Assembly (NCBI RefSeq): GCF_030913655.1
Contig: NZ_CP133189.1
Location: forward strand, 434,001-498,000
Direction of reading: 5' to 3'
Length of the DNA: 64,000 bases
Origin: Clostridium sp. MB40-C1
GTDB taxonomy: Bacteria > Bacillota > Clostridia > Clostridiales > Clostridiaceae
The notes under the pieces were generated by a model that did not search any database, was not told the origin of the DNA, and was given only the letters and a program-made list of their open reading frames with translations. Each line of letters opens with the position of its first letter. The first letter of the stretch is position 1. A program made the position numbers and the translations under genes. Of the stretch, positions 1 to 64,000 are shown piece after piece.

Positions 1-26
1 ATTGTAACTTAATTACGGAGGTATCT

Positions 27-2681
27 ATGAACAAAAAGAGATTATTGATATTGGATGGTCACAGCCTTATGTATAGAGCTTTTTTTGCACTCCCTCAATT
101 TACAAATTCAGAAGGATTCCATACAAATGCAATATATGGTTTTGTAAAAATGCTTTTGAAAATGAAGGAAGAGATAAAGCCAGATTACATAGTTACAGCT
201 TTTGATAAGAAAGCACCTACTTTTAGACATAAAGCATATGAAGATTACAAAGCGGGAAGAGATAAAATGCCTTCAGAGCTTAGAGAACAATTTCCTGTAG
301 TCAAAGAGTTATTAGAAAAATTAGCAATAAACATCTTTGAAATAGATGGGTTTGAAGCTGATGATTTGATAGGAACCCTCTCTGTTTTTGCAGAAAATCA
401 GGATATAGAAGTTTACATAGTAACTGGGGATAAAGATGCGCTTCAACTTGCTAGTGATAGTGTAAAAGTTGTTATTAACAAAAAAGGAATGAGTGAAAAA
501 GAAGTTTATGATAAAAATAGAATGATAGAAGAATTTGGAGTAACTCCTAAACAATTTATAGACGTAAAAGGTCTTATGGGAGATAAATCTGATAATATTC
601 CTGGAGTCCCTGGAATAGGTAATAAAACCGCATATAAACTTATCAAAGAATATGGAAGTATGGAAAATTTGCTTCAAAATATAGATAAGGTAAGCGGAAA
701 AAAATTAAAAGAGAATTTAACACAATATAGTGAGCAGGCTATTTTCAGTAAAAAACTTGCCACAATAATGACAGAAGTGCCTATAGAAATAAATTTAGAT
801 GAAATAAAATCTAAAGAAGCTTATGATATTCATGCTGTAAAGGAAATTTTTCAGAAACTTGAATTTAAATCTTTATTACAAAATATGAATCATACAGAAG
901 ATAGTAAGGAAAATATCAGTGAAATTAATAATGAACAATCTGAAGAATTAGAAGAAAGTATTATAGACTATGAACAAATATCTACTTTAGAGGAATTTAA
1001 CCGTTTTATAGAAAGTATAAAAGAAGAAATATACATAAAGTTTGAGTTTTTAAATGAAAGTATATTGTCTAAAGCTGAATTTAGTAGAATATATATTAGA
1101 TTAATTGATAAAATTTATGTTGTAAATTTAAAAGAAATTTATGACAAAGATGAAAAGAATACTATAGAACTTTTAAGAAGATTATTTGAAAATGATAATG
1201 TAGATAAGATATGTCATGATGCAAAATTAGCTTATGTAATTTTAAATAAGTATAATATTAAATTTAAAGCTGTTAGGTTTGATACAAAAATAGCAGCGTA
1301 TTTAATAGAGCCATCAAATAAGGATTATATTTTAAGAGATATGGTAGAGATTTTTATAAAGAAATCTTTTCAGGGTGATGAAGAAGAAATAAAAATAAAA
1401 GAAACTTTCTATATAAAAGATATATATAAACAGTTAGAAGAGAAAATAAAAAGTTTAAATATGGAAGAATTGTACTATGATGTAGAGTTACCACTTGTTG
1501 AAGTATTAGCTTGTATGGAGTGTGAAGGATTTAAAGTAGACAGAGATAAACTTGTTGAGATTGGAGAAAGATTTAAGATAGAAATAGATTCTCTTGAAAA
1601 AGAGATATACAATCTTGCAGATGAGGAATTTAATATAAAGTCTCCAAAACAACTAGGAAAAATTTTATTTGAAAAATTGGATTTACCTGTTATTAAAAAG
1701 ACAAAAACAGGATATTCTACTAATGCAGAAGTGCTTGAAAAATTAGAGGATAAGCATCCTATAATTTCTAAAATAATTGAATATAGACAGATTACTAAGC
1801 TTAATTCTACTTATGTAGAGGGCTTGAAAAATGTAATTGATGTAGATGAAAAAATACACTCTAGTTTTAATCAAACAGTAACTACTACTGGGAGATTATC
1901 TAGTACTGAGCCAAACCTTCAGAATATACCTATAAAATATGAAATGGGAAGAGAAATAAGAAAGGTATTTGTTCCTAATAATGAAGAGTGTTTAATACTT
2001 TCAGCAGATTATTCTCAAATAGAACTTAGGGTTCTTGCTCATACTGCGGGAGATGAAAATTTAATAGATGCTTTTGTACACCATAGTGATATACACACAA
2101 AGACTGCTTCAGAAGTATTCAAAGTTCCAATTGAAGAAGTCACATCTTTGATGAGAAGCAATGCTAAAGCTGTAAATTTTGGTATAGTTTATGGAATAGG
2201 AGCTTTTAGCTTGGCAGAGGATATAAAGGTTTCAAGAAAAGAAGCAAAAGCATACATAGATGCTTATTTTGAAAGATATCCAAAAGTCAAAGAGTACATC
2301 AGTAATATAATAAATAAGGCTGAAAAAGAAGGTTTTGTATCTACCATAATGAATAGGAGAAGATCAATACCTGAAGTTCAATCAAAAAATAAGATTATAA
2401 GAGCTTTTGGGGAAAGACTTGCTATGAATACCCCAATACAAGGAAGTGCAGCTGACATTATAAAACTTGCTATGGTTAATGTTTATAAGGAATTAAAAAA
2501 GAGAAATTTAAAATCAACTCTTATACTTCAAGTGCATGATGAATTGATTCTAAATGTATATAAAGATGAAATTGAAGAGATTAAAAATATTGTTAAAGAA
2601 AAAATGGAAAAGGTTATTAAACTTTTGGTTCCATTAGAAGTGGATATAAATGTAGGAAGTACATGGTATGAAGCTAAATAA
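27..2681 (+). CDS. polA: DNA polymerase I
   Basis: Family A polymerase that fills gaps and removes RNA primers during Okazaki fragment maturation and repair. The 884-residue product has an N-terminal 5'-nuclease domain (about residues 1-290), a 3'-5' exonuclease-like domain (about 310-480) and the polymerase domain (about 490-884) with motif A DYSQIELR, motif B around RSNAKAVNFG and motif C QVHDE. The exonuclease-like domain has lost the DxE metal-binding motif (the equivalent stretch reads IKFEFL), so proofreading is probably absent, as in Bacillus polymerases. ATG is preceded by ACGGAGG. coaE and a lytic transglycosylase follow, a usual clostridial order, but a long repeat element lies between polA and coaE. 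Confidence 0.98.
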   Translation: MNKKRLLILDGHSLMYRAFFALPQFTNSEGFHTNAIYGFVKMLLKMKEEIKPDYIVTAFDKKAPTFRHKAYEDYKAGRDKMPSELREQFPVVKELLEKLAINIFEIDGFEADDLIGTLSVFAENQDIEVYIVTGDKDALQLASDSVKVVINKKGMSEKEVYDKNRMIEEFGVTPKQFIDVKGLMGDKSDNIPGVPGIGNKTAYKLIKEYGSMENLLQNIDKVSGKKLKENLTQYSEQAIFSKKLATIMTEVPIEINLDEIKSKEAYDIHAVKEIFQKLEFKSLLQNMNHTEDSKENISEINNEQSEELEESIIDYEQISTLEEFNRFIESIKEEIYIKFEFLNESILSKAEFSRIYIRLIDKIYVVNLKEIYDKDEKNTIELLRRLFENDNVDKICHDAKLAYVILNKYNIKFKAVRFDTKIAAYLIEPSNKDYILRDMVEIFIKKSFQGDEEEIKIKETFYIKDIYKQLEEKIKSLNMEELYYDVELPLVEVLACMECEGFKVDRDKLVEIGERFKIEIDSLEKEIYNLADEEFNIKSPKQLGKILFEKLDLPVIKKTKTGYSTNAEVLEKLEDKHPIISKIIEYRQITKLNSTYVEGLKNVIDVDEKIHSSFNQTVTTTGRLSSTEPNLQNIPIKYEMGREIRKVFVPNNEECLILSADYSQIELRVLAHTAGDENLIDAFVHHSDIHTKTASEVFKVPIEEVTSLMRSNAKAVNFGIVYGIGAFSLAEDIKVSRKEAKAYIDAYFERYPKVKEYISNIINKAEKEGFVSTIMNRRRSIPEVQSKNKIIRAFGERLAMNTPIQGSAADIIKLAMVNVYKELKKRNLKSTLILQVHDELILNVYKDEIEEIKNIVKEKMEKVIKLLVPLEVDINVGSTWYEAK

Positions 2682-2685
2682 TAGG

Positions 2686-3076
2686 TTCTAGATGCTAGGT
2701 TGTTTTGCTGGGGCAAAACTTTAAAAGAGAATCGCTAGTTGCTAATCGCTAATCTCTAAAAGAACTGTAGAAGATTTTAAAGAAGGTAGTTAAAGACTAA
2801 AAAAGTTACTAGTCACTAATGTCTAAAAGAGCCATAAGTTTTTAAAAAGGTATTTATAGACTTGCGACTAGAGATTAGAGATTATAAAAGAAGAAAGTTT
2901 AGGGTACTTGACAAAAATCTTTAAGCAAGCTAAAATCGCCCTAGCACCTAGCACCTAGCACCTAGCACCTAGCACCTAGCACCTAGCACCTAGCACCTAG
3001 CACCTAGCACCTAGCACCTAGCACCTAGCACCTAGCACCTAGCACCTAGCACCTAGCACCTAGCACCTAGCACCTA
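2686..3076 (+). repeat. Intergenic palindromic element, copy 1, with tandem tail
   Basis: The whole polA-coaE gap is a non-coding element. It starts with TGCTAGGT, then a hairpin GTTTTGC-TGGG-GCAAAAC (2702-2719), then an inverted pair around AATCTCTAA (from 2751) and TTAGAGATT (2875-2883), then TAGGGTACTTGACAAAAA and AAGCTAAAATCG, and ends in the CCTAGCA tandem array. The left TGCTAGGT is the inverse of the right ACCTAGCA. Four related copies occur at 18418, 27762, 54178 and 61047. No ORF is apparent in it. Confidence 0.85.
2940..3076 (+). repeat. Perfect 7-bp tandem array, 19 x CCTAGCA
   Basis: Positions 2940-3072 are 19 uninterrupted copies of CCTAGCA, followed by a partial unit CCTA and an A-run. 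The array ends about 4 bases before the GGGGG of the coaE ribosome binding site and 16 bases before its ATG, so it lies in or directly before the coaE leader. Perfect identity between units indicates recent slippage or expansion. A 15-unit array of the same heptamer lies before cobO. Confidence 0.97.
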
Positions 3077-3092
3077 AAAAAGGGGGAAGAAT

Positions 3093-3719
3093 ATGATTAA
3101 AGTTGGTCTAACTGGAGGAATAGGCAGTGGAAAAAGCACTGTATCAAAAATGATTATAGAAAAGAATATACCTGTTGTGGATGCGGATTTGATTTCAAGA
3201 GAAGTTCTAGGTTTATATCCCGAAACTCTCCATGAAATAAAGGCTGTTTTTGGAGAAGAATTTATAGACAATGAAGGAAATTTAAAAAGAAAAGAACTTG
3301 GAAATCATATATTCAAAAGTGACGAACTTAGAAAAAAACTTGAAAATATTTTAATTCCTTATATAAAAAGAGAAATATTTAATAGAATAGAAAAATATAA
3401 TAATGTGAAAGAAAAATTATGCATAATAGATGCACCAACATTGATAGAACATTCTATACATAAAGAAATGGATTATAATATTTTAATTTGGGTAAATAGA
3501 GATATTCAAATAAAACGTGTAATGGCAAGAGATAATTTGGATGAAAGACAAATAAATAATAGAATTAATTCTCAAATGAGGCTTGAAGATAAGAGAAAAG
3601 AAGTTGATTATATAATAGATAACAGTGGGGACTTAAATTATACAAGAGGACAATTAGAAGACATACTAAGAGAAATTACTTTAAATGGAGGCAAAAATGA
3701 GGGCAAGAAAGAAAGTTAG
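3093..3719 (+). CDS. coaE: Dephospho-CoA kinase
   Basis: Last step of coenzyme A synthesis: ATP-dependent phosphorylation of the 3'-OH of dephospho-CoA in the cytoplasm. The 208-residue protein opens with MIKVGLTGGIGSGKSTVS, which contains the Walker A motif GGIGSGKS, followed by the family features DADLISRE and IDAPTLIE and the arginine-rich lid (VMARDN). Length is normal. The start ATG has a GGGGGAAG ribosome site directly after a 19-unit heptamer array. It overlaps the lytic transglycosylase gene by 23 bases, so the two are probably co-translated. The polA-coaE-transglycosylase order fits clostridia. Confidence 0.96.
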   Translation: MIKVGLTGGIGSGKSTVSKMIIEKNIPVVDADLISREVLGLYPETLHEIKAVFGEEFIDNEGNLKRKELGNHIFKSDELRKKLENILIPYIKREIFNRIEKYNNVKEKLCIIDAPTLIEHSIHKEMDYNILIWVNRDIQIKRVMARDNLDERQINNRINSQMRLEDKRKEVDYIIDNSGDLNYTRGQLEDILREITLNGGKNEGKKES

Positions 3720-4272
3720 AATTATAGCTGTTTTAGCTATAATTATTATTCTAATGATTAATGTAAAAACTATAGGAAAAATTATCTACCCTATAAAATA
3801 TGAAAATCACATTAAAAAATATTCTGCTATGTACAATATAGATCCGTATATGGTTGCGGCTATAATAAAGGTAGAAAGTAATTATGATAAAAATGCTCTT
3901 TCGAAGAAAAAAGCTATTGGACTTATGCAACTTACACCTTCTACAGCAAGGGAAGTTGCAGAGAAAATGGATATTGAAAATTTTACTCCAGAGATGATAT
4001 TAGACCCTGAGTTAAATATAAAAATGGGGTGCTGGTATATAGATAATTTGAAAAAAGAGTTTGGAAATAATATGGAGTTGGTATTAGCCGCTTATAATGG
4101 AGGAAGAGGTAATGTTAAAAAGTGGTTAAAAAATCGAGAGAATTCTAAAGACGGACAAAATCTTCACTATATACCTTTCAAAGAAACAGATAAGTATGTA
4201 AAAAAAGTTAAGGTAAATCACAATATTTACAAATATTTATATAGTGATAAAAAACATAATTTACTTAATTAA
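3697..4272 (+). CDS. Membrane-anchored lytic transglycosylase (Slt domain)
   Basis: Predicted peptidoglycan lytic transglycosylase. A hydrophobic segment near the N-terminus (IIAVLAIIIILMI) anchors it, and the rest is an SLT domain with the catalytic-glutamate motif IIKVESNYD, then ALSKKKAIGLMQL and AAYNGG. The ATG at 3697 has GGAGG five bases upstream and is preferred over ATG 3685, which lies before that site; this gives 191 residues. The gene overlaps the end of coaE, so it is in the same operon. Size suits the short E. coli EmtA/Bacillus-type SLT proteins. The exact cell-cycle role cannot be read from sequence. Confidence 0.93.
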   Translation: MRARKKVRIIAVLAIIIILMINVKTIGKIIYPIKYENHIKKYSAMYNIDPYMVAAIIKVESNYDKNALSKKKAIGLMQLTPSTAREVAEKMDIENFTPEMILDPELNIKMGCWYIDNLKKEFGNNMELVLAAYNGGRGNVKKWLKNRENSKDGQNLHYIPFKETDKYVKKVKVNHNIYKYLYSDKKHNLLN

Positions 4273-4306
4273 TATGTACCTTTGAAATAAAATTTAACAC
4301 GTGGTA

Positions 4307-4336
4307 TTGACAGTTAGTGATATGGTAGTGTAATAT
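4307..4336 (+). promoter_or_regulatory. SigmaA-type promoter for tRNA-Leu
   Basis: TTGACA at 4307-4312 and TAATAT at 4331-4336 with an 18-base spacer. Predicted start near 4343, about 28 bases before the tRNA. The -10 box lies inside the left arm of the hairpin at 4328-4364. Confidence 0.7.
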
Positions 4337-4368
4337 TATTTTGTAAGAAACAATAATATTACACTTTT
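4328..4368 (+). terminator. Hairpin terminator after the transglycosylase gene
   Basis: A perfect 13-bp stem (GTGTAATATTATT at 4328-4340 and its complement at 4352-4364) with an 11-base loop, followed by TTTT. It would end the polA-coaE-transglycosylase transcript but overlaps the tRNA promoter. Confidence 0.6.
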
Positions 4369-4370
4369 GT

Positions 4371-4455
4371 GCAGGAGTGGCGGAATCGGCAGACGCGCAC
4401 GTTTAAGGGGCGTGTACCGCAAGGTGTACGGGTTCAAGTCCCGTTTCCTGCACCA
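4371..4455 (+). tRNA. tRNA-Leu, anticodon AAG
   Basis: A complete class II tRNA. Acceptor stem GCAGGAG pairs with TTCCTGC, the T-arm is ACGGG-TTCAAGT-CCCGT, a long variable arm (TACCGCAAGGTGT) is present, and CCA is encoded. The anticodon stem CACGT/GCGTG encloses loop TTAAGGG, which puts AAG at 4405-4407, with T33 and G37 as expected for leucine CUN readers. The unmodified A34 would read CUU; conversion to inosine would widen decoding. Stem-by-stem folding was done by eye; tRNAscan-SE would settle the anticodon. Confidence 0.95.
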
Positions 4456-4488
4456 TTTATTTAAATATAATTGTATATATTTAGGGAG

Positions 4489-4534
4489 TAACCACACGTT
4501 TATTTATGTTAATACATCGGTGGTTAGTTTTTTA
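4489..4534 (+). terminator. Terminator after tRNA-Leu
   Basis: TAACCAC at 4489-4495 pairs with GTGGTTA at 4520-4526 and is followed by GTTTTTTTA. The loop is 24 bases, so the hairpin is less compact than others here. Confidence 0.6.
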
Positions 4535-4572
4535 TATTCAAGTTAAAATTAAAATGAACTTTAGGAGGGGCA

Positions 4573-5007
4573 ATGAGTAAGTATTTAATAATAAATGCAA
4601 AGATTTTACCAGAAGTATTTTACAAAGTTGTTCAAGCTAAAGAATTATTAAAAATTGGCCAAGTTAAGGATATTACTGAGGCGGTTAAAGCGGTTGGTAT
4701 AAGTAGAAGCTCTTATTATAAGTATAAAGATTATGTTTTTTCTGTTTCAGAAGGAACCAATGTACAAAAAGCTACTATAGGATTTTTACTATTCCATAAA
4801 GCTGGAGCTTTATCTAAAATATTAGATAAAATAGCTAAAGTAAATGGGAACATATTAACTATAAGTCAAGATATACCTATAAATAATGCAGCTAATGTGT
4901 CTATAACATTTGATATTTCAAATATGAATATAGATTTAGATACTTTAATTGAGGAGATAGGTCAAATGAAGAATGTAGCAAAAGTTGATCTTATTGCTAT
5001 GGAATAA
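4573..5007 (+). CDS. pheB: ACT domain-containing protein (UPF0735/PheB family)
   Basis: The 144-residue product matches the PheB/UPF0735 family: an N-terminal helix-turn-helix-like segment (about residues 20-55, ITEAVKAVGISRSSYYKY) and a C-terminal ACT fold (about 68-144), a small-molecule sensing domain usual in amino-acid metabolism. In Bacillus the orthologue sits next to pheA; here no aromatic biosynthesis gene is adjacent, so a role in phenylalanine control is inference from the family. AGGAGGGG precedes the ATG by a short gap. It is monocistronic, between the tRNA terminator and a strong terminator at 5115. Confidence 0.85.
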   Translation: MSKYLIINAKILPEVFYKVVQAKELLKIGQVKDITEAVKAVGISRSSYYKYKDYVFSVSEGTNVQKATIGFLLFHKAGALSKILDKIAKVNGNILTISQDIPINNAANVSITFDISNMNIDLDTLIEEIGQMKNVAKVDLIAME

Positions 5008-5114
5008 AAGATTGAATTTTTAACAAATAGCATACCTATACCCCCTTAAATGTAAGATAGTATGAATGAAAAGTACGTTTTATATAAGAACATGAAGTGC
5101 GTAATAATAACTAA

Positions 5115-5165
5115 TAAAAAAACTTGGTCTCTAAAGTTTTATACTTTAGAGACCAAGTTTTTTTA
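5115..5165 (+). terminator. Strong intrinsic terminator
   Basis: Stem of about 20 bp (AACTTGGTCTCTAAAG... with CTTTAGAGACCAAGTT) and a 5-6 base loop, ending in a T-run at 5158-5164. It lies about 110 bases after the ACT-domain gene and before the GNAT gene. Confidence 0.88.
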
Positions 5166-5215
5166 GAGGAAATTTCTATGTTATGTAGAAATTAATATTT
5201 CAAGAGGTGTTTAAT

Positions 5216-5728
5216 ATGTTCCATATTGAATTCAAATTTGAAGATATTGAGATATTAAGTATAGAAAAACAAGATTTGGGTAATATATATGAATGGTACG
5301 TGAATGAAGAATTGGAAAAAGGCCAATGTGGTAACAATAGTGTTTGCGAAAAGGATTTCTATGAGAGATTTTTAGAATACTATTTTAGTGAATGTGAGTT
5401 TTTTCTAAAGATAAATAGAAAAAAGAATTTAATAGGTATTGTAAAGGGAAGAATTGAATTTAAGAATCCAAATAAAGTGTGGATAACTTATATTATGGTA
5501 GATCATCCTCTTAGGGGGGATGGTTTAGGGAGTAAAATACTAAATAAAGTTATAAATTATTTTGTTTCAGAATATGGCATATGTAAATTTTATGTTAAAG
5601 TAGGGGAGAATGATGAAGAATGTATTGATTTTTTAAAGAAAAACGGATTTCGTATTATAAGATTTACTATAGAAAAAAGTGTGAGTATGAGTAGCAGTTC
5701 ATTTATAATTTTTTCTAAAACAATATAA
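5216..5728 (+). CDS. GNAT-family N-acetyltransferase
   Basis: Probable acetyl-CoA-dependent acyltransferase of unknown substrate. The signature is in the second half: VDHPLRGDGLGSKIL (motif A, acetyl-CoA pyrophosphate loop RGDGLG), followed by a strand (KFYVKVGE) and FLKKNGFR, the usual GNAT C-terminal elements. ATG 5216 is preferred over GTG 5207 because AGAGGTG sits about six bases upstream of it and would overlap the GTG; product 170 residues. It stands alone between a terminator and an intergenic gap, so context gives no substrate. Confidence 0.8.
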   Translation: MFHIEFKFEDIEILSIEKQDLGNIYEWYVNEELEKGQCGNNSVCEKDFYERFLEYYFSECEFFLKINRKKNLIGIVKGRIEFKNPNKVWITYIMVDHPLRGDGLGSKILNKVINYFVSEYGICKFYVKVGENDEECIDFLKKNGFRIIRFTIEKSVSMSSSSFIIFSKTI

Positions 5729-5979
5729 AATGACTTTTAGTCTTAGGGGGATGTTAACCCCATATGAAACTTAGAAATTGTTATTCAAAAGCGCACACTA
5801 TTAGCTGAAACTTATAGAAGCAAGAACGTTACATATGCTAGCCATAAGATAAAGTGCTGTATAATGATAAACAGATATTTTAAAACTTTAGTTTATGTAT
5901 AGGCTGAATTGATAAAGTACACATGTATTTGAAATTCACGTATGAAAACTTATTCACCAAGTGATTGGGAGGTGGAAAA
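5729..5979. other. Intergenic leader region, no recognised element
   Basis: About 250 bases before the NlpC/P60 gene. It contains GGGG-ATGTTAA-CCCC near 5746 and several short complementary pieces. I looked for c-di-AMP, c-di-GMP and purine riboswitch consensus cores and saw none. Confidence 0.3.
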
Positions 5980-6549
5980 ATGAATAGTTATTTCCGTAAA
6001 TTCATTTTACTACTAGCATTTTGTTTCGTAATTAATGCTAGTACTCAGAGTGCTTTAGCAGATATAGGACATGAAAATAATTTAAATGTTAATGTATGTT
6101 CTACTAAATTAGAAAGTAATAGGATTTTAAGAGTTCCTGAAAAACAAGTTGACAGGGAAAGATTATCTAGAGGAAGCAATAGCATTACAGATAGATTAGT
6201 AGAATATTCTTATAAATTTATAGGAAAGCCTTATGTTTGGGCTGCAGCGGGACCAATGTCGTTTGATTGTTCAGGATTTACATTATATGTTTATAATAAG
6301 TTTGGATATTCACTTCCACATTATACAGGATATCAAGTTGAGATGGGAAATAGTGTATCAAAGCAAAACTTAAAAACAGGAGATTTGATATTTTTTAATA
6401 CCACTGGATTAAACAGCCATGTAGGTATTTATATAGGGGGGGGAAGGTTTATTCATGCATCTTCAGGTAAAGGGAGTATTACCATAAGTGAATTAGATAA
6501 GCCATATTATAGACAAAGATATTCTACAGCAAGAAGAATTATAGAATAA
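5980..6549 (+). CDS. Secreted NlpC/P60 peptidoglycan endopeptidase
   Basis: Predicted cell-wall hydrolase that cuts peptide stems. A signal peptide is clear (MNSYFRKFILLLAFCFV... cleaved near ALA-DIG). After a linker of about 45 residues comes the NlpC/P60 domain: catalytic Cys in FDCSGF, first His in NSHVGIYIG, and the third polar residue in RFIHASS. There is no recognised SH3 or LysM wall-binding domain, so this is a minimal enzyme. ATG 5980 with GGGAGGTGG upstream is the start, not TTG 5965; product 189 residues. Monocistronic with its own terminator at 6567. Confidence 0.93.
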   Translation: MNSYFRKFILLLAFCFVINASTQSALADIGHENNLNVNVCSTKLESNRILRVPEKQVDRERLSRGSNSITDRLVEYSYKFIGKPYVWAAAGPMSFDCSGFTLYVYNKFGYSLPHYTGYQVEMGNSVSKQNLKTGDLIFFNTTGLNSHVGIYIGGGRFIHASSGKGSITISELDKPYYRQRYSTARRIIE

Positions 6550-6566
6550 AAAATATATGCTAACAA

Positions 6567-6618
6567 GTATACTAAAAATTCCGGCTAATTTAGCTGGAGT
6601 TTTTAGTATATATTTTTA
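6567..6618 (+). terminator. Terminator after NlpC/P60 gene
   Basis: TATACTAAAAATTCCGGCTAA pairs with TTAGCTGGAGTTTTTAGTATA around a very small loop. The flanks are AT-rich, so it may act in both directions. Confidence 0.8.
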
Positions 6619-6680
6619 TGTTATGAAATAGAATTGAAGTAGATAGAAATTTATAGTAATTTGGGTTGGGGGGATAATTA

Positions 6681-7409
6681 ATGAAGTATACAAGATATGA
6701 TATGAAAAGAAAAAATAATAATCTCATATTTTTTATAGTTATAATAGCTGGTATTTTAATTTTTGCATTTATTGCAGGTACTATTATTTCAAACTTTTTC
6801 ATAAAAGATAAAAATAATAATAGTAATCCAACTGAAAATTCACCTAAGAAAAATGCTACGATTATAAAAAAAGAAGATAATAAGACGGATAAAAAACAAG
6901 AAAAAGTTCAGAATATTACAGAGTATTCAGCTATTCAGTGTGGGGTATTTTCTAATAAAGATAATGCAGAAACTTTAAAACAAGAATTGAATCAATTTGG
7001 AAAATCTTTTTTAGTGACTGAAGGGGACAAGGTTAAGGTTATATTTGGAATATATTCTCAAAAGGAAGAAGATGAAGTTTTAAAACTCTTAGATAGTAAG
7101 AAAAAAGAATATTCTAAAATAAAATTTAATATTCAGCCTAAAGATGAGTGCGATATTCAGATTTGTAAATTAATAGATGCAAACTTACAGATAATACATA
7201 AACTTAATGATAGTAAAGTAAAGGCAGTTCATACCAACCAAATAAAAGAATGGTCATCTAAGTTAGAAGAGACAAGCAAAGAAGAAAGTAATTATAAAGC
7301 TTTGGTGTTATTGAAAAATAATATTAATAATTTACCTAAAGAAATATCTAAAGAACATATAGAACAGCAGAATGCATTTTTATATAAAGTATTAAATGAG
7401 ATTAAGTGA
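6681..7409 (+). CDS. SPOR domain-containing membrane protein
   Basis: A 242-residue protein with a short basic N-terminus, one transmembrane helix (about residues 14-37), a Lys/Asn/Glu-rich linker, and a SPOR domain (about residues 85-155, beginning YSAIQCGVFSNKDNAE). SPOR domains bind denuded peptidoglycan at division sites or in the sporulation septum. The C-terminal third (about 160-242) is helical and unassigned. ATG 6681 has GGGGGG upstream. It is a single gene with terminators on both sides. A role at the septum is inferred from the domain alone. Confidence 0.82.
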   Translation: MKYTRYDMKRKNNNLIFFIVIIAGILIFAFIAGTIISNFFIKDKNNNSNPTENSPKKNATIIKKEDNKTDKKQEKVQNITEYSAIQCGVFSNKDNAETLKQELNQFGKSFLVTEGDKVKVIFGIYSQKEEDEVLKLLDSKKKEYSKIKFNIQPKDECDIQICKLIDANLQIIHKLNDSKVKAVHTNQIKEWSSKLEETSKEESNYKALVLLKNNINNLPKEISKEHIEQQNAFLYKVLNEIK

Positions 7410-7445
7410 AATATCTATAAAAATAATTAAAAATTTTTTATTATT

Positions 7446-7486
7446 AGACTGTTGGTGAATTGGATGAATTTTCAACAGTCTTTTTT
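7446..7486 (+). terminator. Terminator after SPOR gene
   Basis: AGACTGTTG at 7446-7454 pairs with CAACAGTCT at 7473-7481, followed by TTTTTT. Confidence 0.85.
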
Positions 7487-7686
7487 GTGTTTTGAAAAAT
7501 AAAGAATATCAGATTTTTTAAAGTTTTTAAAAGATCAATCTAAAGATTGTTTAATATTATGATATAGCTTTCATACAATAGTATATTAATATAAATTTAA
7601 TAATTTTTTATATGGGTATGTACTTGTTTAAGTACATATTAAATGTTAAACTATATAGGATAAAAAGGTTAAGTGAGGTATATAAG

Positions 7687-7935
7687 GTGAGAAGTAAAGG
7701 AATGGTATTATTTATAATACTACTAGGTGCCATTGCTGGCAACTTTATCGGAGATATTCTAGGTAGTAGTGTGAAAACATTAAGTTTTTTAAAAATAGCA
7801 TATCCTATAGGAACTTCTAGCCCACTTGTATTAAACTTGAAAGTAATTAAGTTAACTTTAGGTATTGATTTCAACATTAATTTGATGAGTATTGTTGGGA
7901 TTGTTTTAGCTATGGTCTTATATAGAAAATACTAG
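7687..7935 (+). CDS. DUF4321 small membrane protein
   Basis: An 82-residue membrane protein of the DUF4321 family, usually found directly before maf in clostridia, as here. Two hydrophobic segments: one near the N-terminus ([20 protein letters not shown]) and one at the C-terminus ([14 protein letters not shown]). The GTG at 7687 has GTGAGG about eight bases upstream and is preferred to GTG 7612, which would add 25 residues with no ribosome site. The gene ends 10 bases before maf. Function is unknown; its constant position suggests a link to envelope or division genes. Confidence 0.8.
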
Positions 7936-7945
7936 GAGTGATAAA

Positions 7946-8521
7946 GTGCGTATAGTTTTGGCTTCAGCCTCTATAAGAAGACAGGAACTTTTGAGGAAAT
8001 TATTACATAATTTTGACATTGTTGTCAGTGATTTTGATGAAAATGAAGTAGAATTTAAAGGTGATTGTTCGAAGTATGTTATGGAACTTGCAAAAAATAA
8101 AGCTTTAGCAGTTTCTAATATAATAAATACTGATGCAATTATAATTGGAAGTGATACAGTAGTAGCATATGAAGATTGTATGCTAGGTAAACCTAAAAAT
8201 GAGTTGGAAGCATTTTGTATGCTAAATCTTTTGAATGGAAAGGTACACCAAGTATATTCAGGAATAGCTATATATGATTCTAGTTCTGGAGAATTAAATA
8301 CTGACTATGTATGCACGAAAGTTAAGTTTTCTAAGTTAACTGAGGAAGATATAAAGAAATATATAGCCACAGGAGAACCAATGGATAAAGCTGGTGCATA
8401 TGGTATTCAAGGGTATGGTGGAGTTTTTGTTGAAAGAATTGAAGGTTGCTATTATAATGTAGTAGGATTACCTTTAAATAAATTAAAATTTATGCTAAGG
8501 GACATGGGGGTAAATTTGTAA
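7946..8521 (+). CDS. maf: Maf-family nucleotide pyrophosphatase
   Basis: Hydrolyses non-canonical or pyrimidine nucleoside triphosphates (dTTP/UTP in the YhdE-like branch) and inhibits septum formation when overproduced. The 191-residue protein starts [16 protein letters not shown], with the Maf signature SxSxRR, followed by [10 protein letters not shown] and GKPKN, and [12 protein letters not shown]. The start is GTG with AGGAGTG upstream. It is the second gene of the DUF4321-maf-radC-mre cluster; the spacing to radC is 14 bases. Confidence 0.95.
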
Positions 8522-8535
8522 AGGAGTAGGGATAT

Positions 8536-9222
8536 ATGAATATGCCTATTAAAATTAACGATTTACCTAAAAATGAAAGACCAAGAGAAAGGCTTTTAAG
8601 ATATGGTGCTGAAGTACTATCTAATAGTGAACTTCTTGCTATTATATTGAGAACTGGTACTTTAAAAGAGAATGCTATAAATTTAAGTAGTCGTATTTTA
8701 AGAGAAAGCAAAGGGTTAAATGGGATCTTAAACATGAGTAGTAAAGAGTTTATGAAAATAAATGGGGTTGGTGAAGCGAAAGCGGCTCAACTTCTAGCTA
8801 TTGGAGAACTTGTAAAAAGATTCAATACATTTAAGTCTGGCGAGAACTATAAAATAAAAAAGCCTTCTGATGCTGCCAATATGGTTATGTATGATATGTG
8901 TTCTTTAAAAAAAGAACATTTGAGAATTATTATGTTAAATACCAAAAATATTGTTATAGCAGTAAGGGACATATCTGTGGGAAGTATAAATTCTTCTATT
9001 GTACATCCTAGAGAAGTTTTTGGTGAGGCGATAAAAAGAAGCAGCGCTTCCATTATTATATGTCATAATCATCCATCAGGAGATCCAACTCCTAGTAATG
9101 AGGATATTAAGGTAACTCAGAGACTAAATGAATGCAGTAAACTATTAGGAATTGATCTTTTAGATCATTTAATAATAGGAAATGGAGTTTATATAAGTTT
9201 AAAAGAAAAATATGTATTATAG
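8536..9222 (+). CDS. radC: RadC family (JAB/MPN domain) protein
   Basis: A 228-residue protein with N-terminal helix-hairpin-helix-like segment (MKINGVGEAKAAQLLAI, about residues 74-90) and a C-terminal MPN/JAMM domain with the metal ligand set HNHPSGDPTPSNED (HxH...SxxD). The old role in DNA repair is not supported in the family, and the true substrate is unknown. Start ATG 8536 has AAGGAG. It is located between maf and mreB, as in many Firmicutes, and the stop is 24 bases before the mreB start. Confidence 0.93.
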   Translation: MNMPIKINDLPKNERPRERLLRYGAEVLSNSELLAIILRTGTLKENAINLSSRILRESKGLNGILNMSSKEFMKINGVGEAKAAQLLAIGELVKRFNTFKSGENYKIKKPSDAANMVMYDMCSLKKEHLRIIMLNTKNIVIAVRDISVGSINSSIVHPREVFGEAIKRSSASIIICHNHPSGDPTPSNEDIKVTQRLNECSKLLGIDLLDHLIIGNGVYISLKEKYVL

Positions 9223-10446
<1,224 letters not shown>

Positions 10447-10450
10447 AACT

Positions 10451-11302
10451 ATGAAATTTTTTAAAAATAAGCTGACAGTAACTGTTGTTGTACTGTCAGT
10501 TAGCTTTTTACTTTTAATTGGATATACATCCACAAGAAATAAAAAATCTACTGCGGAAAATGGTATAGGTGTTGCTTTGAATTCTGTTCAAGGTGTTATA
10601 TATAATTTTAATAATAAAGTTAAGAATAATATAAGCTTTCTTTTGAATTTTTCAAAAGTTAAGAATGAAAATGAAATACTAACTAGTGAAAACACTAAAC
10701 TTAAAGATAAAGAGATAAAATATGATGCTCTGGAAAAAGAAAATGAAAGATTGAAGAGCATGCTAAAATTTAAATCTACAAAATCTCAATATAATTATGT
10801 AGGCTGCGACATTATAGGAAAGAGCGGTAATAACTGGCTAGATGGTTTTTTTATAAACAGGGGAACTGATGATGGTATAAAAACAAGAATGATAGTTGTT
10901 ACTGGAGAAGGCTTAGTTGGACAGGTTACTTCTGTTGGAAAAGATTGGTCTATAGTTCAATCTTTAGTAAACGAAAATATTGCTGTTGCAGGTCTAGTTA
11001 ATAGTACAAGAGAAAATGATGGAGTAGTAAAAGGATATAGAGATAGTAATGATAAATTGCTTGCAAAATTATACTTTCTTCCTTTAACCTCTAAAATTAA
11101 AAAAGGAGATGTTATTTTAACATCTGGATTAGGTGAATTATACCCTAAAGGTATAAAAATAGGAACGGTTATAGAAATAGAAGAGGATAAGGGTAAATTA
11201 GTTAAAAATGCTATTATTCAGCCAAGTGTAGATTTTAATAAATTAGAAGAAGTACTTGTAGTAGTACCAACAAATGAAAGAGAAGTTAAATATGAGTTTT
11301 AA
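10451..11302 (+). CDS. mreC: Rod shape-determining protein MreC
   Basis: Extracytoplasmic scaffold of the elongasome that contacts PBP2. The 283-residue protein has one N-terminal transmembrane helix (about residues 8-25), a coiled coil (about 70-105, ENEILTSENTKLKDKE), and the two beta domains (about 110-275) with WLDGFFINRGTDDGI and LPLTSKIKKGDVILTSG. The gene starts 4 bases after the mreB stop, with no strong ribosome site, suggesting translational coupling. Confidence 0.95.
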   Translation: MKFFKNKLTVTVVVLSVSFLLLIGYTSTRNKKSTAENGIGVALNSVQGVIYNFNNKVKNNISFLLNFSKVKNENEILTSENTKLKDKEIKYDALEKENERLKSMLKFKSTKSQYNYVGCDIIGKSGNNWLDGFFINRGTDDGIKTRMIVVTGEGLVGQVTSVGKDWSIVQSLVNENIAVAGLVNSTRENDGVVKGYRDSNDKLLAKLYFLPLTSKIKKGDVILTSGLGELYPKGIKIGTVIEIEEDKGKLVKNAIIQPSVDFNKLEEVLVVVPTNEREVKYEF

Positions 11303-11311
11303 GGTGATCAT

Positions 11312-11803
11312 ATGAAAAAAATAGTTACATTAGTGTTGTTAAGTATTTTATTCTGTATACTGGATAATTCTCTTATGCCTTTTTTACAAGTTAAAGGGTG
11401 TTATCCAAGTCTTCTATTTGTTTTTGTAATTTGTTATTCTATTATAAATGATACTTGGAGTGGTTTGATTTTAGGTGTGTTTTCTGGACTTTTACAAGAT
11501 ATATATCTTTCTAATAGTTTAGGAATTAATATGCTAGTAAATATGCTAATGTGTCTTTTAGCAAATAAAGTAGGGAAAAGCATATTTAAAGATAAATTTA
11601 TAGTTCCAGTGTTAAGTAATTTTTTTATAAGCATATTAAAGGGACTTTTGGTATTTGTAATATTTTGTATATTAAAACAGCACATGCCTATAAAATTTGT
11701 ATTATACACAAGTATATATAATGGAATAGTTGCACTTTTTATGTATAAAAAGGTTTATAAACTTTGTCAAAAAGATTTTATGATAAAAAATTGGAGATTT
11801 TAA
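11312..11803 (+). CDS. mreD: Rod shape-determining membrane protein MreD
   Basis: A 163-residue polytopic protein with about five hydrophobic helices, of normal MreD size, starting 9 bases after mreC. It contains the usual SLLFVFVICYSI and GLLQDIYLS-like segments. Its role is to link MreC to the rest of the elongation complex. Identification rests on topology, size and position between mreC and the PBP2 gene. Confidence 0.92.
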   Translation: MKKIVTLVLLSILFCILDNSLMPFLQVKGCYPSLLFVFVICYSIINDTWSGLILGVFSGLLQDIYLSNSLGINMLVNMLMCLLANKVGKSIFKDKFIVPVLSNFFISILKGLLVFVIFCILKQHMPIKFVLYTSIYNGIVALFMYKKVYKLCQKDFMIKNWRF

Positions 11804-11817
11804 AGTGGTGATTTCTA

Positions 11818-14800
11818 TTGAGTAAATTTAGTATTTTAGAAAGAAAAAATAAAAATTATGATGGACATAAAAAATTTAATAGGTATACTGCGTTAGTAGT
11901 TTGTATGTTATTTGTTTTTTCATTAATAGCTTCTAGATTAGCTTATCTTCAAATAGTTAAAGCAGATGAGTATAGAGAAGAAACAAGCAAAAGGGCTATA
12001 AGGAATATCCCTATTGAACCACCAAGAGGTAATATTATTGATTCTAAAGGAAAAGTGTTAGCAGAAAGTAAACAGGGATATACTCTTGTTTTTACTGAAA
12101 CAACGGAAAGTAAAAAAGAATTTTTCAATACTATGATTAAAGTATTTGATATCTTAGATAAAGAAAAAGAAGTTCAAGGGGACAACTTTGAACTTAAGAT
12201 TAATCCATTTAGATTTGAGTTTGATAGTGAAAATCCTAAAACAAGAAAATGGATGGAATTGAGATTTAAAAAAGATAGAGGAATGAACACTAAGGCCCAA
12301 AAAAAGCTTTTTGGTAATAAAAAGGATGAAGAATTAACAGATGATGATAGAAAGAAAATAGACGAAGAGTTAAAGAAAGAAACAGCAGAAGAAACATATA
12401 ACTATTTATTAGACACTTATGAAATAAGTGCAGAAGAAGACAAGTTAACGTATACAGAACTTTTTAAAAAATTGAAAAATAATAATTCTAAAGAAGAAGA
12501 ATCTTTAGATTATTATTTAAAAACCTACAAAATAAGTGGTAAAGATGAAGATACTTTATTTAAAAATTTATACAAGAAAATGCCTAAAGATACTTTTGAT
12601 AGTTTAATTAAAAAATATAATGTTAATGTAAAAAAATATCCTTTAGAATTACAAAGAAGGTTTATGCTAGTTAAGGATGCAATAAAAATGCAAAGCTTTC
12701 AGGGATTTAAACCTGTAGAAATTGCAACAAACTTAAAAAGATCAACTGCTTTTAAATTTATGCAGAAATATCAAGAACTCCCTGGAATAGAGGTTACTGT
12801 TAATCCTATAAGGGTTTATCCTAATGATAATTTAGGATCATCTTTTATTGGTTACCTATCAAAGATAAATTTAGAGCAAAAAGAAAAGTATGAAGAAAAA
12901 GGCTATGATGCAAATACAGATTATATAGGAGCTGCAGGGATAGAAGGTGCTTTTGAAAGTTCATTAAAAGGATCTAAAGGAACTAAAATAGTACAAATAA
13001 ATAAATATGGAAGAATCATAAAAGAACTTGGAAGAAAAGAGCCTTATCCAGGAAAAACATTGCAACTTACTATTGATAGTGCACTTCAAAATACTGCTGA
13101 GCAATCTCTCGATGCAGTTATGAAAGATCTTCAGAAACAAGGAAGAGTTCAAGATGTTGATACTACAAATGCTACAAGAGGAGCAGCAGTGGTTATAGAC
13201 ACGAAAACTGGTAAAATCTTAGCTTTAGCAAGTAATCCAACATACAATCCAAACTTATTTGCAGTACCAGGAAGATTAACTCCAGAACTGCAGGCTCAAT
13301 ACTTTAATCCAGACTTAAAAGCTTTTGGAAAGGACTATACTCAAAACCTAATGAATAGAAGTTGGGCAGCAAAAGAAGCTTATGCCAATAAGTCTACGGA
13401 TCAAGTTATAGATAGGTTATTTCCTTTAGATAAAAGTATAAAGAATAATTCTACTATCAGACAAGATGTATATGATATATATCCAAAGCCATTATATAAT
13501 TATGCAACAAAGAGTCTTGTACCTCCAGGATCTACTTTCAAACCACTTGTTGGTTTAGCTGCTTTAGAAGAAGGGGTATATAGATTAGGAGACACAATGC
13601 ATGATGATTATATGTTTACCGAAAATGGATACAAAGGTAAAGATTGGAATACGTATAGCTTTGGAGATGTTGATATAGTTAGGGCTATAGAAAAGTCTAT
13701 AAATAACTTTTTCTTTAAACTAGGTCACAGCTTATTTAAAACAGGTAAATATAATGGAGGATTTGACGCTATAGCCAATTATGCATGGAAATTTGGACTT
13801 GGTGCTCCTAAAGGGGCTAAGGCTGCTACAGGGATAGAAATACCTGAAAAATTTGGTCAAGTATATAATCTTGAATCAGGTAAGACAATCTTCTCAGCTT
13901 TATATATGAATAATTTATTAGGGCTTTTAAAGGCAGGAACGGATGCTAGAACGCCTAATTATAAACCTCATTATATAGGAGTGGACATTACAGAAGGAAC
14001 AAATGACAATGAGGATGTAAAGAAGTTAAAAGAAAAGTTGAGAAATAAAATTATTGAAGAAATGAAAAATAAGACCAAAGAAGGAACCAATGAAATAAAG
14101 AATATGTTTTTACAATTATCAAATAAAGATGCTAATTTGAAGAAAAAATACGAAGCAGGGTACAATGAATATGCAAAAACTTATTCTGGAGATGCTAGTA
14201 AGAAGATGCCTTATGAAAAATATGTTTCAGAACAATTAAATAAAGCATGGATGGCATCAGTTTATACTATAGCAGATGCTTATTCAAATATATATAATCA
14301 GAATAACGTATATGATGCATCAATAGGTCAAGGAACAAACCAATTTACTCCACTTCAATTAGCAAGTTATATAGCTACACTTGTTAATGGAGGAACTAGA
14401 TATAAAGCTCATTTAGTTGATAAAATATTGGATCAAGATAATAAGGTTGTAAAAGAGTTTAAACCAGAAGTTTTAGAGAAAAATAATTTTAAACCTGATT
14501 ATATTAAGGCAATTAAAGAAGGAATGAAAGATGTTACAGCAGGAGATGGTACAGCCAAATCGGCTTTTAATGGCTTTCCAATATCAAATGGAGGTAAAAC
14601 AGGTTCTGCCACTTTCTCAAAAATTCAAGATGAATTTGGAAGAACTTCATATGCTGTGTATACAGGATTTGCTCCTTATGATGATCCTGAAATATCAGTT
14701 TGTGTTATAATATTTGATGGTGGACACGGTGGAAGTGCGGCTTATGTTGCAAGAGCAATTTACGAGAAATATTTTGAAGAGAGAATAAAGAAGGAAAATC

Positions 14801-14907
14801 CAGGATATTCACCAATGTATAATTTTAAGATTCCAAATAATTCTCAGGGCGATCAAGAAAAAACAGAATCATCAGTTGACATACCTGATACAAACCTTAA
14901 TAATTAA
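11818..14907 (+). CDS. mrdA: Penicillin-binding protein 2 (elongation transpeptidase)
   Basis: Class B penicillin-binding protein, the elongasome's DD-transpeptidase working with RodA. A 1029-residue protein starting at TTG 11818 (GGTG upstream). It has a short cytoplasmic tail, one transmembrane helix (about residues 24-44), the dimerisation/pedestal domain with EPPRGNIID, and the transpeptidase domain with active-site motif STFK (Ser about 572), SIN (about 627) and KTG (about 927). It is much longer than the roughly 630-720 residues common in the family; extra charged helical segments lie at about 100-280 and 710-790. Position after mreBCD supports PBP2 rather than PBP3/SpoVD. Confidence 0.93.
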   Translation: MSKFSILERKNKNYDGHKKFNRYTALVVCMLFVFSLIASRLAYLQIVKADEYREETSKRAIRNIPIEPPRGNIIDSKGKVLAESKQGYTLVFTETTESKKEFFNTMIKVFDILDKEKEVQGDNFELKINPFRFEFDSENPKTRKWMELRFKKDRGMNTKAQKKLFGNKKDEELTDDDRKKIDEELKKETAEETYNYLLDTYEISAEEDKLTYTELFKKLKNNNSKEEESLDYYLKTYKISGKDEDTLFKNLYKKMPKDTFDSLIKKYNVNVKKYPLELQRRFMLVKDAIKMQSFQGFKPVEIATNLKRSTAFKFMQKYQELPGIEVTVNPIRVYPNDNLGSSFIGYLSKINLEQKEKYEEKGYDANTDYIGAAGIEGAFESSLKGSKGTKIVQINKYGRIIKELGRKEPYPGKTLQLTIDSALQNTAEQSLDAVMKDLQKQGRVQDVDTTNATRGAAVVIDTKTGKILALASNPTYNPNLFAVPGRLTPELQAQYFNPDLKAFGKDYTQNLMNRSWAAKEAYANKSTDQVIDRLFPLDKSIKNNSTIRQDVYDIYPKPLYNYATKSLVPPGSTFKPLVGLAALEEGVYRLGDTMHDDYMFTENGYKGKDWNTYSFGDVDIVRAIEKSINNFFFKLGHSLFKTGKYNGGFDAIANYAWKFGLGAPKGAKAATGIEIPEKFGQVYNLESGKTIFSALYMNNLLGLLKAGTDARTPNYKPHYIGVDITEGTNDNEDVKKLKEKLRNKIIEEMKNKTKEGTNEIKNMFLQLSNKDANLKKKYEAGYNEYAKTYSGDASKKMPYEKYVSEQLNKAWMASVYTIADAYSNIYNQNNVYDASIGQGTNQFTPLQLASYIATLVNGGTRYKAHLVDKILDQDNKVVKEFKPEVLEKNNFKPDYIKAIKEGMKDVTAGDGTAKSAFNGFPISNGGKTGSATFSKIQDEFGRTSYAVYTGFAPYDDPEISVCVIIFDGGHGGSAAYVARAIYEKYFEERIKKENPGYSPMYNFKIPNNSQGDQEKTESSVDIPDTNLNN

Positions 14908-14931
14908 GGGATTGTCTTAAAATGAATTTTA

Positions 14932-14987
14932 AACACAATATATTGAAGTTTTAATTAAAAAAATTAATCAATATATTGTGTTATTTT
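14932..14987 (+). terminator. Terminator after the PBP2 gene
   Basis: A perfect 15-bp stem (AACACAATATATTGA at 14932-14946 with its complement at 14968-14982), a 21-base loop, then TTATTTTCT. The stem is AT-rich. Confidence 0.72.
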
Positions 14988-15087
14988 CTATTTTGAGATA
15001 TTCATTTTAAAAATTATTTTTATTTACTAGAAGGAATTAAGGTGAAAATGTTGAAATATTGATATTGGAGGCTTTGGGAGGTTTTGT

Positions 15088-15720
15088 ATGGTGAAAGATG
15101 GTATAATTATTAAAGGCAATAAGGATGGTTTAAATGCTGTAATCGATATGAATAAATTTAGAGACTTTGAGGAAATGGTTGAAGAATTTATTGATAAATT
15201 AAGTGTAGGAAAAAAGTTTTATAGAGGAGCAACTTTAAAAATTACAACTCAACTAAGAGAATTAAGTGAAAGAGATGTAATAAGATTAAAGAGTATATTA
15301 TTTGATGAAATTATGATAAAAGAATGTATTTTTGAAGATGAAAAAGAAACAAAAGTAAAATCATTTTCAGGAGTGTATGAAGGAAGGACAAAATTTTATC
15401 GTAAAACGCTAAGAAGTGGTCAAATAATAAGATATTCAGGTAATATTGTAATAATAGGAGATGTTAATCCTGGGTCAGAGGTTTATGCAGGGGGCAATAT
15501 AATAGTACTTGGAAATCTAAGAGGAAATGTACATGCAGGAAATACAGGAAATACAAAGGCAATTATAGCAGCCTTTAGATTACAACCTGAAATACTTCAA
15601 ATAGCAAATATAGTAACAAGATCTCCTGAAGATGATGAAAAAACATATTATGCTGAAGTTGCGAGAATAAAAGACGATACAATAATAGTAGAGCCTTATT
15701 TACCTAATAAATTTTTGTAG
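15088..15720 (+). CDS. minC: Septum site-determining protein MinC
   Basis: FtsZ-polymer antagonist recruited to the membrane by MinD. The 210-residue protein has a MinC N-terminal domain (about 1-100) and the C-terminal right-handed beta-helix (about 105-205) with repeating glycine-rich turns such as [19 protein letters not shown] and RGNVHAG. Start ATG 15088 follows GGGAGG. minD starts 15 bases later. The organism therefore uses the MinCDE arrangement and not the DivIVA/MinJ one of Bacillus. Confidence 0.95.
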
Positions 15721-15735
15721 TGGAGGAAAATGTAT

Positions 15736-16536
15736 ATGAGTGAAGCCATTGTAATAACATCAGGTAAAGGTGGAGTAGGTAAAACAACAACTACTGCTAA
15801 TCTTGGAACAGCATTAGCAGCTCTTGGCAAAAAAGTAGTTGTTGTAGATGGAGACACAGGACTTAGAAATTTAGATGTTCTTATGGGACTTGAAAACAGA
15901 ATTGTATTCACGCTTTTAGATGTAGTTGAAGAGAGATGCAGATTAAAACAAGCACTTATTAAAGACAAAAGATTTCCTAAATTATTTTTATTACCTACAG
16001 CTCAAACTAGGGATAAAAATGAAGTGACTACTGGTCATATGTTAAAGCTAATAAAAGAATTAAAAGAGGAATTTGATTACATACTTATTGATTGTCCTGC
16101 TGGAATAGAGCAAGGCTTTGAAAATGCTATAATAGGAGCAGACAGAGCCATTGTAATAGTGAATCCAGAAGTCACTTCAGTAAGAGATGCAGACAGGGTC
16201 ATAGGAAAGCTTGATTCAAAAGGTCTAGACAATCATCACTTAATTGTAAATAGGTTGGATTATGAGATGGTAAAAAGAGGAGATATGTTAGATGTAAGTG
16301 ATATTCTTGATAGTTTAGCAATAAAATTGATAGGGGTTGTACCTGCTGACGAAGAAATAACTGTTGCTACTAATAAAGGGGAACCTGTTGTATTGAATAA
16401 TAGAGCAATGGCAGGTCAAGCTTTTAATAATATTGCTAAAAGAATATTAGGAGAAGATATCCCCTTTACACAACAAAGTAGTAGTTCACAAACAGGATTT
16501 ATAGCATCTATAAAGAAAATATTCAAGTTTAAATAG
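15736..16536 (+). CDS. minD: Septum site-determining ATPase MinD
   Basis: Membrane-associated ParA/MinD ATPase that recruits MinC and is displaced by MinE. Deviant Walker A KGGVGKTT is near the N-terminus, DGDTGLRNLD and DCPAGIEQGF follow, and the C-terminal tail SIKKIFKFK is a basic amphipathic membrane-targeting helix. ATG 15736 is nine bases after GGAGG and gives 266 residues; ATG 15730 is only three to four bases away and less likely. Length is normal. Confidence 0.96.
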   Translation: MSEAIVITSGKGGVGKTTTTANLGTALAALGKKVVVVDGDTGLRNLDVLMGLENRIVFTLLDVVEERCRLKQALIKDKRFPKLFLLPTAQTRDKNEVTTGHMLKLIKELKEEFDYILIDCPAGIEQGFENAIIGADRAIVIVNPEVTSVRDADRVIGKLDSKGLDNHHLIVNRLDYEMVKRGDMLDVSDILDSLAIKLIGVVPADEEITVATNKGEPVVLNNRAMAGQAFNNIAKRILGEDIPFTQQSSSSQTGFIASIKKIFKFK

Positions 16537-16546
16537 GGGGTATTAC

Positions 16547-16813
16547 ATGGACTTTTTTAGATTTTTTTCAGGTAAACCTTCTTCGAAAGAAGTGGCGAAA
16601 GATAGATTAAAATTGATATTGATTCATGATAGAGCAAGTATCTCACCAGAACTTTTGGATATGATGAAGAGTGACATTTTAGCAGTTATATCTAAATATG
16701 TAGAAATAGATGATGGAACTATAGATGTACGTTTAACTAAAGAGGAAGAAATTGAGGGGGGCTCTCCAGCTTTAATAGCAAGTATTCCAATAAGAAAAAT
16801 GAAAGAAAGATAA
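16547..16813 (+). CDS. minE: Cell division topological specificity factor MinE
   Basis: An 88-residue MinE. The anti-MinCD segment KDRLKLILIHDRASISPE and the following topological specificity domain (MMKSDILAVISKYVEID) are clear. It stimulates the MinD ATPase to restrict MinCD to cell poles. It begins 10 bases after minD with a GGGGG site and is followed by a terminator, so minCDE forms an operon. Confidence 0.96.
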   Translation: MDFFRFFSGKPSSKEVAKDRLKLILIHDRASISPELLDMMKSDILAVISKYVEIDDGTIDVRLTKEEEIEGGSPALIASIPIRKMKER

Positions 16814-16824
16814 TTAAAAGATTT

Positions 16825-16864
16825 AAAAGCTATGTATAATTTAAAATTTATACATAGCTTTTTT
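16825..16864 (+). terminator. Terminator after minCDE
   Basis: AAAAGCTATGTATAA at 16825-16839 pairs with TTATACATAGCTTTT (16848-16862); loop of 8 bases and T-run to 16864. Confidence 0.88.
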
Positions 16865-16907
16865 GCATTTATATGATATAATCTTTATGTATAATGGAGG
16901 GATAACA

Positions 16908-18026
16908 GTGCTTGAAAAATTTAAAATTAGCAAAAAATTATTAAGAGAATTGGATTTTGGGATAATAATAGCTTCTATACTTATAGTTCTTTTTAGTTGT
17001 GTAAACATATATAGCGCTACTTTTAGAAAATCAGGAATTTACTTTTCAAAACTTCAGCTAATGTGGCTATTATTAGGCTTAGTAGTGATATATATTATTT
17101 TATTGGTAGATTATACTATAATAATTAACTATGTTCCTATACTATATTGGGGTGGAATTGCACTGCTTATATTAAATAAGTTTCTTATTGGAGGTAAACG
17201 TAATGGTGCTAATTCATGGATAGGTATAGGATCTAGAGCTATTCAGCCTTCTGAATTTGCTAAGCTTGGCATGATATTAATGTTAGCCAAACTCATAAAT
17301 GAGATGGAGGGCAGTATAAACGAGCCAAAAAACTTTTTTAAAATAGCAGGATATGCTGTTTTACCTATGATTTTAATAGTTACTCAACCAGATATGGGAA
17401 TGACTATGGTTACATTTTTTATAGCTCTTGGTATTTTCTTTATTGCAGGGCTTAATTTAAAAGTTATATTTGGGGGAATTGGGGGGATTATAGGTCTCAT
17501 AGCAATTATATGGAATTCCTCACTTATGAAAACTTATTGGAAGCTTAGATTAAAATCATTTATAAATCCGTCAGCTTATGATAAAGGAATGAGTTTTCAA
17601 AGAAATCAATCTTTAATGGCTATTGGGTCAGGAAAGATAACTGGTGAAGGATTTACGAATGGACTTCAAATAGCTAGTAGTAATGTTCCAGAGGCTCATA
17701 CAGATTTTATATTCTCAGTAGTAGGTAATGAATGGGGACTTTTAGGTTCATTATTATTATTATTTCTTTATGGTATTATGCTATATAAATTTATTGGTAT
17801 AGCTAAGAATTCAAAAGATGCATTTGGATCTATAGTGACTGTAGGAGTTATTTCAACATTTTTATTTTCTATATTACAAAATATTGGCATGACTATAGGG
17901 ATCATGCCAGTTACAGGAATAACTCTTCCTCTTATGAGTTACGGTGGAAGTTCCATGCTTACTAGTTTTATGTCTATAGGACTAGTTTTAAATATAGGTA
18001 TGCGAAAGAAAAAAATTAATTTCTAG
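16908..18026 (+). CDS. rodA: SEDS peptidoglycan glycosyltransferase RodA
   Basis: Lipid II polymerase of the SEDS family, the partner of PBP2. GTG 16908 with GGAGGG upstream gives 372 residues; the in-frame ATG at 16863 lies in the minE terminator T-run. About ten transmembrane helices; family motifs [31 protein letters not shown] and the final MSYGGSS are all present. A TATAAT at 16877-16882 could be its own -10 box, but I see no good -35. Position next to mre and min genes favours RodA over FtsW or SpoVE. Confidence 0.93.
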
Positions 18027-18037
18027 GGGGAGAAAAT

Positions 18038-18409
18038 ATGAGAATAGCATTAGTTGCACATGACAACAGAAAAGAAGAATTAATTGATTTAGTGAAAAGG
18101 TATAGAGAAGTATTTAAAAATCATGAGCTTTTTGCAACAGGTACTACTGGAAAACTTATAAATGAGAAAGCAGAGCTTAATGTTCACAGATTTTTATCTG
18201 GACCTTTAGGGGGAGATCAACAGATAGGAGCAAGAGTTGCTACAGGAGAAATGGACATGATTATATTTTTAAGAGATCCTTTAACGGCACAACCACATGA
18301 ACCAGATGTTTCTGCACTTTTAAGAATTTGTGATGTTCATGGAGTTCCACTTGCTACAAATGTTGGAAGTGCTGAAGTTTTTGTAAAGGCACTTATTACA
18401 AAGAGATAG
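18038..18409 (+). CDS. mgsA: Methylglyoxal synthase
   Basis: Converts dihydroxyacetone phosphate to methylglyoxal and phosphate, a bypass that relieves phosphosugar stress. The 123-residue protein opens [16 protein letters not shown] and has TGTTGKLI, the phosphate-binding [12 protein letters not shown], the catalytic-Asp region [17 protein letters not shown] and ATNVGSAE. Start ATG with GGGGGAG. It follows rodA by 11 bases and is likely in the same transcript. Confidence 0.97.
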
Positions 18410-18417
18410 TGTAATAA

Positions 18418-18524
18418 GGTGCTAGGTGCTATGATGAGATGTTTTTCTAGGGCAAAATTTTTAAAAGAGAATCACTAAAAGATCTGGAAAAGCTTGTAAA
18501 TAAGGTATTTAGAGATTAGAGACT
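18418..18524 (+). repeat. Intergenic palindromic element, copy 2 (short)
   Basis: Starts with two direct units of GGTGCTA (18419-18432), the inverse of the TAGCACC heptamer, followed by GTTTTTCTAGGGCAAAATTTTTAAAAGAGAATC and GGTATTTAGAGATTAGAGAC. It matches the left half and middle of copies 1 and 3. It lacks the right-hand tandem array and ends at a terminator. Confidence 0.8.
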
Positions 18525-18572
18525 AAAATAAGTCTAATGATAATTAACACATATCATTAGACTTATTTTTTA
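18525..18572. terminator. Bidirectional terminator between mgsA and hydA
   Basis: A perfect 17-bp stem (18525-18541 with 18553-18569), 11-base loop, T-run on the + side and A-run on the left. It separates the + strand mgsA from the convergent hydrogenase operon. Confidence 0.9.
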
Positions 18573-18652
18573 CTTTAGATTTATCCAATATGTAGCTATC
18601 CTAAGATTTACATTTTCTTTAAAGTATAATTTTGGGATGGCTACAATCCAGT

Positions 18653-20386
18653 TTATTTTTTTACATAATAAGTATGAAGAAGCTCATGAGCTTTTTCACC
18701 ATAAGGTTCACCTAAAAATTCTTTATATAATTTTTGAATTGATGGATTTTCATGAGATTTTCTATATTGTTTGTGTTCATCTTCTTTATATAATGCCTCA
18801 ATTCTCTTTTTTAGTATAGAGGTATCTCCGTGAATATAGGGTTGACCTCCGCCACCTATACATCCTCCAGGGCAGGCCATTATTTCTATAAGATGATAGT
18901 TTGCTTTACCTTCTCTTATTAATTCAAGAAGATTTGAAGCATTTCCAAGACCATTTGTTACAGCCACCTTCACTTCCATATCATTTATTTTTAAAGAAGC
19001 TTCTTTAACACCCTCGTAACCTCTTACAGATTTAAATTCTAGGGGAGGACCAGATTTTTTAGTAATCCATTCATAAGCAGTACGTACGGCTGCTTCCATT
19101 ACTCCACCAGAAGCACCAAAAATGTCGGCAGCTCCTGTAGATTCGCCAAGTGGATTATCGAATTCATCATCTTCCAAAGAATTAAAATCAATTCCTGCTT
19201 CCTTAATCATTTTAGCAATTTCTCTAGTAGTTAATACAATGTCTACATCTCTTATACCATCTCTGTGCATTTCATCTCTTGCAGCTTCATATTTTTTAGC
19301 GAGACATGGCATAATTGAAACTACAACTATTTTTTCAGGAGGAACATTAATTTTCTCTGCAAAATAAGTTTTAGCTATAGTTCCAAACATTTGTTGTGGT
19401 GATTTACAAGTGGAAGGAATATCCAATAAATCTGAAAAACGATGTTCAAGTAAATTTATCCAACCAGGACAACAACTTGTTAACATAGGTAGTCTTCCAT
19501 TATGTTCTAGCCTATGTACAAATTCAGCTGCTTCTTCCATTATAGTCAAATCAGCTCCAAAGTTAGTATCAAATACATAATCAAATCCTAACTCTCTAAG
19601 AGCAGATACCATTTTACCAGTAACTAAGGTTCCAGGTTCTAGATCAAACTCTTCTCCTAATGCTGCTCTTATAGCAGGAGCAGTTTCTACTACAACAATT
19701 TTGTCAGGGTCATTTATTGCATCCCAAGCATTAGGTATAAAATTAACTTCTGTTAGAGCTGCAGTAGGACAAACGGCTACACATTGACCACAGAAAGTAC
19801 AATTTGTTTCAGCCATAGGATCATTAAATGAAGGGGCGATAACTGTATTAAAACCTCTATTTATAGCAGATAATACATTACATTTTTGTACATCATTACA
19901 CATAGTCTCACATCGCCTACACAAGACACATTTGTTCATATTTCTTATAATAGAATAACTGGAGTTATCAGTTTTATAACTTAGTTGCTTGCCTTCATAT
20001 CTTATTTCACGAATTCCTAACTCTGCAGCTAGGGATTGAAGCTCGCAATTCATGTTTTTTTCACATAATAAACATTCCTTAGGGTGAGCTGAAAGATAAA
20101 GTTCAACTACAGCTCTTCGAGATTTTATAGCTCTGATAGAGTTAGTTTTAACTACCATTCCTTCTACTACTGGAGTAGAGCAAGCAGGAGCAAGATTCTT
20201 TTTACCTTCAACTTCTACTACACAAACTCTACAAGAACCGGGATCATTTACTGTTCTATCATCATGAAGTTTAAAATGGCATAAGGTTGGAATATGAATA
20301 TTAAGCTTTTGGGCAGCTTTAAGGATAGAACTCCCTTCATCTACTTGAACCTTTCTACCGTTTATAGTTAAAGTTACTAAACTCAA
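18653..20386 (-). CDS. hydA: [FeFe]-hydrogenase catalytic subunit (NADH-linked, HydA/HndD type)
   Basis: Produces or oxidises H2 as the catalytic subunit of a trimeric NADH/ferredoxin hydrogenase. Domains in order: N-terminal [2Fe-2S] plant-type (Cys in CHFKLHDD and GSCRVC), the His-ligated [4Fe-4S] site HPKECLLCEKNMNC, two [4Fe-4S] sites CVLCRRCETMC and CTFCGQCVAVC, then the H-cluster motifs TSCCPGW, MPCLAKKYE and MACPGGCIGGGGQP, then the small-subunit-like C-terminal helix. About 577 residues. TTG 20386 is preferred because GAGGTG lies about six bases upstream; GTG 20395 overlaps that site. Promoter-distal gene of hydCBA. Confidence 0.96.
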   Translation of the reverse strand: MSLVTLTINGRKVQVDEGSSILKAAQKLNIHIPTLCHFKLHDDRTVNDPGSCRVCVVEVEGKKNLAPACSTPVVEGMVVKTNSIRAIKSRRAVVELYLSAHPKECLLCEKNMNCELQSLAAELGIREIRYEGKQLSYKTDNSSYSIIRNMNKCVLCRRCETMCNDVQKCNVLSAINRGFNTVIAPSFNDPMAETNCTFCGQCVAVCPTAALTEVNFIPNAWDAINDPDKIVVVETAPAIRAALGEEFDLEPGTLVTGKMVSALRELGFDYVFDTNFGADLTIMEEAAEFVHRLEHNGRLPMLTSCCPGWINLLEHRFSDLLDIPSTCKSPQQMFGTIAKTYFAEKINVPPEKIVVVSIMPCLAKKYEAARDEMHRDGIRDVDIVLTTREIAKMIKEAGIDFNSLEDDEFDNPLGESTGAADIFGASGGVMEAAVRTAYEWITKKSGPPLEFKSVRGYEGVKEASLKINDMEVKVAVTNGLGNASNLLELIREGKANYHLIEIMACPGGCIGGGGQPYIHGDTSILKKRIEALYKEDEHKQYRKSHENPSIQKLYKEFLGEPYGEKAHELLHTYYVKK

Positions 20387-20405
20387 AACGTTCACCTCTT
20401 TTGTA

Positions 20406-22301
20406 CTATTTTTTTATTATTGCATCAACAGGGCAAACTTCGTAACAAGTGCCACATTTGATACATCTTTCTTGATCAATAATATGTTTTTTTCTAACTT
20501 CTCCTATTATGCAAGTTACAGGACATTCTTTAGCACATCTTGTGCAGCCAATACATTTATCTGTTATTTCAAATCTTAATAGGCTTTTACAGGTTCCAGC
20601 AGGGCAAGTTTTATCCTTTACGTGAGCTTCATATTCATTCATAAAGTAGTTCATAGTACTTAATATAGGATTTGGAGAGGTTTGACCAAGCCCACATAAG
20701 GAAGTATCTTTTATTATTTCCCCAAGTTCTTTTAAATTTGTTAGGTCTTGTTCTGTTCCTTTGCCTTCAGTTATTCTATCTAATATTTCATATAAACGAG
20801 TGTTTCCTATTCTACATGGTGTGCATTTACCACAAGATTCGTCTAAAGTGAATTCTAAATAGAATTTTGCAATATCAACCATACAATTATCCTCATCCAT
20901 TACGATCATTCCTCCTGATCCCATCATAGATCCTACAGAGTTCAATGATTCATAATCAATAGGAGTATCTAATAAGGAATAAGGAATACAACCCCCGGAA
21001 GGGCCACCAGTCTGAACAGCTTTAAATTTACGATTATCTTTTATTCCTCCTCCTATGTCAAAGATAATCTCTCTTAGAGTAGTTCCCATAGGTACCTCTA
21101 CAAGACCTACATTATTAATTTTACCTGCTAAGGCAAAAACTTTTGTTCCTTTGGAGGTTTCTGTGCCAATAGAAGTAAACCATTTTACGCCATTATTTAT
21201 TATTGGTGGGATATTTGCAAAAGTCTCTACATTGTTTACACTTGTTGGTTTATCCCATAAACCTTGTTCTGCTGGAAATGGAGGTTTATTGGAAGGTTCG
21301 CCACGGTAGCCTTCTATAGAGTGAATTAAAGCAGTTTCTTCTCCACAAACAAAGGCACCTGCACCATATTTTAGTTCTATGTCAAAATTAAATTTTGATC
21401 CTAAGATATTATTACCAAGAAGGCCATACTCATGAGCTTGTTTTATAGCTATTTTAAGCCTATTTATAGCTAAAGGATATTCTGCTCTTATATATATAAA
21501 TCCTTTTGAAGCGCCTATAGCATAACCGGAAATTGCCATAGCTTCAAGTACACTATGAGGATCTCCTTCTAAAATAGAACGATCCATAAAAGCACCTGGA
21601 TCTCCCTCATCTGCATTACATACTATAAATTTTTGATCAGCCTTATTTTGTTTTGCGAAATGCCATTTTTTACCCGTAGGAAATCCTCCGCCGCCTCTTC
21701 CTCTTAATCCTGAATCACTTATTAATTTAATTACTTCATCTTGAGTCATAGAAGATAATACTTTTCCTAGTGCTAGATAGCCTTGGGCAGCTATAGCTTC
21801 TTTTATATCTTCAGGATTTATTAATCCACAGTTTCTAAGGGCGATTCTATACTGTTTTTTATAAAAAGACATTTCATCTTGCCTTTTTACTTTATCTTTT
21901 AAAGTAGGTTCTTCATATAATAAGCTTTCAACAATTTTGCCTTTAACTAAATGAGATTCAACAATTTCTTTTACGTTTTCTGGTTTAACTTGAACATAAA
22001 AAACATTATCAGGAAGTATTTTTACTATAGGACCTTTTTCACAGAAACCAAAACATCCAGTTACATGAACTGTTGTTATATCAGATAATTCATGATTTTT
22101 AATTTCATTTTCTAAAGAATCAATAATTTCGTAGCTATTTGAAGCCTTACATCCTGTTCCTCCACAAACTAGAATTTCTCTTTTACATCGTTTGTTTTCA
22201 ACTAAAATTTCATCTTCATGAGATAAATGTCTTAGATTTAGTAATTCTTTAAATTCTTCATGTTTTTTTTGTAGTTCTTCAAAGGATTTAATTTTACTCA
22301 A
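20406..22301 (-). CDS. hydB: Hydrogenase NuoF-like subunit HydB (FMN, NADH-binding)
   Basis: The NADH-oxidising, flavin-containing subunit of the trimeric hydrogenase. In 631 residues: an N-terminal thioredoxin-like [2Fe-2S] domain (CGGTGCK and TGCFGFC), the NuoF core with GRGGGGFPTG and DEGDPGAFMDRS for NADH/FMN, the [4Fe-4S] motif SCGKCTPCR, and two C-terminal ferredoxin motifs CIGCTRCAKEC and CIKCGTCYEVC. The extra N- and C-terminal iron-sulfur domains are the HydB pattern of bifurcating enzymes. Starts at TTG with AAGGAGG; 3 bases after hydC. Confidence 0.96.
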   Translation of the reverse strand: MSKIKSFEELQKKHEEFKELLNLRHLSHEDEILVENKRCKREILVCGGTGCKASNSYEIIDSLENEIKNHELSDITTVHVTGCFGFCEKGPIVKILPDNVFYVQVKPENVKEIVESHLVKGKIVESLLYEEPTLKDKVKRQDEMSFYKKQYRIALRNCGLINPEDIKEAIAAQGYLALGKVLSSMTQDEVIKLISDSGLRGRGGGGFPTGKKWHFAKQNKADQKFIVCNADEGDPGAFMDRSILEGDPHSVLEAMAISGYAIGASKGFIYIRAEYPLAINRLKIAIKQAHEYGLLGNNILGSKFNFDIELKYGAGAFVCGEETALIHSIEGYRGEPSNKPPFPAEQGLWDKPTSVNNVETFANIPPIINNGVKWFTSIGTETSKGTKVFALAGKINNVGLVEVPMGTTLREIIFDIGGGIKDNRKFKAVQTGGPSGGCIPYSLLDTPIDYESLNSVGSMMGSGGMIVMDEDNCMVDIAKFYLEFTLDESCGKCTPCRIGNTRLYEILDRITEGKGTEQDLTNLKELGEIIKDTSLCGLGQTSPNPILSTMNYFMNEYEAHVKDKTCPAGTCKSLLRFEITDKCIGCTRCAKECPVTCIIGEVRKKHIIDQERCIKCGTCYEVCPVDAIIKK

Positions 22302-22304
22302 GTT

Positions 22305-22793
22305 TTAAACCTCCTTTTCTGAATAAGATTCAATTACTTTTCTCACATCTTCTTTTTTAAAATGTCCATAAACTTTATCATTTACTGTAACTACAGGAGC
22401 AAGACCACAAGCACCAACACATCTTAGAACTTCAATAGTAAAGGTACCATCTTCAGTAGTTTCACCAGCCTTTATATTTAATTCTCTTTCAAATTCTTCT
22501 AAAATTAAATTTGCACCTTTTACAAAACAAGCTGTTCCCATACATATATTTATTACATACTTTCCTCTAGGTTTTGTTGTAAAATAAGAGTAGAAAGTTA
22601 CTACACCATATACCTTAGGAACGGGCACATTTAATTTGTAGGCTATATAACTTTGTACATCGTCGGGAAGGTACCCAAAAATATGTTGAGCTTCATGAAG
22701 AACTTCGATTAAAGAACTTTGGTCGTTAGGAACTTTATCTATAAATTGATCTAATTTCTTGAATTTATCTTCTTTTATCTCATTTGAGCACAT
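22305..22793 (-). CDS. hydC: Hydrogenase NuoE-like subunit HydC ([2Fe-2S])
   Basis: First gene of the hydrogenase operon. A 162-residue NuoE/24-kDa-like protein with the [2Fe-2S] ligands CMGTAC and CVGACG and the family segment VYGVVTFYSYF. It passes electrons between the NADH subunit HydB and the rest of the complex. Start ATG 22793 follows AAAGGAGG. The order hydC-hydB-hydA on the minus strand matches NADP/NAD-reducing hydrogenases of clostridia and Thermotoga; confurcation with ferredoxin is inferred from subunit make-up. Confidence 0.95.
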   Translation of the reverse strand: MCSNEIKEDKFKKLDQFIDKVPNDQSSLIEVLHEAQHIFGYLPDDVQSYIAYKLNVPVPKVYGVVTFYSYFTTKPRGKYVINICMGTACFVKGANLILEEFERELNIKAGETTEDGTFTIEVLRCVGACGLAPVVTVNDKVYGHFKKEDVRKVIESYSEKEV

Positions 22794-22926
22794 AATATAT
22801 ACCTCCTTTTAATAGATTTATTAAAACTATTTTTAGCAATAAATCAAGATATTATTATGTTTTTAAATTTATAGTTTTCTTTTTAAAGTTTTTTAGCAAA
22901 ATAAAAAGGAATAATATAAATATAGA

Positions 22927-22966
22927 TAAAAAAAGACTATAGCCATATTTATGACTATAGTCTATA
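22927..22966 (-). terminator. Terminator after pssA
   Basis: AGACTATAG at 22934-22942 and CTATAGTCT at 22955-22963, with an A-run at 22927-22934 that becomes the U-run on the minus strand. Confidence 0.8.
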
Positions 22967-22975
22967 TTTTTAATT

Positions 22976-23506
22976 TTATAGTTTTTTAATTTTTATATTG
23001 CATACCATAAGATAAGATAAAATTAATAAAAGTAAAGCAGGTATTTGATTATGGGTTGGACTATTTGTTGCACTATTTAAAGTTAATAAAGTATATATAG
23101 ATAAAAGCATACCAGCAATAGTTATAGGAATTCCTGAAAACGAACCATCAAAATCAGTAATATTATACCTGGCTAATCTATAAGCTCCTGCAATAGGGAA
23201 AATTAAAGCCAATAAATATCCTGAAAATCCAAGTTGACTAAAGCTATTAACATTAAATACTAGGATAGAAGGTGCTACTCCAAATGATATAAGATCAGCT
23301 AAAGAATCCAGTTCCTTACCAAGATCACTAGAGACGTTAAAACGTCGCGCTAATCGTCCATCATATCTATCCATAATAGCTGAAATTATTATAAAATAAC
23401 ATGCTAGTCTATAATTTTCTTGAAAACTCATAATTAATGATAAAATTCCAAAAGCTAGATTACCTAAAGTAAACATATTGGGTATAGCATTTTTTATTTT
23501 TAACAT
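22976..23506 (-). CDS. pssA: CDP-diacylglycerol-serine O-phosphatidyltransferase
   Basis: Makes phosphatidylserine from CDP-diacylglycerol and L-serine in the membrane; precursor of phosphatidylethanolamine. A 176-residue polytopic protein with the full CDP-alcohol phosphotransferase motif DGRLAR-x8-G-x3-D-x3-D (DYDGRLARRF followed by GKELDSLAD, about residues 47-73). The N-terminal NMFTLGNLAFG is typical of the Bacillus-type PssA. Start ATG 23506 with GGAGTG. No phosphatidylserine decarboxylase is adjacent. Confidence 0.93.
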   Translation of the reverse strand: MLKIKNAIPNMFTLGNLAFGILSLIMSFQENYRLACYFIIISAIMDRYDGRLARRFNVSSDLGKELDSLADLISFGVAPSILVFNVNSFSQLGFSGYLLALIFPIAGAYRLARYNITDFDGSFSGIPITIAGMLLSIYTLLTLNSATNSPTHNQIPALLLLILSYLMVCNIKIKKL

Positions 23507-23628
23507 AGTGTATCACTCCAAAATTTAATGACTTTATTATAGGGTATCAAATATATCTTATATATCTCTTATAGAAATCTTAAATCCTCCTTAAATTTTA
23601 GCTGAAGATTAATGGAGGAAATAATTTA

Positions 23629-25053
23629 TTAAAACATGGGCTTCTTTAAAATAATGGTGAATTTACAGCCTTTACCTTTGTCTGTATCAAGACGAAGGGT
23701 TCCGCCATGCTTTTCTATTATTGTTTTTGTTATGGCAAGTCCTAAACCGGTGCCACCGCTCTTAGAATTTCTTGAGGAATCTACTCTTACAAAAGGTTCA
23801 AATATGTCTTTAACAAGTTCTTTTGGTATTCCTATCCCATTATCTTCTAAAATTATATTAATTTTATCTTCCATATTTTCTACTTCGATTTTTAGTGTTG
23901 TCCCTAAAGGATTATATTTTATACTATTTAGTATAAGGTTACTTATAGCTCTGTCTAAGTTTTTATAATCAAATTGTATTATAATTCCTTCTTCTGGTAT
24001 ATCAAAATCATAATGCATATCCTTTTCTTCCATTTGAGGTATATATACAGCTATTAATTCTCTTAAAAACTCGCATATGTCACCTTTTTGTAGTGATATG
24101 CTAAAATCAGTACTTTCTAGCTTAGAGTATTCAAATAAATCTTTGATTAGGTTATTAGCCCTTATACTGTTGTTCTCAATAACTGATAGAAATTTAATTC
24201 TTTCTTTTTCGTCAATGCTAGGATTTTTAATTAATAAATCAGAATATCCAATAACACTAGCAAGTGGATTTTTTAAATCATGAGATATATCCATGATTAG
24301 TTTTCTCCTGTTTTTTTCTGATTTTTCTTTCAAATTAGTTTCCTCTTCGATTTTAGCAGCCATTAAGTTAAAAGCTTCACTTAATTCTCCAAATTCATTT
24401 TCAGATTTTAGAGAAATTCTAGTTGAGTAATCTCCATCTGTAATTCTTTTTACACCATTTAATATTATTTTAAGAGGAGTTACAAAATTCTTCGAAGTTA
24501 GTCTAGAATAAAGTAGTATTCCAAGAACAAGAGTTATAAGGTAGAAAAACAATATTGATTTTAATATGATATTTGGCTTAAATTTAGAATCTTTGGTATA
24601 TAAAGATTGTAGGTTTTTACTAGGAATACCTACTACTAATAAAAATTCTTTATTTTTATTATAAGCAAAGCTATATATATAGTCATCCTCATATTCAAAA
24701 GCATCTTGGTGAGATAGAATCATTTCATGATAATCTTTTCTGGTATACTTCTTTTTATTGTAAGGAGTATTACCTCGTTTATATATAACGTTTAAGTTTT
24801 TGTCGATTATTTCAATAAATCCATTAACTTCTACTATTTTTGAAACATCTATAGTTTTATAGTCATCTTTCATAAGATGAGTAGCTACTATTCTTGCTTG
24901 ATCTATATTTTTTATTGAAATACTAGTAACATACATAATAATTATTAAGCATACTACAAGTATAAAAGTCATTAAAAAATAAAGAAAAACATAATTCCTT
25001 AATAGTAGATTTGCAATTTTTCTTTTTCTTTTCTTATTTTTTTTTCTTATCAT
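23629..25053 (-). CDS. Sensor histidine kinase (HAMP, OmpR-partner type)
   Basis: A 474-residue membrane kinase. N-terminal transmembrane helix (about 14-40), extracellular sensor region (about 41-165), second helix (about 165-186), HAMP domain (about 187-240), dimerisation domain with phospho-acceptor His in MDISHDLKNP, and ATPase domain with LILNSIKYN (N box), DNGIGIP (G1) and GGTGLGLAI (G2). Its start overlaps the stop of the response regulator gene by four bases (ATGA). The signal is unknown; no target gene sits next to it. Confidence 0.93.
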   Translation of the reverse strand: MIRKKNKKRKRKIANLLLRNYVFLYFLMTFILVVCLIIIMYVTSISIKNIDQARIVATHLMKDDYKTIDVSKIVEVNGFIEIIDKNLNVIYKRGNTPYNKKKYTRKDYHEMILSHQDAFEYEDDYIYSFAYNKNKEFLLVVGIPSKNLQSLYTKDSKFKPNIILKSILFFYLITLVLGILLYSRLTSKNFVTPLKIILNGVKRITDGDYSTRISLKSENEFGELSEAFNLMAAKIEEETNLKEKSEKNRRKLIMDISHDLKNPLASVIGYSDLLIKNPSIDEKERIKFLSVIENNSIRANNLIKDLFEYSKLESTDFSISLQKGDICEFLRELIAVYIPQMEEKDMHYDFDIPEEGIIIQFDYKNLDRAISNLILNSIKYNPLGTTLKIEVENMEDKINIILEDNGIGIPKELVKDIFEPFVRVDSSRNSKSGGTGLGLAITKTIIEKHGGTLRLDTDKGKGCKFTIILKKPMF

Positions 25054-25745
25054 TTTATATTCTCCAACTTATATCCTATACCACGTACCGTTTTAAGATG
25101 TTTAGGAGACTTTGGAATATCTTCTATTTTGTCTCTTAAATGACTTATATGAACCATTATAGTATTGTCATCACCATAATATGGGTCTTGCCAAACAGCT
25201 TCATATAATTGTTTTTTTGTATATACTTTACCTGGGTTTTCCATAAGCAATTCTAAAATTTTATATTCTTTGGGGTTTAAATCTACTACTTTATCATTTT
25301 TATATAGTGTGAAACTTTCTTTGTCAAGCTTTAAATCACCTATAGCAAGTGTAGAATTTATATGACCATTAGTGTATTTATAATATCGTCTGAGTTGAGC
25401 AGCCACTCTAGCTATTACTTCAATGGGACTAAAAGGCTTTACTATATAATCATCTGCACCCAAACCTAGTCCTAAAATTTTATCAGTATCTTCTACTCTT
25501 GCGGTAAGAAAAATAACTGGAATTTCGCTTGTGGATCTTATTTTCTTTAATACTTTAAATCCATCTATATAAGGCATCATAACATCAAGTAAGGCTAAAT
25601 CTATATGTTCACTGTCAAAAATTTTCAAAGCTTCAATACCATTTTCAGCTTGATATATAGTGTAACCTTCTTTGCTTAAATGAAGTTCTAAAAGTTCTCT
25701 TATATCTTGTTCATCTTCTGCAATTAAAATATTCATTAAAATCAC
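25050..25745 (-). CDS. OmpR-family response regulator
   Basis: A 231-residue receiver plus winged-helix regulator. Receiver Asp in LALLDVMMP, LTARVED and GADDYIVKPFSP with conserved Lys; the C-terminal DNA-binding wing has LNPKEYKILELLM and VRGIGYKLE. It is the first gene of the two-gene operon and overlaps the kinase gene. The upstream 230 bases (25746-25973) are shared with the divergent mnmM gene and are AT-rich; I saw no clear autoregulatory box. Confidence 0.95.
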   Translation of the reverse strand: MILMNILIAEDEQDIRELLELHLSKEGYTIYQAENGIEALKIFDSEHIDLALLDVMMPYIDGFKVLKKIRSTSEIPVIFLTARVEDTDKILGLGLGADDYIVKPFSPIEVIARVAAQLRRYYKYTNGHINSTLAIGDLKLDKESFTLYKNDKVVDLNPKEYKILELLMENPGKVYTKKQLYEAVWQDPYYGDDNTIMVHISHLRDKIEDIPKSPKHLKTVRGIGYKLENIK

Positions 25746-25973
25746 CTACCTAAATAAATTTGTATAAGTTTAATGGTTACTTTTATGATATAGTAAAAAT
25801 ATTATTAAGTAAAGTTGAATTCAACTAAGTTCAAGCGTTATAGCTAGATTAATATTATATATCGAATTAATTATTTAACAACTTAGAAAAAATTAAGTTA
25901 ATAAATTATATTATTAAAAAAATATTTTCTTAAAAAATAGAATTGAGGAAATTAGAAAGGTGAGTTTATAGAT

Positions 25974-26543
25974 ATGGAAAAAAATTATTTAACAAATTCA
26001 TTAAACTTGGGGAAGGAACTTTGCATGAAAAAAGTTATGAAAGGAGATATTGTAGTAGATGCTACTATGGGTAATGGAAATGATACAGTTTTTTTAGCTA
26101 GTCTTGTAGGAGAGAATGGGAAGGTGTATGCTTTTGATATTCAAGAAAATGCTTTGGAAAATACTAAAGAAAAGATTATAAAACAAAATTTAAATAATCA
26201 AGTTAAACTTATTAAAGATGGACACGAAAATATAGAAAGATATGTAAAGGAAGAGGTTAAGCTTGTTATGTTTAATTTAGGATATCTTCCTGGTAAAGAT
26301 AAAAAAGTTACAACTAAAGCAGATACAACTTTGATAGCAATACAAAAATCACTTAATATATTAAGAAAAAGTGGAATTATTATTTTAATAATATATCATG
26401 GACATAAAGAAGGTAAAGAAGAAAAAGTATTAATAGAAAACTATATCAAAAATCTAGATCAAAAACAGTATAATGTAATTCAATTATCTTTTGTTAATCA
26501 GATAAATAATCCTCCGATTTTAATTGCTATTGAGAAAAGATAA
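25974..26543 (+). CDS. mnmM: tRNA (mnm5s2U34)-methyltransferase MnmM (YtqB family)
   Basis: A 189-residue class I SAM methyltransferase. SAM-binding motif VDATMGNGNDTVFLA followed by VYAFDIQENAL and MFNLGYLPGKDK is the YtqB pattern; YtqB has been identified as the enzyme that completes mnm5s2U34 in tRNAs of Gram-positive bacteria. ATG 25974 follows AAGGTGAG. The gene is alone on the + strand, divergent from the two-component system. Substrate assignment comes from the family; the fold is direct from sequence. Confidence 0.85.
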   Translation: MEKNYLTNSLNLGKELCMKKVMKGDIVVDATMGNGNDTVFLASLVGENGKVYAFDIQENALENTKEKIIKQNLNNQVKLIKDGHENIERYVKEEVKLVMFNLGYLPGKDKKVTTKADTTLIAIQKSLNILRKSGIIILIIYHGHKEGKEEKVLIENYIKNLDQKQYNVIQLSFVNQINNPPILIAIEKR

Positions 26544-26669
26544 TTGTATACTATTAAAATCTAGTATTTATTTTATAGTTAAATTGTAAGTTATTAAGAA
26601 AAAATATTTAATGATAGAGTGAAAACTTAAAGATATTTTAAAATTTCCAAATTACAAGGAGGATGCATA

Positions 26670-27761
26670 TTGTTTAATAAAAGGAAAGACTATATAAATT
26701 TAGTAATTGCGATAGTTATAGCGTTTATTTTTATAAAGATAGTAGATAATTATAAATTCATTTTAGATGGAATAGGTAGACTTATCTCTATACTAACTCC
26801 ATTTATATATGCATTTTTAATAGCATATATTTTAAATCCACTTATGTCTTTTCTAGAGAAGAAATTTAAGATGAAAAGAACAGTAAGTATGCTAGTTACT
26901 TATTCTTTGATAATTAGTCTTATATTCTTTTTATTAATGGGATTAGTACCAAAAGCAGTATCCAATTTAGCTGATTTAATAGAAAGCTTACCACAGCTTA
27001 CTTATAAAACAGAGAAATGGGTAAATGATTTAACAGCAAATGTAGATATTTTAAATAAAGTAAAAGTAAAATTTTTAAATGAATTTGCTTCACTTATTCC
27101 TAAAATGACCAATATTCTTAGTATTACTTTAAATACAGTTTTTATGAAGACAGTATCTATTACAGTTTCTTTAGTGAATATAATATTTGGACTAATAATA
27201 TCTATTTATGTGCTTTATGATAAAGAATTATTTATAGAAAACACGAGAAAATTTATATATATAGTCTTAAAGAAACAGAGAGGCGACAGTGTTATAAATT
27301 TTTTTGGACATGTACATGAGATGATCGGAACTTGTATAGGAACAAAAGCAATAGACTCATTTATAATAGCAGTTATTTGCTTTATTGGAATAACAATTTT
27401 AAAGTCGCCTTATACTATAATAATAACCATAGTTGTTGGAGTTACAAATATGATACCTTATTTTGGACCATTTGTAGGTATGATAACAGCATTTATAATA
27501 AATTTATTTTTTAATCCTATTGTAGCTGTAAAAATTTTAATATTTTTATTTTTACTTCAACAATTTGATGCATGGTATCTAGATCCTAAATTAATAGGAA
27601 ATAAGGTTGGATTAAGTCCATTTTTAATGATTTTAGCTATAACATTAGGTGGAAGTTTTTTTGGCGTTTTAGGCATGTTTTTGGCAGCACCGACTATGGC
27701 TGTGATAAAAATTTATGTTGATAAATTTATGATGAAATATGGTGATATAAATAGTAATTAG
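26670..27761 (+). CDS. AI-2E family transporter (permease-like), paralogue 1
   Basis: A 363-residue polytopic protein of the AI-2E/PerM family with about seven to eight hydrophobic helices. Hallmarks are the C-terminal blocks MIPYFGPFVG, LLQQFDAWYLDPK and GNKVGLSPFLMILAITLGG. Members have been linked to autoinducer-2 export or Na+/H+ antiport, but function here is not known. Start TTG 26670 with AAGGAGG. A paralogue lies at 58706 on the other strand. A repeat element begins right after the stop. Confidence 0.87.
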   Translation: MFNKRKDYINLVIAIVIAFIFIKIVDNYKFILDGIGRLISILTPFIYAFLIAYILNPLMSFLEKKFKMKRTVSMLVTYSLIISLIFFLLMGLVPKAVSNLADLIESLPQLTYKTEKWVNDLTANVDILNKVKVKFLNEFASLIPKMTNILSITLNTVFMKTVSITVSLVNIIFGLIISIYVLYDKELFIENTRKFIYIVLKKQRGDSVINFFGHVHEMIGTCIGTKAIDSFIIAVICFIGITILKSPYTIIITIVVGVTNMIPYFGPFVGMITAFIINLFFNPIVAVKILIFLFLLQQFDAWYLDPKLIGNKVGLSPFLMILAITLGGSFFGVLGMFLAAPTMAVIKIYVDKFMMKYGDINSN

Positions 27762-28106
27762 ATATTAGATATTAGATACTAGGCTAAAGGTACCAGGTGA
27801 TAGATATTTAAACTTCTAGTAGGAAGGAAAATATGTTTTGTTAGGACAAAATTTTTAAAAGAGAATCTTTAGTTGATAGTCGCTAATCGCTAGAAGAATT
27901 GCAAGAGTTTTTTTAAGGTATTTAGAGATTAGAGATTTAAGATGAACGTCTAGGGTACTTGATACTTGACAAAAAATTTTACGGAAGCTAAAATCGACCT
28001 AGCACCTAGCACCTAGCACCTAGCACCTAGCACCTAGCACCTAGCACCTAGCACCTAGCACCTAGCACCTAGCACCTAGCACCTAGCACCTAGCACCTAG
28101 CACCTA
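27762..28106 (+). repeat. Intergenic palindromic element, copy 3, with tandem tail
   Basis: The gap between the AI-2E-family gene and cobO. It has GATATTAGATATTAGATACTAGG at the left, hairpin GTTTTGT-TAGG-ACAAAAT (27835-27852), ATAGTCGCTAATCGCTAGAAG, then GGTATTTAGAGATTAGAGATT, then TAGGGTACTTGATACTTGAC and GGAAGCTAAAATCG, then the heptamer array. It aligns to copy 1 almost end to end with small indels. It holds no gene. Confidence 0.85.
27998..28106 (+). repeat. Perfect 7-bp tandem array, 15 x CCTAGCA
   Basis: Positions 27998-28102 are 15 uninterrupted CCTAGCA units followed by CCTA and an A-run, the same end sequence as the array before coaE. The TGGAGG ribosome site of cobO starts about six bases later. 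Confidence 0.97.
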
Positions 28107-28125
28107 AAAACTGGAGGTTTGAGCT

Positions 28126-28647
28126 ATGGAAAACAATAGAGGGTATATACATATTTATACAGGAAATGGGAAAGGAAAGACAACAGCTGCACTTGGGTTA
28201 TCTTTAAGAGCTGTATGCTCTGGAAAAAAAGTTTTTTTTGGACAATTTTTAAAAGGTATGAAATATAGTGAGCTTGATGTGGTGAAATATTTGCCTGATT
28301 TTACAATGAAACAATATGGTGCAAAAGGATTTATATGTAGAAAGCCATCACAAGAGGATGTAGAAAGCGCAAGAAAAGGTATTTTAGAAATTAAGGAAGT
28401 TTTGATTAAAGGAGAGTATGATGTAGTTGTATTGGATGAATTAAATATAGCATTGTATTATAATCTTTTTAGTGTAGAAGAAGTTATAGACATTTTAGAG
28501 AGAAGAAAAAATAATGTAGAAGTTGTTATTACAGGGAGATATGCACCTGAAAAACTAATAAACAAGGCAGATTTAGTGACAGAGATGAGAGAAGTAAAAC
28601 ATTATTATAAAGAAGGTGTTGAAGCAAGAATAGGTATAGAAAAATAG
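28126..28647 (+). CDS. cobO: Cob(I)yrinic acid a,c-diamide adenosyltransferase
   Basis: ATP:corrinoid adenosyltransferase of the CobO/BtuR family, which makes the adenosyl form of B12. The 173-residue protein has P-loop GNGKGKTTAALG, GQFLKG, and VVLDELNIAL (Walker B-like), and TGRYAPEKLINKADLVTEM near the end. No other cobamide gene lies in the window, so it may serve salvage. The ATG follows TGGAGG, just after a 15-unit heptamer array. Its stop is 4 bases from the end of the convergent L,D-transpeptidase gene. Confidence 0.95.
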   Translation: MENNRGYIHIYTGNGKGKTTAALGLSLRAVCSGKKVFFGQFLKGMKYSELDVVKYLPDFTMKQYGAKGFICRKPSQEDVESARKGILEIKEVLIKGEYDVVVLDELNIALYYNLFSVEEVIDILERRKNNVEVVITGRYAPEKLINKADLVTEMREVKHYYKEGVEARIGIEK

Positions 28648-28650
28648 AGC

Positions 28651-29379
28651 CTAATCTGTAAGCTCTATGCCTAGTTTTTTATAGAAAGTATGATTTATTG
28701 TATCACTAATAGGAAGTTTATTATCTCTTTGAAATTTATGAACTGTATTTTTTAGATATTCTCCATAAATACCATCAGGAGTTGCTTTGTAGTAACCTTT
28801 GCCTTTAAGAATTTTTTGAATTTCATATATATCAGAACCTCTCATTCCAGGTTTTATAGTTCTAAGGTGTGAACCAAAATTTCCATAATTACCACCCCAA
28901 ATAATTACCTTTGTTCCGATGTGGGTTATTTTATATAAAGACTCTATATCTTTATTTCGCATTCTAATACATCCATGAGAAGAAGCCCACCCTATAGAAT
29001 TAGGGCGGGTTGTACCATGTATACCATATTTCCCCCAGGGAACATTAAGCCCCATCCATCTCCCTCCAAAACCTTCACCCCAAGAACCTTTATTAATTAT
29101 CTTCCAAGTTCCTATAGGGGAAGGAGTAGAAGGTTTTCCACTAGCAATAGTATAAGCTTTGATTATATTTCCATCTTGTAATACATTTAAAGTATTATCA
29201 CAAATATTTATTAGTATTACTATAGGTTTTTTAGAATTATAATCCGTAATTTTGAAAAAACTTGTATTAATATTATTTTTTTTATAGCCTGTGAATATTA
29301 ATATGACTTCCATTATAAGTATAAATGCTAATATTAATAAAAGTTTCAAGAAATTAGATTTAATAATTTTTTTACCCAC
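28651..29379 (-). CDS. L,D-transpeptidase (YkuD) with peptidoglycan-binding domain
   Basis: Predicted wall enzyme that forms or exchanges 3-3 or lipoprotein-type cross-links. A 242-residue protein: N-terminal transmembrane/signal anchor (about 10-29), YkuD domain (about 50-170) with HGTTRP and the catalytic motif SSHGCIRM (Cys nucleophile), then a PG_binding_1 domain (about 178-238, RGSDIYEIQKILKGKGY). Start GTG 29379 with CCAGGAG. L,D-transpeptidases are prominent in clostridial walls; this one is monocistronic. The cobO-proximal 3' end leaves only 3 bases between the convergent genes. Confidence 0.93.
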   Translation of the reverse strand: MGKKIIKSNFLKLLLILAFILIMEVILIFTGYKKNNINTSFFKITDYNSKKPIVILINICDNTLNVLQDGNIIKAYTIASGKPSTPSPIGTWKIINKGSWGEGFGGRWMGLNVPWGKYGIHGTTRPNSIGWASSHGCIRMRNKDIESLYKITHIGTKVIIWGGNYGNFGSHLRTIKPGMRGSDIYEIQKILKGKGYYKATPDGIYGEYLKNTVHKFQRDNKLPISDTINHTFYKKLGIELTD

Positions 29380-29491
29380 ATAAATACTCCTGGAATATTG
29401 ATATATATATTATTATTATGCACTTCGGATTGATAATAGGATAAATGTTTACAAATCCATTAACTCTTAAACAAAAGGTTCAAATTAAATA

Positions 29492-29520
29492 ATGACATAA
29501 ATTCCATAATAAGGTATAAT
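29492..29520 (+). promoter_or_regulatory. SigmaA-like promoter for the DUF4912-GH57 operon
   Basis: ATGACA at 29492-29497 and TATAAT at 29515-29520, spacer 17. The transcription start predicted near 29527 excludes the ATG at 29519 and supports the ATG at 29555 as translation start. Confidence 0.65.
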
Positions 29521-29554
29521 GGAACTAAATTATTTTGATGGGGAGAGAGTCTTT

Positions 29555-29938
29555 ATGAGTTTTTATGATAAATCATCAATAGTTTTAATGGTGCAGAATC
29601 CTTATACAGTTTTTTGCTATTATAATATTTCTGATTCAGATATAAAAAAGATTCAAAATCTATATGGCAAAGATTCATGGGAAACTTCAAAGCCTATTTT
29701 AAAGGTATATGAAATTTGTGACAATACAGAAGAAGACATTAGCACTATTTATTTAGATCCTTTTGCTGATAATTGGTATGTAAATTTAAACAAAGATGAC
29801 ATGAAAATAAAGGTTGAAATTGGAAGGATTTTAGATGAGAAAGATGAGATTATTTTAGCGGTTTCTAATGTTGTAAAAACTCCAAAAGGTAAGGAATCAG
29901 AAAATAGTCAGGTTCTTTATATTGATACAAGCCTATAG
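29555..29938 (+). CDS. DUF4912 domain-containing protein
   Basis: A 127-residue cytoplasmic protein of the DUF4912 family: VLMVQNPYTVFCYYNIS at the N-terminus, then alternating strands (LKVYEICDN, WYVNLN, IKVEIGRI). The fold resembles an all-beta, possibly carbohydrate-related module. ATG 29555 with GGGGAGAG is preferred over 29519, which would lie in front of the predicted transcript start. It sits about 90 bases before the GH57 branching enzyme gene on the same strand, and these families often co-occur, so a role in glycogen-type polysaccharide metabolism is inferred. Confidence 0.8.
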   Translation: MSFYDKSSIVLMVQNPYTVFCYYNISDSDIKKIQNLYGKDSWETSKPILKVYEICDNTEEDISTIYLDPFADNWYVNLNKDDMKIKVEIGRILDEKDEIILAVSNVVKTPKGKESENSQVLYIDTSL

Positions 29939-30030
29939 AAAACTTTCAGAAAGCCTTAGAATCAATTATATTGCAATAAAGATGGTGTAAAATGAGCTAT
30001 GAAAAATAGAAATAAAAAGGGGGAAGAAAG

Positions 30031-31608
30031 ATGGAAAAAGGATATGTTTCACTAATTCTTCATAGTCATCTACCTTATGTAAGACATCCTGAGGCAGAAG
30101 ATGCACTTGAGGAAAGGTGGTTTTTTGAAGCAATAAATGAATGCTATATACCTCTTATAAATGTTTATGACAATCTGCTGAAAGATAAAATAGATTTTAA
30201 GATTACAATGTCTATAACGCCACCGCTTATGTCTATGCTTGAAGATGAGTACTTAAATAAAAGATATCTTGCTTACATAAAATCATGTATAGAACTTTCA
30301 GGAAAAGAAGTAATAAGAACAAAAAGAGAGAAAAAATTGAATAAAGTTGCAGTTTTTTATAATAAAAGATTTAAAAAGACTTTAAGTACATATAAAAAAT
30401 ATGGTTGTAGATTGATGAATGCATTTAAAAAATTTGATAGAAGTGGACATCTTGAAATTATAACTTGTTCAGCAACTCATGCACTGCTTCCTTTGTTAAC
30501 AGTAAACCCGGAAGCTGTACGAGCTCAAATATCTGCAGCAGTTCAGTCCTACACAGAATGTATAGGTCATAAACCAGAAGGAATATGGCTTCCAGAATGT
30601 GCTTATTGTAGTGAGCTTGATGATATATTAAAGGAGAATGGATTAAAATATTTTATTTTAGAAGATAAGGGAGTTTTAAATGCTTCGCCTAGACCTTTAT
30701 ATAAAACTTATGCTCCAATATGCACTTCTAATGGAATATGTGCTTTTGGAAGGGACATGGAATCTTCAAAGCAAGTTTGGAGCAGCTATATGGGGTATCC
30801 TGGAGATGTAAACTATAGGGAATTTTATAGGGATTTAGGTTATGATGCTCCTATGGAATATATAGCTCCTTATATAAATAGGTCGGGCATAAGAGTTGAT
30901 ACAGGCATTAAGTATTATAGAATAACAGGTAATACAGAGCAGAAAGAGTATTATAATAGAGAAGAAGCTTTAAATAAAGCAAAAGAGCATGGAAAACATT
31001 TTTCTAAAGGAAGAAATGAGTTAATAAATTTGATTAGTAAAGATATGGAGGTACCTCCTATAATAATATGTCCTTATGACACTGAATTATTTGGACATTG
31101 GTGGTTTGAAGGACCAGATTTTATAGAAGAATTTATGAGACAAGCAAGCAAAAAAACTAATGATTTTAAATTAACTACTCCTTTAGAGTATATAAATAAA
31201 AATTCAATTATTCAGTGTTGTAGTCCAGCTGCTTCTAGTTGGGGAGAAAATAGTGATTATTCTGTATGGCTAAATCAATCAAATCATTGGATATATAGGA
31301 GATTACATGAATGTGAACAGTTAATGATAAAGCTTGCTAATAGTAATAAAAAACCGCGTATTATCAAAAAAAGAGCTTTAAACCAGGCAGCAAGAGAACT
31401 TATGTTAGCAGAATCTTCTGATTGGCCTTTTATAATTAAAAATAATACTACTGTAGAATATGCAATAAGAAGAGTTAATACTCATGTAGATAGATTTAGA
31501 AAGCTTTATTCGGATATAACTAAGAATAAAATAGATAATGAATGGCTTTCAAAAATAGAGCAGCTAGATAATATATTTCCTTCTATAGACTATAAAATTT
31601 ATAAATGA
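30031..31608 (+). CDS. GH57 1,4-alpha-glucan branching enzyme (DUF1957)
   Basis: A 525-residue glycoside hydrolase family 57 protein. It starts with the family block SLILHSHLPYVRHPE; the nucleophile is Glu about 189 in GIWLPECAY, and the acid is Asp about 350 in CPYDTELFGHWWFEG. The C-terminal DUF1957 helical domain (about 420-520) marks the branching-enzyme subgroup rather than alpha-amylase or amylopullulanase. Start ATG with GGGGGAAG. No other glycogen genes (glgA, glgC, glgP) lie in the window. A terminator follows at 31625. Confidence 0.9.
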   Translation: MEKGYVSLILHSHLPYVRHPEAEDALEERWFFEAINECYIPLINVYDNLLKDKIDFKITMSITPPLMSMLEDEYLNKRYLAYIKSCIELSGKEVIRTKREKKLNKVAVFYNKRFKKTLSTYKKYGCRLMNAFKKFDRSGHLEIITCSATHALLPLLTVNPEAVRAQISAAVQSYTECIGHKPEGIWLPECAYCSELDDILKENGLKYFILEDKGVLNASPRPLYKTYAPICTSNGICAFGRDMESSKQVWSSYMGYPGDVNYREFYRDLGYDAPMEYIAPYINRSGIRVDTGIKYYRITGNTEQKEYYNREEALNKAKEHGKHFSKGRNELINLISKDMEVPPIIICPYDTELFGHWWFEGPDFIEEFMRQASKKTNDFKLTTPLEYINKNSIIQCCSPAASSWGENSDYSVWLNQSNHWIYRRLHECEQLMIKLANSNKKPRIIKKRALNQAARELMLAESSDWPFIIKNNTTVEYAIRRVNTHVDRFRKLYSDITKNKIDNEWLSKIEQLDNIFPSIDYKIYK

Positions 31609-31624
31609 TTATTTAAAAATGGAT

Positions 31625-31665
31625 AAAAAGTCTCTGAAAACTTTAAATTTGCAGAGACTTTTTAA
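31625..31665 (+). terminator. Terminator after GH57 gene
   Basis: AAAAAGTCTCTG at 31625-31636 pairs with CAGAGACTTTTT at 31652-31663, with a 15-base AT-rich loop. Confidence 0.9.
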
Positions 31666-31781
31666 TATGTTAATGACTTTTTATTTTTTATATTATAATT
31701 TATAATACTTTATGAAGGAGTATGTTTATCTCATGAGTAATGTTAGTATATATTAAGAGTTTAATTTGAAAAGGAGAGTTT

Positions 31782-33035
31782 ATGAATAAAAACATTTTTG
31801 ATTTAAAGAAGCATAGGTTGACCAATGGATTAACTATTGTGACAATAAAAAAAGATACCCAGTTGGCTGCTTTAAATGTAGGTATAGAAATAGGTTCTAT
31901 GTATGAAAAAACTAGTGAAAAAGGTATTTCTCATTTTGTAGAACATATGTTATTTAAGGGAACAAAAAGTAGAACAAATGAAAAATTAAATGAAGAGCTA
32001 GAGCAAAGAGCAGGGGAGTATAATGCTTATACAGATTATGATTGTACTGTTTATAGTATGACTGTTTTAAAAGAGGAGTTAGAAGCTTCAATAGAATTAG
32101 TAAGTGATATGATTCAAAATTCAGTTTTCCCAAAAGAAGAAATTGAAAAAGAAAGAGGAGTAATTTTATCAGAAATAAGGACAAGCAAAGATGATGTAGA
32201 AGACTATAGTTATAAAAAGACTATGGAATGTGCGTTTAAAAAGAGTTCAATTAGAATTGAAACTATAGGGACTAAGAATACTGTGAAGAGATTCAGAAGG
32301 GAAGATTTAATAAATTTTTATAATACTTATTATGTACCTAATAATGCTTGTATAACTTTAGTTTCGGCTTATTCTCATGAAGAAGCATTTAAATTAATAG
32401 AAAAGTATTTTAAAGATTGGAAGAATAAAGAGTTTAGAAAAGAAAAAGTGATAGTAGAAAATAATATACCTATTAAAAAGGTTTCATATAAGCAGGATAT
32501 AGAACAAAGCACTATATTATATTTATATACTTTTCACAATTTAAATAAAGAAGAAGAATTAGCCCTTAGAATTCTTAATTATAAATTTGGAGAAAGTGCG
32601 AATTCAGTGCTCTTCAGAAGATTAAGAGAAGAAAAAGGTTTAGCATATGATATTTATTCTGAGATGGACTTGGATAAGTATGTTAAGATACTTACTATAT
32701 ATACAGGGGTTAATGATGAAGATGTTAATGAAGCATTAGATACAATAAATAAATCGATAGAAGATATAAAAAATGAAAAAATAGTTGTAGATGAAAAAAG
32801 TGTAATGCTTATGAAAAAGGTATTAAAAACAGCTGTAGCAAGTACATTAGAAGATTCTACGCAGATAAGCGACTATATACTTCATCAAATTATAGATAAA
32901 AAAGACATATATGAATTTATTGATGATATGAAGGAAATGGAAAAATTAGAAAGTAAGCATATATATGAAGTTGCAAGAAAGGTGTTCAAAAATCCAACTA
33001 TACACATTTTATTATCCGAAAAGAGTGAGGAATAA
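31782..33035 (+). CDS. M16-family zinc metalloprotease (pitrilysin type)
   Basis: A 417-residue M16 peptidase with the inverted zinc motif HFVEH (HxxEH) followed by MLFKGT, the downstream Glu in a EEIEKERGVILSEI segment, and the C-terminal R/Y motif region (FRRLREEKGLAYDIYSE). It resembles processing peptidases such as Bacillus MlpA/YmxG; the natural substrate is unknown. ATG 31782 with AAAGGAG. The stop overlaps the recX start by one base (TAATG), so the two genes are coupled. Confidence 0.93.
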   Translation: MNKNIFDLKKHRLTNGLTIVTIKKDTQLAALNVGIEIGSMYEKTSEKGISHFVEHMLFKGTKSRTNEKLNEELEQRAGEYNAYTDYDCTVYSMTVLKEELEASIELVSDMIQNSVFPKEEIEKERGVILSEIRTSKDDVEDYSYKKTMECAFKKSSIRIETIGTKNTVKRFRREDLINFYNTYYVPNNACITLVSAYSHEEAFKLIEKYFKDWKNKEFRKEKVIVENNIPIKKVSYKQDIEQSTILYLYTFHNLNKEEELALRILNYKFGESANSVLFRRLREEKGLAYDIYSEMDLDKYVKILTIYTGVNDEDVNEALDTINKSIEDIKNEKIVVDEKSVMLMKKVLKTAVASTLEDSTQISDYILHQIIDKKDIYEFIDDMKEMEKLESKHIYEVARKVFKNPTIHILLSEKSEE

Positions 33036-33880
33036 TGAAAAAGGTCATAACTAAAATAGAGATTCAAAAAAAAGATAAAAACAGAGTAAATGTGTTTTTA
33101 AATGAGGAATTTGCTTTTGCATGTAGTACAGAGCTAATTTATTGTCATAGGCTTGAAAAAGGTAGAGAAATAGATGTAAATGTACTAAAAGAGATAATAG
33201 AAGAAGACAATTATATAAAAGCTAAAAATTCTGCTTTAAGATTTATAGAAAAAAATTATAAAACAGAAAATGAAGTTTTTGCAAAACTTACTAAGTTGGA
33301 GTATAATAGTAAAACTTCTTCTAGAGTTATTAAATTTTTAAAGGAATATGGTTTTGTAGATGATATAAGATACACTGACATGTTTATAAGAGAAAAAATT
33401 AAATCTTGGGGAAAAAGTAAAATAGAATATATGCTTATAAAAAAAGGAATTCCCCAGGAAATAATAAATGAAGCTTTAGATAAAGTAACATATGATTCTC
33501 AATTAGAAATTGCTGAAAAATTAGGAGAAAAGAAGTATTATATTATTATAAAGAGTGAAAAGGATGAGAAAAAAATTTATAATAAAATATCAAATTATCT
33601 TTTATCTAAAGGGTATGATTATAGTATAATAAATAGTGTTTTAAAGAAGATTATTCAGCTTTATGAAGTGACTAAATCACAAAATAAAGAATTAACTCAA
33701 AAATATGATATAGATGATATAGATGAATTAAGGAATACTGCAATGAAAAGATACAATATAATAATAAAATCTGAAAAAGATAATGTTAAAATATATAGAA
33801 AATTAGGGCAGTATCTACTTCGAAGAGGATATCAATGGGAAGAAATTAAAAGAGTACTTAAGGAACTTATAGAAGACTAA
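33035..33880 (+). CDS. recX: Regulatory protein RecX
   Basis: Inhibits RecA filament growth. A 281-residue, mostly helical protein; RecX repeats are visible (SALRFIEKNYKTENEVFAKL, FLKEYGFVDDIRYTDMFIREK, IEYMLIKKGIPQEIINEAL), and a second pair of repeats near the C-terminus (YNIIIKSEKDNVKIYRKLGQYLLRRGY). It is longer than E. coli RecX (166) but near Bacillus RecX (264). It overlaps the M16 gene by one base. recA itself is not in the window. Confidence 0.93.
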   Translation: MKKVITKIEIQKKDKNRVNVFLNEEFAFACSTELIYCHRLEKGREIDVNVLKEIIEEDNYIKAKNSALRFIEKNYKTENEVFAKLTKLEYNSKTSSRVIKFLKEYGFVDDIRYTDMFIREKIKSWGKSKIEYMLIKKGIPQEIINEALDKVTYDSQLEIAEKLGEKKYYIIIKSEKDEKKIYNKISNYLLSKGYDYSIINSVLKKIIQLYEVTKSQNKELTQKYDIDDIDELRNTAMKRYNIIIKSEKDNVKIYRKLGQYLLRRGYQWEEIKRVLKELIED

Positions 33881-33905
33881 GGTTTATGATAAAGGAGGTG
33901 ATTGT

Positions 33906-35060
33906 ATGAATAAAAATCCAGTAGATGCGGCTTTAATATTAGTATTTTTATATCCATTATTAAAAGGATTCCTATTAAAATTTTCTTCGAAAAATATGAA
34001 GAGTGATATAGAAGAAATAGGAGGATATATTTCTTTTATAATAGGAGTAATTTTGGGTACTTATTTTACTAAAAAAATATTTATGATTCATCAAGATGAA
34101 GTATATGCTAAAATATATAACAATATCCCAGAACAGGTTATTTCTGCATTAGAAAGTAAACCGATCTTAATTTATGTTTTAGTTATGCCTATTATAATAT
34201 TTTTAATTTATAAGATTATTCAAATAGTAATTGATCTTATAAATAGTATAACTTTATATCCATTATTAGATGGTATAGAAGATTTACTAAAAGGAAAAAG
34301 TGGCTTCGTTAAAAGGATTATAGGTTTATTATTCCAACTTCCTAAAGGTATATGTTATATAATTCTTTTAGCTTTAGTTTTAAATGTACTTGCTATAATA
34401 GGTGTTAATGATGCATATAATGGTAAACTTAATGAGTCGAAAGTATATGGTCACATATGTAAGAACATTATAAACCCAATAACAAATTCTAAACTTGCTA
34501 AAAAGATTCCTAATGTAATAAACGACTCTTTTAAAATAGTTATAAAGAATTCTGAAGACCAACCTGGAAACGAGGCTGGAAAAACTATTGTTTATTATAA
34601 TGGTATAACTTTGTCTGAAGGTATAAAATCTAATGAGGAAATAGATAGCTTTTCTAGAGAACTTGTTAAAAATAAAAAAACATCAAAAGAAAAGGCAAAA
34701 ATTATATATAACTGGGTAGGGCAAAATATAGAATATGATTATGATAAAGTGGACAAGATTTTGGATAATGATTTTACTATAAAATCAGGTGCTATAAATA
34801 CATTCAATACAAAAAAAGGGATTTGTTTCGACTATTCATGTCTTTATTCAGCTATGTGCAAAGCCAATAATATAAAAGTAAGAATTGTGACTGGAGAAGG
34901 ATTTAATGGATCAAATTGGGTCAGCCACGCTTGGAATGAGGTATATATAAGTGAGGAAAATAGATGGATAAATGTGGATACCACTTTTTATAAGGGTGGA
35001 AATTACTTTGACAGTTCTATTTTTAAGCTTGACCATAAAAATACAAAGGTAGCTGGATAA
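33906..35060 (+). CDS. CvpA-like membrane protein fused to transglutaminase domain
   Basis: A 384-residue protein. The N-terminal half (about 1-170) has about four hydrophobic helices, starting NPVDAALILVFLYPLLKGF and resembling the CvpA family. The C-terminal half (about 235-370) is a transglutaminase-like domain with Cys about 307 in KKGICFDYSC, His in SHAWNEVYI and Asp in WINVDTTF, so a complete Cys-His-Asp triad. Such proteins may be extracytoplasmic proteases or cross-linkers. AAAGGAGG precedes ATG 33906. It follows recX by 25 bases and precedes the GHKL kinase gene by 39. Confidence 0.87.
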   Translation: MNKNPVDAALILVFLYPLLKGFLLKFSSKNMKSDIEEIGGYISFIIGVILGTYFTKKIFMIHQDEVYAKIYNNIPEQVISALESKPILIYVLVMPIIIFLIYKIIQIVIDLINSITLYPLLDGIEDLLKGKSGFVKRIIGLLFQLPKGICYIILLALVLNVLAIIGVNDAYNGKLNESKVYGHICKNIINPITNSKLAKKIPNVINDSFKIVIKNSEDQPGNEAGKTIVYYNGITLSEGIKSNEEIDSFSRELVKNKKTSKEKAKIIYNWVGQNIEYDYDKVDKILDNDFTIKSGAINTFNTKKGICFDYSCLYSAMCKANNIKVRIVTGEGFNGSNWVSHAWNEVYISEENRWINVDTTFYKGGNYFDSSIFKLDHKNTKVAG

Positions 35061-35099
35061 ATTTAATATTAAAATAAAGATTAAGTTTAGGAGAACAAT

Positions 35100-36464
35100 A
35101 TGGTGATAGAGAAATTTGCAAGTAAAGTTTTTGTTTCATTTTTAGAAGCGATACCGATTCTATTAATGTACTTAAAGATTGTTCAAAAGGAATATTATTT
35201 AAAGAAACATAAAGGAAGAATGATATTATTTGTAATAATGCACGCTGTTTTTGCTTCATGGGCATTTATTAGTTTTCCTAAAGGTGAGCATACTATTGCA
35301 ATAATTGGATCTTTAATAATAGTATTATCTATATTGACTTCTACATTGTTAAAACATTCTATTATAGCTGTATTAATATCAATAATATACATATTAAGTA
35401 TTGAATTAGTCTGTATTTCTATTTTTTCTATGTGTGTTGGGGAAAATAGTATATTACTATTAAATAATATTAAAGCAGATATTATTTTTTCTATAGTATT
35501 GAATTTTATAAGATTAGGAGTTTTAGCAATTATTTATAAAGTCAATATAACCTTTATAAAATTAAATTCAAGAGATGAAGAAGATACTATAACTTCTTAT
35601 TGGATTCTCGGTATTGCTATTATGTTAGTTTATATCTCAAGTATGAATATTATTATTAGTAACAAAGTAAATATTGTATTATATCAAGTTATTTTAATTT
35701 TTATGTTTATGTTTTTTGTTATTATAGGAGTTATAGATTATAAAAAGAGAATAGATCTAAATAAAATAAGAAATAAGTTTGAATTAAAAAAGGAGTATGC
35801 TAATAACCTTGAAAGTATTATAGATATTATAAGAAGAGAAAAGCATGATTTTGCAAACCATATAAATACAATTTATGCTATGTGTGTGCTAAATAAACCT
35901 AATACTCTTGAGCATATAAAAGAGTACCTGCAAAGAACTACTAATAATTTAGAATCATCGTATAAGTTTTTTGATACTGGAAATAACTACATAGATGGAT
36001 TGATTGCTATGAAAAGTAATTATGCTCTAGAAAATGACATCTACTTAGACGTGGAATTTGATGAGTCTTTAGAAGTGGTACGTGTTGAGGACAATGATTT
36101 AGTAGGGATTATAAGTAACATTTTAGATAATGCATTTCAAGCATTTAATCAAGGAAACCATGAAGGAAAAAAGATAGTATCTACATATGGATATGTTGAA
36201 GATAATAAGTATTATCTATGCATAGCCAACAATGGGCCAATGATTCCTGAGGAATCGGCAAAGAAAATATTTGAAAAAGGTTTTTCTACTAAAAAGAATC
36301 AGAAAAAAGATCATGGGTTTGGATTATATATTGTTAGGAACCTTGTAAGAAAAAATGGAGGGGACATATCTTTAATAAGTTCTTTAAAAGAGACTGAATT
36401 CTTAATTGAATTTAAGTTAAAAGAGGAATATTGTAGAAAAGATCTTAGCGAAAACCTTAAATAA
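35100..36464 (+). CDS. GHKL-domain sensor histidine kinase (AgrC-like)
   Basis: A 454-residue membrane kinase. About five to six hydrophobic helices fill the N-terminal 210 residues; the cytoplasmic part has a dimerisation helix with REKHDFANHINTIYAM (His in HDF), then an ATPase domain with NILDNAFQAF and DHGFGLYIV. This is the HPK10/AgrC architecture, which usually senses peptides and pairs with a LytTR regulator, yet no response regulator is next to it. ATG 35100 with AGGAG. It may be co-transcribed with the CvpA-transglutaminase gene. Signal and partner are unknown. Confidence 0.88.
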   Translation: MVIEKFASKVFVSFLEAIPILLMYLKIVQKEYYLKKHKGRMILFVIMHAVFASWAFISFPKGEHTIAIIGSLIIVLSILTSTLLKHSIIAVLISIIYILSIELVCISIFSMCVGENSILLLNNIKADIIFSIVLNFIRLGVLAIIYKVNITFIKLNSRDEEDTITSYWILGIAIMLVYISSMNIIISNKVNIVLYQVILIFMFMFFVIIGVIDYKKRIDLNKIRNKFELKKEYANNLESIIDIIRREKHDFANHINTIYAMCVLNKPNTLEHIKEYLQRTTNNLESSYKFFDTGNNYIDGLIAMKSNYALENDIYLDVEFDESLEVVRVEDNDLVGIISNILDNAFQAFNQGNHEGKKIVSTYGYVEDNKYYLCIANNGPMIPEESAKKIFEKGFSTKKNQKKDHGFGLYIVRNLVRKNGGDISLISSLKETEFLIEFKLKEEYCRKDLSENLK

Positions 36465-36496
36465 AATTGATTTATTCAATTTTATTTAAGGTTTTT
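36451..36496. terminator. Bidirectional terminator between convergent genes
   Basis: A nearly perfect stem of about 20 bp (AAAACCTTAAATAAAATTGA, 36451-36470, with its complement ending 36496) spanning the stop codons of the GHKL kinase and the TPR gene; T-run on the + side, A-run on the left. Confidence 0.9.
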
Positions 36497-36829
36497 AATT
36501 ATTAAGTTTATAGCTTTTTCACACTCATAATCATTATTATCTAAAGCCCAAGCTGTATTAAAGTATATTAGGGCTTTCTTTGTATTTTTTAACATAGCAT
36601 GACAATAGCCTAAATTAAAAAAGTACCTGCTGTCCGCTTTACTTTTTAAAGCTTCTTTTAAAAGGGGAATAGCATTATCATAATCTTGCAACTTAATAAA
36701 GCATACAGCAGTATTATATAAAGATGCAGTTTCATTTTCTTTAATGGCAATAGCTTTTTTATAGATATCTATAGCTTTTTTATATTCTTTATCATTATAT
36801 AGATTATTTGCTTTTTCAAAGTAACTCAT
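36482..36829 (-). CDS. Tetratricopeptide repeat protein
   Basis: A 115-residue helical protein made of three TPR units, readable as ALYNTAVCFIKLQDYDNAIP and YFFNLGYCHAMLKNTKKALIY with preceding ANNLYNDKEYKKAIDIYKKA. TPR proteins mediate protein contacts; the partner is unknown. ATG 36829 with GGGAGG upstream is the start, not the ATG at 36844 which lies before that site. Single gene on the minus strand. Confidence 0.86.
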   Translation of the reverse strand: MSYFEKANNLYNDKEYKKAIDIYKKAIAIKENETASLYNTAVCFIKLQDYDNAIPLLKEALKSKADSRYFFNLGYCHAMLKNTKKALIYFNTAWALDNNDYECEKAINLIIKNLK

Positions 36830-37013
36830 GTATAAACCTCCCAATTACTAAACTATTTAGATTATTGTCTGATTATATTAAAAATATTCAATTTGTAATC
36901 AAGTAATAACCAAAAAAATAATTTATCTCATAATTTATAAGTAAAATAAATTATGAGATAACATAAAATCAATAATTTGTAAAAATATATTTTTTGTTTC
37001 GAAAGTTGAGTTA

Positions 37014-37820
37014 TTAATTATGAGAAGTATGCTTAATTAAACGTTTTTCTAGGTAAGCAACTAATGCATACATTAAAAAGGCTAAAATTGATAGTATTAT
37101 AATGCTCATCATAACCATATCTAATTCCGATACTTGACCTCCAAATATAATTAAGAAGCCAAGACCTTCTTTAGCAACTAGAAATTCTCCCATTATAACC
37201 CCTACCCAGGAAAGTCCTACATTTATTTTTAAAGATGATATTATTGTAGGGATAGAAGCTGGTATTATAAGATAATTTAAAATTTGCCTTTTGTTAGCTC
37301 CGAAAGTTGTAAGAAGCTTGATTTTATCTTCATCTACTTCTTTAAAACCATTAAGAATATTTATTATTGTTACAACTATAGATATTAAAAGTGCAATTAT
37401 AATTATAGCTCCTATACCATTACCAACCCAGAAAATTATAATAGGGGCTAGAGCTACTTTTGGTAATGCGTTTAAAACAACAAGGTATGGATCAAGTACT
37501 TTTGAGGCAAATTCAGACCACCACAAAAGTATAGCTATTATAGTTCCTAATACTGTACCAAGCAAAAATCCTAATATGGTTTCAAAGCAAGTTATTACAA
37601 TATGCTTAAATAAGGTTCCTTCACTATATATTTTTAAAAGGCTTTTCCACATTCTAGAGGGAGTACTAGTAAGAAAAGGGTCTATTAGACCTGTGTCACC
37701 AGCTATCTCCCAAAAAACAAAGAAGGCTATAAGAATAAGTAGTCTAGTGATTACAACTTTTTTCTTTTCTTTTTTTATTTTTTTTATAAAATTTTCGTGT
37801 TCTAAACTATTTTTAATCAT
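37014..37820 (-). CDS. ABC transporter permease (nitrate/sulfonate/taurine-type)
   Basis: A 268-residue permease of the SsuC/TauC class with about six transmembrane helices and the EAA loop (about residues 165-190, KLLTTFGANKRQILNYLIIPASIPTI). It starts inside the ATPase gene, 8 bases before its stop, so the two are coupled. The substrate-binding protein gene lies 5.6 kb upstream on the same strand, across a large unrelated gene. The substrate (sulfonate, nitrate, thiamine precursor or other) cannot be determined from sequence. Confidence 0.9.
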   Translation of the reverse strand: MIKNSLEHENFIKKIKKEKKKVVITRLLILIAFFVFWEIAGDTGLIDPFLTSTPSRMWKSLLKIYSEGTLFKHIVITCFETILGFLLGTVLGTIIAILLWWSEFASKVLDPYLVVLNALPKVALAPIIIFWVGNGIGAIIIIALLISIVVTIINILNGFKEVDEDKIKLLTTFGANKRQILNYLIIPASIPTIISSLKINVGLSWVGVIMGEFLVAKEGLGFLIIFGGQVSELDMVMMSIIILSILAFLMYALVAYLEKRLIKHTSHN

Positions 37821-38577
37821 TCATATCTAACTCCTCCCAAATTGTATTAAAATATAGTCTGAATTCAGGAGCTTCTCTACACTTTAATGGGGAGTTATAT
37901 TCTCCATTAAAGGTTAGTTGTACTTCTTTTTTTATTACAGCTGGACGCTTTGATAAAATTAGTACTCTATTAGACATAGATATAGCCTCTGCTATGTCAT
38001 GTGTAACCATTATAGCAGTTTTATTTTCACGTTTTATTATTTTATATATTTCATCACTTGCATTTAATCTACTTTGATAATCTAAGGCTGAAAAAGGTTC
38101 GTCAAGAAGTAAAATATCAGGGTTTAATGCTAAAGTTCTTATTAATGCAACTCTTTGTCTCATACCTCCTGAAAGTTGTTTTGGGTAATAATTTTTAAAA
38201 TCCCAAAGATTATAATCATGTAACAGCTTAGTTACTTTATTAATATTGTCATCATTTATCTTATGTTGGATTTTTAAACCTAAAAGTACATTGTTCCATA
38301 CAGTAAGCCATTCAAACAATTGATCCTTTTGAAACATATATCCTATTATTAAAGAAGAGTTGTCTATATTTTTACCATCTACAAGCACATTACCTGTAGA
38401 GGGGATTAAAAGCCCAGCTATTATATTCAAAACTGTAGATTTTCCGCAACCAGATGGACCTACTATACTTATATATTCTCCTTGTTTTACTGTAAAAGAA
38501 ATGTCTTTTAAAGCTTCAGTTTCACTTTTAAGTGTGTGGTAGTTCATATTAATATGGGATACTGTTAATTCATTCAT
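37813..38577 (-). CDS. ABC transporter ATP-binding protein (SsuB/TauB type)
   Basis: A 254-residue ATPase: Walker A GPSGCGKST, Q-loop YMFQKDQLFEW, signature LSGGMRQRVALIRTLA, Walker B ILLLDEPFSALD, H-loop VTHDIAEAIS. The overlap with the permease gene indicates one transporter. Start ATG 38577 with GGAGATG. The family imports nitrate, sulfonates, taurine or pyrimidine precursors. No riboswitch consensus was seen in the 288 bases upstream. Confidence 0.93.
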   Translation of the reverse strand: MNELTVSHINMNYHTLKSETEALKDISFTVKQGEYISIVGPSGCGKSTVLNIIAGLLIPSTGNVLVDGKNIDNSSLIIGYMFQKDQLFEWLTVWNNVLLGLKIQHKINDDNINKVTKLLHDYNLWDFKNYYPKQLSGGMRQRVALIRTLALNPDILLLDEPFSALDYQSRLNASDEIYKIIKRENKTAIMVTHDIAEAISMSNRVLILSKRPAVIKKEVQLTFNGEYNSPLKCREAPEFRLYFNTIWEELDMND

Positions 38578-38865
38578 AACATCATCTCCAAAGAGTTATA
38601 GTTTATTATATGTATGAAAAGGCAGAGTGTTAAGCTAAAATAGGATTTTAATAAAATTGTTAATATTTACAAATATGAATTGAAATTTTTTACTATTAAT
38701 CTTATAATTAGTTGATGAAGAGAATTCTTGGCTTCAGTAGGCTCTTAAATTTCTATTAGGTTTAGATATACTAATTTAGTGGTGATATACTATTATTCCT
38801 CGCTAAGGGGTTAGATCACCTAGACAGGATATAATAAAATTATAGAAAAGTGAGTGTAGGTGTGT
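38578..38865. other. Divergent intergenic region
   Basis: Shared upstream region of the ABC ATPase (minus) and the activase-related gene (plus). It has a likely -10 TATAAT at 38831-38836 for the + gene; no matching -35 is clear. I looked for TPP and cobalamin riboswitch cores and saw none. Confidence 0.3.
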
Positions 38866-41800
38866 ATGAAAAAAGTGTTTAATTTAGGATTAGATGTAGG
38901 TTCAACAACAGTAAAACTAGTTATGATAGATCAAGACAATAATATGGTTTATGGAACATATAAACGGCATTTTTCAAATATTAGAGAAACTATTGCGAAA
39001 CTTATAGAAGAAGCTTACTTGAAGTTTAGCAAGGACAGTATAACGATAAATGTAACAGGTTCTGGCGGATTATCTATATCTAAGTGGTTAGAAATACCAT
39101 TTGTACAGGAAGTTATAGCTTCATCTAAAACTGTTGAAGATGTTATTCCTAATACAGATGTAGCCATTGAACTTGGGGGGGAAGATGCAAAAATAACTTA
39201 TTTTGATAAGAGCATTGAACAAAGAATGAATGGAACTTGTGCAGGAGGTACTGGAGCTTTTATTGATCAAATGGCTGTTTTACTCCAAACTGATGCAGCG
39301 GGTTTAAATGAACTTGCAAAAGAATATAAAGTTATTTATCCAATTGCTTCAAGATGTGGTGTTTTTGCAAAAACAGATATACAGCCTCTTTTAAATGAAG
39401 GTGCATCAAAAGAAGATTTGGCTGCTTCAATATTTCAAGCAGTAGTTAATCAAACAATAAGTGGTCTTGCATGTGGACGACCTATAAAAGGAAGGGTTGC
39501 ATTTCTAGGAGGGCCATTACATTTTTTATCTGAACTTAGAACTAGATTTATAAAAACTTTGAATTTATCAAAAGATCAGATAATTTTTCCAAAAAATTCT
39601 CAATTATTTGTGGCAATAGGAGCAGCTTTATATTCTAGAAGGGAAAATCCTATACCTTTTAAGACATTGCACGAAAGTTTGCCAAAATTAAATCAAGTAT
39701 CAGCTTATGAAGTTAAGAGATTCAATCCTTTGTTTAAAGATGAAAATGAGCTAGAAAAATTCAAACTCAAACATGAAGATTACAAAGTAAAAAGATGTGA
39801 TATTGGAGCTTATGAAGGCAAATGTTTTCTTGGAATAGATGCAGGTTCCACTACTACAAAAGCAGTTTTAATAGGGGAAGATGGGTCTTTATTATATTCT
39901 CATTATGATAGTAACAAAGGAAAACCTTTGAATCGTACTATAGAGATATTAAGAGAAATTTATAGTGTACTTCCAAAGAAAGCTTCTATTGTAAATAGTA
40001 CGGTAACAGGATATGGAGAAGGATTAATTAAGGCAGCTCTTAAGGTTGATATTGGAGAAATTGAAACAATAGCACACTATAAGGCCGCAGAGTTTTTTGT
40101 TCCTGGAGTAGAATTTATACTGGATATAGGTGGACAGGATATGAAATGTATGAAAATAAAAGATGGTGTTATAGAAAGCATAATGCTCAATGAAGCTTGT
40201 TCATCAGGATGTGGTTCATTTATTGAAACCTTTGCAAAGTCTTTAGGTATGGAAGTTGAGGAGTTTGCAAAAGAAGCTGTTTTTGCAAAAGAGCCTGTAG
40301 ATTTAGGGTCTAGATGTACAGTGTTCATGAATTCTAGGGTAAAACAAGCTCAGAAGGAGGGGGCTACTGTAGGAGATATATCTGCTGGTCTTTCATATTC
40401 TGTAATAAAGAATGCGCTTTATAAGGTTATTAAGCTAAGGAATCCTAATGATATAGGAGGAAAGATTATTGTACAAGGAGGAACTTTTTATAATGATGCA
40501 GTTTTAAGAAGTTTTGAGAAAATAATAGGTAAAACTGTAGTAAGGCCAGATATAGCAGGGCTTATGGGTGCTTTTGGAGCAGCTTTAATTTCAAAGGAAA
40601 GATATATAGAAGGATATAAAACAGAATTACTTTCTTTAGATGATATAGATAGTTTTAATGCTGATACTTCTATGAAAAGATGTGGAGGATGCGGAAATAA
40701 CTGTCTTTTAACTATAAATAAGTTTTCTAATAAAGAAATATTTATAAGTGGAAATAGATGCGAAAGAGGTTTAGGTAAAGGAAAAATTAAAAACACTATT
40801 CCAAATTTATATGAATACAAGTATAAGAGAATATTTAACTATGTACCTTTAAAAAGAGATGAAGCAGTAAGAGGTGTGGTTGGAATTCCAAGAGTATTAA
40901 ATATGTACGAGAATTATCCTTATTGGTTTACTTTTTTTAATGAGCTAGGATTTAGCGTAGAATTATCAAGTAGGTCTTCTAAGGAAATTTATGAGATGGG
41001 CATGGAAACAATACCTTCTGAATCAGTTTGTTATCCTGGGAAATTAGTTCATGGACATATTATGGATCTTTTAAGTAAAAAAATAGATTTTATATTTTAT
41101 CCATGTATACCTATTGATAAAAAGGAACAGGAAGAAGCTGATAATAAATATAGTTGTCCAATAGTAACATCTTATCCAGAAGTTATAAAAAACAATATGG
41201 ATATACTTAGAGAGAAAAATATTGAATTTTTAAATCCTTTCCTCCCAATGGATAATATAAATAGGTTGTCTAAAAGGCTTTATGAAGAATTTAAGGATTT
41301 TGGCATAGGGAAGAAAGAAATATTTGAGGCTGCAAATAAGGCTTGGCAAGAAAGGGAAAATGCAAGAAATGATATAAGGATACAGGGAGAGGAAGCATTA
41401 AAATATTTAAAGAAAACTGGTAAAAAAGGAATTGTGCTTGCAGGTAGACCCTATCATGTAGACCCTGAAATTAACCATGGAATAGCAAGTTTAATTACAG
41501 AATATGACATGGCAGTATTTACAGAGGATAGTATAGCTCATTTAGGAAAGGTTAAAAGACCTTTAAGAGTTGTGGACCAATGGGTTTATCATTCAAGATT
41601 ATATGCTGCAGCGGAATTTGTTGCATGTGAAGATAATTTAGAACTTATCCAGTTAAACTCTTTTGGGTGTGGATTAGATGCTGTTACTTCAGATCAAGTA
41701 GAAGAAATATTAAGTGAACATAATAAAATATATACTCTTATAAAGATAGATGAGGTAAGTAATTTAGGAGCTGCAAGAATTAGAATACGTTCTTTAAAAG

Positions 41801-43155
41801 CAGCTATAGAGGAAAGAGAAAAAAAAGGTATTAAATCTGAATATAAACCAAAGTTAAATGAGAAGATTATATTTACTGAGGAAATGAGGAAAAAGCATAC
41901 TATTTTATCTCCTCAAATGTCACCTATACATTTTCAGTTTGTAGAGGAGGCTATGTCTTCTTCAGGGTATAACATTAAAATACTTCCATCAGTGGATAAA
42001 GATGCAATTGAAGAAGGGTTAAAGTATGTAAATAATGATGCATGTTATCCATCTATTATAGTGGTTGGACAGATGATAGAAGCCTTAAAGTCAGGAAAAT
42101 ATGATATAAATAATACTTCTCTTATAATAACTCAGACAGGGGGAGGATGTAGAGCTAGTAATTACATTGGATTTATAAGAAAGGCTTTAAAGGAAGCAGG
42201 ATTTTCTAAGGTGCCTGTAATATCTTTAAATTATGTAGGACTTGAAAGTAATCCAGGGTTTACTATCTCTTATTCCATGGCAAAAAAATCTTTGATAGCT
42301 CTTCTTTTTGGAGACTTAATGATGAGGGTATTGTATAGAGTAAGACCTTATGAGAAGATAAAAGGATCTGCTAATCTTTTATATGACAAATGGGTAGAAA
42401 AATGTAAAAAGGTAATAAGAGATGGAAACTTTAAATTAGCCAAAAAGTATATATACCAGATAGTAGAAGATTTTGATAATTTAGAAGTTATAGATGTTAG
42501 AAAACCAAGAGTGGGAGTTGTAGGAGAAATACTTGTAAAATATCATCCTACAGCGAACAACGATATAGTTGGTATTCTAGAAAAAGAGGGAGCAGAAGCT
42601 GTTGTACCAGACCTTACAGATTTCTTCTTATATTGTGCTTATGATGAAACTTTTAAATATAAATATTTATCAGGAAATCTAAAGTCTAAATTATTAAGTG
42701 ATGGAGCAATATTGTATATAGAACATTTTAGAAAAGATATGAAAAAAGCTTTAAATAGTAGTAACAGATTTTCAGCACCTGTTACTATTAGGGAATTAGC
42801 AGAAGGCGCAAAGCCTATTCTATCTTTAGGAAATCAAACAGGAGAAGGATGGTTTTTAACTGCGGAGATGGTTGAATTAATTAAAAGTGGAGTGAAAAAT
42901 ATAGTTTGCACACAGCCTTTTGCATGTCTTCCTAACCATGTAACAGGTAAAGGAGTTATAAAAGAGCTTAGAAGAAGATATAATGATGTTAATATTGTTC
43001 CTATCGACTATGACCCAGGAGCAAGTGAAGTAAATCAACTAAATAGGATAAAATTAATGCTTTCTGTAGCAACTAGAAATCTTCAAAAGGAAAAAATATG
43101 CAATAATGATCAATTAGAAGCTTTTAACGAGATAGCTAGTAGTAACCAAAAGTAA
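38866..43155 (+). CDS. Large acyl-CoA dehydratase activase-related protein (two BadF/BadG domains plus DUF2229)
   Basis: A 1429-residue protein. Domain 1 (about 1-300) and domain 2 (about 318-590) are BadF/BadG/HgdC ATPase folds, with phosphate loops [12 protein letters not shown] and [12 protein letters not shown] and cysteine motifs CAGGTGAF and ACSSGCGSF that in HgdC ligate a [4Fe-4S] cluster. A cysteine-rich stretch CGGCGNNC...NRC follows, then a DUF2229 region ([10 protein letters not shown]) and a C-terminal HgdB-like region. It is the giant activase-related family; in the 2-hydroxyacyl-CoA dehydratase system the activator transfers an electron with ATP hydrolysis. No dehydratase subunit genes are near, so the client is unknown. 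Start ATG 38866 is preferred to GTG 38860. Confidence 0.88.
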
Positions 43156-43456
43156 TTAACTCAACTTTAGCAGTAAAAAATAGAAGCTAGTATAAATAAT
43201 ATATTCATATAAATAATTTTATTTCACAAAGTAATTTTAAGTCTTAAAAATTTATTGTTACTAAAAACTAAAACTGATTATCGTTCAAACATGATTTTTC
43301 CTTAACGTAATAATAAATTTTTAGGACAAGAATTACTAATTGCTCCTTCAAATAGTTTCTACGCAATATATCATTTATCTATGCTTCAGATTATATTTGT
43401 GTTATGCAAAAGTTGAGTAATTAATTTGTAGGAGAAAATAAGTTGATTTTTATCAA
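43156..43456. other. Non-coding gap flanked by short inverted repeats
   Basis: About 300 bases between the convergent activase-related and binding protein genes. AATTAACTCAACTTT (within 43152-43168, starting at the activase stop codon) is the inverse of AAAGTTGAGTAATTAATT at 43408-43426. The same sequence, AAAGTTGAGTTATTAATTA, occurs at 37002-37020 across the stop of the ABC permease. TCAATTACTTTTTA is directly duplicated at 43453-43478. No terminator as strong as elsewhere is seen. Confidence 0.5.
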
Positions 43457-44476
43457 TTACTTTTTATCAATTACTTTTGTTGCATATTCATTTGTTACAA
43501 TGGTATCAAATGGAGGTCTTTCTTTGATTAAATCAGGCTTATAAGATTGTATTATATCCATAAGTCTATTTAATTCCTCTTTCTTTATCATAGGATCAGG
43601 TGCAAATGCATTGACATTTCTATAGTTTTTTATAACGTTCTTTAATACATCTACATCGCTACCAGGGAAGAAAGATTGAATAGATTCTGCAACTGTATTA
43701 TCTCCATTGTGTGTTATCCAAACTTGTCCTCTATAAATAGCTTTTGTGAATTTTTCTATTATCTCAGGATTTTTTTCTATATAAGATTTAGTTGCAAAAT
43801 AACATGTGTAAGGAATAGTACCTGCTTCCTTACCTATAGAATCTACTATATATCCAGAACCATCTTTTTCAAGCATACTTCCAGTAGGTTCAAACAAAGC
43901 AACATAGTCACCAGTTCCAGCTTTAAATGCACCAGCAGTGGCTGTAAAAGCTAAGTTAGTTATAAGGTTTACATCCTTGCCAGGTGTCAAACCATGTTTT
44001 TTTAATACAAATTCGAGACTCATTTCAGGCATTCCACCAGGTCTTCCACCTATTAATGTTTTGCCCTTTAAAGATTCCCATTTAAAGTTATCTTCTTTAG
44101 TTCTTCCAACTAAGAAAGAACCGTCAGTTTGAGTAAGTTGTGCAAAAATTACTGGGAGGTCTTCACGTTTTTGATTGTAGATATAAATAATCTGCTCAGG
44201 TCCACAGAAACCGATATCACAGCTTCCACTTAAAACTTGTTGCATGGTTTTATCTGCGCCTTGACCCGTAGATAAATCAATATCCAAGCCTTCTTCTTTA
44301 AAGAAACCTTCATTTATGGCTACGTACATAGGAGCATAGAATACAGAACGTACTACTTCGTTTAATTTAACTGTTTTAATTTCATTTTTTTTATTGGAGC
44401 TGCATCCGTAAAATACAGAAGAAACTATGAGCAGTGCAGTCAAAATAGACAATAAACTAAACCATTTTTTCCTCAT
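43457..44476 (-). CDS. ABC transporter substrate-binding lipoprotein (SsuA/NMT1 type)
   Basis: A 339-residue periplasmic-binding-type lipoprotein. Lipobox FYGC after a hydrophobic signal; NMT1/SsuA-like fold with VFYAPMYVAINEGFFKEEGL, GQGADKTMQQVLSG and GRPGGMPEM. It is on the same strand as the SsuB/SsuC-like genes and is very likely their partner, although the activase-related gene lies between them. ATG 44476 has ACGGAGG. The ligand is not predictable; members bind sulfonates, nitrate, or hydroxymethylpyrimidine-like compounds. Confidence 0.9.
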   Translation of the reverse strand: MRKKWFSLLSILTALLIVSSVFYGCSSNKKNEIKTVKLNEVVRSVFYAPMYVAINEGFFKEEGLDIDLSTGQGADKTMQQVLSGSCDIGFCGPEQIIYIYNQKREDLPVIFAQLTQTDGSFLVGRTKEDNFKWESLKGKTLIGGRPGGMPEMSLEFVLKKHGLTPGKDVNLITNLAFTATAGAFKAGTGDYVALFEPTGSMLEKDGSGYIVDSIGKEAGTIPYTCYFATKSYIEKNPEIIEKFTKAIYRGQVWITHNGDNTVAESIQSFFPGSDVDVLKNVIKNYRNVNAFAPDPMIKKEELNRLMDIIQSYKPDLIKERPPFDTIVTNEYATKVIDKK

Positions 44477-44580
44477 AAAACTTTACCTCCGTTAGAATTG
44501 GTATCGTATTATTATATGAAATCTAGCTTATGAGGGTGAGTGGTTTGTACTTAGTTCATGTATTAATAATATAATTTAAA

Positions 44581-44616
44581 AACAAAAAATCCTTACAAAA
44601 TTATGGTTTTGTAAGG
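44581..44616 (-). terminator. Terminator after the TPM gene
   Basis: CCTTACAAAA at 44591-44600 pairs with TTTTGTAAGG at 44607-44616; A-run 44582-44589 becomes the U-run on the minus strand. A shorter T-run follows on the + side. Confidence 0.85.
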
Positions 44617-44647
44617 GTTTTTTAGTACATAATAGTGAAATTTTAAA

Positions 44648-45721
44648 TTACCAATCAGAACTATCACTATTATAATCTGATGAAGAATCATCATCCCAGT
44701 CAGAAGTATCATAATCTGATGAAGAATCGTTTCCACAGTCGGAGTTACTATCATAGTCAGATGAAGAGTCATCTCCCCAATCAGATGTTCCATCAGATAG
44801 GTTCCAATCTCCACTGGTTAATTCAGTATCTTCATCATAAGAATCATTGTAAGAACTATTATGAGTGTGATGATTATGTTCAAGTGCTTTATCAATGCCA
44901 TGCGTAACTAATCCACCTACAACCATGCCTTTAACAAAGTCACCTCTGTTATTTCTAGAATTGGAATAATATCTTTCATCTGTTCTTCTATAATATGGTT
45001 CGTAAGTTGGATTATTAAAATTCCCATTGTTGTTTGAAACATTTGATGATCTAAAAGATGCATTATTATTTTGAAAATCATCTAGTCCATGTCTTCTTGC
45101 CAAATTTTGAACATCTGTATCTGATTTTTTCTTTAATGAATGTACTATAAGAGCAATTATAACAAAAGCAGTTATAAGAAATATTATCAATCCAGTATGA
45201 CTTGTTTCGGGTTCTACTGTTTTGTTTAATCCATTATCTACAACCTTAGCTTGACCACTTTTAACAGCAGTACTTGTTATAGATTGATCTATAGCTTGCC
45301 CTACTTTTAATATACCGGTATTAAAGTCTTTCTTTTTAAAATATGGATTTGGAAGAGAAACTATTTTTTGTATTTTAGATTTATTGAATACAGAATTTAA
45401 TCCTGAACCTACTACAAATTTATTTTTATGGTCCTTTATTGAGACTACAAAAATAGCATATTTATCTCCTTTTGTAGATGTTTTTATTAAATTAGAGATA
45501 AAATCATTTATATTTTTACCATTAAGGGATTTTACAACAAATATTTTAACTTGTGCCTTGGTATTAGTTTCTAATTTGCTAAAGTTTTTATTTACTTGAT
45601 TTAATGTAGATGAACTTAATACACCAGCATTATCTTTTATGTAGCTGTCTGCAGCATATACAGTAAAAGACAGTAAACATAGTAATAAAGTTGTTAATAA
45701 AATACGGAATTTTAATTTCAT
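44648..45721 (-). CDS. TPM domain-containing membrane protein with Ser/Asp/Trp repeat tail
   Basis: A 357-residue protein of the YgcG/TPM_phosphatase family. Cleavable signal (MKLKFRILLTTLLLC, cut near YAA-DSY), TPM domain (about 25-155, IKDNAGVLSSSTLNQVNKNF), transmembrane helix (about 178-193, LIIFLITAFVIIALIV), a His/Asn-rich linker, and an unusual C-terminal tail (about 305-357) built of D-S-S-S-D-Y-D/N-S and D-W-D/G-D blocks with Trp at intervals. TPM proteins often end in Gly-rich tails; this acidic tail is different. Start ATG with AGGAGAGG. Monocistronic. Confidence 0.85.
   Translation of the reverse strand: MKLKFRILLTTLLLCLLSFTVYAADSYIKDNAGVLSSSTLNQVNKNFSKLETNTKAQVKIFVVKSLNGKNINDFISNLIKTSTKGDKYAIFVVSIKDHKNKFVVGSGLNSVFNKSKIQKIVSLPNPYFKKKDFNTGILKVGQAIDQSITSTAVKSGQAKVVDNGLNKTVEPETSHTGLIIFLITAFVIIALIVHSLKKKSDTDVQNLARRHGLDDFQNNNASFRSSNVSNNNGNFNNPTYEPYYRRTDERYYSNSRNNRGDFVKGMVVGGLVTHGIDKALEHNHHTHNSSYNDSYDEDTELTSGDWNLSDGTSDWGDDSSSDYDSNSDCGNDSSSDYDTSDWDDDSSSDYNSDSSDW
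44650..44800 (-). repeat. Imperfect coding repeats of the TPM acidic tail
   Basis: On the + strand the string ATAATCTGATGAAGAATC recurs at 44671 and 44710, with close variants such as ATAGTCAGATGAAGAGTC near 44753. They encode repeating Asp-Ser-Ser-Ser-Asp-Tyr/Trp. Units are imperfect, so this is an old expansion and not a fresh one. Confidence 0.7.
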
Positions 45722-45991
45722 AATTACTACCGTCCTCTCCTAAAGGTTAGTTTTTAAAAAAAGTTATTTTCTCGATTCATAATATTTACTTAAAAGTAAA
45801 TATGAAATTACATGTACAAAGTATAACATGAAATGGTTAAAATATACATAAAAAATGAAAATTTGACATAAAATAAAAAAATAGAGAATGCTTTATATTA
45901 ACAAAAACAAATGATTATTGAATTAATTATTGTAATAAATTAGAATGAAATTATGTTCATAATATAATAATTATAAATTTGGAGTGAAACA

Positions 45992-46666
45992 ATGTATAAA
46001 ATAATGATAATAGAGGATGATTTAAGACTTTGTTTAGAAATAGAAGAAGGCCTTTCAAAATGGGGATTTAATCTTACTACAGTTAAAAATTTCGAAGATA
46101 TATTTAATGAATTTGTACACAATAGGCCTCATTTAGTTATTATAGATATAAATCTTCCATGTTTTGATGGATTTTATTGGTGCCAAAAAATAAGAGCGAT
46201 TTCAAAGGTTCCAATTATATTTTTATCTTCAAGAAATACCAATATGGATATAATGATGGCAATAAAAATGGGTGGAGATGATTTTGTTACAAAACCATTT
46301 TCTATGGATATATTAGTAACCAAAATACATGCTATGCTTAGACGAGTGTATTCATATGGTGAAAATTTAGGAGATGTAATAGAGCATAATGGTGTTGTTT
46401 TAAATATTAATGACAGTACTTTAATTTATAATGAAAATAAAATTGAATTAACAAAAAATGAATTAAGAATACTTCTTCTTTTAATGAAAAATATAGGAAA
46501 GATAATATCTAGAGATAGAATTATGAGAATTTTATGGGATGACGATACTTTTATTAATGATAATACTCTAACTGTAAATGTAAATAGACTTAGAAAGAGT
46601 TTAGAGGATATAGGCATTTATAATTTTATAGAGACAAAAAAAGGGCAAGGATATGTTATACTATGA
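45992..46666 (+). CDS. OmpR-family response regulator (BceR type)
   Basis: A 224-residue receiver and winged-helix regulator. Receiver Asp in LVIIDINLPCFDG, LSSRN and MGGDDFVTKPFSM; DNA-binding half with LTKNELRILLLL and ETKKGQGYVI. It is followed, with a 4-base overlap, by an intramembrane-sensing kinase and then by an S41 lipoprotein, an ABC ATPase and a large permease, the BceRS-AB pattern used against peptide antibiotics. The gene starts at ATG 45992 with GGAGTG. Confidence 0.9.
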   Translation: MYKIMIIEDDLRLCLEIEEGLSKWGFNLTTVKNFEDIFNEFVHNRPHLVIIDINLPCFDGFYWCQKIRAISKVPIIFLSSRNTNMDIMMAIKMGGDDFVTKPFSMDILVTKIHAMLRRVYSYGENLGDVIEHNGVVLNINDSTLIYNENKIELTKNELRILLLLMKNIGKIISRDRIMRILWDDDTFINDNTLTVNVNRLRKSLEDIGIYNFIETKKGQGYVIL

Positions 46667-47691
46667 ACTTTAAATTATATCTAAAGAATTCTATATATAC
46701 AATTGTACATTTTGTTATTGTAATTATAATCATTAATTTAGTATTGATAAGCAGTACAGAACTTTCTAGCTCTATTTATGATATCGTATATATAAATGTT
46801 TTAATTTTATCAGTTTCTTTGTTTTTTTTAATATTTAGATATAAGAGATGGAAAGCAGACTATAAAGAATTTTATGAAGCTTTAAATAAATGTAAGAATA
46901 TAGATTTGATTAATCTTAAAAGTAATGTTTTTGAGGCAAAACTTATTAAAGATACAATAAAGATCAAGAATGAAGAGATGTATGAAAATACAAGAAAACT
47001 AAAAGAACAACTTGATGAACTAAATGATTATATAACAAGATGGGTTCATGAAATAAAGATTCCTATTTCAGTATGTGAGTTAATAGCAGATAGAATAGAG
47101 GATGATCTTGAAGTAGCTAGTGATATCCCTAACAATTTAAGAAGTGAGTATGCAAGAATAAAATTTTTAGTGGAACAAGTGCTATATGCAGGTAGAGCAT
47201 CTAGTTATTCAGAGGATCTTTTAATAAATGAAGTGAATTTAAAGCAAGTAATAAATGAAGCTGTTAAAAAAAATGCATTTTTCTTTATCTCAAAAAAAAT
47301 AGATTTGATATTAGGAGAAGTTAATTTTAATGTTATGACAGATAAAAAATGGATTTCCTATATATTAGATCAGATAATAAATAATGCTTGTAAATATGTA
47401 GATGAAAATGGAGAAGTGAAGATTTATTGTGAAGAAGATGAGAAATCAGTAAAACTTTTTATAAAAGATAATGGAACTGGAATAAGTCATAAAGATATAA
47501 GCAGAGTATTTGACAAAGGATTTACAGGAAATAATGGAAGAAAAATAGGAAAATCAACAGGAATGGGTTTGTATTTTTCTAAAAAGATGTCTAAAAAATT
47601 AAATCATGATATAAAAGTTGCTTCTGAGCCCGGTGAGTATACAGAATTTATAATAATATTTTATAAGATATCGGATTATTTTCAAGTTTAA
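46663..47691 (+). CDS. Intramembrane-sensing histidine kinase (BceS type)
   Basis: A 342-residue kinase with two N-terminal transmembrane helices (about 12-32 and 40-58) separated by only a few residues, so it lacks a real extracellular sensor; this is the class that relies on a BceAB-type transporter for signal. Phospho-acceptor His in WVHEIKIPISV, then an ATPase domain with QIINNACKYV, DNGTGIS and STGMGLYFS. The start overlaps the regulator gene stop. A terminator follows at 47694. Confidence 0.9.
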   Translation: MNFKLYLKNSIYTIVHFVIVIIIINLVLISSTELSSSIYDIVYINVLILSVSLFFLIFRYKRWKADYKEFYEALNKCKNIDLINLKSNVFEAKLIKDTIKIKNEEMYENTRKLKEQLDELNDYITRWVHEIKIPISVCELIADRIEDDLEVASDIPNNLRSEYARIKFLVEQVLYAGRASSYSEDLLINEVNLKQVINEAVKKNAFFFISKKIDLILGEVNFNVMTDKKWISYILDQIINNACKYVDENGEVKIYCEEDEKSVKLFIKDNGTGISHKDISRVFDKGFTGNNGRKIGKSTGMGLYFSKKMSKKLNHDIKVASEPGEYTEFIIIFYKISDYFQV

Positions 47692-47693
47692 TA

Positions 47694-47740
47694 ATAAGGA
47701 CAATTAATGCAAATCATTAATTGTCCTTATTTATTTTTAT
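47694..47740 (+). terminator. Terminator after the kinase gene
   Basis: A perfect 16-bp stem (ATAAGGACAATTAATG at 47694-47709 and its complement 47715-47730) with a 5-base loop and T-rich tail. Confidence 0.9.
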
Positions 47741-47802
47741 CTGATGTATAGTTACTCTAATACTCCCATTTTTTTAGTGAGAATAAAGATTGATACGAAC
47801 TT

Positions 47803-47842
47803 GGATAACGGTTTCAAAGAAGTAAAATTCCTAAGAATATTA
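47803..47842 (+). repeat. Short dispersed sequence shared with 60031-60070
   Basis: GGATAACGG-TTTC-A-AG-AG-AAA-TTCCTAAGAAT at 47803-47838 resembles GGATAACGGCTTC...GTCCTAAGAAT at 60031-60064, with about three quarters identity over 40 bases. Both are non-coding. No known motif is recognised. Confidence 0.45.
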
Positions 47843-47848
47843 TTTACA

Positions 47849-47862
47849 TTACAAAAATGTCA
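47849..47862 (+). promoter_or_regulatory. Candidate BceR-type operator
   Basis: TTACA-AAAA-TGTCA, whose complement reads TGACA-TTTT-TGTAA and fits the TNACA-N4-TGTAA pattern known for BceR-like regulators. It is 190 bases before the S41-ABC operon. A direct repeat AAATGTCA (47855 and 47875, two helical turns apart) overlaps it. Binding by the adjacent regulator is inference. Confidence 0.5.
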
Positions 47863-48039
47863 CTTAAAACTTTTAAATGTCATGTAATGTGATGGAAGAA
47901 ACATGGTAGAAATTCTAAAATTAATATATAAGATTAATTAAAATAGCTAAAACAAGAGCTGTTTAAAAAAGTTATATGTAACTATATAATTTAAAATTGT
48001 AATTGCGAAATGTAGGTGTATATAAAGGAGGAGTTTATA

Positions 48040-49293
48040 TTGAAGAAAAGAATATTGGCGGGATTGATGGTAGGTTTAATGTGTTTTGCACTTTTAGGAT
48101 GTGACAATAGTGGAAAATATATTTGTAAAAGCGGAGATAGGGTAGAAGCTTGGCAAAAAGATATTGATTATCTTGCAGCAGAACTTCCTAAAAGACATAA
48201 AAATTTATTTTTTAAATTAGGAAAAGATGAGTTTAACAATAAAATAACTAATTTAAAACAATCTATAAATAAAATGAATGATGATGAAGTAAGAATTGAA
48301 ATAAATAAAATAATGACATCAATAGGAGATGGACATACAGGTTCAAATATTAGTTCAGAAAAAATGTTCCCTATAGATTTATATTGGTTTAATGATGGGA
48401 TTTATGCTATTAATACTACAGATGAATATAGTCAAATTAAATATGGTAAGCTTAAAAAAATTAATAATACAGATATTAAAAGTATAATTAAAGATATGTC
48501 AAATATAATTACTCATGATAATGAGGCAGGGGTAAAAAGCCAGATAAAATATTATATTATAATGCCAACAGTACTTCAACCTCTTCATATTATTGATAAC
48601 AAGGATACAGCTAAATTTACTTTTGAGGATAAAAACGGTAAGGATATAGAAATAACCATGAAGTCTTTGGATAGTGAAATAGTATTTAATAGAATATTAA
48701 ATAAAGGAAAATCAGGAAGAAATATTCCTTTATATATGAAAAATCAGGATAAGGCATATTGGTTCCAGTATTTAAATGACAGCAAGGTAATGTATTTTAA
48801 TTATAGTAAATGTGTTGAGTATGATGATGATAAGTCTTTTGAAGAATTTTCAAAGGAACTTATGGCGGCTATTGAAAAGGAACAGGTGAAAAAGCTTGTG
48901 ATAGATTTAAGAAACAACCGAGGAGGATCTTCACGTGTTTTAAATGGATTTATTAAAAAAATATCAAAAAGTGAATTAAATAAAAATGGCAAAATATTCG
49001 TTATAGTAGGAAGAGAGACTTTTTCTTCTGCAATACTTAATGCCATAAGTTTAAAACAAGATACTAAAGCTATTTTCGTTGGTGAGAATACATCAGGAAA
49101 ACCAAATCATTATGGAGAAGTTAAGAAATTTAAACTTCCAAACACAAATACTACTATAAGGTATTCAACAAAATATTTTAATAACTATGACAAAGATATT
49201 TCATCATTTATTCCAGATAAGAAAATTGAATTGTCAATAAATGATTATATAAATAACAATGATCCTATTATGGACTATATAATAAAAAAATAA
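48040..49293 (+). CDS. S41-family peptidase-like lipoprotein
   Basis: A 417-residue protein with lipoprotein signal (KKRILAGLMVGLMCFALLGC; lipobox ALLGC). The C-terminal part (about 240-400) is a tail-specific-protease (S41) domain with VIDLRNNRGGSSR, FVIVGRETFSSAILNA (Ser nucleophile region) and FVGENTSGKPN. TTG 48040 follows AAAGGAGG at the right distance; ATG 48016 lies before that site. The gene is between the BceS-type kinase and the BceAB-type ABC genes, in the same direction and 24 bases before the ATPase, so it is probably part of the same response. Confidence 0.85.
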   Translation: MKKRILAGLMVGLMCFALLGCDNSGKYICKSGDRVEAWQKDIDYLAAELPKRHKNLFFKLGKDEFNNKITNLKQSINKMNDDEVRIEINKIMTSIGDGHTGSNISSEKMFPIDLYWFNDGIYAINTTDEYSQIKYGKLKKINNTDIKSIIKDMSNIITHDNEAGVKSQIKYYIIMPTVLQPLHIIDNKDTAKFTFEDKNGKDIEITMKSLDSEIVFNRILNKGKSGRNIPLYMKNQDKAYWFQYLNDSKVMYFNYSKCVEYDDDKSFEEFSKELMAAIEKEQVKKLVIDLRNNRGGSSRVLNGFIKKISKSELNKNGKIFVIVGRETFSSAILNAISLKQDTKAIFVGENTSGKPNHYGEVKKFKLPNTNTTIRYSTKYFNNYDKDISSFIPDKKIELSINDYINNNDPIMDYIIKK

Positions 49294-49317
49294 TTCAGGT
49301 TAAATAGGGGGAAAATT

Positions 49318-50082
49318 ATGAGTATAGTAATAGAAACAAAGGATTTAAAAAAGGTTTATGGTGGTAAGGTAAGAGGCTTTACTGCAATAGATGGTATAGA
49401 TATTAAAGTTGAAGAAGGAGAGTTTTTAGGAATTATGGGACCTTCAGGAGCAGGGAAGACAACTCTTTTAAATTTAATTTCAACTATTGATATGCCAACT
49501 GAAGGTAATATTTATTTTGAGAGTAAAGATATAACTAAGCTAAAAAATAAAGAATTAGCATTGTTTAGAAGAGCAAAAATAGGATTTATTTTCCAAGAAT
49601 TTAATTTACTTGATACAATGACAGTTGAAGATAATATAGCTCTTCCTTTAGCTTTATCAAAAATGAATTCTAGCGAAATAAGAAGCAAAGTAAAAGAATT
49701 AAGCGAGTTCTTTGGAATTGATAAGCATTTAAATAACTATCCCTATGAACTTTCAGGAGGACAAAAGCAGAGAACTGCAGCAGCAAGAGCAATAATAACA
49801 GAGCCATCTGTAATATTTGCAGATGAACCTACAGGAGCATTAGATTCAAAGTCTTCTGGTGAACTTTTGCACTGCTTAAGCAATATGAATAAGAAATTTA
49901 ATAAAACAATAATTATGGTAACTCATGATGCTTTTGCAGCAAGTTATTGTAAAAGAATACTATTTATAAAGGATGGTAAAATTCATGCTAAACTTGATAA
50001 GAATGAATCAAGAAAAGAATTTTTTGGGAGAATACTTGAAATGCTTGCAGCTTTAGGAGGTGCTGTTAATGAATTGTTTTAG
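49318..50082 (+). CDS. BceA-type ABC transporter ATPase
   Basis: A 254-residue ATPase: Walker A GPSGAGKTTLL, Q-loop FIFQEFNLLDTMTV, signature LSGGQKQRTAAARAI, Walker B VIFADEPTGALDSK, H-loop VTHDAFA. This is the MacB/BceA subclass (LolD-like) that works with FtsX-type permeases. It has a GGGGG ribosome site. It overlaps the permease gene. With BceR/BceS-type genes nearby, the role in target protection or removal of peptide antibiotics is inferred. Confidence 0.92.
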   Translation: MSIVIETKDLKKVYGGKVRGFTAIDGIDIKVEEGEFLGIMGPSGAGKTTLLNLISTIDMPTEGNIYFESKDITKLKNKELALFRRAKIGFIFQEFNLLDTMTVEDNIALPLALSKMNSSEIRSKVKELSEFFGIDKHLNNYPYELSGGQKQRTAAARAIITEPSVIFADEPTGALDSKSSGELLHCLSNMNKKFNKTIIMVTHDAFAASYCKRILFIKDGKIHAKLDKNESRKEFFGRILEMLAALGGAVNELF

Positions 50083-51970
50083 TATAGCTTATAATAATTT
50101 TAGACACAATATTAAGGTGTATGCACTTCATATAATGGCTATGATTTTTTCTGTTGCTATATACTACAATTTTATAGCAATAAAGTATCATCCACAAATA
50201 ATGAGTTTAAAACAAGCTATGGATACTATGAGAGAAACTACAATTGCCGCATCTACATTACTTCTTGTGTTTTTAATATTTTTCATATGGTTTTCTAATT
50301 CATTTTTTTTAAATCAGAAAAAGAAAGAAATAGGAATTTATGCTTTTGCAGGTGTAGATAATTATAAAATAGGATTGATATTTGCAATAGAGAGTTTTTT
50401 ATTAGGAATTGTATCAATTGTGTCAGGAATTTTTGTTGGAATTTTATTTTCAAAATTATTTGTTATGCTATTATCAAAGGTTGCCTATTTGAATATTAAG
50501 TTAAGGTTTTTTGTATCAATAAAAGCAGTATTTGAAACAACAGTTACTTTTTTAATTATATTCTTAGCTATTTCAGTTTTAAGTTATGTCAATATAGTTA
50601 GAAGTAAATTAATAGATTTGTTCAATGCTTCCAAAAAGCATGAAGGTATTCTAAAAATAAATTATTTTAAAGCCATAGCTTCAGTTTTAATTATTGGTAC
50701 AGTATATTTAATGTGTGCTAAATTACAAAGACTAACCGTTATAAGTTATATTCCTATAATAACCATATTAACTATTTTGGGAACTTATTGGCTATTTGGT
50801 GGCTTTTTACCAATGATAATGAGACATATTATAAATAAAAAAAATATTTTGTATAAAGGTACAAATGTCATAAGTATGTCTAATATTAATTTTAGAATTA
50901 AAGGGAATTATAGAACACTTGCTACTATTGCTATTTTAATTGCATCGGCAATAACAGCATTTGGAACTGTTACTTCAATTAAATATACCATGGGAAGTTT
51001 AGATTTAGTCATTCCATACTCATTTACCTATGAAGTAGAAGGTAAGGAAGATAAAATCATGAAGGATAAAGTTGATAAAGTTCTTAATGAATTCAATCAC
51101 AATGTTTTATTAAAAGAAAAAGCCAATTTTATTCTCATTAATAAATATAAAACTAATTATAATTTTTATGGCGAAAAGTTAGTAGTAACTAAAGTTTCTG
51201 ATTTTAAGAAGATAAGTAAAGACTTAAAAGTAAAAAACTATGAAGAGATTGTTAAAAAATCTGATTTGTTAAGTGGTGAATGTATTTATATAGAAAAACC
51301 TAAAGTAGCTATATCAGCAGTAAAGGTCCCTGGAGGTAAAAAATTCCACATAGGAAATTTAAGCTATAAGGTAAAATCAGAATTGAAGACTCCTTTATTT
51401 GGTGGAGGAATAAATGCTGTTACTATTGTAGTTAGTGATTTGGATTATAACAATATTAAGAAAAACTTTAAAGAATATGAGTTTAATGGAATCATAGTAG
51501 ATAATCAAGAAAAAAGCATGGATTTAGCTATGGAATTGAAAAACATAAAACATATAGATAACAAGTTATATTCTTTTGCTGAAAAATATAGAGCAGGATA
51601 TAAACCATATGGAATTATTTTCTTTATGGGAAGTATTTTAGCTTTAGTATTTGTATTGGCTACGGGTAGTGTGATTCATTTTAAGATTTTAAGTGAAGCT
51701 TTTATGGATAAAATCAAATATGATATCTTAATGAAGATAGGTATAACAGAAAAAGAGCTTATAAAAGTAATATCAAATCAAGTATTAATATATTTTATAT
51801 TACCTTTAATTGTAGGGGTAGTTCACAGCTGTGCTGCAATTTTAATATTAGGTCGATTAATAAATTATAATTTATTAATCCCTACGGTTATAAGTATAAT
51901 AATCTTTGTCATTATTTATGGGATGTTTTATGTTTTTACTGTAATTAAATTTAGAAAAATTGTTTATTAA
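50069..51970 (+). CDS. BceB-type ABC transporter permease (FtsX domain)
   Basis: A 633-residue permease with about ten transmembrane helices and a large extracellular domain (about 330-510) between helices 7 and 8, the BceB layout. Two FtsX domains are visible (about residues 55-190 and 510-630). ATG 50069 follows TAGGAGG; GTG 50060 abuts that site and is less likely. The gene starts inside the ATPase gene (14-base overlap), so they are translationally coupled. Confidence 0.9.
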   Translation: MNCFSIAYNNFRHNIKVYALHIMAMIFSVAIYYNFIAIKYHPQIMSLKQAMDTMRETTIAASTLLLVFLIFFIWFSNSFFLNQKKKEIGIYAFAGVDNYKIGLIFAIESFLLGIVSIVSGIFVGILFSKLFVMLLSKVAYLNIKLRFFVSIKAVFETTVTFLIIFLAISVLSYVNIVRSKLIDLFNASKKHEGILKINYFKAIASVLIIGTVYLMCAKLQRLTVISYIPIITILTILGTYWLFGGFLPMIMRHIINKKNILYKGTNVISMSNINFRIKGNYRTLATIAILIASAITAFGTVTSIKYTMGSLDLVIPYSFTYEVEGKEDKIMKDKVDKVLNEFNHNVLLKEKANFILINKYKTNYNFYGEKLVVTKVSDFKKISKDLKVKNYEEIVKKSDLLSGECIYIEKPKVAISAVKVPGGKKFHIGNLSYKVKSELKTPLFGGGINAVTIVVSDLDYNNIKKNFKEYEFNGIIVDNQEKSMDLAMELKNIKHIDNKLYSFAEKYRAGYKPYGIIFFMGSILALVFVLATGSVIHFKILSEAFMDKIKYDILMKIGITEKELIKVISNQVLIYFILPLIVGVVHSCAAILILGRLINYNLLIPTVISIIIFVIIYGMFYVFTVIKFRKIVY

Positions 51971-52010
51971 AAATAATATCTAGTTTTTCACATGGAAATA
52001 ATGGTATTAT

Positions 52011-52057
52011 TGAAAAAGCGAGAACCCAAATCTTTGATTTGGTGTGAATCGCTTTCA
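52011..52057 (+). other. Structured leader before the YwqG-like gene
   Basis: TGAAAAAGCGA (52011-52021) pairs with TCGCTTTCA (52049-52057) apart from two bulged A, and inside it CCAAATC (52026-52032) pairs with GATTTGG (52036-52042) around TTT. The following 70 bases carry GTGCTGGTAGACACCGG. It ends about 75 bases before the start codon with no U-run. It matches no RNA class I know. Confidence 0.45.
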
Positions 52058-52133
52058 CAGAGTGTATTGGATTATTAGTGCTGGTAGACACCGGATAAAG
52101 TTGATTCTAGCGCGAAAAGAGGAGGAGAATATA

Positions 52134-52919
52134 GTGAAAAACATAAGATTACAAATTCCAGAAGAGTTGGAGAAATTTAGACAAGTTATAGAAAAAACCA
52201 TAAGACCTTATGTAAAAATTGAATTAAAAAGTCAAAACACACTTCCGTGGGAAAGTAAGATAGGTGGTAATCCCTACTTAGAGATTGGAATGGAGTATCC
52301 CAAGACATCAAAAGGGGAACAACTAAGATTATTAGCTCAAATAAATTTTGAAGAGGTACCACATATAGAACCATTTCCTACAAAAGGGATATTACAAGTT
52401 TTTATATTTCCAGATGATTTATATGGGGCTGACTTTGACAATCCATGTAAACAAGATACATTTAGAATAATATATTTACCTGAAGTTAAAAAAGATGAAA
52501 AACTATTAGTTACAGACTTCTCTTTCCTAAAAGAATTAGAAGAAAAGTGGTATTTACCTTTTGAAAAAGAAGGCAAAATGTATTTTTTAAAGGAGTACAT
52601 GCCTGTACAAGGATATACTTATGAATTTGAAGCACTATATAAAGACATTCATTTTACAGATGAGGATATGGAGAATTATATTGATGAGTTAAATTATTCT
52701 TGCTGCAGAATAGGTGGCTATCCAGAATTTACTCAATCTGATCCAAGAGAAGGCAATAAAGAATTATCTGTATTTGATACTTTGCTTCTTCAACTAGATT
52801 GTGAGAGTGAATGCGATTTAATGTTTGGGGATTCTGGTATTGCAAACTTTTTTATAAAAGAAGAGGATTTAAGAAATCTTGATTTTAGTAATGTATTATA
52901 TAATTGGGATTGTTGCTAA
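52134..52919 (+). CDS. YwqG/DUF1963-family protein
   Basis: A 261-residue cytoplasmic protein of the DUF1963 (YwqG) family: KIGGNPYLEIGMEYPKTSKGEQLRLLAQINFEEVPH-like N-terminal block (short marker LRLLAQINFEEV), FPTKGILQVFIF, and the C-terminal RIGGYPEFTQSDPR, LLQLD and DSGIANFFI typical of the family. GTG 52134 follows GAGGAGGAG; the frame extends back to 52044 but those codons overlap a structured leader and lack a ribosome site. Function is unknown; family members occur widely in Firmicutes. A shared terminator separates it from the convergent kinase-like gene. Confidence 0.85.
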   Translation: MKNIRLQIPEELEKFRQVIEKTIRPYVKIELKSQNTLPWESKIGGNPYLEIGMEYPKTSKGEQLRLLAQINFEEVPHIEPFPTKGILQVFIFPDDLYGADFDNPCKQDTFRIIYLPEVKKDEKLLVTDFSFLKELEEKWYLPFEKEGKMYFLKEYMPVQGYTYEFEALYKDIHFTDEDMENYIDELNYSCCRIGGYPEFTQSDPREGNKELSVFDTLLLQLDCESECDLMFGDSGIANFFIKEEDLRNLDFSNVLYNWDCC

Positions 52920-52971
52920 TATTAATTAAAGATAAGTTTATATAATATGCTCAGTTTTTATATAGTAATAT

Positions 52972-53047
52972 AAGAATAAGTTATATTTTATTTTAAAATG
53001 AAAATTCTAAATGAATTTTTTAGGTGAGTAAAATATAACTTATTCTT
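52972..53047. terminator. Long inverted repeat between convergent genes
   Basis: A perfect 19-bp stem (AAGAATAAGTTATATTTTA, 52972-52990, with 53029-53047) around a 38-base loop. The right arm covers the last codons of the kinase-like gene. Terminator action is plausible in both directions but the T-runs are short. Confidence 0.6.
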
Positions 53048-53570
53048 TCCATTGCTTGTAAAGTTCAGGACGAGCAATCTTTAGAAACTTAAAGAATTTT
53101 TTAGAAACCTTAAGTCTTTTAAGTCCAGATATCATATGCTTGGGATATTTTTCGTTTCTAGTATAGTTATTTTTCAAGCCAATAACTTTTATATCACCAT
53201 TTTTATTAATAAATATATGAGAAAGTCCCGTATCTAATCTTGTAAAGTTTAACATTCTAAAGTTTTCTATAAGATCAACTAAGGTTAAAGCTAAGGATTC
53301 ATCTAAACTATTTTTTCTTATATAATCTATTAAACACATTCCTGAAACATATTCTCTTATCAAGTATCCAGTATGATATTCATATGCTTTAGGAAAATAT
53401 TTATTGTTTTCGCAGTATTTTAGTATAAGGTATTCTCTTCTACATTCATCTAAATTTTTACATATTTTTATTACTTTGTAATCTTCAGTGAGATAAATTC
53501 TTTCTTTTTTACTGGAGTGTAGTGTTTTACATTTACTTAGATCTATTCCTGGAATAGTTGTATGGCTCAT
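53040..53570 (-). CDS. Kinase-like protein with degenerate active site
   Basis: A 176-residue protein with a protein-kinase/aminoglycoside-phosphotransferase-like layout. A Lys in VIKI (K35) and Glu in RREY (E46) can be the N-lobe pair; RLDTGLSHIFINKNGDIKVIGLK matches the catalytic loop plus DFG segment in the same spacing as HGDLHPGNILV...IDFG. The catalytic Asp (D113) is kept, but the Mg-binding Asn is His118 and the DFG Asp is Gly131. The whole protein is short for a kinase (usually 250 or more). It may be a pseudokinase, or a divergent RIO-like kinase. ATG 53570 with CGAGG. Confidence 0.7.
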   Translation of the reverse strand: MSHTTIPGIDLSKCKTLHSSKKERIYLTEDYKVIKICKNLDECRREYLILKYCENNKYFPKAYEYHTGYLIREYVSGMCLIDYIRKNSLDESLALTLVDLIENFRMLNFTRLDTGLSHIFINKNGDIKVIGLKNNYTRNEKYPKHMISGLKRLKVSKKFFKFLKIARPELYKQWKE

Positions 53571-53843
53571 ATTAATACCTCGTTTTACAGTTTATTGATT
53601 AGGGCTATGTTTTAAGAAATTGCTGGTTTTGTATAATAAAAAGCATATTTAATTTAGTATAATAACCCAATAATTTAAAACAGAACCTTAGTTAAAATAT
53701 ATAATCTAATAACTAAGAGGGATTTTACAAAAATATTTAATGCATATACGTGTAATATATATTTATAAAATAATATCCTTTATTATTACAATATTATTAG
53801 TTTTATGAAGTGGTGAGGATAATTGAAAAAATAGAAATAAGTA
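53571..53843. other. AT-rich gap upstream of the valS leader
   Basis: Divergent intergenic DNA between the kinase-like gene and the valS promoter. No ORF, RNA or repeat was recognised. Confidence 0.3.
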
Positions 53844-53871
53844 TTGACAGTTTTTAAAATAAAGTTATAAT
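53844..53871 (+). promoter_or_regulatory. Promoter of the valS T-box transcript
   Basis: TTGACA at 53844-53849 and TATAAT at 53866-53871, spacer 16. Predicted start near 53878, giving a leader of about 480 bases before the valS ATG. Confidence 0.8.
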
Positions 53872-53877
53872 AGGAGA

Positions 53878-54157
53878 TATATTTTAGTATAAAAATTCGA
53901 CCTAAAATTCAATTGATTTTTTAAAAGCAGAGAAAAAGAGGAGTAGGGATAGATAAGTATTAAGAGAGGAAAGATTGTTAGCTGAGAGTCTTTCTATACA
54001 AATCGTCTTGAAAGTAGCTTTGGAGCTTCTTTACTGAAATAGTAGTAAGTAAAGACGGTGGTCACATCGTTAATTTTAATGAGTGTCTGCAATTGCAGGA
54101 ATTAAGGTGGTAACGCGCGCTGTCGTCCTTTCAAGGATGTCAGCGCTTTATTTTTTA
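53878..54157 (+). promoter_or_regulatory. T-box leader (tRNA-Val responsive)
   Basis: A T-box riboswitch. The conserved box AATTAAGGTGGTAACGCG is at 54100-54117 and is followed by the terminator stem GCGCTGTCGTCCTT/AAGGATGTCAGCGC at 54117-54146 with a U-run to 54157. Upstream, helices include TCTTTACT...AGTAAAGA and ACGGTG-GTCA-CATCGT. Uncharged tRNA-Val is the expected ligand because valS follows. A specifier codon is not firmly resolved; GTA in GAAAGTAGCTTT or in ATAGTAGTAA are candidates. Confidence 0.93.
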
Positions 54158-54177
54158 TATTATAAGATTTTAGTCAG

Positions 54178-54340
54178 GTTTAGGTGCTAGGATAGGATGA
54201 TTTTATTCCTAACCTCAGAAAATCTTTGAAGGAAGCTAAAAGCGAATCGCTAGTAGTTACTAGCGATTGGCTAAAAGAATTACAAGAGTTTTCAAGAAAG
54301 CATTTAGCGACTAGAGATTAGTGGTTAGAGATTTTAACAA
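54178..54340 (+). repeat. Intergenic palindromic element, copy 4, inside the valS leader
   Basis: TTTAGGTGCTAGG at the left, GGAAGCTAAAAGCGAATCG, a perfect palindrome AATCGCTAGTA-GT-TACTAGCGATT (54244-54267), TAAAAGAATTACAAGAG as in copy 3, and TTTAGCGACTAGAGATTAG. It lies between the T-box terminator and the valS ATG. It lacks the tandem array. Confidence 0.75.
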
Positions 54341-54361
54341 TAAAATGTAGGAGGTATACAA

Positions 54362-57004
54362 ATGTCAGAGGTAAATATAGCAAAAACTTATGATCCTAAA
54401 GAGTTTGAGGATAGGATTTATAAAAATTGGGAAGAAAAAGGATATTTTACTCCAGTGGTAGATAAAAATAAGAAGCCTTATACTATAATGATGCCGCCAC
54501 CAAATATAACAGGACAGCTTCATTTGGGTCACGCTCTTGATGGAACTCTTCAAGACTTTTTAATAAGAGCTAAAAGAATGCAAGGGTTTAGTACTTTATG
54601 GTTACCTGGAGAAGACCATGCTAGTATAGCGACAGAAGTAAAGGTTGAAAATCAACTTTTAGCTCAAGGATTAAAGAAGAAAGAAATGGGAAGAGAAGCT
54701 TTCCTTGAAAAAGTTTGGGAGTGGTCTGACACATATAGAGATAGAATAACAACTCAGTATAAAAGACTTGGAATTTCTGCAGATTATACTAGAGAAAGAT
54801 TTACAATGGATGAAGGTTTAAGCAAAGCCGTTAAACAAGTTTTTGTAGATCTTTATAAAGAAGGATTGATATATAAAGGCAACAGAATAGTAAACTGGTG
54901 TCCTAAGTGTCAAACAGCTATATCAGATGCAGAAATAGAATATGAAGAAAAGAATGGTCACTTCTGGCATATAAAGTATCCGGTTGTAGGAAGTGAAGAT
55001 GAATATTTAGAAATAGCTACAACAAGACCAGAAACAATGCTTGGAGATACTGCTGTTGCAGTTAATCCAGAAGATGAAAGATATAAGCATTTAATTGGTG
55101 AAAAATTAATATTACCTTTAGTAGGAAGAGAAATTCCTGTAGTTGCTGATGATTATGTAGGTATAGATTTTGGAACAGGTGCAGTTAAAATTACCCCTGC
55201 ACATGACCCTAATGACTATGAAGTTGGAAAGAGACATGATCTTCCTGAAATAGTTGTTATGGATAAAAAAGGTGCTATAGTAGATGGTTATGGAAATTAT
55301 TCAGGAATGGATAGATATGAAGCAAGACGCGCCATAGTTAAAGATTTAGAAGAACAAGGATATCTTGTTAAAATAAAAGAACATGCTCATAATGTAGGAA
55401 CTCATGATAGATGTGGAACAACAATAGAGCCTATTACATCAAAACAATGGTATGTAAAGATGAAGCCTCTTGCAGGACCAGCTATTGATGTAGTAAGAGA
55501 AGGAAAGATAAAATTTGTTCCTGAGAGATTTTCTAAAATATACTTTAATTGGATGGAAAATATACAAGACTGGTGTATTTCAAGACAACTTTGGTGGGGA
55601 CACAGAGTTCCAGTTTGGTATTGTCAAGATTGTGGAGAAATTATTGTATCTGTTGATGAGCCAACAAAGTGTACTAAATGTTCAAGTGAAAAATTAAAAC
55701 AGGATGAAGATGTACTTGATACATGGTTTAGTTCAGCGTTATGGCCTTTCTCAACTTTGGGATATCCAGAACAAACAGAGGATTTAAAATATTTCTATCC
55801 AACAGACACTTTAGTTACAGGATATGATATTATATTCTTCTGGGTAGCAAGAATGATATTCTCTGGACTTCACAGCATGGGAGACATACCTTTCAAAACT
55901 GTACTAATCCACGGTATTGTAAGAGATAGTGAAGGTAAGAAAATGTCTAAGTCTCTTGGAAATGGTGTTGATCCACTTGAAGTTATAGAAAAATATGGTG
56001 CTGATGCATTAAGATTTATGCTTGTTACGGGTAATGCACCAGGAAATGATATAAGATACTATGAAGAAAAAGTAGAAGCAGCTAGAAACTTTGCAAATAA
56101 AATATGGAATGCATCAAGATTTGTTATGATGAATCTTGATGAGGACTTAATGGATAAATACAAAGATTGCAAAGAATATACTACTGCAGATAAATGGATT
56201 TTATCAAGACTTAATACTTTAGTTAAAGAAACAACAGAAAATATAGATAAATTTGAGCTTGGAATAGCTGCACAAAAGACTTATGACTTTATGTGGACAG
56301 AATTCTGTGATTGGTATATCGAACTTGTAAAACCTGTTTTATATAGTGATGATGAGAAATCTAAAGGGGTAGTATTAAACGTATTAAATAAGGTTTTAAC
56401 AACAGGATTACAATTGTTACATCCTGCTATGCCTTATATTACAGAAGAAATTTATACTAATCTTCCTAGAACTGAGGGAACAATTGTTACATCTGAGTGG
56501 CCTAAGTATGATGCAGAATTAGAAAATAAAGATGCAGAAGAAAATATGAATTACATTATTGAAGCTATTAAGGCTTTAAGAAATGTTAGAGCTGAAATGA
56601 ATGTTCCAAATTCAAGAAAAGCTAAAGTTACTATATATACTGTAGAAGGCAAAAAAGCTTTTGAAGAAGGAAAAGTTTATTTTGAAAAACTTGCTTCAGC
56701 ATCAGAAATTGCTATAACAGATTCTAAGGATTCAGTTCCTGAAAATTCAGTTTCTGCTGTTATAAAAGGTGCAGAAATGTTTATGCCTCTTTTAGACTTA
56801 GTAGATGTTGAAAAAGAACTTGAAAGATTGAATAAAGAAAAAGAAAAACTTCAAAAAGAAATTGAAAGAGTTGAAAAGAAGCTTTCAAATGAAAAATTTG
56901 TAAGCAAAGCGCCAGAGGCTGTAGTAAATGAAGAAAAAGAAAAAGGTGAAAAGTACAAAGAAATGTATGAAGCTGTTTTAGAAAGAATAAGTAGCTTAAA
57001 GTAA
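54362..57004 (+). CDS. valS: Valyl-tRNA synthetase
   Basis: Class Ia synthetase that charges tRNA-Val in the cytoplasm. An 880-residue protein of normal length: signature [15 protein letters not shown] (HIGH motif as HLGH), zinc-binding-type CPKCQT and CQDCGE...CTKC, the CP1 editing domain with [21 protein letters not shown] motif in [11 protein letters not shown], and a C-terminal coiled-coil arm (about 810-880). ATG 54362 with AGGAGG. Expression is controlled by the T-box leader starting near 53878, with a repeat element inserted between terminator and start codon. Confidence 0.97.
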
Positions 57005-57008
57005 TTTT

Positions 57009-57050
57009 TAATTTAGGAAATTTTATAATTCCATTTTCTAAATTAGGTTT
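57009..57050 (+). terminator. Terminator-like hairpin after valS
   Basis: TAATTTAGGAAA at 57009-57020 and TTTCTAAATTA at 57035-57045 with one unpaired G, followed by GGTTTTGATTT. AT-rich and only moderately convincing. Confidence 0.5.
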
Positions 57051-57087
57051 TGATTTAAAAGAGTGTTAAAAAATGGAGTTGAAAAGT

Positions 57088-57173
57088 TTGAAATAAACCA
57101 TGAAATGAAATTATAATGTTAAAAAGTCATAGATAGCTAAAATGAAAGTTTAATGCCTATCTGTGGCTTTTTA
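57088..57173 (+). ncRNA. Possible tiny transcription unit between valS and folC
   Basis: TTGAAA (57088-57093), 18-base spacer, TATAAT (57112-57117), then a 16-bp stem with two G-U pairs (57121-57136 with 57157-57172) ending in TTTTT. If the promoter is active it would make an RNA of about 50 bases. It may equally be only a terminator with a chance -10 box. It fills the middle of the 358-base valS-folC gap. Confidence 0.35.
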
Positions 57174-57362
57174 ATTATACGAAGAGTTTACATATTATAT
57201 TTCTTTTATTTAGAATGAATTGTGGATAAGCTTTTAGTAAGTTATTTATAATATAATTAAAATGATAATAAAAATAGTTGAATTTAAATTAGATTTGTTC
57301 TAAAGTTTATTTGTACTAAGATTTAGAATAAGTTTATTTAACAAAAGATTGGGGCGAGAAAT

Positions 57363-58664
57363 TTGAATTATATAGAAGCAAGAAAGTATATTGATGAAGC
57401 AGCAAGATTTAGTATGAAGTTAGGACTTTCAAGAACAGAGAAGATACTTGAGATTCTAGGAAATCCCCATAAAGAATTAAAATGTATACATATAGCAGGT
57501 ACTAATGGAAAGGGTTCTACTACAGCTATGATAACTGCGGTACTAAAAGAATCGGGTTATAAAGTAGGTATGTACACATCTCCATATATAGAGGAATTTG
57601 AAGAGAGAATTCAGGTAAATGGATTATATATAGAAAAAAAAGAATTAGCAGAAATAATAACTAAAGTTTCCAAAGCTGTTAATAAGGTCTTAGAATTAGG
57701 ATATGATAATCCAACTCAATTTGAAATAATAACTTGTGCAGCTTTTTTATATTTTTATGAGCAGAAGGTTGATTTCGCAGTTATAGAAGTAGGGTTAGGA
57801 GGAAGATTAGACTCCACGAATGTAATACATCCTATATTGAGTGTGATTACATCTATAAGCTATGATCATATGAATATTTTAGGAGATACTCTTTCTGAAA
57901 TTGCTGGAGAAAAAGCAGGAATTATTAAAGAAAAGGTTCCTGTTGTATTATATCCACAGGGAAAAGAGGCAGAAGAAGTAATAGAAAAAGTATGTGGTGA
58001 TAAAAAGGCTCAAATTATAAAAGTGAAAAAGGATAGTGTGGAATTTTTAGAGTGTATTAAAGAAGAAAAGAGAATACTTCAACGCATAATGGTTAAAGGT
58101 ACTTATAATTCTTATAATATAGATTTAGCTCTTCTTGGCAAGCATCAATTATTAAATTGTGCTACAGCTATTTATACAATAGAGGTTTTAAAAAATTATG
58201 GAGTAGCAATAGAGAAGGATAGTATAATTAAAGCCCTTTCTAAGGTTAAATGGATGGGGAGATTTGAAATAATGAATAAAGAGCCTTGGATTATAATAGA
58301 CGGTGCTCATAATATTGATGGAATGACAAAACTTAAGGAAAGTCTAAATGCTTATGTAAAGTATGACAATTTAATTTTGATTTTAGGGATTTTAGCAGAT
58401 AAACAAGTTCATGATATGGTAAAGACTATAACACCAATAGCAAAAAAAGTAATATGTGTAACTCCACATAATGAAAGAGCAGAGTTAGCCGATAAATTAA
58501 AATTAGAGGTTGAAAAGTATAATAGTGATTGTGAAGCAGTTGAAAATTATGAGGAAGCTTATAATAAGGGACTTGAATATTGTAGAAATAATGATCTTTT
58601 GCTGATCTCTGGTTCTCTTTATATGATAGGTGAGATGAGAAAAATTGCTACTAAAAATCTTTAA
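57363..58664 (+). CDS. folC: Folylpolyglutamate synthase / dihydrofolate synthase
   Basis: Adds glutamates to folates and, in many bacteria, also makes dihydrofolate. A 433-residue Mur-ligase-like protein: P-loop AGTNGKGSTTAM, TSPYIEEFEERIQVNG, FAVIEVGLGGRLDSTN, ISYDHMNILGDT and KAGIIKE, and the second-domain DGAHN. Start TTG 57363 with GGGGCGAG. This follows valS as in Bacillus and clostridia (valS-folC). A bidirectional terminator follows. Confidence 0.96.
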   Translation: MNYIEARKYIDEAARFSMKLGLSRTEKILEILGNPHKELKCIHIAGTNGKGSTTAMITAVLKESGYKVGMYTSPYIEEFEERIQVNGLYIEKKELAEIITKVSKAVNKVLELGYDNPTQFEIITCAAFLYFYEQKVDFAVIEVGLGGRLDSTNVIHPILSVITSISYDHMNILGDTLSEIAGEKAGIIKEKVPVVLYPQGKEAEEVIEKVCGDKKAQIIKVKKDSVEFLECIKEEKRILQRIMVKGTYNSYNIDLALLGKHQLLNCATAIYTIEVLKNYGVAIEKDSIIKALSKVKWMGRFEIMNKEPWIIIDGAHNIDGMTKLKESLNAYVKYDNLILILGILADKQVHDMVKTITPIAKKVICVTPHNERAELADKLKLEVEKYNSDCEAVENYEEAYNKGLEYCRNNDLLLISGSLYMIGEMRKIATKNL

Positions 58665-58667
58665 AAT

Positions 58668-58710
58668 AAAAAAATTAGTGAAAAGTAAGCTTTTCACTAA
58701 TTTTTTTATT
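58668..58710. terminator. Bidirectional terminator between folC and AI-2E paralogue
   Basis: A perfect 18-bp stem (AAAAAAATTAGTGAAAAG, 58668-58685, with 58690-58707) and a 4-base loop, with T-run on each sense. It separates convergent genes. Confidence 0.92.
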
Positions 58711-59821
58711 TTACATTTTCTTGAATATTTTTTTCTTCTAATCTTTTAGTCATATATCTTTGTAAAAAAGTTTTAATAACTGCCATTACAGGAACGCCTA
58801 AGAACATTCCTAATACTCCAAAAGTTCCTCCACCGATAGTTATAGCTAAAATTATTAAGAATGGATTTAAACCAACTTTATCGCCAAGTATTTTTGGACC
58901 TAAGAACCAACCATCAAACTGTTGTAAAATGATTATAAAGATTAATACCTCTAGAGCTTTTATTGGGCTGAAAAATACAGTTATTATTACTGCAGGTATC
59001 ATTCCAATGAATGGACCAAAATAAGGTATCATATTAGTTATTCCAACTATAATACTTATAAGCAATGCATAAGGAGCTTTTAAAATAGTCAATCCTATGG
59101 CACATAAAATTCCTATTATCAATGAGTCGATAAATTTACCTATTATGTATTGAGAAAATAACCTATTTACTTCATCTGTAAAAATTAAGAAATTGTCCAC
59201 TGACTTTGTATTAAAAGCAGCATATAGAAATCTCTTAATGGTGTTTTTAAATAATTCTTTATCATTTAGTATATATACAGAGATAATAAAGCCAAAAATC
59301 ATTTTTAAAAATGAAGAAGTAAAGCTAACGGCTTTAGTAAAGATTGTATTAACCCCTGTATTTAATATTTCTGTCAATTTACCAGAAGAAGTACTTAATA
59401 AGTTATTTATCCATGAAATAATATCCTTATTATTATTTAAATTTAATTTTTGAATATTTGTTCTAATCCAAGCCTCTGTTTTGATAGCATATTCAGGTAT
59501 ATTGTTTGCTAAATCACCAATATTACTTGCTATTGTAGGTGAAATTATCGTAACTGATAATGTTATAAACCCAATTACTACGGCATAAACAATTAGAAGG
59601 CTTATTCCTCTTTTTAACTTAAATCTTTTTTCTAGATGAACCATAAGAGGGTTTAAGAGATAAGCTATTCCAAAAGCCCAAAAAAAAGGTGTTAGAATAG
59701 ATAGTAATAACCCAAAACCTTCCGCTAAAAATTCTACATTATCTATAACTTTAAAAAGTAGAAAAGAAATTATCAAAATAGGTATCAGATTTAAGTATGG
59801 AATTTTTTTGTTTTTTAACAA
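58706..59821 (-). CDS. AI-2E family transporter, paralogue 2
   Basis: A 371-residue polytopic protein closely similar to the protein at 26670: shared MIPYFGPFIG, ILQQFDGWFLGPK, GDKVGLNPFLIILAITIGG and FGVLGMFLG. Seven to eight helices. Starts at TTG 59821 with AAGGAGG. Family members include AI-2 exporter TqsA and PerM-like proteins; no quorum gene lies nearby. The pair looks like an old duplication, since the two differ along the whole length. Confidence 0.87.
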   Translation of the reverse strand: MLKNKKIPYLNLIPILIISFLLFKVIDNVEFLAEGFGLLLSILTPFFWAFGIAYLLNPLMVHLEKRFKLKRGISLLIVYAVVIGFITLSVTIISPTIASNIGDLANNIPEYAIKTEAWIRTNIQKLNLNNNKDIISWINNLLSTSSGKLTEILNTGVNTIFTKAVSFTSSFLKMIFGFIISVYILNDKELFKNTIKRFLYAAFNTKSVDNFLIFTDEVNRLFSQYIIGKFIDSLIIGILCAIGLTILKAPYALLISIIVGITNMIPYFGPFIGMIPAVIITVFFSPIKALEVLIFIIILQQFDGWFLGPKILGDKVGLNPFLIILAITIGGGTFGVLGMFLGVPVMAVIKTFLQRYMTKRLEEKNIQENVK

Positions 59822-60402
59822 GAGCCAATCCTCCTTTTCTATGTAATAGCTAGCTTGATTATATCACCAATTTTTTTATTATTCTAGTATTTTTGACATA
59901 TATACAAAATTTTAATACTATGTAAAGAATAAATTAATATTTTATGTGATATATAACCATTTTAATATTCCAATATTCTTTAAAGTGGTAGTAAAGAATG
60001 GTATTACCATGGATAACGATTTCTCCTAAAGGATAACGGCTTCTAAGGAGAAAAGTCCTAAGAATTCTGTTAATAAGCTTTAGATGGAGTAAAAATTTCC
60101 TCTAAAGCTTAGAACTCTGTTTATATTTCATCTAAAAAAGCGGTATATTATAGAATATACCGCTGAAATTTTTAAAAGAATTTTTGCTAAAAATATTAAG
60201 ATATATATAGTAAAAAACTTAAAATTTTTATAATTATCTTCATATTGTGCTATATTTTAAGAAAATGTAAAATTCTTGTCGCAACGAAGTTAATAATCTA
60301 AAACATAGCTTAAGGAGATTAAAGATAATTTTAAATAAATTATTATATAAAAGTCTTATATAAAGGGTTTAAATTTTTAATATATGAATTGAAAGCTATA
60401 TA
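59822..60402. other. Long non-coding stretch with hairpins
   Basis: Between the AI-2E-family gene and the small cysteine-rich gene. It holds a partial direct repeat GGATAACGATTTC/GGATAACGGCTTC (60011 and 60031), a 10-bp hairpin AAGCTTTAGA/TCTAAAGCTT (about 60076 and 60101), and a terminator hairpin AGCGGTATATT/AATATACCGCT at 60139-60164. The sequence 60031-60070 resembles 47803-47842. It could be an RNA gene ending at the 60139 hairpin; no family is recognised. Confidence 0.4.
60139..60172 (+). terminator. Terminator-like hairpin
   Basis: AGCGGTATATT at 60139-60149 pairs with AATATACCGCT at 60154-60164 around a 4-base loop, followed by GAAATTTTT. There is no gene just upstream on the + strand, so it may end an unannotated RNA; the A-run to its left also allows leftward action. 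Confidence 0.65.
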
Positions 60403-60564
60403 TTAGCAGCAGCAGCAAGGTAAACAGCAACAACAAGGTAAGCAACAAGAAGAGCCTACACCAGAAGCTAATAAACCTCCGCCACAGAAGCAGCATAATA
60501 TTATGATTAAGACGATTAGTATTAAAAGATCATCTCGTCTATTGTAGTTGCATGAGTTATTCAT
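60403..60564 (-). CDS. Small cysteine-rich membrane protein (53 residues)
   Basis: An unlisted short gene. ATG 60564 has AGGGAGG eight bases upstream. The product has a hydrophilic start (MNNSCNYNRRDD), a hydrophobic helix (about 13-23, LLILIVLIIIL), a CCFCGGG turn, and a C-terminal tail with LPCCCCLPCCCC. Fourteen of 53 residues are cysteine, including eight of the last ten. No family is recognised. A SigmaK-like promoter lies upstream, and a hairpin in the leader, so a mother-cell or spore-coat protein is inferred. The open frame, strong ribosome site and compositional bias support a real gene. Confidence 0.75.
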   Translation of the reverse strand: MNNSCNYNRRDDLLILIVLIIILCCFCGGGLLASGVGSSCCLPCCCCLPCCCC

Positions 60565-60622
60565 AATCTAAGCCTCCCTTCATAAGGAAGTTGATAAGGA
60601 CAACCGCTTGTCCTGTCAATAA

Positions 60623-60649
60623 TAGTATATGCACAAGTTAAAAAAGTGT
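60623..60649 (-). promoter_or_regulatory. Candidate SigmaK promoter
   Basis: On the minus strand AC, 16 bases, then CATATACTA fits the SigmaK pattern AC-N16-CATAnnnTA. -35 at 60648-60649 and -10 at 60623-60631. The predicted start is about 50 bases before the cysteine-rich gene. A stem GGACAA/TTGTCC with flanking pairs lies in the leader. Confidence 0.5.
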
Positions 60650-60726
60650 TTTCAATTTTTATATAAATATAAAAAAGAATTTTAGTAATTTTAACTAAAA
60701 CTCTTTTAAAACATAGACTTAAAATT

Positions 60727-60972
60727 TTATTTGTTTTGTAATTCTTCTATAGCTTTAGATAATTGGTCTGGACAAGAGGTAGATTTATTTCCACATTTGA
60801 TACCTTTTAGCTTTTTTATAACTTCGTTAACATCCATGTCTTCTACAAGACTAGATATTCCTTGTAAATTTCCAGAACATCCCCCTACAAAAGAAACATT
60901 TTTAATTTTCCCATTTTCTAGGTCGAAGCTTATTTCTCTTGAACAAACTCCTGTAGGTTTATAAATATGCAC
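60727..60972 (-). CDS. TSCPD domain-containing protein
   Basis: An 81-residue TIGR03905/TSCPD-type protein: PTGVCSREISFD, VSFVGGCSGNLQGISSLVEDM and GNKSTSCPDQLSKAIEE with the eponymous TSCPD string. The domain is related to a C-terminal part of class II ribonucleotide reductases and is often found alone in clostridia. GTG 60972 lies eight bases after AAGGAG; GTG 60981 abuts that site and is unlikely. Four conserved Cys may bind a metal. Function unknown. Confidence 0.85.
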   Translation of the reverse strand: MHIYKPTGVCSREISFDLENGKIKNVSFVGGCSGNLQGISSLVEDMDVNEVIKKLKGIKCGNKSTSCPDQLSKAIEELQNK

Positions 60973-61046
60973 AAAAATCACTCCTTTTTATAAAATACAA
61001 TAAAAATTATAAAGGATTTAGGAGAACTATTCAAGGACAACTATAA

Positions 61047-61152
61047 GTAACTAGATGTTAGATATTAGTTTGAAAAAACAATTTTTAATCACTAATTTCT
61101 AAAGAATGAATAGGGGAATTTTTACAAAATTAGTGACTAAAGAGTATGGATT
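61047..61152 (+). repeat. Intergenic palindromic element, copy 5 (degenerate)
   Basis: AACTAGATGTTAGATATTAG, then AAAAACAATTTTTAATCACTAATTTCTAAAGAA, and TTTTTACAAAATTAGTGACTAAAGAGTATGG. ATCACTAATTTCT and AATTAGTGACT form an inverted pair as in the other copies. It resembles the left and middle of copy 3 and lies before the beta-propeller gene. Confidence 0.6.
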
Positions 61153-61221
61153 TAAAAAAATATTAAATAATGAATCTCAAAATATATGGTTGTCACATAT
61201 TATAGTGTAGGGGGTGAGACT

Positions 61222-62115
61222 ATGAGTAATTTATATGTATGCAATACTTCTTCTGATAATATATCTGTAGTTAACATTGAAGATTTTAAAGAAGTTTATA
61301 AAATTCCTTTAAGTTATAATAGTGAGCATAGAATAGGTCCCCATGGTATATGTACCTATAAAGATAAGTTAATAGTTGCAAATAATTATAGTAATACTAT
61401 TTCAATAATAGATACTCAAATTAATAAAGAAGTTGCAAGTTATTTTATAGGTATGCATTGTAATGATGCTGCTGTATATAAAGATAAGGCTTATGTGATT
61501 TGTGGGGAACTAAATTACATTATAGTTTTTAATTTACTTACAAATAAGGTAGATGAGGAAATACCTTGCGGAAATTTGCCTCATAGCATAAAAATAGACA
61601 AACAGAGAAAACATATGCTTATAAGTAATTTTGAAAATGATAGTATAACTTTAGTTGACTTAAATGATAATAAAAACATTAAACATGTAAGAGTTGGAGC
61701 TTATCCTACCAAAGCTTTATTTACAATTGATGGGGATTATATACTTGTATGTGAAAGTAATATTGGAACGGATGTCAAAGGAAGCATAAGTATAATATCT
61801 TCAAAAAACTATAAATTATTGAATAGGATATTAGTTGGTAATTGCCCTGTGGACATGTACCTTGATACTTCTTATTGCTATGTTTCAAATTTTGGGGAAG
61901 GAACTATAAGCATGGTAGACATAAATTTATATAATGAAATTAAAAAAATTAATGTGGGTGGTATGCCGAGAGGTATAATAAAAAGATTAGATTATATTTA
62001 CGTTGGAGATAATTACAATAATATTTTAATAAGAGTTAATGAAAAAGAAGAGAAGAAAAGAGTCATATCCATTGGTGGAGAACCTAATGGAATGACTTTC
62101 TTTAGTCCTCTATGA
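61222..62115 (+). CDS. YncE-type beta-propeller protein
   Basis: A 297-residue protein made of repeated propeller blades, e.g. LYVCNTSSDNISVVNI, LIVANNYSNTISIIDT, MLISNFENDSITLVDL and CYVSNFGEGTISMVDI. It lacks a signal peptide, so it is likely cytoplasmic. ATG 61222 with GGGGGTGA is the start; ATG 61186 lies before it. Function unknown; propellers usually mediate binding. The 3' end overlaps the convergent DUF4364 gene by 14 bases. Confidence 0.85.
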   Translation: MSNLYVCNTSSDNISVVNIEDFKEVYKIPLSYNSEHRIGPHGICTYKDKLIVANNYSNTISIIDTQINKEVASYFIGMHCNDAAVYKDKAYVICGELNYIIVFNLLTNKVDEEIPCGNLPHSIKIDKQRKHMLISNFENDSITLVDLNDNKNIKHVRVGAYPTKALFTIDGDYILVCESNIGTDVKGSISIISSKNYKLLNRILVGNCPVDMYLDTSYCYVSNFGEGTISMVDINLYNEIKKINVGGMPRGIIKRLDYIYVGDNYNNILIRVNEKEEKKRVISIGGEPNGMTFFSPL

Positions 62116-62626
62116 GTACTTTAAATAGGTTGTTGTAAAGTTCAGAAGAATTATTTTTCCATTTAGAACAAAGTTCTTTAGCTTGTTTTTTAGAGGCTAC
62201 ATTTAATTTAAGGTCAATTAAAATAGAGCCGTTTTCTAAAGCTTGAAGGTTTACGATATAATTATTTCCCTCAATAGTATAATCAGCAGATATAGAAATT
62301 TCATTCTTTATATTGCTTATTTGTTTTTCTAAGTAAGAATCAACTGAATGCATTTTTGAGTCGGATATTCTATTTCCAAACAAGGATAAAACCGTCAAAC
62401 CTTTTTTTGATATAATAATTCTATGCTTTCCTTCTTGTTCTATATAATCTATAAAGTTTGCATTAGCAAGCTCTGATAAGTACTGCTGAAGAGTGAAGTA
62501 GTTAATAAAATTATTTTCTAAAATTACTTCAGTAAGTTTATTATTAGAGATAGGTAGTTTTATCTTATCTAATATATAAAGTAAAAGAAGCTTATCTTCA
62601 GCTAGTTCTGCTGTATTTCCGTACAT
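62102..62626 (-). CDS. DUF4364 family protein (winged-helix-like)
   Basis: A 174-residue protein of the clostridial DUF4364 family. The N-terminal part (about 8-80) looks like a winged helix (KLLLLYILDKIKLPISNNKLTEVI, HRIIISKKGLTVLSLF). The rest is a beta-rich domain (about 105-174). A PadR-like transcription regulator role is suggested but not shown. ATG 62626 with GGAGTGAAGG. The gene is convergent with and overlaps the beta-propeller gene. Confidence 0.85.
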   Translation of the reverse strand: MYGNTAELAEDKLLLLYILDKIKLPISNNKLTEVILENNFINYFTLQQYLSELANANFIDYIEQEGKHRIIISKKGLTVLSLFGNRISDSKMHSVDSYLEKQISNIKNEISISADYTIEGNNYIVNLQALENGSILIDLKLNVASKKQAKELCSKWKNNSSELYNNLFKVLIED

Positions 62627-62669
62627 TGTCCTTCACTCCTTATATAAGAATTACATAGAATATTATATC

Positions 62670-62698
62670 ATAAAAAGCACCGAAATAAATCGGTGCTT
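62670..62698 (-). terminator. Terminator after the SASP gene
   Basis: AAGCACCGA at 62675-62683 pairs with TCGGTGCTT at 62690-62698; the A-run 62672-62676 is the U-run on the minus strand. Confidence 0.88.
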
Positions 62699-62705
62699 AA
62701 AATTT

Positions 62706-62939
62706 TTAAGCTTTTTTTCCATTAACTAGCTCTTGTTCAGCTAAATTAACTAGTCTTTTAAGCATTGTTCCGCCAACTTTACCACAGTTTTTAGAAGAAA
62801 CTTCTCCCCAATAATCTTCAGAACCCTCATGAACTCCTAAATTAAGTTCCTCTGCTATTTCATATTTCATTTTATCTAATATTTTATGACAGTCAGGTAC
62901 TACTTGAGTTCTACCGCTGCCAGATTGTCCTAAAGCCAT
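62706..62939 (-). CDS. Alpha/beta-type small acid-soluble spore protein
   Basis: A 77-residue spore DNA-binding protein. The germination-protease site region YEIAEEL is present, with the second conserved block KVGGTMLKRLVNLAEQEL. Between them the sequence EGSEDYWGEVSSKNCGKVGG differs from the common major SASPs, which read GADTTARANGSVGG there; an Asp-Tyr-Trp-Gly and a Cys are notable, so it is a minor/divergent member. ATG 62939 with GGAGGAATAT; the longer frame to 62993 has no ribosome site. Presence supports endospore formation. Confidence 0.92.
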   Translation of the reverse strand: MALGQSGSGRTQVVPDCHKILDKMKYEIAEELNLGVHEGSEDYWGEVSSKNCGKVGGTMLKRLVNLAEQELVNGKKA

Positions 62940-63108
62940 TATATATTCCTCCTTTATGTATGGATTGTACTTATAGTTTTCCTTGGAAAACAAGCTTTAT
63001 ACTGTATATATAAAACCAAAATAGAGGTTTATTGGAAGATAGTTTTTGTAATATTTATAAAGAAGTTTATATATAAATTCAATAGAGGAATTTTATATAG
63101 GAGGAGTT

Positions 63109-63879
63109 ATGAAAATAGTAATTATATCAAAAATGAAAAAGTCAAAAAAAATTCTTTTGATATTGGCAATGCTTTTTATAGTTGGAGTTATTGGAGTTAT
63201 GGCTAACTATATTAGCAAGGGAGTATTTACTAAAGACAGAAAGTTGCCTATATACTGTGTAGATACTAAAGAAAAGAAGGTAGCAATTTCTTTTGATGCT
63301 AGTTGGGGAGCGAATAACACAATAAAGATATTGGATACATTAGATAAATATAATATAAAGGCAACATTTTTTCTGGTTGGAAGATGGATAGATGAATTTC
63401 CAGAAGAAACAAAACAAATATATAAAAGAGGGCATGAAATAGGGAATCACTCTAATTCTCATCCAGATATGACTAAAACACAAGATAGTAAGATTATACA
63501 AGAATTAGCTGCTACAGATGCAAAATTAATGCAACTTATAGGAACAGATACTAAGTTATTTAGATTTCCAGGTGGTGCTTATGATAATAGAAGTATAAGT
63601 GCAGTTGAAAGTACAAATCACTATTGTATACAGTGGGATGTGGATAGTATAGATTGGAAAGAACTAGGAGCTGAAAAGGAATATAATAGGGTAATAACTA
63701 AAGTAAAACCTGGATCAATAGTTTTATTTCATAATGCAGCAAAGTACACTCCAGAGAATCTTCCAAAGATAATAGAAGAGTTAAAGTCACAAGGCTACGA
63801 ATTTGTAAAAATATCGGATCTTATATACAAAGAAAACTATTATTTAGACAATGCAGGTAAACAAATATTAAATAATTGA
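63109..63879 (+). CDS. Polysaccharide deacetylase (PdaB-like)
   Basis: A 256-residue NodB-family deacetylase with an N-terminal transmembrane anchor (about 15-33). Motifs: FDASWGANN (motif 1; the usual second Asp of TFDDG is replaced, as in PdaB), HSNSHPDM (metal His), RFPGGAYDN, and LFHN near the C-terminus. PdaB-type enzymes are needed for spore cortex maintenance in Bacillus, and the neighbouring SASP gene fits a sporulation setting, though this link is inference. ATG 63109 with TAGGAGG. Confidence 0.9.
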   Translation: MKIVIISKMKKSKKILLILAMLFIVGVIGVMANYISKGVFTKDRKLPIYCVDTKEKKVAISFDASWGANNTIKILDTLDKYNIKATFFLVGRWIDEFPEETKQIYKRGHEIGNHSNSHPDMTKTQDSKIIQELAATDAKLMQLIGTDTKLFRFPGGAYDNRSISAVESTNHYCIQWDVDSIDWKELGAEKEYNRVITKVKPGSIVLFHNAAKYTPENLPKIIEELKSQGYEFVKISDLIYKENYYLDNAGKQILNN

Positions 63880-64000
63880 AAATACCCATTGAAATATAAA
63901 TCATAAATGTATTATAATGGAAATATAACCAATTATCTTTTATAGAATATTTAGTAATAATATAATCAGTAGTTTAAATGAATTAATAAAATTTATTTAT
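63880..64000. other. Window edge, no gene seen
   Basis: AT-rich sequence with no ORF, RNA or terminator that I can support before the window ends. Confidence 0.3.

What the first reader, a model, noticed from the sequence alone, without database searches (positions are those of the whole stretch)
60403..60649. Unannotated 53-residue protein with 14 cysteines and a SigmaK-like promoter
The tail LPCCCC-LPCCCC has eight cysteines in ten residues, preceded by a hydrophobic helix. An AC-N16-CATATACTA sequence matches the SigmaK pattern. A strongly cross-linkable or metal-binding protein made late in the mother cell would fit a spore coat or exosporium cement. It is too short for usual gene callers.
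Basis: partly seen in the sequence, partly recalled or inferred. Interest (0 to 1): 0.7.

Follow-up and report, generated by a model that had tools for sequence, protein, structure and literature searches.

The report
Cysteine-tailed membrane miniprotein with folded leader
A 53-residue protein made of one membrane helix and a tail of cysteines, with no known family, is kept in the same chromosomal neighbourhood in every held species of its clostridial genus, behind a conserved sporulation-type promoter and an mRNA leader that folds up its own ribosome-binding site; it is probably a late spore-envelope component, which no experiment has yet tested.

Summary
ORF 60403-60564(-) encodes 53 aa with 14 Cys, the most Cys-rich of 260 window ORFs; 0 of 6,937 ORFs from Markov-simulated windows reach 20%. 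It is a gene: an orthologue with a ribosome site lies in the same neighbourhood in 8 of 8 held genomes of the genus, and a shorter one in one genome of another genus. It was found in 7 of 39 named loci of this neighbourhood. No Pfam or NCBIfam family fits. The constant core is Asp, membrane helix, CC-x-C-G, and a terminal CCCC; Cys number varies from 7 to 18.

The SigmaK-like motif alone is at chance level (9 in window, 6.6 expected), but AC-N16/17-CATATNNTA precedes all 8 orthologues.

New here: the leader holds two conserved hairpins. H1 begins about at the expected transcript start. H2 pairs the Shine-Dalgarno; at least 4 of its 5 bases are paired in 8 of 8, against 49 of 182 control genes.

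Best reading: a mother-cell, membrane-anchored, disulfide-forming spore-envelope protein with a controlled or stabilised mRNA. Expression, location and cross-linking are inferred. Novelty: new variant of a known kind. Interest 0.5.

The parts
60403..60564 (-). 53-aa ORF (stop codon included): N-terminal head, membrane helix, Gly-containing link, cysteine tail
   Evidence: orthologues in 8 of 8 genus genomes; AF2 helix 8-29
60573..60578 (-). Shine-Dalgarno GGGAGG
   Evidence: GGAGG before the start codon in 8 of 8 orthologues
60574..60590 (-). Hairpin H2: anti-Shine-Dalgarno CTTCCTT / ATG loop / AAGGGAG, sequesters the ribosome site
   Evidence: SD at least 4 of 5 paired in 8 of 8 leaders, against 49 of 182 control genes
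60591..60619 (-). Hairpin H1 near the expected transcript start: TTGACAGGACAA-GCGG-TTGTCCTTATCAA
   Evidence: found in 8 of 8 genus genomes
60623..60631 (-). -10 element CATATACTA (SigmaK/SigmaE type)
   Evidence: CATATNNTA in 8 of 8 orthologues
60648..60649 (-). -35 element AC of the SigmaK pattern, 16 bases before the -10
   Evidence: AC-N16 or AC-N17 in 8 of 8 orthologues
60139..60164 (-). Candidate terminator, 11-bp stem then TTTTT, about 240 bases past the stop codon (also listed as terminator-like on the + strand); conservation not tested
60727..60981 (-). Neighbour: TIGR03905 TSCPD-domain protein
61222..62115 (+). Neighbour: YncE-like beta-propeller with a CATANNNTA promoter-like site upstream

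Best explanation
A genuine small gene, inherited within one Clostridiaceae genus. SHOWN: the ORF, its neighbourhood, ribosome site, promoter-like elements and two leader hairpins (as predicted folds) are conserved in all 8 held genomes of the genus. INFERRED: late in sporulation the mother-cell RNA polymerase (SigmaK, or SigmaE and SigmaK) makes a short mRNA that begins at hairpin H1. H1 protects the 5' end, as in the aprE leader. H2 folds the Shine-Dalgarno away and so damps or delays translation. The product sits by its one helix in a mother-cell membrane, most likely the outer forespore membrane. Its CC-x-C-G and terminal CCCC clusters then form disulfides, or hold metal, within the spore envelope that is assembled there.
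For: Orthologues next to an AI-2E family permease, with the YncE-like gene in the same neighbourhood, in 8 of 8 genus genomes; a 39-aa, 11-Cys version between folC-like and TSCPD ORFs in a genome of another genus. Invariant core M, D, L, CC-x-CG, P, CCC..C. AC-N16/17-CATATNNTA in 8 of 8. RNA model R1, built on 4 of the 8 leaders, finds the other 4 in place at E 4.7e-4, 7.8e-4, 8.2e-4 and 0.065 per genome. H2: SD at least 4 of 5 paired in 8 of 8 against 49 of 182 controls; anti-SD word in 8 of 8 against 3 of 182. A SASP gene is near, and the YncE-like gene is preceded by CATANNNTA in 27 of 40 loci against 24 of 270 control ORFs. Cys-rich proteins are described as a characteristic feature of spore proteomes (passages of PMC7333573; also PMC3738446).
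Against: I found no transcript, peptide or phenotype for this gene (literature searches listed under Tried and rejected). The promoter motif alone is at chance level. Purifying selection is weak in the one pair counted (5 synonymous, 5 non-synonymous changed codons, window against sister). No such ORF was found in 32 of 39 named loci of the same neighbourhood, so it is not a core coat protein. Covariation in H1 is modest. Topology is undetermined and the structure model is poor outside the helix (mean pLDDT 57.6). A sequestered SD argues against very high output.
Confidence: 0.5

Rival explanations
1. The H1 palindrome is a DNA operator, not an RNA structure: SpoIIID binds it just downstream of the -10 and blocks transcription until SpoIIID fades, which times the gene in the mother cell.
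For: SpoIIID is encoded in this genome. A 10 of 10 match to WWRRACARNY (recalled consensus) lies in 5 of 8 leaders, against 7.5% of 800 random 75-base stretches; 9 of 10 is reached in 8 of 8 but also in 68% of the random stretches. GGACAAGC is kept in the leader of the other-genus copy too.
Against: G005 keeps a long stem but has lost the SpoIIID core; G001 has GGATAAGC; G006 carries insertions in both arms that preserve pairing. G-U pairs occur in 3 cells. H2 is not explained.
Confidence: 0.25
2. Metal- or thiol-buffering membrane peptide: the CCxC and CCCC clusters bind zinc, copper or an iron-sulfur cluster; any spore role is indirect.
For: Clustered cysteines; the neighbouring TIGR03905 protein carries four conserved cysteines by its family name.
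Against: Cys number drifts between 7 and 18 and spacing is not fixed outside the invariant columns, unlike a defined metal site; none of the four neighbours searched is a metal transporter by family.
Confidence: 0.15
3. A type I toxin-like hydrophobic peptide whose mRNA is kept silent by its 5' structure and an antisense RNA.
For: Short hydrophobic peptide, structured leader with sequestered SD. One sub-threshold Rfam hit to an antitoxin RNA (OrzO-P, 30.3 bits against a gathering score of 60) exists in L012, but 4.6 kb from the leader.
Against: One match in the own genome and the same neighbourhood in 8 of 8 genomes; no Rfam match at the leader in 6 loci scanned; the cysteine tail is foreign to such toxins (recalled).
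Confidence: 0.06
4. Chance ORF: no protein is made.
For: Short, with no family match.
Against: Conserved frame, start, ribosome site and core residues in 8 of 8 genomes whose upstream DNA has diverged.
Confidence: 0.03

Closest known systems
CsxA / CsxB / CsxC, cysteine-rich exosporium proteins of Clostridium sporogenes (PMC4942563, PMC7333573: passages read)
   Same: Cysteine-rich; clostridial; CsxA arrays are thought to be held by disulfides
   Different: CsxA has 299 residues and 25 Cys, CsxB 151 and 10, both identified in exosporium; ours has 53 residues, one membrane helix and a CCCC end, and is known only from sequence. Homology was not tested (their sequences were not fetched).
C. difficile CD1067, SigmaK-regulated cysteine-rich protein (PMC3738446: passages read; that it is the protein called CdeC is recalled)
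   Same: SigmaK-type expression (shown there, only inferred here), cysteine-rich
   Different: Abundant spore protein with experimental SigmaK dependence; larger (recalled); the passages read describe no membrane helix.
YjcZ / tiny_TM_bacill sporulation proteins (TIGR01732)
   Same: Tiny, one hydrophobic helix with Gly-rich flank (recalled)
   Different: No hit of our protein was listed with the limit set at E 10 (HMMER's filters drop most hits above about 0.1); those members lack the cysteine tail (recalled).
aprE-type 5' mRNA stabiliser of B. subtilis (Hambraeus et al. 2002; only its title seen in the reference list of PMC3997798)
   Same: 5' stem-loop together with a ribosome site
   Different: Here the ribosome site is itself in a hairpin; the transcript start is predicted, not mapped.

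Membership tests
Disulfide-forming cysteine-rich spore envelope proteins (CsxA, CdeC, ExsY type) | High cysteine content | tested here: met
   14 of 53 residues; 7 to 18 Cys in the 8 orthologues
Disulfide-forming cysteine-rich spore envelope proteins (CsxA, CdeC, ExsY type) | Transcribed in the mother cell by SigmaK | tested here: inconclusive
   AC-N16/17-CATATNNTA conserved 8 of 8, but motif frequency in the window is at chance and SigmaE is not excluded
Disulfide-forming cysteine-rich spore envelope proteins (CsxA, CdeC, ExsY type) | Present in purified coat or exosporium, released only by strong reductant | not testable with these tools
   needs proteomics
Disulfide-forming cysteine-rich spore envelope proteins (CsxA, CdeC, ExsY type) | Sequence homology to CsxA, CsxB or CsxC | not tested
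   their sequences were not fetched; CsxA and CsxB are far longer
YjcZ / tiny_TM_bacill (TIGR01732) | Match to the family model | tested here: not met
   not among the hits listed in NCBIfam; no hit in Pfam
Type I toxin-antitoxin toxin | Short hydrophobic peptide with SD sequestered in the mRNA | tested here: met
   (predicted folds only)
Type I toxin-antitoxin toxin | Overlapping or divergent antisense RNA | tested here: inconclusive
   no Rfam match at the locus in 6 loci; promoter-like sites on the + strand near 60377 are weak (9 of 12), and 17 sites were found in the region against 10.1 (sd 2.8) in shuffles
Known Rfam leader or riboswitch | Match to an Rfam model | tested here: not met
   cmscan of 6 loci that hold the leader: 2 sub-threshold hits, neither at the leader; the loci of G006 and G001 were not scanned

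The most novel reading that the evidence does not exclude
The leader is a new cis-acting RNA of sporulating clostridia. H1, with its largely conserved GGACAAGC arm, is recognised by a mother-cell factor, and this opens H2, so that a thiol-rich membrane peptide is translated only at a defined late stage: a translational checkpoint on spore-envelope cross-linking.
Probability: 0.18. Interest if true: 0.75.

Novelty: new variant of a known kind. Interest (0 to 1): 0.5.

Why it matters
Control of spore morphogenesis is described mainly at the level of sigma factors (general knowledge, not surveyed here). A tiny, family-less, cysteine-tailed membrane protein with a conserved SD-sequestering leader offers a compact system in which translational timing and disulfide assembly of the spore envelope can be tested together. 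It also suggests that clostridial genomes hold further short TM-plus-Cys gene families; a second one, in neighbouring copies, turned up in another genus during this work.

Tried and rejected
Pfam, NCBIfam, PDB and Rfam: nothing for the protein or leader. Idea that the H1 leader marks a regulon: rejected. In the 8 genus genomes the only other hit below E 0.01 is L042, a plain palindrome without the conserved loop, before a MATE-like gene (my reading of its sequence). In 206 family genomes, scored with the tool's stricter filters, no hit outside the genus reaches E 0.01; the ten between 0.01 and 0.1 were read by eye and none was accepted. L049 (E 2.3), which shares a GCCGAG loop, was not followed up. 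Weak family-level protein hits were read: most are longer proteins or tiny TM proteins with a similar helix-plus-Cys stretch and were not counted as orthologues; a second partial hit in G007 (E 9.8e-4, in a 223-codon frame) was not examined. A pseudoknot between the H1 loop and the bases after the SD was considered by eye; not present in all, dropped. AlphaFold2 gave only the helix. Literature: searches; no listed title or passage read describes this gene, but most listed papers were not opened and subscription papers are not held. Passages of PMC7438776 were read and gave nothing used here.

Full report
WHAT IS THERE. The minus strand of the window encodes MNNSCNYNRRDDLLILIVLIIILCCFCGGGLLASGVGSSCCLPCCCCLPCCCC at 60564-60406, with the stop codon at 60405-60403. 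It has 14 cysteines in 53 residues. Among 260 ORFs of at least 30 aa in the window it is first by cysteine fraction (0.264; the second is 0.129). None of 6,937 ORFs of at least 40 aa in 60 Markov-1 simulated windows reaches 0.20. A helix is predicted at residues 8-29 by AlphaFold2 from 8 sequences, with mean pLDDT only 57.6 and residues 30-53 below 50. Pfam gives no hit and NCBIfam one at E 0.19 (11.5 bits against a cut-off of 90). The PDB has no sequence relative up to E 1.

IT IS A GENE. A protein search of the 8 held genomes of the genus matched 7 at E up to 1, the own genome included; the match in G001 was false and G006 had none. Reading the same neighbourhood in G001 and G006 through their TSCPD genes found the orthologue in both, so the count is 8 of 8. 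In each, the ORF starts with ATG behind a GGAGG ribosome site and is followed on its strand by an AI-2E family permease (in G001 and G006 by my reading). The YncE-like gene is in the neighbourhood in 8 of 8. The TSCPD (TIGR03905) gene is the direct upstream neighbour in 5 of 8 (G000, G001, G003, G004, G006); in G005 and G002 other ORFs lie between, and in G007 no TSCPD gene was found there. The proteins are 43 to 55 residues long with 7 to 18 cysteines. Invariant in the alignment are the start Met, an Asp and a Leu at the head of the helix, CC-x-C-G after it, a Pro, and CCC..C near the end. The doubled LPCCC(C) of the window is shared only with its sister G003. Comparing these two, 5 changed codons are synonymous and 5 are not, with 7 of 11 base changes at third positions: constraint is visible but weak. 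The own genome holds one match; in the family-wide search G007 had a second, partial one that I did not examine.

HOW FAR IT REACHES. A scan of named genomes anchored on the YncE-like neighbour returned 39 loci. The cysteine ORF is in the 7 whose contig lengths equal those of the genus genomes: Clostridium brassicae (G003), C. ganghwense (G004), Clostridium sp. ZS2-4 (G006), C. thermopalmarium (G007), C. homopropionicum (G005), C. bovifaecis (G002) and C. aestuarii (G001). It was not found within the fetched flank (about 6 kb) in the other 32, where a + strand ORF of the size and place of folC (not identified by a search) usually stands next to the TSCPD or YncE-like gene. The finders required a ribosome site and, at least 9% Cys, a hydrophobic run. 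A family-wide profile search (206 genomes) gave 38 genomes with a match at E up to 0.05. Beyond the genus I accept one as orthologous: G097, of another genus, with a 39-residue, 11-Cys ORF between folC-like and TSCPD-like ORFs (by reading; the profile match runs past its stop codon). G078 has a similar 44-residue ORF in another setting. The other matches are partial.

PROMOTER. As a motif it means little: 9 matches to AC-N16/17-CATANNNTA in the window against 6.6 on average in simulated windows. In front of the orthologues it is constant: CATATNNTA in 8 of 8, starting 65 to 77 bases before the start codon, with AC 16 or 17 bases upstream in 8 of 8. Control ORFs of the same loci carry CATANNNTA within 75 bases of the start in 24 of 270 cases; the YncE-like neighbour does in 27 of 40, its start being taken as the start of the match. 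SigmaE and SigmaK share this kind of -10 (recalled), so the compartment (mother cell) is better supported than the exact sigma factor.

THE LEADER. Between -10 and start codon lie two hairpins. H1 (window 60619-60591) begins 3 bases after the -10, about where such transcripts should start (inference). A covariance model (R1) built from 4 of the 8 leaders, chosen because the aligner placed their arms in register, finds the other 4 at the right place in whole-genome searches at E 4.7e-4, 7.8e-4, 8.2e-4 and 0.065. On the fitted alignment (8 rows, 7 distinct) 87.0% of cells pair, against at most 56.9% when slid; 3 pairs change on both sides. The covariation is modest: 49 of 500 shuffles reach that number of pairs, 199 of 500 the number of pair types, 6 of 500 the covariation score, 2 of 500 the percentage paired; and an alignment fitted to a structure leans towards it. 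RNAalifold on the plain MAFFT alignment predicted only part of H1 (7 of its pairs) plus 5 pairs of H2, with one pair changed on both sides. H1 appears specific to this gene: no other convincing copy in 8 genus or 206 family genomes.

H2 (window 60590-60574) pairs CTTCCTT with AAGGGAG and so buries the Shine-Dalgarno. At least 4 of the 5 bases of GGAGG are paired in 8 of 8 leaders, against 49 of 182 control genes with a GGAGG site in the window and 39 named loci; an anti-SD word stands upstream in 8 of 8 against 3 of 182. For G006 the 45-base fold pairs the SD with other bases; the longer fold gives H2. The words were chosen after seeing the leaders; the controls include homologous genes from related species; genes without GGAGG and duplicate leaders were left out. 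The 8 leaders are not independent either (G000/G003 and G002/G007 are nearly identical), so about six separate cases stand behind 8 of 8. Folded together with the whole ORF, the window's RNA is not unusually stable (z -0.97). Rfam has no match at the leader (6 of the 8 loci scanned).

MECHANISM. The most economical reading joins a late mother-cell promoter, a protected and translationally damped mRNA, and a membrane-held cysteine tail. [quoted passage not shown] difficile is reported to form multimers resistant to denaturing conditions (PMC3738446, passages, data not shown there). Our protein could tether such a layer to a membrane. That step, and the direction in which the tail points, are inference: the head has too few charges to call topology. 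The DNA reading of H1 as a SpoIIID operator remains a serious rival: SpoIIID is present and 5 of 8 leaders carry a perfect site to the recalled consensus, against 7.5% of 800 random stretches. G005, with a long stem but no SpoIIID core, and G006, with insertions in both arms that keep pairing, favour RNA. Both may be true.

VERDICT. Its functional story is plausible and partly supported.

Noticed in passing
L141-L152; first seen in L029, L115-L117, L119, L123, L125: A second tiny family in another Clostridiaceae genus (g21): short proteins (27-37 residues in the six aligned) with a basic head plus VIIIILLLLCCGCGC-like helix end, matched at E up to 0.001 in all 13 genomes G131-G143 of that genus with 2-4 matches each, often about 140-205 bases apart; no match in the 8 genomes of the window's genus.
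   Followed up: partly
L110-L113, L122 (and L020-L025): Longer proteins (108-115 aa) in other Clostridiaceae genera with a similar helix ending in C-x-C, an Arg/His-rich stretch, a second helix and an NTNIIxxxT-like end; no Pfam or NCBIfam family above its cut-off for the four of these tested (L020, L021, L023, L025).
   Followed up: partly
window 61196-61222: CATATTATA followed by a GGGGGTGAG ribosome-type site before the YncE-like gene; CATANNNTA within 75 bases in 27 of 40 loci, suggesting that this widely conserved propeller gene is also a mother-cell gene.
   Followed up: partly
L049 (G002:C1:3559655-3559695, minus strand): A stem with a GCCGAG loop like that of H1 lies elsewhere in the C. 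bovifaecis genome, at E 2.3 only.
   Followed up: no
window 60010-60060: Intergenic stretch downstream of the gene with an imperfect CTCCT...AGGAG inverted repeat, seen by eye; no Rfam match.
   Followed up: no
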